This document shows, piece after piece, positions 1 to 33,203 of a DNA stretch of 33,203 bases. Source of the DNA: Candidatus Adlerbacteria bacterium GW2011_GWA1_54_10 (GTDB lineage Bacteria; Patescibacteriota; Minisyncoccia; Phycocordibacterales; SBAW01); NCBI GenBank assembly GCA_001004665.1, contig LCRO01000004.1, positions 1 through 33,203 of the forward strand, written 5' to 3'. The first letter of the stretch is position 1. Every line of letters starts with the position of its first letter. The position numbers were made by a program, and so were the translations under genes. The notes under the pieces were generated by a model. The model was not told where the DNA came from, made no database searches, and saw only the letters and a program-made list of their open reading frames with translations.

Positions 1-49
1 TGGGGGGAGGAATCCCGCGCCGTCCTCGCTCTGATTTTTTTGCGCGACA
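1..49 (+). repeat. Left arm of 49-bp exact inverted repeat; contains right half of a GC-rich hairpin followed by TGATTTTTTT (terminator-like for + strand)
   Basis: Positions 1-49 are the exact reverse complement of 2418-2466; the repeat may extend left beyond the window. Confidence 0.93.
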
Positions 50-50
50 A

Positions 51-1328
51 TTATGTAGTTGAAAGAGCTTTTGCACCAATATCACTTCGGTATTGCATAC
101 CCTCAAACTGAATCAGTCGCGCCGCTTCGTATGCGCTGTTAAGCGCATCGCGGAGCGTGTTGCCCGTTGCGGATACACCGAGTACTCGTCCACCGGAAGT
201 TTTTAATTCATTTTCAAAAATTGTCCCAGCATGGAACATGACGACATTAGACACACGCTCCGCCTCGGCTACGCCACGAAGCGGCACACCTTTCTTGTAT
301 TCGTCAGGATAACCACCTGAAGCTATAACTACGCACACAGCAAAACCGGAGTTCCATTCAATCGCGAGTTCGGCGAGTGTTCCGTCTACACAAGCTTCTA
401 AAATATCGAGTAAGTCAGTTTTTAGGAGGCGCATATAGCTTTGCGTTTCAGGGTCGCCGAACCTCGCGTTGAATTCCAACACTTTCAGTCCGGTACTTGT
501 CATTTTGAGTCCGGGGTAGAGTAAACCAGAAAATGGTCGCCCACACTTTGTAAGTGCCTCAATTGTTGGACGAACAACTTGTTCGCCAACAATTTTGAGC
601 GTGTCAGCACTTACCCATGACACAGGAGCGATTGTCCCCATACCGCCAGTATTCTTGCCCTCATCGTTATCATGTATCGGTTTGTGGTCTTGCGCGGGTG
701 GTAGCAAAACGAAAGTTTTGCCGTCACAGAACACATGAATGGAAATTTCTTGGCCATCAAGAAATTCCTCAACAACCACTTCGTTTCCAGCTTCCTTATG
801 GGCATAGTCAACCATGATTTCCGCGAGTGCGCCTTCCGCTTCTGCGAGTGTTTTACAAACATAAACGCCTTTGCCAAGTGCAAGTCCACTTGCTTTGACA
901 ACGATAGGCGCACCGCGTTCGCGAACATATGAAAGTGCTTTATTGTATTCGCTAAAAATCTTGAATGTTGCTGTTGGTATATTAGCTTCGCTCATCAAAT
1001 TTTTCGCGAACGCCTTTGATGATTCGATTTCTGCGGCGGTACGCGTCGGCCCAAAAATTCGCAGTCCTCGCAAACGAAAAGTGTCTACAACACCAAGAGC
1101 AAGTGGGTCATCGGGTCCGACGACAGTCAGACCGATTTCATTTTTCTCGGCAAATTTTACAAGTCCGTCAATGTCGGTAGCTTCAATCGGAATATTTTCC
1201 GCAACTTGGCGCGTGCCGCCGTTTCCGGGCGCAACATAGAGTTTTCCGATACGAGGCGATTGTGCGAGTTTCCACGCTAACGCGTGTTCTCTCCCGCCGC
1301 TACCGATTATTAGGACATTTGTTTTCAT
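51..1328 (-). CDS. purD: Phosphoribosylamine--glycine ligase (GARS)
   Basis: 425 aa; MKTNVLIIGSGGREHALAWKL N-terminus, GPDDPLALGVVD, ATP-grasp region ...HKPIHDNDEGKNTGGMGTIAP. Confidence 0.97.
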   Translation of the reverse strand: MKTNVLIIGSGGREHALAWKLAQSPRIGKLYVAPGNGGTRQVAENIPIEATDIDGLVKFAEKNEIGLTVVGPDDPLALGVVDTFRLRGLRIFGPTRTAAEIESSKAFAKNLMSEANIPTATFKIFSEYNKALSYVRERGAPIVVKASGLALGKGVYVCKTLAEAEGALAEIMVDYAHKEAGNEVVVEEFLDGQEISIHVFCDGKTFVLLPPAQDHKPIHDNDEGKNTGGMGTIAPVSWVSADTLKIVGEQVVRPTIEALTKCGRPFSGLLYPGLKMTSTGLKVLEFNARFGDPETQSYMRLLKTDLLDILEACVDGTLAELAIEWNSGFAVCVVIASGGYPDEYKKGVPLRGVAEAERVSNVVMFHAGTIFENELKTSGGRVLGVSATGNTLRDALNSAYEAARLIQFEGMQYRSDIGAKALSTT

Positions 1329-1337
1329 TTTTGGTAA

Positions 1338-1631
1338 TCAAAACTTTTTTGGCTCAAATTGAATAATTTGAAAACCGTATTTATCAACTTCCTCTTGTGG
1401 CCAAAAAGTTTGGCCTTTGGTTTTGAGAATATAAGTGGCGACAACTTCAATTTTTCTTCCAGTGTATTCTTCCTTGTCTTTATCCCATTCTTCCAAAACC
1501 AAAGTATCACCCTCATTCACTTCAAAATTAGCAAGACGCAATTCCAGCTTTTTCTTGCCAGAAATGATTTTTTCAAAATACTCTTGCCAAACTTTTTTAT
1601 TGATTGTTGCCATAATTTTTTGATTATTCAA
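1338..1631 (-). CDS. ASCH/PUA-like (DUF3850-type) domain small protein
   Basis: 97 aa; KIISGKKKLELRLANFEVNEGDTLVLEEWD resembles ASCH proteins; start may be the internal MATINKKVW. Confidence 0.7.
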   Translation of the reverse strand: MNNQKIMATINKKVWQEYFEKIISGKKKLELRLANFEVNEGDTLVLEEWDKDKEEYTGRKIEVVATYILKTKGQTFWPQEEVDKYGFQIIQFEPKKF

Positions 1632-2388
1632 ATTCTAAATATAGAGGACTGTGGTCAGAAACCTCATCGGTCAATACCTTGAAATCTTTTATGATAATTT
1701 CTTTACTCGTCAAAGCATAATCGGCAAATTTTTCCGCCTTGGTATAGAAACTCGTGCGCGTTGAAATTATGTTGTGTTCTCTGATGAGATTACGAAGTCC
1801 AAAATCCTCTAACTTTTTGATACTTTGGGTATTGGGCAAAAGATTAAAGTCGCCAGACATAACATACGGATTAGATAAAGTTTTCATAAACTGAATAATC
1901 CTATCCGATTGCAACAATCTATCTTCACTGTCGCCCTTACCGCCACCGTTCCATAGGCCATGAAAATTCAAAATAGAGCGGTTGCCATTTTTAGTTGCAA
2001 TCGTGGCAAATTGAACATTCCGCGCGTGAAGACCAACATCGCCTTCGGGGATATGACCTCTGTCTTTATAAACAAAAACATCGCCTTCCGAAATCACATC
2101 TAAATCTTTTTTGACCAACATCATAAGACCATAATTATCCAAATGATGTGGTTTGAAATATGCCGTATGGCTTTCAAGTAGAGTTGAAATTTCTTGCATT
2201 CCGTAAACCATGATATTGGAATGGTCAATACTAAGTCCACCAGCAGAATGACCCTCCAAATGTTCGTATGGAGCAGACCAAACTTCTTGCAAGCAAAAAA
2301 CATCTACATCTTTATGAGCCGCAAAAAATGCAAGGAGTTTTTCCTTTCCTGCACGACCGCCCCATGTATTTAATGATATAAGTTTCAT
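1624..2388 (-). CDS. Endonuclease/exonuclease/phosphatase (EEP) family protein
   Basis: 254 aa; MKLISLNTWGGRAGKEKL, DVFCLQEVW, MSGDFNLLPNT, DHSPLYLEF are EEP active-site motifs. Confidence 0.9.
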   Translation of the reverse strand: MKLISLNTWGGRAGKEKLLAFFAAHKDVDVFCLQEVWSAPYEHLEGHSAGGLSIDHSNIMVYGMQEISTLLESHTAYFKPHHLDNYGLMMLVKKDLDVISEGDVFVYKDRGHIPEGDVGLHARNVQFATIATKNGNRSILNFHGLWNGGGKGDSEDRLLQSDRIIQFMKTLSNPYVMSGDFNLLPNTQSIKKLEDFGLRNLIREHNIISTRTSFYTKAEKFADYALTSKEIIIKDFKVLTDEVSDHSPLYLEFE

Positions 2389-2417
2389 TACAATTTTATT
2401 TTAGCATTTTTTATGTG

Positions 2418-2466
2418 TGTCGCGCAAAAAAATCAGAGCGAGGACGGCGCGGGATTCCTCCCCCCA
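2418..2466 (-). repeat. Right arm of 49-bp exact inverted repeat
   Basis: Reverse complement of 1-49, base for base. Confidence 0.93.
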
Positions 2467-2493
2467 ACCCCCTCCTCCCGCGTCCGTCCGAGC
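2424..2493 (-). terminator. Rho-independent-terminator-like hairpin with T7 tract (minus strand)
   Basis: GCGAGGACGGCGCGGGA (2438-2454) pairs with TCCCGCGTCCGTCCGAGC (2476-2493) with small mismatches; on the minus strand it is followed by TGATTTTTTT. Confidence 0.65.
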
Positions 2494-2501
2494 ACCGCAT
2501 T

Positions 2502-3019
2502 TCGCCCCGCCGACTGCCCGAATACTTGGAGGGCAGAACCCAGAAAGAAAAACACCCTTTCCTTTTTCAAAAGAAATTTCACCCCCGCCAAATCAGAAAT
2601 GCAAGGTGTGTTTTTTCTTTCTGGGTTTCCGCCGAGTCCGCCGCGAGGCGGTGGCGGGGCGATTCGTCGAGCGTACGATTTAGGTCAGAGCCACCACGCG
2701 CTCCGCGCGTGAGATGTCAGTCAGGGTTCTGCTGGAAATAAGTCCGAACCTTTTGGTATAATGACCACAGCTCGGCGGCCATTCGCCATTGTATTTCTGG
2801 ATTGATTTCGACACGACGGTTCTGCAAAATGCAGTTCGAGCCGATTTGTTTCCGGGCTCCTTGGCGGTTTTCTGCGGTGCGGCTTCGCCGCGCCGAATTT
2901 CTCGCGGGGCTTTTCGCCGCCGGTGGGGGCGGCGAACGTTCGAGCTATTTCAAGCGTAGACCACCAATCCGAATTTGATTTGACGAAGAATCCAACTCGC
3001 GCGCGGCAGAGCCGCGCGC
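2502..3019. repeat. Structured intergenic repeat, copy A
   Basis: Outer stem TCGCCCCGCC (2502-2511)/GGCGGGGCGA (2653-2662); inner hairpin from AACCCAGAAAGAAAAA (2537-); CACGCGC-TCC-GCGCGTG; GGTTCTGCTGGAA...TATAATGACCAC (2725-2768); ATTTGATTTGACGAAGAA (2973-2990); GCGCGCGGC-AGA-GCCGCGCGC (2999-3019). Shared blocks occur in the same order in copy B. Confidence 0.8.
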
Positions 3020-3101
3020 ATGGAGGCGAGGGGCGGCACCTGTCTAAATTTCACAAAAACTTCATATAGTATTCACGGCGAAGTAGGTATATTATTGATA
3101 T

Positions 3102-4138
3102 ATGAACAAGCACGTTCAAGGGCTAGACACTGAGCTAACAGAGGCAATCGTCAGCACTCTACGCGAACCAATAATTATACTGGACAAAAATTTGCGCGTA
3201 ATCGTCGCGAGCCGCGCTTTTTACGATACATTTAACGTGGAGTATGAACAAGTTCACGGAAAAATATTTTTTGAATTAGGGAATGGTGAGTGGAATATTC
3301 CTGCACTGCGCGCACTTCTCGAACAAGTCATTCCAGAAAAAACAACGGTAGAGGGATACGAAGTCAAGTACAATTTTGTCAGATTGGGTTCGCGTATAAT
3401 GATAATAAATGCGCGCGAGATAAAATTTGGTAATCGTCGACAGAATATTTTCCTTTCAATCTCGGACGTGACGGAGCAGCGCAAGACGCAACATGACAAG
3501 GAGAATTTGATGTTGCAAAAAGACACCCTCTTGAAAGAGATGCGTCACCGCATAGCAAACAGCCTCCAACTCATCGCGAGCATCATTCTTTTGAAGGCCG
3601 GTAGCGTAAAATCTGATGAGAGCAAAAAGCATTTGGAAGACGCGCACGACCGTATCATTTCTATTGCAACCGTGCAGCGCAATCTCGACCCCTCCAGCGA
3701 GGGTTCTCTGGTGCCGGTCATAGATTATCTAAAGATTCTCTGTGAAAGTTTAGCGAAGTCAATGATAGGCGGCCGTAAACCGATAACCATAAAGGTGACG
3801 GGGGGGGTGGAACAGTTACACCCGATGAAGCTATTGGCTTGGGGCTCATCACGACGGAACTGGTTATGAACGCATTGAAACACGCCTTCCCCAAGGGTGA
3901 GGGTCAAATAACAGTCACATACGAATCAAAAGTACCGAATTGGAATCTCAGCATCGGCGATGATGGTGTCGGATTATCTGCGACCGAGATATCCACTCGT
4001 GAGGGACTTGGTACAAGCATTGTTGAATCGCTGGCAACTCAACTGAACGCCGAGGTTCAACGAGAAAGCACATTGCGCGGCACGGTCGTATCCGTTTCTC
4101 ATTCGCAGAAAAATCTGAAATCGTCAGTTATGGTTTAA
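3102..4138 (+). pseudogene. PAS-domain sensor histidine kinase (HisKA_2 type) interrupted by a frameshift at a G8 tract
   Basis: ORF 3102-3869 carries PAS and MRHRIANSLQLIASIILLKAG (HisKA_2); ORF 3839-4138 carries GLITTELVMNALKHAFP...LSIGDDGVGL (HATPase_c). Reading across 3800-3807 in the -1 frame joins them as ...GGTVTPDEAIGLGLITTELVMNALKHAFP. Confidence 0.85.
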
Positions 4139-4169
4139 GGGTGGGTTTGGGGCAAGCACATACAGATTT

Positions 4170-4496
4170 GGAGCCTCGCCATACAAAATTCTTTAAGGAA
4201 TGGAGAGGCTCCACCCCTCGCCTTTGCCGCCCATTCCTTTTTTCAAATCCCCCCCGCAAAAATCAGAATGGAGAGGAACGGCAAGGCGAGAGGGCGGGAC
4301 GCGCGGTACTCCGCGCGTGGCGGGGTTCAGAGCGTCGCCACGCGATCGGAGCGCACTTTTTTAGGTCAAAGTCACCACGCACGCGGAGCGTGCGAAATCA
4401 GGGGTTCTGCTGGAAGTGGGTTCTGACTTTTTGATACAATGACCACCACATTTGATTTGACGAAGAACCGACAGGGCGCGCGGCGGAGCCGCGCGC
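4170..4496. repeat. Structured intergenic repeat, copy B
   Basis: GGAGCCTC (4170-4177)/GAGGCTCC (4205-4212); CTCGCCTTTGCCG (4217-4229)/CGGCAAGGCGAG (4279-4290); ACGCGCGG-TACT-CCGCGCGT; GCACGC-GGA-GCGTGC; GGTTCTGCTGGAA...TACAATGACCAC (4403-4446); ATTTGATTTGACGAAGAA (4450-4467); GCGCGCGGC-GGA-GCCGCGCGC (4476-4496). Confidence 0.8.
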
Positions 4497-4501
4497 ATAG
4501 A

Positions 4502-4527
4502 GTGGCATTTCCGCAAGGAAATGCCAC
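4502..4527 (-). terminator. Perfect 11-bp hairpin with GCAA (GNRA) loop downstream of the PCD gene
   Basis: GTGGCATTTCC-GCAA-GGAAATGCCAC; no strong T-tract, so terminator function is uncertain. Confidence 0.5.
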
Positions 4528-4543
4528 ATAGCTGGATTTATAA

Positions 4544-4807
4544 TTATTTTGAAATTTCGTCTATTTTGCCCGCCAAAATATAGTCTTTTTCGGAAACGCC
4601 ACTCACATCGTGGGTCGTCAGATCCAGTACGACTTTATTGTAAAAAATATGGACGTCCGGATGATGCCACGCTTCTTCGGTGATAGTCGCAATTTCATTT
4701 ACAAACCGCACCGCCTCGACGAAGTTGTTGAACTCGAAAATCCTGCAGATTTTCTGCCCGCCAATATCCGTCGTCCAGCCGATATAAAACAATCCCATGC
4801 GGGACAT
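4544..4807 (-). CDS. Pterin-4a-carbinolamine dehydratase family protein
   Basis: 87 aa; FEFNNFVEAVRFVNEIATITEEAWHHPDVHIFYNKVVLDLTTHDVSGVSEKDYILA matches the PCD/DCoH signature. Confidence 0.88.
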   Translation of the reverse strand: MSRMGLFYIGWTTDIGGQKICRIFEFNNFVEAVRFVNEIATITEEAWHHPDVHIFYNKVVLDLTTHDVSGVSEKDYILAGKIDEISK

Positions 4808-4808
4808 C

Positions 4809-5777
4809 TTACCTTCGCTTAGCTAAAGATATGATGTGGTGCAGGAAGTCCGAAAGTTTGGCGCCGACCGCGTGCAAAGCTTTGGGCAGGAGCGACTCGC
4901 GGGTCAAGCCGGGCAATGTATTGACTTCGAGGAAGTAAATGCCGCGCTTGCTGACGATAAAGTCCGAGCGCGAGTAATGCGAGAGTTCGAGCCCCTCGTG
5001 TACGGCCTTTGCGAGCGATATTAAGGCTTGCTTCTCGTCGAGGCTGAAGTTCCCCGGAACGCGCTCGAGAGTTTGCCCGCCGTATTTTGCTTCATAATCA
5101 AAGAAAGGCGACGAGGGCGGCGGGACTATCTCGACCGGAGGCAGGGCATAAAACTTTTCTTCTCTAAAGCCGTCTATCACACCTACCGTCGTTTCCCTGC
5201 CCTTTATATATTCCTCGACCAAAACTTTTGGCGACATGGCGAAAACAAGCTCGAGCGCGCGCTCAAGCGTGTGAAAATCGTTCGCAATCGCCGCGCCGAC
5301 CGAGGAGCCGCCGGCGGCCGGCTTGACTATTGAGGGGTGAGGGAAGGTGCGAAAAATATGGTGGGCCAATCCTTCGACTTCGCCAGCGGTAGATAGGTCA
5401 AAAACCTGTCCATGTGCGACCTTTATACCGAGTTTTTCAGCAGCGTTGCGCGTGTGCTGTTTGTTGAAGGCTATCGCCGAGGAGAAAGCGCCAGAACCCG
5501 TGTACGGCACCGCCATGCGATCAAGCAGTCTCTGGACTTGTCCGTCCTCGCCATACTCACCGTGCAGGGCGTTAAACACCACGTCGACGCCTTGCAGGGC
5601 GCGCTCGGGGTTCGTCGCGACACCGCGCGCGTGCCACTGTCCCTCGCGGTCGATAAAAATATCGCGCGGCTCGTATGCTTCGCGGTCTAAAGCGTCGAGC
5701 ACGCTTGCTCCGGTCTTGAGCGAAATCTCATACTCATTGCTCGGTCCTCCACGCAACACACCAACCACCGTTCTCAT
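4809..5777 (-). CDS. ddl: D-alanine--D-alanine ligase
   Basis: 322 aa ATP-grasp; MRTVVGVLRGGPSNEYEISLKTG, NALHGEYGEDGQVQ, VKPAAGGSSVG, FLEVNTLPGLT. Confidence 0.96.
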   Translation of the reverse strand: MRTVVGVLRGGPSNEYEISLKTGASVLDALDREAYEPRDIFIDREGQWHARGVATNPERALQGVDVVFNALHGEYGEDGQVQRLLDRMAVPYTGSGAFSSAIAFNKQHTRNAAEKLGIKVAHGQVFDLSTAGEVEGLAHHIFRTFPHPSIVKPAAGGSSVGAAIANDFHTLERALELVFAMSPKVLVEEYIKGRETTVGVIDGFREEKFYALPPVEIVPPPSSPFFDYEAKYGGQTLERVPGNFSLDEKQALISLAKAVHEGLELSHYSRSDFIVSKRGIYFLEVNTLPGLTRESLLPKALHAVGAKLSDFLHHIISLAKRR

Positions 5778-5779
5778 TA

Positions 5780-7081
5780 CTAAAGTATACCCAAGTTTTT
5801 ACGGCTGCGTTTCCGATGATAGGTTATAGCGAAGCGGTGCGCTTCCGCGTTCGCCAAAAGAATTTCCCTCTCGTGATTTCTGATAAAATCGTTTACCCTG
5901 AGCGAAGTCGAAGGGCCCAAAATGCCGCGCGGGCGGTGCTTATCGTCCTTTATTACCCCGACAACAGGGATATTTATTCCGTATTCCTCCAGCACCTTTT
6001 GCGCGGCGTTAATTTGAGCTCTGGCGCCGTCCACGATAATAAGCCGAGGCAGTGGCCACTCGTCGTGTCCGAGCCGGCGCGCAAGCACCTCGCGGAGCGC
6101 ACTGGTGTCATCGCCAGGCTTGGCGGCTTTAATCCTGAATTTCCGATACTCATTTTTATTTGCTGCGCCGTCTTCAACAACGGTCATCACACCAACATTT
6201 GCCGATCCCCCAAAATGAGCAATGTCATAGGACTCGATTCGCCCCGGACGAATCGCACCGAGCAAAGTCGAGTGGCTTCTATACTCATCTTTTATCAACG
6301 AAACGTCTTGTATGTGTTGGAGTGCAAAAATCTGCCGCCGCAATTCTTTTGCAACTTCGAAATTTTCTTCCTTTGCCGCGGATTTCATCTCCTTTGTAAG
6401 CGTTTTTAGCAAACGCTTCTTTTTACCCTCGAACAAAAGAGTTATGTGTTGGATTGTTTTTCCGTACTTCCTCTTTGTAATTTCCCCGATGCAAACTCCA
6501 GGACACAGGCCGATTTGTCGGTTAAAGCATGGCCGCTTTTGTCCGGGTTTGCATTTGCTATCCCGGTAAGGAAAAATTTTTCTAACTAACTTAAGCGCGT
6601 CCTTAAGTTGGCCGCCGTTTGGAAACGGCCCGAATATATTTTTAAATTTTAAGTTTTTAGTCTTTAATTCTTTTTCTCGGACAACCAGCACGCGAGGAAA
6701 ATCTTCTTTAATAATGACGACATAATTAAAACTCTTGTCGTCCTTAAGCTCGGTGTTAAAAATAGGTTTATGGCCGCGCACAAGAGAGGCTTCAAGGAGC
6801 AGAGCCTCCAGGACAGAATCGGTCTTTCGCCAGTCTACCAAAGAGGCCTTTTTTAACATTTGGACAAGTAGCGGCCCGCGCGCCCGAAAAAGGTCGGGAG
6901 AAAAGTAACTGCGCACGCGGTCGCGCAGGCTGGCAGCCTTGCCTATATAGAGCAGGCGCCGGCGTTTGTCTAAAAAAAAGTACACCCCCGGCGCGTCCGG
7001 AATTTTTTTAGATTTTTTCTTGAATTCTTCCAGCGTCACGCCAACACTATAACCTATACCTAAAAATGAAGTAGCCCTCAC
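5780..7081 (-). CDS. uvrC: UvrABC system protein C, short form (no obvious C-terminal HhH)
   Basis: 433 aa; IPDAPGVYFFLDKRRRLLYIGKAASLRDRVRSYF GIY-YIG, UVR motif, RNase H-like LIIVDGARAQINAAQKVL; true start may lie downstream of the annotated Met. Confidence 0.95.
   Translation of the reverse strand: MRATSFLGIGYSVGVTLEEFKKKSKKIPDAPGVYFFLDKRRRLLYIGKAASLRDRVRSYFSPDLFRARGPLLVQMLKKASLVDWRKTDSVLEALLLEASLVRGHKPIFNTELKDDKSFNYVVIIKEDFPRVLVVREKELKTKNLKFKNIFGPFPNGGQLKDALKLVRKIFPYRDSKCKPGQKRPCFNRQIGLCPGVCIGEITKRKYGKTIQHITLLFEGKKKRLLKTLTKEMKSAAKEENFEVAKELRRQIFALQHIQDVSLIKDEYRSHSTLLGAIRPGRIESYDIAHFGGSANVGVMTVVEDGAANKNEYRKFRIKAAKPGDDTSALREVLARRLGHDEWPLPRLIIVDGARAQINAAQKVLEEYGINIPVVGVIKDDKHRPRGILGPSTSLRVNDFIRNHEREILLANAEAHRFAITYHRKRSRKNLGIL
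5896..5915. repeat. CCCTGAGCGAAGTCGAAGGG palindromic repeat inside uvrC
   Basis: Exact string at 5896-5915; coding strand reads ...GPSTSLRVN... in frame. Confidence 0.85.
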
Positions 7082-7311
7082 CGGTCGGACGGCGAGGGCT
7101 TGCCGAGGAGTGACACCTCGACTAAGGCGTCTTTTACCCGATACTCGAGCGGGCGTGGCCGCCTTGAGCGCCGCGCAAGTACTTGATGCAGTCCCTGCAT
7201 TTCTTTCTCAAAATGCTCCCGGACGAGTCCGTCAACTTTCTCTCGGACTTTTTTAGAAATTGCCATGGGATTCTCCGGTCTGTTACCTAAGGCCCCCCAA
7301 TGCTTAATCAT
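7078..7311 (-). CDS. Small basic hypothetical protein between uvrA and uvrC
   Basis: About 77 aa from MIKHWGALGNRPENPMAISKKVREKV...; GGAGG Shine-Dalgarno-like element (GCGGAGGACTTATG on minus strand) precedes this Met; overlaps the uvrC start by a few bases. Confidence 0.65.
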   Translation of the reverse strand: MIKHWGALGNRPENPMAISKKVREKVDGLVREHFEKEMQGLHQVLARRSRRPRPLEYRVKDALVEVSLLGKPSPSDR

Positions 7312-7351
7312 AAGTCCTCCGCAAATATTTTCAAGAGGTCTTATAAAAACC

Positions 7352-9958
7352 TCACTTGAGGCGCAACGCGCGCCCCAGATATTTCCCTGTATGCGAGTCT
7401 TTATTCTCCGCAATTTCTTCCGGCGTACCCTTTGCTAACAGCTGGCCGCCGCTCTCCCCTCCTTCCGGCCCGAAATCAAGCACATAATCGGCGTTTTTTA
7501 TGATATCCATATTGTGCTCTATAAGCACCACGGTATTGCCAGCCGCTACAAGGCGATTAAGAATGTCTATTAATTTTTTTACATCCTCGTAATGCAGACC
7601 GACTGTCGGCTCGTCCAAAAGATAGATGGTTCTCTGCAGGTGCGGCCGGTATAGCTCCGACGATATCTTGACACGCTGTGCCTCGCCGCCCGAGAGCGTC
7701 GTCGCAGATTGCCCCAGTTCCAAATAACCGAGGCCCACCTCATCCAAAGTCTTGAGTCTGTCGTGGACTGCCGGAATGTCCTCGAAAAATTTTAGCGCCT
7801 CTTCAACCGTCATGCGCAAACATTCGTAAATGCTTTTCTTTTTGTACTTGATCTCGAGAGTTTCTTTCATGAACCGTTTTCCGCCGCAGATATCACAAGT
7901 AACATACACCGTCGGCAAAAAATGCATTTCGACCGCAATGGTGCCGTTGCCCTCGCACGCCTCGCAGCGCCCGCCGCCGCGCGCTTGCGGCACATTGAAG
8001 GAAAATCTGCTCGCCTTCCACCCCCGCGCGCGGGCCTCGGCGGTTTCCGCAAAAAGCTCACGTACAAATGTGAACGCGCCCGTATACGTGGCCGGATTAC
8101 TACGAGGCGTGCGGCCTATCGGGCTTTGGTCAATGAGAATGGCGCGGTTCAAATGCTCGGCCCCCTCGAAGCGCGATGCGTTGAATGTCTTATTCGAGCG
8201 ATACCGCTTGTCAAAGCGCGCGCGCAAATTCTCATGCAATATCTCGTATAAAAACGTAGACTTCCCCGAGCCTGATACGCCGGTTACGGCGACAATCCGC
8301 CCGAGCGGCACCTCCACGTTTAGATTCTTGATGTTAAAGCACGCCCCGCCGCGTATCTTGAGAGCGCTCTTGTCCTTGTCGCGCCGCTCGGGCGGCACGG
8401 GAATGGTTTTCTCTCCGCGCAGGTATGCGAGCGTAATGCTCTCTCCACCGGCCGGCGGACTTTTTTGCGTGAGCAGTTTATCGAGATATCCTTCCGCTAC
8501 TATCTCGCCGCCGTGCACACCCGCGCCCGGCCCGATGTCGACAATATAGTCGCTGGAATAAATCGTGTCCTCGTCGTGCTCTACGACGATTATTGTATTG
8601 CCGAGGTCGCGTAGGTTAACGAGCGTTTTTATCAGCCGCTCGTTGTCCCGCTGATGCAGGCCTATAGTCGGCTCGTCGAGCACATAAAGCGCGCCCACCA
8701 GCCCGCTCCCCAACTGGCTCGCCAGGCGGATTCGCTGTGCCTCGCCGCCGGAGAGAGTGTTCGCGCGCCGTTCCAGCGTCAAATAGTCCAGTCCTACGTT
8801 AAGCATGAATTTAAGCCTCGAGGCGATCTCCTTGATAACCGTTTTTGATATCTCCTGGTCTTTTTTGGAAAGCTCCAGTTTATTGAAGAACTCGGAGGCA
8901 TTTTTTACAGACTGTCGCGTAACATCAACAATATTTTTCTTATCACCAAGAAAAACATTCAGCGCCTCCGGCCGTAGGCGCGCGCCATGGCACACGGGGC
9001 AAGGCTCGTCGGTCCAGAAGTGCTTTGTGCCGAGGCCGTTGCACGCAGGACACGCGCCGTACGGGGAGTTAAAGGAGAAAAGCCGCGGCTCGACCTCCGG
9101 GAAGGAAAATCCGTCGTACGGACACATGAATTTGCTCGATATGATACGGCTCCTTACCCCGAGCTTGGTTGAAGGTTCAGGTTCTTCAACTTTTACCAGC
9201 CCATCGGCCTCGCCCAGAGCGCGCTCCACTGCCTCCGACAGACGTTCTATAGCCGACCTTCTATCGCGCCCAAATTCGGATATGAGTATCTCGTCCACCA
9301 AAGCGTCTATATCGTGCTTTTTGTAACGCGAGAGCTCCACGCGCTCACGCAGGGAAATAAGATTGCCGTCTATTTTCGCCTTTTCAAACCCTTTGCCCAA
9401 CAGGTCGTAAAGGAGCTGATAGTACTCGCCCTTGCGCCCCATGACTAGCGGCGCGTATATCCGGACAAAATCTTCCGATATCTCGACGCCCATAATGCGG
9501 CGCGCCTTCTTCGGTATATGGCTTTGTACCGTTTCAATGACGCTTTGAATAATTTCTTCGTTGCTGTGCTTTTTTATCTCGCGCCCGCAAACAAGACAGT
9601 GTGGCTTGCCCACACGGGCAAACAGTATACGCAGGTAGTCATAAATTTCGGTAACGGTAGCGACCGTCGAGCGTGGGTTGTTTGACCTGCTTTTCTGGTC
9701 TATAGAAATGGCCGGCGAAAGGCCCGTTATCTCCTCGACGTCGGGCTTTTGCATCTGGCGCAAAAATTGCCGCGCGTATGCCGATAGCGACTCTATATAG
9801 CGCCTCTGCCCCTCCGCAAAAATCGTGTCGAATGCCAAAGACGATTTTCCGCTACCCGACAATCCAGTGAACACGATCATTTTGTTCCTCGGGATTTTGA
9901 GATCAATGTTTTTTAGGTTATGCGTCTTGGCGCCTTTGATGTGTATATATTCCTCCAT
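7352..9958 (-). CDS. uvrA: UvrABC system protein A
   Basis: ORF runs to 10000; likely start MEEYIHIKGAKTHNLKNIDLKIPRNK. Two ABC ATPase halves, zinc-finger CxxC motifs. Confidence 0.97.
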   Translation of the reverse strand: MEEYIHIKGAKTHNLKNIDLKIPRNKMIVFTGLSGSGKSSLAFDTIFAEGQRRYIESLSAYARQFLRQMQKPDVEEITGLSPAISIDQKSRSNNPRSTVATVTEIYDYLRILFARVGKPHCLVCGREIKKHSNEEIIQSVIETVQSHIPKKARRIMGVEISEDFVRIYAPLVMGRKGEYYQLLYDLLGKGFEKAKIDGNLISLRERVELSRYKKHDIDALVDEILISEFGRDRRSAIERLSEAVERALGEADGLVKVEEPEPSTKLGVRSRIISSKFMCPYDGFSFPEVEPRLFSFNSPYGACPACNGLGTKHFWTDEPCPVCHGARLRPEALNVFLGDKKNIVDVTRQSVKNASEFFNKLELSKKDQEISKTVIKEIASRLKFMLNVGLDYLTLERRANTLSGGEAQRIRLASQLGSGLVGALYVLDEPTIGLHQRDNERLIKTLVNLRDLGNTIIVVEHDEDTIYSSDYIVDIGPGAGVHGGEIVAEGYLDKLLTQKSPPAGGESITLAYLRGEKTIPVPPERRDKDKSALKIRGGACFNIKNLNVEVPLGRIVAVTGVSGSGKSTFLYEILHENLRARFDKRYRSNKTFNASRFEGAEHLNRAILIDQSPIGRTPRSNPATYTGAFTFVRELFAETAEARARGWKASRFSFNVPQARGGGRCEACEGNGTIAVEMHFLPTVYVTCDICGGKRFMKETLEIKYKKKSIYECLRMTVEEALKFFEDIPAVHDRLKTLDEVGLGYLELGQSATTLSGGEAQRVKISSELYRPHLQRTIYLLDEPTVGLHYEDVKKLIDILNRLVAAGNTVVLIEHNMDIIKNADYVLDFGPEGGESGGQLLAKGTPEEIAENKDSHTGKYLGRALRLK

Positions 9959-10014
9959 GCAATGCAAACCGCCCCGGGATTGCGCCGAGGGGGTAGGCAT
10001 GGATTATACCACGG

Positions 10015-12075
10015 TTACTTTTTCTTTTTGCTTCCGCCAGTCAGAGCGTAAAGCTCGTCGCGTATCAAAGCCGCGGTTTCGAAGTCGAGATTTTTTACCG
10101 CTTCCGCCATCTGCCGGCGCTTTCCCGCGACAAATTTGCGCGGATTTTTTTTATATTGGTCCTTCTCTATGACCATAAGCTCGCTCACCGCCTTTCCATG
10201 CTCGCTTCGCAGTTCTTCCGTGATGTCTCTGATGTTTTTTTTGATGGTTGTCGGCGTGATGCCGTGCTTTTTGTTGTATTCCTCCTGCAGTTTGCGCCGG
10301 CGCCGCGTCTCTCCTATCGCTTTTTTGAGAGACGGAGTTTCCATATCGGCATACAAAATGACGCGGCCAGCCGCGTTGCGCGCGGCACGACCTATCGTTT
10401 GTATAAGTGAAACTTCACTGCGCAAAAAACCCTCCTTGTCGGCGTCGAGTATCGCCACAAGTTCCACTTCGGGCAAGTCGAGGCCCTCGCGCAAAAGGTT
10501 GACGCCTACGAGCACGTCAAAGTCTCCGCGGCGAAGCTCGGTCAGCGTCACAATGCGCTCCAAGGTTTCGATATCGCTGTGCAGATACTTCGCCTTTAAC
10601 TTTTTTTCTTTAAGATATTCCGACAAATCCTCGGCCATTTTTTTTGTAAGAGTGGTTACCAGTACTCTGGAGCCCTTTCTAATGATTTTTGCCGCCTCAT
10701 TCAAAATGTCCTGCACTTGTCCACCATAACAATCAGATAGCAAGGTCTCGCCTTGCTTAACACTTTTTTGGATTTGTGTAAACCCGGTCACTGGACGGAC
10801 TTCTACTATCGGGTCCAGTAATCCGGTCGGTCTGATAATTTGTTCGATAATGTTTTTTCCGGATTTTCCGCGCTCATATGCTCCCGGCGTTGCCGAAGTA
10901 TATAAGACCTGTACTACTTGGCTCTCAAATTCCTCAAACATGAGCGGCCGATTGTCTATTGCGGAAGGCAGGCGGAAACCGTACTCGACCAGCATCTGCT
11001 TGCGCGATCGGTCGCCCTCGTACATCGCGCCTATTTGCGGCACGGTGACGTGGCTTTCGTCGATGATAGTTAAAAAGTTTTTAGGAAAGTAATCAAGTAG
11101 GGTGTATGGCGGTTCTCCAGGTTTGCGCCCGTCGAAGTGACGCGAATAATTCTCGATGCCGTTACAGTAGCCTACCTCGCGTATCATTGCGAGATCGTGA
11201 TTTGTTCGGCGTTTAAGACGCTCCGATTCGAGGAGCTTCCCTGCGCGCTCGAGCTTTTGCAGATGTACTTTAAGCTCGGCGCGTATGTCCTGTATCGCCC
11301 GCGCGCGCTCGTCCTCCGGAGTAACATAATGCTTTGCCGGAAAGATAAAAATTTCACCAAGGTTCGACCTTGATGAAATTTCCGCGCGTGTTATCGCGTC
11401 AATGCTGCGGATGCTCTCTATTTGGCCGCCGGCAAACTCCACCCGGTATATGACGCGCTCCGCCGCAGGCTGTATCTCGACGCTATTGCCGAGAGCGCGG
11501 AAAGTTCCGGGCGTCAGGTCTGCGTTCGTGCGCTCGAAATAAATATTGACCAGCTCGCGGACGAGCTCGGCGCGGGTCTTTATCATTCCCTGCCTAAGCT
11601 CCAGATTTACTTTGCGGTATTCCTCGGGCGAGCCGAGCGCATAAATACACGACACAGAAGCTACGATTATCACGTCGCGTCTCGTCAGGAGCGCCTGCGT
11701 CGAAGCATGGCGGAGCCGCTCTATCTCCTCGTTTATCTGCGCCTCTTTCTCTATGTAAGTATCGCTGTGCGGGATATACGCCTCGGGCTGGTAGTAGTCG
11801 TAGTAAGAAACGAAATAATGTACCGCGTTGTCGGGAAAAAACTCGCGATACTCCTGCGCAAGTTGTGCGGCGAGCGTCTTGTTATGCGCTATGACGAGCG
11901 TCGGCTTTTGGACCTTCTCTATGACGTTAGCGACCGTAAAAGTCTTGCCCGAGCCCGTAACCCCCAAAAGAGTCTGGTGCCGCTCCCCGCGTCGGAGACC
12001 GTCTGTCAGAGCCTTTATCGCTTTTGGTTGATCTCCCGCCGGTTTATGTGCTGATTTTATCTTGAACAGGCGCAT
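10015..12075 (-). CDS. uvrB: UvrABC system protein B
   Basis: 686 aa; GVTGSGKTFTVANVI, YYDYYQPEAYIP, VGVNLLREGLDLPEVELVAILDADKEGFLRS, C-terminal UVR motif. Confidence 0.98.
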   Translation of the reverse strand: MRLFKIKSAHKPAGDQPKAIKALTDGLRRGERHQTLLGVTGSGKTFTVANVIEKVQKPTLVIAHNKTLAAQLAQEYREFFPDNAVHYFVSYYDYYQPEAYIPHSDTYIEKEAQINEEIERLRHASTQALLTRRDVIIVASVSCIYALGSPEEYRKVNLELRQGMIKTRAELVRELVNIYFERTNADLTPGTFRALGNSVEIQPAAERVIYRVEFAGGQIESIRSIDAITRAEISSRSNLGEIFIFPAKHYVTPEDERARAIQDIRAELKVHLQKLERAGKLLESERLKRRTNHDLAMIREVGYCNGIENYSRHFDGRKPGEPPYTLLDYFPKNFLTIIDESHVTVPQIGAMYEGDRSRKQMLVEYGFRLPSAIDNRPLMFEEFESQVVQVLYTSATPGAYERGKSGKNIIEQIIRPTGLLDPIVEVRPVTGFTQIQKSVKQGETLLSDCYGGQVQDILNEAAKIIRKGSRVLVTTLTKKMAEDLSEYLKEKKLKAKYLHSDIETLERIVTLTELRRGDFDVLVGVNLLREGLDLPEVELVAILDADKEGFLRSEVSLIQTIGRAARNAAGRVILYADMETPSLKKAIGETRRRRKLQEEYNKKHGITPTTIKKNIRDITEELRSEHGKAVSELMVIEKDQYKKNPRKFVAGKRRQMAEAVKNLDFETAALIRDELYALTGGSKKKK
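11349..11381. repeat. 33-bp near-perfect palindrome inside uvrB
   Basis: AAATTTCA-C-CAAGGT-TCG-ACCTTG-A-TGAAATTT; 14 bp stem with one mismatch and a 3-nt loop. Confidence 0.85.
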
Positions 12076-12086
12076 TGCGCCTTATA

Positions 12087-12533
12087 TTATTGCGGTCGCT
12101 CCACTTTTACCAGTTCCACTTCAAATATAAGCGTCGCGTTCGGGGGAATGGGGCCGCGGCCTTGCTCGCCATAGGCCATCTCCGGAGGGATTATGAGGAG
12201 TCGTTTACCGCCCTGGCGCATGCCGGGCAGGCCCTGCTCCCATCCCTGTATCATGAGCCCCGCCCCTATCATGAAGCGGGGAGGCTCCTCCCCGCTCGAG
12301 GTGTCAAAAACCGTACCGTCCTGCAGGCGGCCGGTATAGTTGACGGTCAAAATATCACCCGGCCGAGCCTCTTCGCCCGTGCCTATCGTTTCGTCCTGGA
12401 CAACGAGCTGTCCCGACTGGCCTATGCTGCCGCTTTCTCCAAAAAAAGCGAGCGGATTGCTATAGATAAAGAAAAGCGCAGTGACCGCGAGAGCCACGAC
12501 CACCGCGATACCCGTCTTAAGACTTTTATTCAT
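12087..12533 (-). CDS. FKBP-type peptidyl-prolyl cis-trans isomerase with N-terminal membrane anchor
   Basis: 148 aa; VNYTGRLQDGTVFDTS, IQGWEQGLPGMRQGGKRLLIIPPEMAYGEQGRGPIPPNATLIFEVELV. Confidence 0.96.
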   Translation of the reverse strand: MNKSLKTGIAVVVALAVTALFFIYSNPLAFFGESGSIGQSGQLVVQDETIGTGEEARPGDILTVNYTGRLQDGTVFDTSSGEEPPRFMIGAGLMIQGWEQGLPGMRQGGKRLLIIPPEMAYGEQGRGPIPPNATLIFEVELVKVERPQ

Positions 12534-13510
12534 ATGTTAAAACGATACACCCGCATAAAGTCCGGGGCAATCTCGGATATCCCCTTGTCTATAATTACTT
12601 TCCTCACGCGCAAAGAGTCGAGCGCGGATGCGGTCTCCACGGAATTTGTATCTCCAGGCGCAAGGAGCGCGCTGTTGAACCCGTATAAAGCCAACGCGAT
12701 AAAAGCAACCAGCGCGCCGGAAAAAAGCATTGGAGAGGGCTGAAATTCTATTTTGTGCAGAAAAGCGGCCGCAACAAGGAGTGTCAGAGCTGTCGCCACT
12801 GTGCCGAGTGCAAGAGCCGCGCTCTCGCGCGGCTCTGCCGCAATGCGGACAAGTTGCCGCAGGACCGAGTCGGTTAGCGGCTGGCTCTGTACGACAGCCG
12901 CGCCCTCGTCCTGCGGCAAGCTCCATCCTCCGTCGGCGGCCGCGGAGGGCGCGCCGAAATATTGCACGACATAGGTTGCGGGTTCTCCGTTGTAAAAACC
13001 TTGTGCGACGCCGACGCCTATTTCCGAATATTGGGCCTTTGTGATATTTGCCCGGTGCGAAGGCGAGGACATCCACGCATCGATAACATCGCGCGAGTCT
13101 ACAAAACGCACTGCCAAATTCTCACCCGCGTAGCGATACTCATATCCCGCCTCGCGCAGCCATGCCCACGGGTCTTTGCCGTAGGGCGCGGAATGCGCGA
13201 AGTAGCCGCGCGACGCCATGTCCTGCGCCTTGCGCTCCGCCGCGGCCCCGAGCTGGGCCGCGGCGTGCAAGCGCGGCGCGCCGAGCGCCGCGCGCTCCTC
13301 GTTGGTGAGCGTTATTATCTCACTGCTTATGACCGCGGCAAAAAGCCCGGGTGCTTTCTGTCGCAATATCAGGTTTCCCACCAAAAAGACCTCCGCCGCA
13401 AGAGCGGCATAAAGAAAGAATAGGAGCCAGTGGTCGCGCAGAAGGTGCGGGCGATAAGCGTTGCCTTTTGCCGGCAGAACGTGTTTGAGCAGGTTGCGGA
13501 AAAATTGCAT
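12530..13510 (-). CDS. CAP/SCP-domain membrane protein
   Basis: 326 aa; LTNEERAALGAPRLHAAAQL, AHSAPYGKDPWAWLREAGYEYRYAGENLAV, WMSSPSHRANITKAQYSEIGVGVA; flanking TM segments. Confidence 0.95.
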   Translation of the reverse strand: MQFFRNLLKHVLPAKGNAYRPHLLRDHWLLFFLYAALAAEVFLVGNLILRQKAPGLFAAVISSEIITLTNEERAALGAPRLHAAAQLGAAAERKAQDMASRGYFAHSAPYGKDPWAWLREAGYEYRYAGENLAVRFVDSRDVIDAWMSSPSHRANITKAQYSEIGVGVAQGFYNGEPATYVVQYFGAPSAAADGGWSLPQDEGAAVVQSQPLTDSVLRQLVRIAAEPRESAALALGTVATALTLLVAAAFLHKIEFQPSPMLFSGALVAFIALALYGFNSALLAPGDTNSVETASALDSLRVRKVIIDKGISEIAPDFMRVYRFNI

Positions 13511-13524
13511 GTTAAAATTTTACC

Positions 13525-14310
13525 ATGCGGTTTTGGGCGGTATTTATATTAGTACTTGCAACGAGCTTGCCCGCAGCGGCCTTGGCGGCGGGATTTGCAA
13601 AGGGGTCAATTTTTCTTTCAAAGCCTTCCGTTATAGAGGGAGAGACCGTGCTTATCCATGCCGTAGTCGCAAATGATGCGGCGAGCGCATTTTCGGGCGA
13701 GCTGGTGCTTGCGGATGACAAAAAAATAGGCGCGGTGCCTCTGACGCTGTCCGCGGGCGAAGCGCAAGCCGTTTCCGTGTCGTGGAAACCGCAGTCCGGA
13801 GCGCACACGGTGATTGCGGAGCTTAAGAATAAAGACGGCGAGACAGTGGAAAAAGAGTCCGCCACTTTTTATATAAAACCGAAGCCGGCCGCCTCCGCCG
13901 CAAACGCGGCTTCGGCGGGCCAAGCAAGCCAGAGCGCGGCCGTTGGATCATCCCAGCCGATCCAGAACAAAATAGCAAGCTTCTCGCCCGGGACCGCGGA
14001 GGCCGCGGCGCCGGTTTTCCAAGTAATGGACTCCGTGCGCGAGAAGGCGGCGGATTTTTTGGACAATCAAATAGCAAAAGCCAAATCGGAGATAGAAAAG
14101 CGCCCCGGCTTGGTAGAGGGAGTGCAGACGGAAAATTTGCCGAGCACTTTCGACTGGCTGTGGACGATCGTTTATACGATACTTCTGTACGTTTGGACGA
14201 TATTGCGCTTTATCGTCGGATACGCCGGCATATTTTATCCAGTGCTTGCCGTCGCTTTCTTCTATCTGCTGTGGAAAATAATCTCGCGGTTCAGGAGACC
14301 GAGGTACTAG
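13525..14310 (+). CDS. Secreted/anchored protein with CARDB-like domain and C-terminal TM
   Basis: 261 aa; signal-like N-terminus, Ig/CARDB-like region SKPSVIEGETVLIHAVVANDAASAFSGELVLADD, hydrophobic C-terminus. Confidence 0.75.
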   Translation: MRFWAVFILVLATSLPAAALAAGFAKGSIFLSKPSVIEGETVLIHAVVANDAASAFSGELVLADDKKIGAVPLTLSAGEAQAVSVSWKPQSGAHTVIAELKNKDGETVEKESATFYIKPKPAASAANAASAGQASQSAAVGSSQPIQNKIASFSPGTAEAAAPVFQVMDSVREKAADFLDNQIAKAKSEIEKRPGLVEGVQTENLPSTFDWLWTIVYTILLYVWTILRFIVGYAGIFYPVLAVAFFYLLWKIISRFRRPRY

Positions 14311-14320
14311 CTTCGCAAAC

Positions 14321-14758
14321 TTATTTTACGAAGCGATTTGACCTCCAGTGCCAAAAGGAAGTGGAGAAAAGAAAAAGCGCAAGCAGTGCCGATATGGCGC
14401 AATATTGGCAAATAGCCCCAATGAGCGTCAGCTGGACGTAAAAAATCGCGTACGCCGAGTACAGCACCCCCAGGCCGGTATAAGCAAGCGCGCCGATGCA
14501 CAACGCGAGCGAGCGCGGCTCTATGGCAAGCAGTACCGCAAGCGCGAGCATGTATGCGTAATATACGAGTCCGAGATACGACCATGGCACGCCGAAAAAT
14601 TTCGAATACTCGCTTGTCAAAACTTCCTCACATCCCTTGATAGCGCATCCCGGCACCGCGTTGTAGTACTGGAAGTACGAAAGGTACAGAGTATCGCCGA
14701 GGCCGATGAGCGCAAGCGCAATAAGTATGTATGGCGCAAGCGGCAGACGCTGATTCAT
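14321..14758 (-). CDS. Vitamin K epoxide reductase (VKOR) family protein
   Basis: 145 aa; multiple TMs, CAIKGCEEVLTSEYSKFFGVPWSYLGLVYY and CQYC active-site motif. Confidence 0.93.
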   Translation of the reverse strand: MNQRLPLAPYILIALALIGLGDTLYLSYFQYYNAVPGCAIKGCEEVLTSEYSKFFGVPWSYLGLVYYAYMLALAVLLAIEPRSLALCIGALAYTGLGVLYSAYAIFYVQLTLIGAICQYCAISALLALFLFSTSFWHWRSNRFVK

Positions 14759-15120
14759 GGCGCCATATTACCATTCCTCTCGTCCTCGCGCCTCTCTACC
14801 TGGTCCTCGTCAAAACCGAAGTGGTGCGCCACCTCGTGCCATATCGTTTCGCGGATCACTTGTGCGACCGACGTTCTGTCTTCTTTCGCGCATTTTTCTA
14901 TCGGCTTTTGATACAGAGTAATGGTGTCGGGCAAAGTTGCTCCCATTCCATACCAGTCGCCGCGCGCAGTCGCGGGTATACCTTGATACAGACCTAAAAG
15001 ATCGTCCGTAGACCCGTCCTCCACTAAAAACGCGACGTTCTCAATTAATCCGCGATATTTTTCCGGTACCGCATTGGGGAATTCTTCTTCAATCAATTTT
15101 TCAAATTCTTCCCGCGTCAT
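14755..15120 (-). CDS. Zincin-like metallopeptidase family protein (PF06262-like)
   Basis: From MTREEFEKLIEEEF; HEVAHHFGFDEDQV (HExxH), ITLYQKPIE. Confidence 0.9.
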   Translation of the reverse strand: MTREEFEKLIEEEFPNAVPEKYRGLIENVAFLVEDGSTDDLLGLYQGIPATARGDWYGMGATLPDTITLYQKPIEKCAKEDRTSVAQVIRETIWHEVAHHFGFDEDQVERREDERNGNMAP

Positions 15121-15132
15121 GATAGAAGTATA

Positions 15133-15166
15133 CAAAAAGCCCGACACGTTTTCAGTGCGTCGGGCG
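15133..15166 (-). terminator. Rho-independent terminator
   Basis: Minus strand GCCCGACGCACTGAAAACGTGTCGGGCTTTTTG; stem 15140-15166 followed by T5. Confidence 0.85.
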
Positions 15167-15281
15167 GAATAGGTTGGCCCGCGGCTAAGGGATTCCTCCC
15201 CCCAACCAGTATGACCACTCAAGAGCCTGCACGGCTCCTCTAGAGCTTCGTGGCTGTACGCCGGCGGGCCTTAACGCATAA
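15134..15281 (-). ncRNA. Candidate structured small RNA between FAD oxidase and metallopeptidase genes
   Basis: Minus strand: TTGGTT-17 nt-CATTAT promoter-like pair, then long-range GGCCCGCCGGC/GCCGCGGGCC pairing, GAGCC-GTGCA-GGCTC hairpin, conserved GGTTGGGGGGAGGAATCCC, and a terminator at 15133-15166. No ORF of note. Confidence 0.45.
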
Positions 15282-15285
15282 TGCA

Positions 15286-16956
15286 CTATTTTTTTGGGAT
15301 AACCAAGTCGAGGTACGGAAGTGTGTCGGAGAATGTGGAACCCACCTTCTTGCCGGGGTTGAAGATTTGCAAGGGGTCAAAGTACTGTTTTACGCAATAA
15401 AAGAGCGCGTACATCTCGCGGCCGAACATTTTTTCTACATAGGGAGTGCGGACGAGCCCATCGTTATGCTCGCCGGTTATAGAACCATTGTATTCGAGAA
15501 CAAGATCATAAACTTTATGCGAGAGTTCGTCTATTATCTTTGCAGTGTTTTCGCGCTTGGGGTCTATAAGCGGGATTATGTGGAAATTCCCGTCCCCCAC
15601 GTGTCCGGCCACGGTGTATATAAGCTCTGGATAATCGGCAAGAATGTGCTCGAGTTTGGGTAAAAATTCCGGCAAGACCGCCGGCGATACCACAAAGTCG
15701 TCAAAAAAGGGCGCGGTGCGCAGACCGCGTACCTTTCTACGCAACAAATTGAAGCTCTCTCTCCGCACCGCCCAATATTTGCGCGCCTGCCTTTCGCTCT
15801 TTGCTATGTGCACAGACGCATGGTCCCTATCGCCCGCAATGTCCGCCGCAAGTTTTTGCGCTCTTGCCAAAGCCTCTTCCTGCTTATCGGCGCGGAATTC
15901 GGCCAGAAGAACGAGTTTTGGTACGCCGCCCGTGAGCAGCATCCAAAACTCCGGTAAAAATTTAAAACCCAGTGAGAAAAGCCCGGACTTCATCTGCCCC
16001 GCCAGCTCCGGAAAAAATTTAATCGCGATCTTGAAGGTGTGATCGTCGTACGACTCGAAAGAGTCCGGGCTATACTGCAGTACCTCGGGAACCAGCTCCC
16101 CCAACTGCGACAGCCTGTTCACGAACATCACGACCATCGCCGCATAGGGTTTGGGCCTCACCAGCCTGAATTTTATTTTTGTGATTATACCCAGCGTTCC
16201 CTGCGAGCCAACGACAAGCCTCGCGAGATTAAGCGAGCTCGCTCCATCCCCGATGTCCCACAGCGCGTAGCCGGAAGAATTCTTTTTCACGAGCGGCTTG
16301 TGCGCGCCTATGACGGTTTGGTGCGATGAAACAAGTTTGGCTATGTTTCTATACAAGCCGCCTTCGAAACTTTGCTCCGCCAGTTTCTGCCGCAGGGTAT
16401 CGCCCTCCAAATTTTTCAGTACATGCTTTTGCCCGTCGGCCAGAACTATTTCAAGTTCCTCGACGTACCGCGCAGTCTTGCCGTATTTAAGATTTTTTTC
16501 GCCGCCGGAGTCGTTGCTGGCCATGCCGCCAACGGAGCACAATTCGCGGCTGGCCGTGTAGCTGGGGAGCTCGAGCCCAATAGTTTTCGTCTCCTTGTCG
16601 AAGTCGCGAAAATACATTCCCGATTCCACCTCGGCAAAATCCTCTCCAAGCCGGAGTAATTTATTCAAGTACCGGCTCGTATCTAGAATTATCGAATCGC
16701 CGAGCGGTCCTCCTGACATGTCCGTACCCGCAGCCCGCGCGGTTATCGAGATTTTAAGCTTCGGGTTTTCTTTTTTCTTTTGCGCGACGAACTTGACCAA
16801 CCGGCATATGTCGTCCGCATCTTTCGGATACGCCACAACCTGCGGTCGCACGGCAAACAGCGAAGCATCGCGGGAATATTTTTCCAATACCGCAGGCGCG
16901 TCATCCGCCTCTATACCCACGACGCTCCGGAGCTCGTCCGCCAAAGACATGCCCAT
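15286..16956 (-). CDS. FAD-binding oxidase, GlcD / D-lactate dehydrogenase-like
   Basis: ORF to 17022, likely start MGMSLADELRSVVGIE; ARAAGTDMSGGPLGDSIILDTSRYLNKLL, VGSQGTLGIITKIKFRLV, VAGHVGDGNFHIIPLID. Confidence 0.93.
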   Translation of the reverse strand: MGMSLADELRSVVGIEADDAPAVLEKYSRDASLFAVRPQVVAYPKDADDICRLVKFVAQKKKENPKLKISITARAAGTDMSGGPLGDSIILDTSRYLNKLLRLGEDFAEVESGMYFRDFDKETKTIGLELPSYTASRELCSVGGMASNDSGGEKNLKYGKTARYVEELEIVLADGQKHVLKNLEGDTLRQKLAEQSFEGGLYRNIAKLVSSHQTVIGAHKPLVKKNSSGYALWDIGDGASSLNLARLVVGSQGTLGIITKIKFRLVRPKPYAAMVVMFVNRLSQLGELVPEVLQYSPDSFESYDDHTFKIAIKFFPELAGQMKSGLFSLGFKFLPEFWMLLTGGVPKLVLLAEFRADKQEEALARAQKLAADIAGDRDHASVHIAKSERQARKYWAVRRESFNLLRRKVRGLRTAPFFDDFVVSPAVLPEFLPKLEHILADYPELIYTVAGHVGDGNFHIIPLIDPKRENTAKIIDELSHKVYDLVLEYNGSITGEHNDGLVRTPYVEKMFGREMYALFYCVKQYFDPLQIFNPGKKVGSTFSDTLPYLDLVIPKK

Positions 16957-16972
16957 ATTGTATCGCGTTTTA

Positions 16973-17761
16973 TTACGAGGAGCGGCGGTATAGGCGGACC
17001 GCAAGCGGCACGAAGACGACAAGCAGAATGGCTATCCAGACGAACGCGGCGATAAACTTCGAGGCCAGCTCCGCGCTGTCTGGCGACCCGAGAAGAAGCA
17101 TGCGTATGGAGTCGGCGGTAACGGTAACCGGATTTATGCGCGCAAAGAACTGGAGCCAGTCGGGCATCGTATTTACGGGGACGAATATAGAGCTGGTAAA
17201 GACGAGCGGAAACACCCAGATAAATCCGGCGACCTGGGCGGCCTCGACAGTTCTTGTGAGCATGCCTATTGCCGCGGAAACCCAGGAAAAAGCGAACCCT
17301 AAATAAAGCAGGAGCGTGAAAGCCGTAAGCGCATTCCAAAAGCCTTCGTGCGCGCGGAAGCCTATCATGTATCCAACGGAAATCATAAGCAATATGACGA
17401 ATATGTTCCGCATCATGTCGGCGAGAGTGCGGCCGCCAAGCACTGCGCCGCGCGCCATGGGAAGCGACCGGAAGCGGTCCACAAGACCCTTGTTTAAGTC
17501 CTCGACCAAGCCGGCGCCCGTCTGTAAAGCGCCAAAAAGCACGCTTTGCACTAAAATTCCCGGAAGAAGAAAGTCTATGTAGCTTGCATATTGCGTCAAT
17601 ATTGCGCCTCCGAAAACGTACGTAAAAAGAAGCAGGAACATAATCGGCTGTATGGTTGAAAACACGAGCAGTTGGGGCAGACGCACGTAGCGCAAAAGAT
17701 TGCGCTCCACCATCACAAGCAAGTCTGATATCTGCGAGGAAAATGCTTGAGCGTTTTTCAT
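16973..17761 (-). CDS. ABC-2 type transporter permease
   Basis: 262 aa; LRYVRLPQLLVFSTIQPIMFLLLFTYVFGGAI, LVDRFRSLPMARGAVLGGRTLADM (DrrB-like). Confidence 0.95.
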   Translation of the reverse strand: MKNAQAFSSQISDLLVMVERNLLRYVRLPQLLVFSTIQPIMFLLLFTYVFGGAILTQYASYIDFLLPGILVQSVLFGALQTGAGLVEDLNKGLVDRFRSLPMARGAVLGGRTLADMMRNIFVILLMISVGYMIGFRAHEGFWNALTAFTLLLYLGFAFSWVSAAIGMLTRTVEAAQVAGFIWVFPLVFTSSIFVPVNTMPDWLQFFARINPVTVTADSIRMLLLGSPDSAELASKFIAAFVWIAILLVVFVPLAVRLYRRSS

Positions 17762-18684
17762 ACTATTCTATTCGTAAGATGCAGAAATGCTTCGTCAAGC
17801 GTGGGGTGCCGAAGCTCGAATTCTTCTATTCCGACATTTGCGCCGTCGAGCGCGCGAATGGCATGCGGCAAAGCCTTGCCGTTCCCCGGCAGGGGTAAAA
17901 CCAACACCCCGGGTGCAGTAATGCTTGCATCGCCAAGAGACGTAAGCGCCGCTTGCGCCTGGATTGCTTGCTCCGGGCGCGAGAGGCGCACCTCCAGCAC
18001 GTCCCCGCCCGCGCGCGTTTTAAGCTCTTGCGGCGTGCCCCTCGCTATAACCACGCCCCTGTCGATGACAACAATATTGTTTGAGAGATAATCGGCTTCT
18101 TCCAGATATTGGGTTGTCAGAAGCACGGTCGTGCCGTCCGTCACAAGCTCGTGTATTATGCCCCAAAGTCCCCGCCGGCTAAGCGGATCGAGTCCTATTG
18201 TAGGCTCGTCCAGGAAAAGCACCGGCGGCCGATTTACCAAGCTTGCGGCAAGGTCTATGCGGCGGCGCATGCCGCCGGAGTATGTTTTGAGCGTGCGGTC
18301 CGCGGCATCGGCAAGATCGAATTTTTCGAGCAGTTCCTGCGCGCGCACTCGCGCCGCATCGATGTCCATGTGGTAAAGCCTTCCCACCATCACCAAATTT
18401 TCCCTGCCGGTAAGCTGTTCGTCCACGGCGGCGTACTGTCCCGTAAGGCCTATAAGCCTGCGCACGGCATCGGGCTCTTTTACAGCGTCGTATCCCTCCA
18501 CGTATAGCGAGCCTTCGTCTGGCAGAAGCAGGGTTGCTAGCGCGCGGATAAGCGTCGTTTTGCCCGCTCCGTTGGGGCCGAGCAGTCCCAAAATAGTCCC
18601 CTTCTGCACCTCCAAGTCGACGCCGCGCAGTGCTTTCACCTCGCCAAAACTTTTTCGCACCCCGGCAACGGTTATCGATTGCAT
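17758..18684 (-). CDS. ABC transporter ATP-binding protein (DrrA-like)
   Basis: 308 aa; LLGPNGAGKTTLIRALATLL, YSGGMRRRIDLAASLVNRPPVLFLDEPTIGLDPLSRRGLW. Confidence 0.97.
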   Translation of the reverse strand: MQSITVAGVRKSFGEVKALRGVDLEVQKGTILGLLGPNGAGKTTLIRALATLLLPDEGSLYVEGYDAVKEPDAVRRLIGLTGQYAAVDEQLTGRENLVMVGRLYHMDIDAARVRAQELLEKFDLADAADRTLKTYSGGMRRRIDLAASLVNRPPVLFLDEPTIGLDPLSRRGLWGIIHELVTDGTTVLLTTQYLEEADYLSNNIVVIDRGVVIARGTPQELKTRAGGDVLEVRLSRPEQAIQAQAALTSLGDASITAPGVLVLPLPGNGKALPHAIRALDGANVGIEEFELRHPTLDEAFLHLTNRIV

Positions 18685-18717
18685 GTGCGCTACCCTACCA
18701 GAAAGAAAGCGACCGTG

Positions 18718-18960
18718 CTAGGCTATGGGATTTTCGCCGGGGTCGGTTTCTTTTCTTCCGCCACATTGCGGCGTGGATGCGCGCGGAAGACGTCGCCCTG
18801 TGTCCCAGCTGCCGCTACTGCGCCTGCCCGCTAGCCGCTCAAGCCCGCCCTTTTTGCCGACGTCCTGATTGCGGAAAGAGAAAAAATCGCCCTTCGGCCG
18901 CACTTCAATACGGTAAAATTTTCCCTTGCCGGTCGTGCCCGGCAGTTTGCGTTTTGCCAT
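18718..18960 (-). CDS. Small hypothetical protein, possibly with disrupted C-terminal half
   Basis: 80 aa MAKRKLPGTTGKGKFYRIEVRPKGDFFSFRNQDVGKKGGLERLAGRRSSGSWDT...; after SWDT another frame reads GDVFRAHPRRNVAEEKKPTPAKIP*. Confidence 0.55.
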   Translation of the reverse strand: MAKRKLPGTTGKGKFYRIEVRPKGDFFSFRNQDVGKKGGLERLAGRRSSGSWDTGRRLPRASTPQCGGRKETDPGENPIA

Positions 18961-19012
18961 AGTCTAAAAAGTTATTTGCTAAGTACCGCAAGTATAGCAA
19001 ATAGAGCCGGTT

Positions 19013-20308
19013 TTATTTTTGCAGAAGGGCAAGCAGGGAGGCAGCGGACCAGGCCTGCACGCGACAGGCGCGATGCCCGTTTGCGGGCGCATACTCGCGC
19101 AGGCCGCGGTGCCAGGAATAAAGTTCGACCGGGGTTTTGAAGTGCGCGTACGCGCGCAGTAGTGCCTGCCGCACCGCCTTGGCGTCCTCCTCAAAGCCGA
19201 AATTTTCCAGACCTTTGGCAAGCATCGCGGTGTCATGCGGCCAAATGGAGCCGTTGTGGTAACTCATATGGTCGTACCGCAAGGAACGGCTTGAGAGAGT
19301 GCGGATGCCGGCTTTCGGTACAAAAAGATCGCGCGAGAGCAGGCGGTCGCGGAGCGCGGGGATATACTCGTCATTTAAAATACATTCCGCCGGAATTCCC
19401 TTCCCGAAAGGTCCTCGGGTCGGCTTCGCCTCAACCAGACCATTTTGTCCAGGAAATTCCGGCTTCATGTATACCGCCCACAGCACGTGTCCCATGCTCG
19501 AACGTGCGGAGGTCAATTTCCGCCCTTCACCATCAAGAGCAAAGGCGAGAGTCAAGTTTTTTTGCCCGCGCAATACGAACTGCTCGTTAAATATTTCCTT
19601 CAGCTTCGCAGCGCGCTCCTCCTGCCCCCACGCGCGAAGCGCCGCCCACGAGTACGCCTGCACCTCGACCGACGCTATGGGGTACGGCGGCCGGTCATTT
19701 GAATCTTCGTAGAAAAGAGACTCCGTGCTGTCCATCCAACTCTGCACCTTGAGACCGCCGTGGCGTCTTTCGGTATGAAAGGAATAAGTTACAAAGCCGT
19801 CGAATTTATTTAGCCACTTTAGCGCCGCGCGCACGGCCGGCATAATGGTTATGAGGAACCTCTCGTCCCCGACTTTGGAGTACTCGCTCACAGCTATCAA
19901 GAACAGAGGGGTCGCGTCCACCGAGTCGTAATTTCGCAGCACTCCCTCGGGATAGAGAAACCACGGGTCCTCGGCAAGCCGCGTCAGGTGCTCGTGGCGC
20001 TCGGGCCTGTACTCGTGGATAATTTTCCCCGGCTCCTCGCCGCTCTCGATGTTGCGGTGCCGGCCCTGAAGGTTTGCGAGCGTGCGCAAAGAGCGCTCCA
20101 CGAGCTCTAAAAAATAACTATTCTTGGTTCGCTTGTAGGCGCGTAGCAATTCCAGGCTCACTATAAGCGAGTCGCGGCCGAAAATGCATCCATATGCCTC
20201 ATCACGGGCGCTGGCAAGTACGCCTTGCGGAGTCTCGAGCTCTTGCAGGCTCTTCAATCCCAATTTCCACAGCGCTTGCGGGGACATGAGATAGGTATAC
20301 TTGCGCAA
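19013..20308 (-). CDS. Amylo-alpha-1,6-glucosidase / debranching-type glycoside hydrolase
   Basis: 431 aa; ARDEAYGCIFGRDSLIVSLELL, NYDSVDATPLFL, SLRYDHMSYHNGSIWPHDTAMLAKGL, (alpha/alpha)6-barrel style motifs. Confidence 0.88.
   Translation of the reverse strand: MRKYTYLMSPQALWKLGLKSLQELETPQGVLASARDEAYGCIFGRDSLIVSLELLRAYKRTKNSYFLELVERSLRTLANLQGRHRNIESGEEPGKIIHEYRPERHEHLTRLAEDPWFLYPEGVLRNYDSVDATPLFLIAVSEYSKVGDERFLITIMPAVRAALKWLNKFDGFVTYSFHTERRHGGLKVQSWMDSTESLFYEDSNDRPPYPIASVEVQAYSWAALRAWGQEERAAKLKEIFNEQFVLRGQKNLTLAFALDGEGRKLTSARSSMGHVLWAVYMKPEFPGQNGLVEAKPTRGPFGKGIPAECILNDEYIPALRDRLLSRDLFVPKAGIRTLSSRSLRYDHMSYHNGSIWPHDTAMLAKGLENFGFEEDAKAVRQALLRAYAHFKTPVELYSWHRGLREYAPANGHRACRVQAWSAASLLALLQK
19407..19452 (-). 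repeat. 46-bp dispersed repeat within GH gene
   Basis: Minus strand CTGGACAAAATGGTCTGGTTGAGGCGAAGCCGACCCGAGGACCTTT; 43/46 identical to 32558-32603 on the + strand. Confidence 0.92.
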
Positions 20309-20352
20309 GCCGACTGAAGCAAGTCAGTAGTCCCCGCAAAATGTCCGGTTCA

Positions 20353-21378
20353 TTAATCATTAAGAAGTTTTTTGAAAATTGCCTCATAGCCGTCCGCCAT
20401 TTTTTTTGCGCTGAAGTTCCGCAGGGCGTGCGCTCGACAAGCCTTGCGATTGATCTGCCCTATGTTCTGTACCGCCTCCAGCATTCCCTCGACGTCCTCG
20501 ACCACATAACCCGTAACTCCGGTCTTGATTATTTCCGGTATGGAGCCGCGATTCATCGCAACGACCGGACATCCGCACGCCATGGCCTCAATTAGGGTAA
20601 GGCCGAAGGGCTCGCGCCAAGTGACCGGATGCAAAAAACAGCGCGCGCCTGCCATCAGCTTGTTGCGCTCGTCCTCTCCCACCTCGCCTATCCATTCGAC
20701 CCGCTCGGAGAGCCGCGGCTCGACATACTCGCGGAAGTACGGCTGGTCCGTCTTGTCGAGCTTTGCCGCGATCATGAGGCGCATGTCCAGCAGTTCCGCA
20801 ACCTCTATGGCCAAATGCACTCCTTTCTCCATCGAAATGCGCCCGACAAAAAGAAGATAGCCATTTCCCTTGGGGTCGAATGGGTACTGCTCCATTGGAA
20901 GACCGTTGTGTACCGTGCCGATGTGATTGATCCCGGGCGCGGGGAAGACCTGCGCCTGCGAAACGGTAACGATGCCCGGGCCGCGCATGGTTTGGAAGAG
21001 GCGGCGATTCTCTGGCGTGAAGGGCCCGTGCATCGTGCACACGACAGGCGTTGTCGCAAGATTTGCTGTAGGAAGCGAGAGCGGCGCCAAGTGATCGTGT
21101 ATGATGTCGAATTCGTCCTGCAGTTCGTACGCGAGCCCGACGTTAAGCAATGTCCAATAGTTGGAGCCGTACGGATCCTTGACGCGCGCCTCGCGCAGTG
21201 ACCGCGGATACACCGACTCGAGCCGACCAGAAGTTTGAGAGTCGCCGGAGGCGAAAAGCGTCACCTCGTGGCCACGGCGGATCAGTTCTTCCGTAAGAGC
21301 ATGGACAACGCGCTCCGTGCCGCCGTAGCGCTTAGGCGGTACACGCTCGGCCAATGGAGCCAGTTGCGCAATGCGCAT
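20353..21378 (-). CDS. GT4-family glycosyltransferase
   Basis: 341 aa; YGGTERVVHALTEELIRRGHEVTLFASGDS, HNGLPMEQYPF, FVGRISMEKGVHLAIEVA, EPFGLTLIEAMACGCPVVAMNRGSIPEII. Confidence 0.96.
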   Translation of the reverse strand: MRIAQLAPLAERVPPKRYGGTERVVHALTEELIRRGHEVTLFASGDSQTSGRLESVYPRSLREARVKDPYGSNYWTLLNVGLAYELQDEFDIIHDHLAPLSLPTANLATTPVVCTMHGPFTPENRRLFQTMRGPGIVTVSQAQVFPAPGINHIGTVHNGLPMEQYPFDPKGNGYLLFVGRISMEKGVHLAIEVAELLDMRLMIAAKLDKTDQPYFREYVEPRLSERVEWIGEVGEDERNKLMAGARCFLHPVTWREPFGLTLIEAMACGCPVVAMNRGSIPEIIKTGVTGYVVEDVEGMLEAVQNIGQINRKACRAHALRNFSAKKMADGYEAIFKKLLND

Positions 21379-21387
21379 GAGACGAGA

Positions 21388-21825
21388 TTATATTTCAGGA
21401 GATGAAGTGCTCGTGAGCGGTTTAAAGTTACCGCGGAAACCTCCTCCATCGGCGGTCCCCTCATCGATGATGCCTTCCTTAAGCGCCAGCGCGCCGCGCT
21501 CCTCAAAAACGCCGATTTCGTGGCCGCCGCCCGCCCACCAGCAAATAGCGCCCGCAACCTCGCCGGGCAGGTACTCCCAGCTTGAACCTTTAATATTGAA
21601 ACAGCTTCCTTCATAAATGCCGACGGGAATGTCTACGCCCGCAACGCGCAGAAGAACTTGCGTCTTTGGTTTTTGCAACTGCGGATCCACGCCAAGGTCC
21701 AGGAAAGTCCACGAAAATTGATCGCGCAAGGCCTCGTCGACGGGCGGATATGCCCAAAAAGCCCAAAAAACAATGCCGGCTATGATAACAAGGCCCGCAA
21801 TGGCAACGGCTACATTTTTTTGCAT
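21388..21825 (-). CDS. Hypothetical membrane-anchored protein
   Basis: 145 aa; N-terminal TM AVAIAGLVIIAGIVFWAFWAYPP; no family recognised. Confidence 0.7.
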   Translation of the reverse strand: MQKNVAVAIAGLVIIAGIVFWAFWAYPPVDEALRDQFSWTFLDLGVDPQLQKPKTQVLLRVAGVDIPVGIYEGSCFNIKGSSWEYLPGEVAGAICWWAGGGHEIGVFEERGALALKEGIIDEGTADGGGFRGNFKPLTSTSSPEI

Positions 21826-21891
21826 TGCGGCATTTTAGCACAAACTCCGCTCCGCGTCAGCGAACGTCGTATTAACGGGACCAGAGTCCTA

Positions 21892-22185
21892 CTATAGAAA
21901 ATGCCAGAGATAAAATCCGAATATGACCGCTCCCCCGATGACGGCGCTCAAGGCCAGCGCGACTGCATAGGAAAGGATGTTTCGCGGCTTTTCCTTGGAT
22001 CGAAAAAACAAATAGAGAACGAAAAATACGGCGAGGGAGATCGTGCTCTTTGCCGTCCAGTGCTGTCCTGCAAATGACGTAAGAATTGCTTTGAACGCGG
22101 GATAAATTTCCGTCGCAATCGCCATAACGACGATGGTCCATATCGTTACGATAGCGGCGCTAAGAACTCCACGGATGTTTTTCAT
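21892..22185 (-). CDS. Hypothetical small membrane protein
   Basis: 97 aa, several hydrophobic segments; start overlaps the stop of the upstream ORF. Confidence 0.7.
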   Translation of the reverse strand: MKNIRGVLSAAIVTIWTIVVMAIATEIYPAFKAILTSFAGQHWTAKSTISLAVFFVLYLFFRSKEKPRNILSYAVALALSAVIGGAVIFGFYLWHFL

Positions 22186-22682
22186 AATACTGTCGCTTCA
22201 AGAGCGCCCCTAAAGCCGCTCGAGATAATGAATCCCATCCCCGCCATCGCGAAGGCGAATATAACGACAAGCGCGGATATCAGGACAGCCGACATGCGCG
22301 CCCCGCGGTCGGCAATGAGTGTCGTGCCGTACGAGCGTACCAACGACCAGGAGACAAGCGCAAGAAACGGGATCATAAGGAAAATATGCTCTTTGGTCTC
22401 GGTTATGACCGAGTGGGACCACGGCAGGGGCCCGGCTTTTATCACCGGTTTCACGATGCTTTGATAATCGGTTAGGTAATAGTATCCGCCCGCGATCCAT
22501 GAGATAAAAAGAAGAATGACGCCGATTCCGGCAATCCATGTCGCGCGGCGTATGCGCGACTCGGTCGGGTTAAGGAGCTCGACAGCGACCCAGAGGAACG
22601 CAAGCGCGCCAAACTCCCCCGCCGTGGCATGGAGCCCTATTAATGGGTGCATGAGTGTAGTATCGCAGAGATTAAATATCAA
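22182..22682 (-). CDS. Hypothetical multi-pass membrane protein
   Basis: 166 aa with about four TMs; His residues in MHPLIGLHATAGEFGA and SHSVITETKEH. Confidence 0.75.
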   Translation of the reverse strand: MIFNLCDTTLMHPLIGLHATAGEFGALAFLWVAVELLNPTESRIRRATWIAGIGVILLFISWIAGGYYYLTDYQSIVKPVIKAGPLPWSHSVITETKEHIFLMIPFLALVSWSLVRSYGTTLIADRGARMSAVLISALVVIFAFAMAGMGFIISSGFRGALEATVL

Positions 22683-22720
22683 CTAAAGGAAGCCCTGTGC
22701 ATTACTTTTTGGAACCTTTG

Positions 22721-22791
22721 CTGGGGGGGAAGGAATCGGACCTTCATTCACAGCTTCAAAGGCTGCTGTCCTACCATTAGACGACCCCCCA
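22721..22791 (-). tRNA. tRNA-Gln (anticodon UUG)
   Basis: Minus strand TGGGGGGTCGTCTAATGGTAGGACAGCAGCCTTTGAAGCTGTGAATGAAGGTCCGATTCCTTCCCCCCAG-type cloverleaf; anticodon loop CTTTGAA; U1-A72 and G73 as in tRNA-Gln; CCA not encoded. Confidence 0.93.
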
Positions 22792-22811
22792 ATTAGATTG
22801 AGGATATCAAA

Positions 22812-23876
22812 TTATTCCTTTTCTCCCAACGCGCGGTAAAGGGCAAGCTCGAGGGGTATCTGCGGAAGCGGCGAGCGCGGCATCTCTATGAGAGCGCCGA
22901 GGAGCTCCGCGAGCAGGGCGGAATTTATCACCGCACCCTCCTTGCCGGCAAGCTCCTTCAAGAATTTTACGTCATCCTCGCCGAATTGCCCTGCCAATTC
23001 TTTTTCCATCTTCGGCGCGAAGCGCATTAACAAAATACCGCGCACTTTGGCGATGGAAAGAAGCGCAAAAACTTTCGGCTCCACTCCGCCCGACACTCCG
23101 GAATGGAAGGCTTCGATAGCTTGCTCGATGTCCTTGCCGGCAAGAGCGCGCAAAAAGCCGTTTATCAACGCGATCTGCGGCGCGCCCACTATCTTTGCCA
23201 CTTCCTCCTCGTCCAACTTCTTGTCCGTCGAGACGGTCAGCACCTTCTGCAAGATGCCGAGCGTATCGCGGAAGGAGCCCTCGCCCATCATCGCTATCAG
23301 CTCGGCGCCTGCGGGCGCGAGAGCCGCGCCCTCTTTATTCGCGACGGCGAGTGCGAGTTTTTTAAGCGTCTCGTGCGTGGGACGCTTAAAATTGAATATC
23401 TGGCAGCGCGATTGTATGGTGTCGGGCACCCGCTCAAGCTCTGTAGTGCACAGCACGAAAATTGCGTGCGCGGGCGGCTCCTCGAGAGTTTTTAGGAATG
23501 CGCCCCACGCGTCGCGAGTCAGGGCATGCGCCTCGTCTATGATGTAGAATTTGTACCGCGACACGAACGGCAGGGTCTGCACGCCCTCGCGCAACTGCCT
23601 CACTTCCTCGATGCCGCGGTTCGACGCGGCGTCCATCTCGTAAATATCCTCCTCCGCGGTCCCGAGCGCGCGCGCCAGAATGCGCGCCACGGTTGTTTTG
23701 CCCGTACCGCGCCCTCCGGCAAAAAGGTACGCGTGCGCAATTTTGCCCTGCTTTATGGCGGCGCGCAGTACATCTACGACATGTTGGTCGCCCTCCAGCT
23801 CGTCGAAGCTCCTCGGCCGGTATGCCCGATACAGCGCCATTCCCGCCCTCTCCCCCTCTTTCGCCTTGCTCGTCAT
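22812..23876 (-). CDS. dnaX: DNA polymerase III subunit gamma (short DnaX)
   Basis: 354 aa; MALYRAYRPRSFDELEGDQHVVDVL, AYLFAGGRGTGKTTVARILARAL, YIIDEAHALTRDAWGAFLKTLEEPP; the likely Met is the internal MALYRAYRP. Confidence 0.97.
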   Translation of the reverse strand: MTSKAKEGERAGMALYRAYRPRSFDELEGDQHVVDVLRAAIKQGKIAHAYLFAGGRGTGKTTVARILARALGTAEEDIYEMDAASNRGIEEVRQLREGVQTLPFVSRYKFYIIDEAHALTRDAWGAFLKTLEEPPAHAIFVLCTTELERVPDTIQSRCQIFNFKRPTHETLKKLALAVANKEGAALAPAGAELIAMMGEGSFRDTLGILQKVLTVSTDKKLDEEEVAKIVGAPQIALINGFLRALAGKDIEQAIEAFHSGVSGGVEPKVFALLSIAKVRGILLMRFAPKMEKELAGQFGEDDVKFLKELAGKEGAVINSALLAELLGALIEMPRSPLPQIPLELALYRALGEKE

Positions 23877-23915
23877 GGGGTAAGTATAAAGGAAAAAGCC
23901 AGTAGGACTAAGCCG

Positions 23916-24914
23916 CTATCGCGAAAGAAATTCTTCAATAATCTGCTCGACTTCGGCGACATTCTCGGCCTTCATTAATTGCGCGCGTAGCTCGCGCGCG
24001 CCGGAAAAGCCCTCAACATCCGACTTCGCCAAGGCTACGCCGGACAAGTACGCTTTGAAATGCTTCTTCATGACTGCGAAACTTTTTGCGTCGCCTAGCA
24101 GTTTTTCGAATAATTTTGCGTGCTCTACCGCAATTTTTAAACGAGCCGGCAGGTTATTCTCCAATTCGCGTGAATTAGAGAACAGCCAGGGTTTGCCGAA
24201 AATTCCCCTGCCTATCATTATTCCATCAGCCCCCGTCTCTTTTGCCTTCGCGCGCGCACTTTCCGTGTCGCGCACATCGCCGTTGCCGATAATCAATGTC
24301 TCGCTCCGAAGCGCGTTGCGGATCTCGACCGCGCGCGCGACGCGCTCCCAATGCGCGGCAACTTTTGACATCTCTTTGCGCGTGCGCGCATGCACAGCAA
24401 CGGCCGCCGGTTCCGCTTCCAGCAGTGCGGGCAGCCACTCGTCTAAAATATCCTTGTTATACCCGAGGCGCGTTTTGACAGAAACTGGCAGATTGGGGGC
24501 CCCATTTTTAGCCGCCGCTATAAGTTCCTGCGCACGTTTTGGGTTCAAGATCAACTTCGCTCCGGCCCCCTGCTTTTCCATGCTACGGTCGGGACATCCC
24601 ATATTGATGTCAACACCGTCAAAACGGAGCTCCTGCGCGAGCGCGGCCGCGCGCTCCATCATCTCCAAATCGCTCGTAAAAAATTGCGCAACTATCGGCC
24701 GCTCTTCATCCGAAAAGATCAGGTCTTTGAGCAAGACTTCCCTTTTCCCTTTTATAAGACCGTCCGCGGAGACAAACTCGGTGTACATGATATGCGGACC
24801 ATGGGGCTTGGAATATTTTGCAATGATGCGTCGAAACGCCGCGTCGGTGACGTTCGCCATCGGCGCGAGACAGAAAAAAGGCCTGGGAAGATCGTTCCAG
24901 AAATTTTTCATCAA
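23916..24914 (-). CDS. dus: tRNA-dihydrouridine synthase
   Basis: 332 aa; LAPMANVTDAAFRRII, GVDINMGCPDRSMEKQGAGAKL, SVKTRLGYN, IGNGDVRDTESA. Confidence 0.95.
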   Translation of the reverse strand: MMKNFWNDLPRPFFCLAPMANVTDAAFRRIIAKYSKPHGPHIMYTEFVSADGLIKGKREVLLKDLIFSDEERPIVAQFFTSDLEMMERAAALAQELRFDGVDINMGCPDRSMEKQGAGAKLILNPKRAQELIAAAKNGAPNLPVSVKTRLGYNKDILDEWLPALLEAEPAAVAVHARTRKEMSKVAAHWERVARAVEIRNALRSETLIIGNGDVRDTESARAKAKETGADGIMIGRGIFGKPWLFSNSRELENNLPARLKIAVEHAKLFEKLLGDAKSFAVMKKHFKAYLSGVALAKSDVEGFSGARELRAQLMKAENVAEVEQIIEEFLSR

Positions 24915-24953
24915 TGCTCGACCCTAACACAAAGGCTCTCCAAGGTCGAACCT

Positions 24954-25757
24954 TTATTTAATTTTGTAATAAAGCTTGTCGCCGAAGCGGAGGTCGAGGT
25001 ATTCGAATTCCGAGAGCTTGCGGCCCTTAAAAGGTTCGGAGGCAAGCGCAAGCGAGAAGCGCTCGAAAACATCCCCCCCGCTGTCCTTAAGCGAGAAGAT
25101 GAGCAGAAAATCTTTTTGGAAGTACGCTCGCACTTCGTTTTCGTCCACGACGACCTGACGCACGGGATTGTCCGGCTCTTTTTGCATTAGCGCCTCGACG
25201 AGCGCGAACAGCGCGGAAAAATATCCGCCTAGAGTTCCGCGATACTCCACGTATACCTGTTCCGCAAACTGCGGCGCCGGAGCGTATGGCACGCCGTCTT
25301 CGTCCATAAGATAACACTCCGCCTGCCCCGATGTTATCGAATAGCACCAGACGGCCTTCGGCTCGCGCTCGATAACCGCGACAGCGAGCGCATGAAAGTC
25401 CTTTGCCCGCACTTCTGCGGTTTTAAATTCGCCGTGCGCGGCCAGCAAAGTTTTTTCTATTTCTTTTTGCGGATACAGCAATATGTTATTTTTCGGAAAA
25501 AGAAAAAAATACGATCCTTGCAATTTTTCCCGCACGATTTCCTCGACCGAAATTTGCGGCACTGTTTTGACGCCGCTTACCGCCACATCTGTGATGCGCA
25601 GAAACGATGCGCGCGCTAGCGCGACAGCTCCCCCAAAAATACCCAGCGCCAAAATTCCAAAAAGGAGCGCCATGCGCGCGCGTCGCCTGCGGCGCCGCGC
25701 TTTAACCTTCAATTCCGGCAAAATTATTCTAGACATACAAATATTATAGCGAAGCAA
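24954..25757 (-). CDS. ftsQ: FtsQ/DivIB-like POTRA-domain cell division protein
   Basis: 267 aa; basic N-terminus, one TM, ITDVAVSGVKTVPQISVEEIVREKLQGSYFFLFPKNNILLYPQKEIEKTLL POTRA pattern. Confidence 0.75.
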   Translation of the reverse strand: MLRYNICMSRIILPELKVKARRRRRRARMALLFGILALGIFGGAVALARASFLRITDVAVSGVKTVPQISVEEIVREKLQGSYFFLFPKNNILLYPQKEIEKTLLAAHGEFKTAEVRAKDFHALAVAVIEREPKAVWCYSITSGQAECYLMDEDGVPYAPAPQFAEQVYVEYRGTLGGYFSALFALVEALMQKEPDNPVRQVVVDENEVRAYFQKDFLLIFSLKDSGGDVFERFSLALASEPFKGRKLSEFEYLDLRFGDKLYYKIK

Positions 25758-25829
25758 AATCCTCTGCGAAGGACTTGGGGTCGCGAGACTATATATAGCA
25801 TCTCTCCGGAGCAGAGGACTTTTGCGCAG

Positions 25830-27089
25830 CTATATTTTATCTTTTCCCAAAAACGGCTGCAGCACTTTGGGGACCTTGATGGAGCCGTCCTCCTGCTGGT
25901 TGTTCTCAAGAATGGAGATAAGTATGCGCGGCGTGGCGAGTGCGGTGTTGTTGAGAGAATGCACATACTGCAAGTTGCCGTCCCCATCGCGATAGCGGAT
26001 ATTGAGCCGCCGCGTCTGGAAGTCGTGAAAGTACGACGACGAATGCGTCTCCCTGTATTTATTTTCGGAAGGAACCCACGCCTCGATGTCATATTTTTTT
26101 ACTTGCCCCAGCCCCAAGTCCCCGCCGCAATTAATGACGACGCGGTACGGGAGCTCAAGCTCCTGCAAGAGATCCTCGGCGTTGCGCGTCAGCTCTTCGT
26201 GGAGTTTTACCGACTCCTCGTGCGAGGCCTCGCAAAGCGCCACCTGCTCGAATTTGAAGAACTCGTGCACGCGCATAAGGCCCTTGGTGTCCTTGCCGTG
26301 GCTCCCCGCTTCGCGCCGAAAACACGGCGAGAAGGCTATCATCTTGAGCGGCAACGATTTTTTGGGCAAAACTTCGTTCATATAGTAAGCCATGCTCGCA
26401 ACCTCGCCTGTTCCTGCCAAAAAGTCGCCATCCTGTGTTTTGTACAGATCCTCCTCTCCCTGCGGCAGGTACCCAGTGCCAAGGAACGCCACGCGCTTGA
26501 CAAGCGACGGCACCAGCATCGGCACAAATCCTCCTTTCTTTACGAAATGATTCAAAACAAATTGCCATATCGCATGGCTTAGGAGAGCCCCGTCATTTTT
26601 TAAGAAGTAGCCGCGGAAACCGGACACCTTGGCCCCGCGCTCGAAGTCGGCCATGTCGTGCGTCTGCATCAGCTCGATATGGTTTTTTGGTGTAAAAGTA
26701 AACTCGGGTTTTATTCCCCACGCGCGCACTTCCATGTTTTGCTCGTCGGAGCCGCCTTCCGGCACCGACGGGTCCGGAATATTGGGGACCTGCACCATTA
26801 GGAGCTGCCACTCACGTGTCGCTTCTTCAAGCTCTTTTTCTTTTGCGCCTAGTGTCTCTTTGAGCGTGCGCATCTGCGATATTAAATTTTCCTTCTCCGC
26901 TGCGCCTGCCTTGACCACAGAATCGGAAACCTCGTTCTGCTTTGCTCGCATGCGCTCGACTTCCGCCAGCAGTGCGCGACGCTTTTCATCCACCGCAAGC
27001 AGTTTGTCCAGGTCGACTGCAATGTGCTTTTTTGCGGCACCGGCTTTTATTAGGTCGGCGTTCTCGCGGATGAATTTAATATCGAGCAT
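25830..27089 (-). CDS. serS: Seryl-tRNA synthetase
   Basis: 419 aa; MLDIKFIRENADLIKAGAAKK, class II motifs FSPCFRREAGSHGKDTKGLMRVHEFFKFE, HSLNNTALATPRILISILENNQQEDGSIKVPKVLQPF. Confidence 0.98.
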   Translation of the reverse strand: MLDIKFIRENADLIKAGAAKKHIAVDLDKLLAVDEKRRALLAEVERMRAKQNEVSDSVVKAGAAEKENLISQMRTLKETLGAKEKELEEATREWQLLMVQVPNIPDPSVPEGGSDEQNMEVRAWGIKPEFTFTPKNHIELMQTHDMADFERGAKVSGFRGYFLKNDGALLSHAIWQFVLNHFVKKGGFVPMLVPSLVKRVAFLGTGYLPQGEEDLYKTQDGDFLAGTGEVASMAYYMNEVLPKKSLPLKMIAFSPCFRREAGSHGKDTKGLMRVHEFFKFEQVALCEASHEESVKLHEELTRNAEDLLQELELPYRVVINCGGDLGLGQVKKYDIEAWVPSENKYRETHSSSYFHDFQTRRLNIRYRDGDGNLQYVHSLNNTALATPRILISILENNQQEDGSIKVPKVLQPFLGKDKI

Positions 27090-27115
27090 AAAAAGAGTTG
27101 TAAAATAATCCTACA

Positions 27116-28000
27116 ATGCCTCTGCCCATTAGACAAACCGGTTGGGCGATGCGGCAACTGCCGCCGAAAGAATTTCCCGACCTGCTTAAGGAGATACCGG
27201 ACAAACCCGCCATGCTTTATATTCGCGGACAGATGCCACCGAAAGGACACAGGCTTCTATGCGTTGTCGGCTCGCGCGCGACCTCTATTTACGGCCGCCG
27301 CGCGTGCACTTCTTTAATATCCGGCCTCGCAAATTATCCGGTGGCCATAGTTTCCGGAATGGCTCTCGGCATTGACAGCGAGGCGCACAAGGCCGCGCTC
27401 GACGTTGGACTCCCGACGGTAGCCGTCCTGCCCTCCTCGCTTGACGACGGGTCTATTTACCCTTCGACCAACAAGGCACTCGCGCAGAGGATACTCGCGC
27501 GCGGCGGCGCGCTTATTTCGGAGGACAGGGGGCCTCACAAGGCGGCAATATACGACTTCCCCAAGCGCAACCGCATAAGTGCGGGTATGAGCGCCGCCGC
27601 GCTTATTGTCGAGGCCGGCGAAAAATCCGGCACTTTGATAACCGCGCGGCTTGCTCTCGACTACAACCGCGAAGTGCTTGCCGTTCCTCACGAGCTCGGC
27701 AAGGAAACAGGCGCCGGCGTAAACCGTCTTATCCGCGAGGGTGCGACCCTCGTGCAAAAATCGGAGGACATTTTGCAGGCGCTCGGACTGAAAGAAAGGG
27801 GGAGTCCCGCGCAAATGGCTCTCCCAACTGATCTGACCGAGTGCGAGGCAAAGATACTGCACGCGATGACGGAGCCTTTGGTGCGCGACGAGGTTATAGA
27901 ACGCGGCGCGCTCTCCGCGCAGGAGGCGAACATCGCGCTCTCGTCCCTGCTTATACGCGGGCTTATCGTCGAGCGGCTGGGTAAAATCGAGCGTCCGTAA
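27116..28000 (+). CDS. dprA: DNA processing protein DprA
   Basis: 294 aa; VGSRATSIYGRRA, IVSGMALGIDSEAHKAAL, TVAVLPSSLDDGSIYPSTNKALAQRI, FPKRNRISAGMSAAALIVEAGEKSGTLITARLALDYNREVLAVP. Confidence 0.97.
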   Translation: MPLPIRQTGWAMRQLPPKEFPDLLKEIPDKPAMLYIRGQMPPKGHRLLCVVGSRATSIYGRRACTSLISGLANYPVAIVSGMALGIDSEAHKAALDVGLPTVAVLPSSLDDGSIYPSTNKALAQRILARGGALISEDRGPHKAAIYDFPKRNRISAGMSAAALIVEAGEKSGTLITARLALDYNREVLAVPHELGKETGAGVNRLIREGATLVQKSEDILQALGLKERGSPAQMALPTDLTECEAKILHAMTEPLVRDEVIERGALSAQEANIALSSLLIRGLIVERLGKIERP

Positions 28001-28088
28001 GGTTGTGCACAGGAAATTTTCCCCAGGCAGTATTTATGTTACAAGTAAACAAGCACTGCGTACCTTATCAAGCCAAACGGGGAATTCC

Positions 28089-28586
28089 ATGGACACATTG
28101 CAGATCAAGAAGATCGGTCCGGACTCGTACCAGTATGAGGGTCCGGCCTGGGAGAAATTGCTGTGCGAAGAAAAGACAGCGGTTGTTACGAGCGGTTTTG
28201 TCCTGGACCTAACGCGCCGTCACATAGCCAGAATCATTCACGTGACGGAAAATGCGGTCATGGGGCATTTTCATCGTCATATGCCGGCGTATAAAGGGGT
28301 AAAAAGAGGAAGACCTCCTAAACCGCCAAGGCCACCTCGCCCCCAAACCGCATTCAGGGGCTTCCGAGCAAGGGAGGTTGTCCGCTCGAGGACAACCGGA
28401 GGCAAGGCTAAAAAACAGTCGAAAAAATTCGATTACGTCAGCATTGTGCCGATGCCGCCAAAATCGTTATCGCAACTGTTGATGAGTAATGTGTCGGATT
28501 ATCCTTCTTCATTCCCGACACCAAAGGAATGCGGTCTTACGCGCGAGGAACTTGCGGCATTTGCAAAAGCGGCGTATCATGACTGA
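28089..28586 (+). CDS. Putative HTH (GcrA-like) and AT-hook DNA-binding protein
   Basis: 165 aa from MDTLQIKKIGPDSYQYEG; HTH-like LTRRHIARIIHVTENAVMGHFHRHMP followed by KRGRPPKPPRPPRPQ (AT-hook core) and a basic linker. Confidence 0.6.
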   Translation: MDTLQIKKIGPDSYQYEGPAWEKLLCEEKTAVVTSGFVLDLTRRHIARIIHVTENAVMGHFHRHMPAYKGVKRGRPPKPPRPPRPQTAFRGFRAREVVRSRTTGGKAKKQSKKFDYVSIVPMPPKSLSQLLMSNVSDYPSSFPTPKECGLTREELAAFAKAAYHD

Positions 28587-28593
28587 AAGCCGA

Positions 28594-28619
28594 GCCGGAC
28601 ATTTTTGTCCGGCATTTTT
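28594..28619 (+). terminator. Rho-independent terminator
   Basis: GCCGGACA-TTTT-TGTCCGGC followed by ATTTTT. Confidence 0.9.
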
Positions 28620-28641
28620 CTTGATCAATTTTTGAGCTGCT

Positions 28642-28670
28642 TTGCACTATCTTGAAATTCATTATATATA
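28642..28670 (+). promoter_or_regulatory. Putative promoter for topA
   Basis: TTGCAC - 17 nt - TATATA about 30 bp upstream of the likely topA start. Confidence 0.4.
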
Positions 28671-28700
28671 CGGGATGATACAGTGGATAAAAGTCTTCAT

Positions 28701-30902
28701 ATGAAATTAGTAATTGTAGAGTCGCCGGCGAAGGCAAAAACAATAGAGAAATATCTAAAGGAGATAGACGGCTCCGGGAACTTTGCTGTGCGCGCGAGCG
28801 TGGGCCACGTGCGCGACCTGCCCAAGAGCAACAAAAAAGCCATAGACATTGAAGCCGGCTTCGTCCCGCATTACGAGGTGGTGCCTGGAAAACAAAAGGT
28901 CCTGCACGAACTGCGCGAGGAGGCGAAAAAAGCCGACGAGGTTATTCTTGCGACCGACCCGGACCGTGAGGGCGAGGCCATAGCGTGGCATATAAAAGAA
29001 GAGTTGGGTCTCAAAAAACCCGAGCGCATCGTATTTTATGAAATAACGCCGGAGGCCATAAAAGACGCTCTCGCGAACCCGCGCAACATAGACGAGCACC
29101 TGCGGCTCGCGCAGGAGGCGCGGCGCGTGCTCGACAGACTAGTCGGCTACGATTTGTCCGGGCTTATATGGAAGAAGGTGCGCTACGGGCTTTCGGCCGG
29201 GCGCGTGCAGTCCCCTGCACTCCGCATACTCATGGAGCGCGAGCGCGAGATTCGGGCATTTTCTCCTGAGATATTTTTTGTGATAACCGCCAACACCCGC
29301 ACCCATCAAGATTCGACACTGATGTTAACCTGCGTGGAGGAACCGCGGGCAAAAGAGGGAGCGGAGGGGATAATCACGGCGGTAAAAAAAGACGGCCTGA
29401 CCGTCGCCGACGTGGCCGAGCAGGAACAGAAGCGCTCTTCAAGACCGCCCTTTACCACCTCGACTCTCCAGCAGGCTGCAAGCTCGCGGCTCGGCTATGC
29501 GCCGGCGCGCACAATGCAAATAGCGCAGAGGCTTTACGAGGCGGGGCACATAACCTACATGCGCACCGATTCGGTCAATATAGCCACGCCGGCTCGGGCC
29601 GCGATGCTCGCGCATGCGGAAAAAAAATTCGGCAAAGCATACGCCGCGGCGCATGTTTTTGAAACCAAGTCCAAAATAGCGCAGGAGGCGCACGAGGCCA
29701 TTCGTCCGACGCATATAGAAAAAGAGACAATCATGGGAACGCCGGAACAGAAAAAGCTCTACGAGCTTATCTGGCGGCGTTCCATAGCCTCGCAAATGGC
29801 GGACGCAAGAGTACTTAAGACCAAAATCGTCGCAAGAGTACCGTTGACATCGGAGGTTCCGGATTTTACCGCCACAGGCTCGCGCGTGCTTTTTGACGGA
29901 TGGCTCAAGGCGGATCCTGCCGCGCGCGGAGAGGACGTCGAACTGCCTGAAGTAACTAGAAACGAAAAACTAAAAATCGCAGACATTTCTGCGGAAGAAA
30001 AACAAACTACGCCGCCGCCACGCTATACGGAGGCCGGTCTTATCAAAGAGCTCGAGAAACGCGGCATCGGCCGGCCGTCCACGTATGCAAGCATAATGAA
30101 GACGCTCGCGGACCGCGGCTACGCGGTAAAGAGCGGCCGTTCGCTCGTGCCCACGGACACGGGCGACGTCGTTTCGACTTTTTTGGAAAAGAATTTCCCC
30201 GCTTATATCAGCGACACTTTTACCGCGGAGATGGAGAACGAGCTCGACGAGATAGCAGGCGGCAAGCGCGAGTATGTCAAAACTTTGAGCGACTTCTATT
30301 CGCCGTTCCAAAAAGACGTAGCGGCCAAGGACAAGACAATCGGCAAGCTTACCGATTTGGGGCCCACCCCAAAAGAATTTTCATGCCCTATATGCGGCGC
30401 CCCTATGGTTTACAAGCTCTCGCGGCGGGGCAAGTTCATGAGCTGCTCGCGATTTCCAGACTGCACGGGTGCGCGGACGGAAAGCGGCGACGTGCTTTCC
30501 AGCGAGCCCGCAAAGCCCATAGGGAATCATCCGGATACCGGCGAACTTATTTACGTCTTGAGCGGGCGCTTCGGGCCGTACGTGCAGGAGGGAGAAGCTT
30601 CAAAAAACAAAAAAACAAAACCCAAACGAGCCAGCATTCCAAAAGACAAAAATCCGGAGGAAGTTTCGGTAGAAGACGCCGTCAAATATCTTTCTCTTCC
30701 GCGCATTTTGGGGAATCATCCGGATACAGGCGAACCCATAACGGCTAACGTCGGACGCTTCGGTCCTTATATCGTGCACCAAAAAGACTTCCGCTCGCTC
30801 AAAACGGACAGCGTTTACGATGTTATGCTTCCGCGCGCGCTCGAGATATTGAAGGAAGAGAAAAAGCGAAGAGGTTTTGCGCGAAAGAAAAAGGGAGAAT
30901 AG
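28701..30902 (+). CDS. topA: DNA topoisomerase I
   Basis: MKLVIVESPAKAKTIEKYLKE, ATDPDREGEAIAWHI, RLVGYDLSGLIWKKVRYGLSAGRVQS, AGHITYMRTDSVNIA, C-terminal zinc finger and Topo_C repeats. Confidence 0.98.
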   Translation: MKLVIVESPAKAKTIEKYLKEIDGSGNFAVRASVGHVRDLPKSNKKAIDIEAGFVPHYEVVPGKQKVLHELREEAKKADEVILATDPDREGEAIAWHIKEELGLKKPERIVFYEITPEAIKDALANPRNIDEHLRLAQEARRVLDRLVGYDLSGLIWKKVRYGLSAGRVQSPALRILMEREREIRAFSPEIFFVITANTRTHQDSTLMLTCVEEPRAKEGAEGIITAVKKDGLTVADVAEQEQKRSSRPPFTTSTLQQAASSRLGYAPARTMQIAQRLYEAGHITYMRTDSVNIATPARAAMLAHAEKKFGKAYAAAHVFETKSKIAQEAHEAIRPTHIEKETIMGTPEQKKLYELIWRRSIASQMADARVLKTKIVARVPLTSEVPDFTATGSRVLFDGWLKADPAARGEDVELPEVTRNEKLKIADISAEEKQTTPPPRYTEAGLIKELEKRGIGRPSTYASIMKTLADRGYAVKSGRSLVPTDTGDVVSTFLEKNFPAYISDTFTAEMENELDEIAGGKREYVKTLSDFYSPFQKDVAAKDKTIGKLTDLGPTPKEFSCPICGAPMVYKLSRRGKFMSCSRFPDCTGARTESGDVLSSEPAKPIGNHPDTGELIYVLSGRFGPYVQEGEASKNKKTKPKRASIPKDKNPEEVSVEDAVKYLSLPRILGNHPDTGEPITANVGRFGPYIVHQKDFRSLKTDSVYDVMLPRALEILKEEKKRRGFARKKKGE

Positions 30903-30912
30903 ACTAAAGGCA

Positions 30913-32436
30913 ATGACACCCAAAGAAATATTGGGAGCGATGAGTTCGCCGGCAAAAGAGGATACCGATCTTGTCGAGAAGGCATACGCATTCGCCGCGC
31001 AGGCGCACAAGGACCATAAGCGGTTTTCAGGCGAGCCGTATATCGAGCACTTGGCCCAAACTGCCGCCGCGCTTGCTTCACTTGGTCTTGGCGGCAAGAC
31101 TGTCACGGCCGGCCTTTTACACGACTCTATCGAGGACGCGGGCATCGCTCCCGAAACTATCGAAAAAGAGTTCGGTAAGGAAGTACGCTTTCTTGTCGAG
31201 GGTGTTACAAAGCTCGGACGGCTTAAGTACCGAGGCGCGCAAAGACATGTAGAAAGCCTGCGCAAGCTTTTGGTAGCGACCGGCAAGGACGCCCGCGTGC
31301 TAATCATCAAGCTCATGGACCGACTGCACAACATGCGGACCCTCAAGTTCGTCCCGCCGGAGAAGCGCCGCCGCATTGCTCTCGAGACTTTAGAGATATA
31401 CGCCGCCATCGCGCACCGGCTCGGCATGGGGCTTGTGCGCCGCGAGCTGGAGGATCTTGCCTTCGAATACGCTCTGCCGGAGGAGTGGGCACAAACCAAA
31501 AAACTCTTGAGCGAAAAATCCAAGGAGACTTTGGAGCGTTTGGAAAAAATGGTGCGCAATTTGCGCAAGGAGTTCGCGCAGAACGGCATAAAAAACTTCA
31601 ACACCGATTATCGCGTCAAGGGGCTCTACAGCCTTTATCGCAAGCTGGAGCGGAAGGACGGGGACATCGAAAAAATTTACGACATCGCGGCATTGCGCAT
31701 AATGGTGCCCGAGGAGACCGACTGTTATCGCGTCTTGGGGCTTGTAAACAATCTTTACCAGCCTCTGCCAAACAAAATCAAAGATTACATAGCCTTCCCC
31801 AAGCCAAACGGATATCAAAGCCTGCACACGACGGTGTTTACCGGCGACGGCGGCATCGTCGAGGTGCAAATACGCACGCAGAGGATGCATAACGAGGCCG
31901 AGTACGGTATTGCCGCGCACGTAGGATACAAAGAGGGAGGAAAAAAACAAAGCGGGAGCTTCGATTGGGTGAGAAGCCTGGTGCCGAAATTCGGCAGGCA
32001 AAAGCCCAAATACGAGTACGGTCCGCCTCATGCTCCGGAATGGCTTAAAGGGCTGGAGGACGAGGAGGATGATCCGGATTTCGAGACGGCCTTGCACACG
32101 GACATCTTTAATCGCCGCGTCTTTGTCTTTACGCCCAAGGGAGACGTTGTGGACTTGCCCGTCGAGTCAAGCCCGCTCGATTTTGCCTACGCAATACACT
32201 CCGACATTGGAGACCATACCTTCGCGGCAAAGGTAAACGGTAAGCTTGAGCCGCTCAATACCGTACTACACAATGGCGACATAGTGGAGATACAGACAAA
32301 AAAATCGGCAACGCCCAAGCAGAAATGGCTTGACTTTACAAAGACGACGCTGGCCCGCCGGCATATACGCAATGCGCTGGAGATGCAAACGGCAGGCATG
32401 ACAAACACAGCGCACAGACAGAAAAAAACTAAATAG
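30913..32436 (+). CDS. RelA/SpoT-family (p)ppGpp synthetase/hydrolase, without obvious ACT domain
   Basis: HD motif GLLHDSIEDAG, LIIKLMDRLHNMRTL, synthetase motif DYIAFPKPNGYQSLHTTVF and VEVQIRTQRMHNEAEYGIAAH, TGS domain RVFVFTPKGDVVDLP. Confidence 0.96.
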   Translation: MTPKEILGAMSSPAKEDTDLVEKAYAFAAQAHKDHKRFSGEPYIEHLAQTAAALASLGLGGKTVTAGLLHDSIEDAGIAPETIEKEFGKEVRFLVEGVTKLGRLKYRGAQRHVESLRKLLVATGKDARVLIIKLMDRLHNMRTLKFVPPEKRRRIALETLEIYAAIAHRLGMGLVRRELEDLAFEYALPEEWAQTKKLLSEKSKETLERLEKMVRNLRKEFAQNGIKNFNTDYRVKGLYSLYRKLERKDGDIEKIYDIAALRIMVPEETDCYRVLGLVNNLYQPLPNKIKDYIAFPKPNGYQSLHTTVFTGDGGIVEVQIRTQRMHNEAEYGIAAHVGYKEGGKKQSGSFDWVRSLVPKFGRQKPKYEYGPPHAPEWLKGLEDEEDDPDFETALHTDIFNRRVFVFTPKGDVVDLPVESSPLDFAYAIHSDIGDHTFAAKVNGKLEPLNTVLHNGDIVEIQTKKSATPKQKWLDFTKTTLARRHIRNALEMQTAGMTNTAHRQKKTK

Positions 32437-33203
32437 AGAAATTGCTCGGGTCGAAGGCGTTTTCGTCTTTTTCTATCTCTTCTTTCGAGCGGTCGTCTAG
32501 TGATTGTGCGGGCGAAATATCGGACGGAGGGGGTTTGCCTGGCGGAGGCGAATCTTGCTGGACAAAACGTTCTGGTTGAGACGAAGCCGACCCGAGGACC
32601 TTTTGAGAAGCAGGACCCGCCGCAGCAATTCGTGACGCTAGATGCGAAAAAAGAATCCGCAGGTCGTCCTCGCTCATAAAATCTATCGAGAGCTTGCCGC
32701 CGTTTTCCTTCGGCTCTATGGCGACGCGCGTGCCGAGGGCTTCCGAGAGCTCGCGCTCCATCTCCAGAATTTCCGGCGCGTAGAGATATTCTTTTTTGCG
32801 CACGCGGTCGAAGGCTATCCGCCGCGCGATGCCTTCGGTGTCGCGCACCGTCAGGCGCCTCTGCAATATCTCCCGAAACAGGGTCTGCTGTTCCTGCGGG
32901 CGGTCCGTAAGCATAAGCAGTGGACGCGTGTGCCCCTCGCTTATCTTCCCCTCCGCGAGCGCATCCTGCATTTCCTGCGGCATCGCAAGGAGCCGTATGG
33001 TGTTGCTCACGTACTCGCGGCTCTTCCCCACCTTTTCGGCAATTTCGTGATGTTTGAAGCCGAATTCCCTGGCAAGCCGGTCGAATGCCTTGGCGCGGTC
33101 TATGGGGTTTAGGTCCTCGCGCTGGAGATTTTCGATTATCGCGAGTTCGAGTTTTACCTTGTCGTCGTCGTGTTCGCCGCGTATGAGTACCGGCACTTGC
33201 GCT
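32429..33203 (-). CDS. parB: ParB-family chromosome partitioning protein, N-terminus outside window
   Basis: Frame stays open through the window edge; IIENLQREDLNPIDRAKAFDRLAREFGFKHHEIAEKVGKSREYVSNTIRLLAMP is the ParB HTH. Confidence 0.95.
   Translation of the reverse strand, partial: AQVPVLIRGEHDDDKVKLELAIIENLQREDLNPIDRAKAFDRLAREFGFKHHEIAEKVGKSREYVSNTIRLLAMPQEMQDALAEGKISEGHTRPLLMLTDRPQEQQTLFREILQRRLTVRDTEGIARRIAFDRVRKKEYLYAPEILEMERELSEALGTRVAIEPKENGGKLSIDFMSEDDLRILFSHLASRIAAAGPASQKVLGSASSQPERFVQQDSPPPGKPPPSDISPAQSLDDRSKEEIEKDENAFDPSNFSI
32558..32603 (+). repeat. 46-bp dispersed repeat within parB
   Basis: CTGGACAAAACGTTCTGGTTGAGACGAAGCCGACCCGAGGACCTTT; 43/46 identical to the reverse complement of 19407-19452. 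Confidence 0.92.

Follow-up and report, generated by a model that had tools for sequence, protein, structure and literature searches.

The window, which is the whole 33,203-nucleotide stretch of DNA analysed here, is contig C4 of the ∼596 kb genome of Candidatus Adlerbacteria bacterium GW2011_GWA1_54_10. Near its left end, two repeat copies, A (2502–3019) and B (4170–4496), lie on either side of a gene for a sensor kinase. An earlier, sequence-only reading had described ordered blocks shared by A and B, and all of these blocks are found in the order claimed. Self-comparison aligns the direct-repeat pairs 2575–2598/4245–4268, 2679–2720/4360–4401, 2724–2768/4402–4446 (80%) and 2973–3025/4450–4502 (85%), while ∼200 bp (2769–2972), itself another element end, is present in A and absent from B. 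The same reading took A and B to be two same-orientation repeats. The copies are real, but each is composed of an IR2 end and, directly adjoining it, an IR1 end, and is not a single repeat. By comparison with relatives, where autonomous elements lie at tRNA 3′ ends, each IR2 end corresponds to a P half of an attachment site and each IR1 end to a P′ half. The parts of the array, named on this basis, are as follows.

1–49, minus strand: left IR2 arm (inner part) of the first cargo module; exact reverse complement of 2418–2466 (100%), the contig breaking inside the repeat
51–2388, minus strand: cargo of the first module, between the inverted IR2 arms
51–1328, minus strand: purD (Pfam)
1338–1613, minus strand: DUF3850/ASCH protein (Pfam)
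1624–2388, minus strand: Exo_endo_phos nuclease (Pfam)
2418–2770, plus strand: right IR2 arm, copy A; long hairpin at 2537–2627 (16-bp perfect stem plus extensions) and small GC hairpin at 2695–2711
2743–2770, plus strand: putative P half TCCGAACCTTTTGGTATAATGACCACAG; the motif lies 28 nt away from where the tRNA-like core (CCAC) ends
2771–2966, plus strand: IR2-type end of a second element, a remnant inside A that is absent from B; matches C6:48448–48565 of the same genome and inverted pairs in loci L046–L050
2939–2966, plus strand: putative P half of the remnant, TTCGAGCTATTTCAAGCGTAGACCACCA, 28 nt
2973–3025, plus strand: putative P′ half/IR1 arm of A, beginning ATTTGATTTGACGAAGAA; GC hairpin at 2999–3019; aligns to both IR1 arms of the LSR module of L043
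3102–4138, plus strand: passenger gene for a PAS-HisKA_2 sensor kinase; open reading frames 3102–3869 and 3839–4138, the frame broken at an 8-G run (3800–3807)
4169–4448, plus strand: IR2 arm of B; hairpins at 4169–4213 and ∼4217–4290, small GC hairpin at 4378–4394; 83% identical to C6:1981–2168 of the same genome
4421–4448, plus strand: putative P half of B, TTCTGACTTTTTGATACAATGACCACCA; core CCACCA at 4443–4448
4450–4526, plus strand: putative P′ half/IR1 arm of B; GC hairpin at 4476–4496; can be aligned with both of the inverted IR1 arms that enclose the L043 LSR

The P halves, each exactly 28 nt, end at 2770, 2966 and 4448, and the P′ halves start at 2973 and 4450; copy A would thus have the order P, remnant end, P, P′, and copy B the order P, P′. 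The sensor kinase gene does sit between the repeats, as had been claimed, and more precisely between the P′ of A and the P of B. We read the array as what appears to be a degraded tandem array with a recombinase-less passenger kinase at that position. No LSR (large serine recombinase), the type of enzyme considered below, was found in the window array, and no tRNA next to it within the window. To the right of the P′ arm of B are ordinary genes, without a matching outer end. A gene for pterin-4a-carbinolamine dehydratase lies to the right of copy B (4544–4807); such a gene is also island cargo in L044 (8122–8508), and the one in the window may be cargo too. At the 8-G run, the kinase frame breaks off between the HisKA_2 and ATPase parts; the run could represent a phase-variable tract, the mark of a pseudogene or a homopolymer error.

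Further copies of the repeat, whose existence the sequence-only reading had made a test, are present elsewhere in this genome, with E values as low as 7e-42, and 47 of 118 relatives, spread over the order, have copies as well. The IR2 of A is 91% identical over 275 bp to a sequence in G087, which belongs to a different family, and many of the copies lie at the ends of contigs. Both observations are as expected of a mobile multi-copy repeat.

Two-module elements in related genomes

The relatives detected by LSR search belong to the Patescibacteria (CPR). A single scan based on an LSR alignment yielded 80 named LSR loci, mostly from CPR lineages, with a few labelled Omnitrophota, Marinimicrobia and others. 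Repeat blocks in these relatives often occur as inverted pairs, and self-comparison resolves them into two abutting inverted-repeat modules. The usual layout, as seen in such comparisons, is tRNA-CCA / IR1-LSR-IR1′ / IR2′-cargo-IR2 / old downstream DNA. At locus L042, a 2.25 kb cargo module with 242 bp inverted repeats (100%) overlaps by 4 bp a 1.67 kb LSR module with 131 bp inverted repeats (100%). Loci L043, L044, L047 and L050 have a layout of the same kind, and the outer end of the LSR module coincides with a tRNA 3′ end in L042, L043, L044 and L050.

A terminal inverted repeat of at least 40 bp surrounds the LSR (IR1) at 59 of the 80 loci, and a complete IR2-bounded cargo module adjoins it at 32 of the 80. 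Where enough sequence is available, a tRNA on the opposite strand is present at the LSR 3′ side (51 of 65 loci). Among the 41 cases in which IR1 is flush with the tRNA, it overlaps the tRNA 3′ end by 2–8 bp in 38, or in 39 if one overlap of 10 is included, with a mode of 6. Inverted-repeat arms are ∼98% identical within an element and ∼50% identical between elements. Relative to the tRNA, the LSR always has the same orientation (41:0), so that the near-identity of the arms does not come from simple flipping between those of IR1; cargo orientation is 27:5. The architecture is also found on large contigs, L131 (685 kb), L150 (236 kb) and L126 (202 kb), which argues against a simple assembly artefact. 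At L093 and L102, the LSR module is bordered by the P half of another element, a tandem junction as in A and B.

Two further loci may be mentioned. At L051 (4895–4920), the LSR module seems to have been reduced to a P′ stretch of 21 nt, which lies between tRNA-Ala and a P half in inverted orientation. L133 is a 13 kb contig with 93% identical inverted repeats at both extreme ends (1–218/13075–13291) and a further, LSR-flanking pair inside, and may represent a whole element.

The recombinases have Resolvase, Recombinase and Zn-ribbon domains, as LSRs do, and conserved YxRKS and DRLAR motifs. LSR elements with the same domain set are present on C6 and C15 of the genome that carries the window. 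The LSR phylogeny tracks the target core, with 15 changes against a mean of 24.2 in shuffles and a value as low in 0 of 200. Close LSRs are found in distantly named hosts, and many CPR lineages are represented among the hosts. In genomes of this kind, LSRs that belong to other subfamilies are without such repeats. A phage or plasmid origin of the LSR was considered and rejected, as its best relatives in phage and plasmid collections are just ∼23–32% identical; seven loci came from IMG/VR and are uninformative on a circular form.

Two side observations concern LSR genes more broadly. An LSR of another subfamily at C1:61087–64527 of the same genome (L226, 4088–7527) is beside an ATPase-like gene and near ribosomal protein genes, with neither inverted repeats nor a tRNA. 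Family members L120, L126, L132, L105, L141, L144 and L156 are in records labelled Deltaproteobacteria, Marinimicrobia, Desulfobacterales, Latescibacterota and Omnitrophota; these represent either transfer beyond the CPR or mis-binned contigs.

Often, the cargo is made up of genes for restriction-modification or other kinds of defence. Of 95 cargo proteins, 11 are matches to small xre-type HTH regulators, and others match parts of type I, II and III restriction-modification systems, Mrr, GmrSD, OLD/AAA ATPases, NUDIX and a lysine exporter. In one LSR clade the cargo is a single gene, mostly without a confident Pfam match.

Probable attachment sites at tRNA ends

At the junction of IR2 and IR1, a 6-nt core equals the last six bases of the adjoining tRNA. 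Cores are GCACCA (Leu, Arg, Phe), CCGCCA (Ser), CAGCCA (Gln) and CCACCA (Ala, Tyr); over 4–6 nt they equal the target tRNA's own 3′ end, and the far cargo end usually carries at least the same 4-nt core. The T-loop motif TTCGA lies 23 nt away from the end of the tRNA, whereas in the P half (IR2) its distance to the same point is 28 nt. This holds at 34 of the 37 loci that could be assessed; with a tRNA call two bases too short, the distances are 21 and 26. In a serine integrase, the motif of the zinc-ribbon domain was shown to be shifted by 5 bp between attP and attB (Rutherford et al., PMC3783163). The spacing of 23 versus 28 nt, taken with this 5-bp rule, points strongly to the tRNA as attB and to IR2-core-IR1 as attP, at base resolution. 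The shared core and the 5-bp shift are thus both found, and the P halves in the window are also 28 nt.

For the window itself, the target tRNA was not found in the assembly when the genome was searched with patterns for tRNA ends carrying CCAC. The sole match to such a pattern, a tRNA at C2:323, is without an adjoining element. G087, whose IR2 is closest to that of A, has it at a tRNA-Ala.

No orthologous empty site was found at the sites compared, which were alr beside L053, the flank of L044 and the pterin dehydratase gene next to B. At alr, the congener G118 also carries the element, with its contig ending in IR2; relatives are too divergent at the L044 flank for such a comparison; and another copy of the pterin dehydratase gene belongs to the cargo in G024. 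In G036, a hairpin adjoins attR of the tRNA-Ala element; in relatives, this hairpin is found directly 3′ of tRNA-Lys, -Glu, -Ile and -Arg in the same register; on this ground, the element most likely split the G036 tRNA-Ala from its own terminator. Hairpins directly 3′ of tRNA genes, with a distal arm that is the reverse complement of the tRNA 3′ end, were also seen in L245 (G006), L248, L249, L250 and L053 (3233–3286), and are either native terminators or miniature element derivatives.

Taken as a whole, A and B are very probably attachment-site junctions (P-core-P′) of integrated mobile elements moved by a CPR subfamily of LSRs. The LSR would recombine attP (IR2-core-IR1) with attB (the tRNA acceptor end and T-loop), and integration would rebuild the tRNA and push the old downstream sequence to the far end. 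Repeated integration would give tandem arrays whose internal junctions are again P-core-P′. The window would then comprise a cargo module (purD, the ASCH protein and the nuclease) ending in A, the remnant end in A and, after it, the recombinase-less kinase.

The long, near-perfect terminal inverted repeats around cargo and the occurrence of solo ends could also be expected if A and B came from a DDE transposon, either as its terminal inverted repeats or as MITE derivatives. What lies between the repeats, however, is an LSR and not a DDE transposase, and insertion is at tRNA 3′ ends with a tRNA-identical core, not with a random target duplication, which makes this origin extremely improbable. 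The repeats accordingly do not class as a DDE transposon or MITE. The sequence-only reading had named a match to an IS or MITE end as an outcome that would tell against it; the ends of a mobile element are matched, so that in essence this was obtained, though no IS or MITE of a named family is involved.

Another alternative keeps the serine integrase and regards the islands as ordinary tandem ones with unremarkable ends, the inverted repeats being decayed duplicates and the kinase a chromosomal gene caught between remnants. The degraded state of the window array fits this: the LSR is absent, the kinase frame is interrupted, a remnant end lies inside A, and the array has no clear boundary on the right. 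In intact relatives, however, the arms of the inverted repeats have the ∼98% versus ∼50% identity pattern given above, and they recur in most loci, so the inverted repeats are a maintained part of the design; the kinase, moreover, is placed precisely from a P′ half to a P half, and the cores of these match. We consider this alternative unlikely.

If A and B are attachment-site junctions as proposed, the elements possibly form a distinct two-module class, a suggestion made tentatively. The predicted excised circle would have two inverted attP sites, both embedded in long inverted repeats that are nearly identical; one arm would hold the recombinase and the other the interchangeable cargo. After integration, the resident central attP might still be usable, so that modules are exchanged, collapsed to hairpins or stacked as recombinase-less cassettes. 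This would amount to integron-like gene capture by a serine recombinase on tRNA ends across the CPR.

Hairpins and the RNA question

The hairpins fold strongly as DNA relative to shuffles, with z = −4.6 for the long hairpin of A, −4.9 for the long hairpins of B, −3.1 and −3.5 for the small GC hairpins and −3.8 and −4.4 for the terminal GC hairpins. That stem pairing survives sequence change, as noted from A and B, is borne out by two-sided changes across 12 copies: stem position 4 has C-G in eight copies and A-T in three, position 7 has G-C in eight and A-T in three, and at position 10 the pair is A-T, G-C or T-A. These counts are from hand-defined arms, as MAFFT misaligned the 3′ arms of the hairpins.

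From the kept pairing, selection on folded structure had been proposed; as evidence of selection on a folded RNA, the pairing gives no support. The "conserved" hairpin loop is inverted relative to its own flanks in two genomes (L009, 186–275; L052, 6402–6524), and the B hairpin at 4169–4213 (4170–4209) is matched on the opposite strand by C6:1899–1938 of the same genome. Loops that are opposite in different copies with the flanks unchanged point to intra-hairpin, DNA-level strand switching. Strand switching during palindrome correction can leave arms complementary even where no RNA is under selection, and a loop in both orientations speaks against a sequence-specific RNA loop.

A structured non-coding RNA of a kind not yet described, with a role in trans or as a cis-regulatory leader, would nevertheless account for the strong hairpins, the compensatory stem changes and a −10-like TATAAT at 2757–2762. 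Against it are the inverted loops and the absence of an Rfam match. Covariance models of Rfam 15 run over the whole window find, above the gathering score, only a tRNA, in agreement with the earlier statement that no named RNA family is recognizable, and the best match in the repeat region is below threshold (E 0.12). Copies are often inverted pairs bounding islands and are not 5′ of one gene class. The conserved unpaired blocks of A and B, GGTTCTG...TAYAATGACCAC and ATTTGATTTGACGAAGAA, are also at odds with the suggestion of a new RNA or repeat class, as these blocks, the most conserved ones between A and B outside the hairpins, correspond to serine-recombinase att-site halves around a tRNA-end core. 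An RNA of this kind is thus very improbable.

The hairpins would instead belong to the element ends, where they may insulate transcription, serve replication or be a by-product of palindrome correction. A terminator scan was not above chance; a function as terminator or insulator is possible.

Comparison with known systems

Both LSR-moved islands and tRNA-targeted islands are known kinds of elements. In the literature, as far as it was covered, no description was found of a CPR-wide LSR subfamily with a T-loop attB and bipartite long inverted repeats with a second attP. Few mobile elements have been recognized in the small genomes of CPR bacteria, and the present family is widespread and precisely delimited: the predicted enzyme, attP, attB and core are given at base-pair resolution for dozens of tRNA targets. 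The elements would offer a route for defence and accessory genes between distant CPR lineages, and could be the cause of many of the contig breaks in CPR assemblies. With their natural, conserved tRNA targets, these LSRs are candidate integration tools, and the paired inverted attP sites raise a clean mechanistic question.

SCCmec and ECC, the staphylococcal and enterococcal cassette chromosomes, are LSR-moved islands (PMC6222049). Similar features are variable cargo, a chromosomal target at the 3′ end of a gene, att sites that contain imperfect inverted repeats, and tandem or composite islands. SCCmec and ECC, however, have a ccrAB pair and rlmH as the target, whereas here there is a single LSR of another subfamily with many tRNA targets, and in addition a second, inverted attP-like site and long terminal inverted repeats around both modules. 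Assignment to SCC or cassette chromosomes, defined by ccr genes and the rlmH 3′ end, was rejected, since many tRNA isoacceptors are targeted with one LSR per element.

Most known tRNA-targeting islands and integrative elements use tyrosine integrases. The present elements differ from tRNA-targeting islands, including tycheposons, in that an LSR would read the T-loop and acceptor end as attB.

The window resembles an integron cassette array in having a single passenger gene between same-orientation structured recombination sites. The recombinase, however, is an LSR and the sites follow the spacing rule of a double-stranded attP. An integron, defined by an IntI tyrosine integrase with attI and attC sites, was rejected on the basis of the LSR beside the repeats in relatives and the LSR spacing of the sites; features of integrons were not found.

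The yeast 2-micron plasmid differs in using a tyrosine recombinase, whereas here a serine recombinase integrates the element in chromosomes and the circle is a predicted one. The likeness to that plasmid is in the design, a circle with two inverted repeats that contain recombinase sites and with the recombinase in one unique arm.
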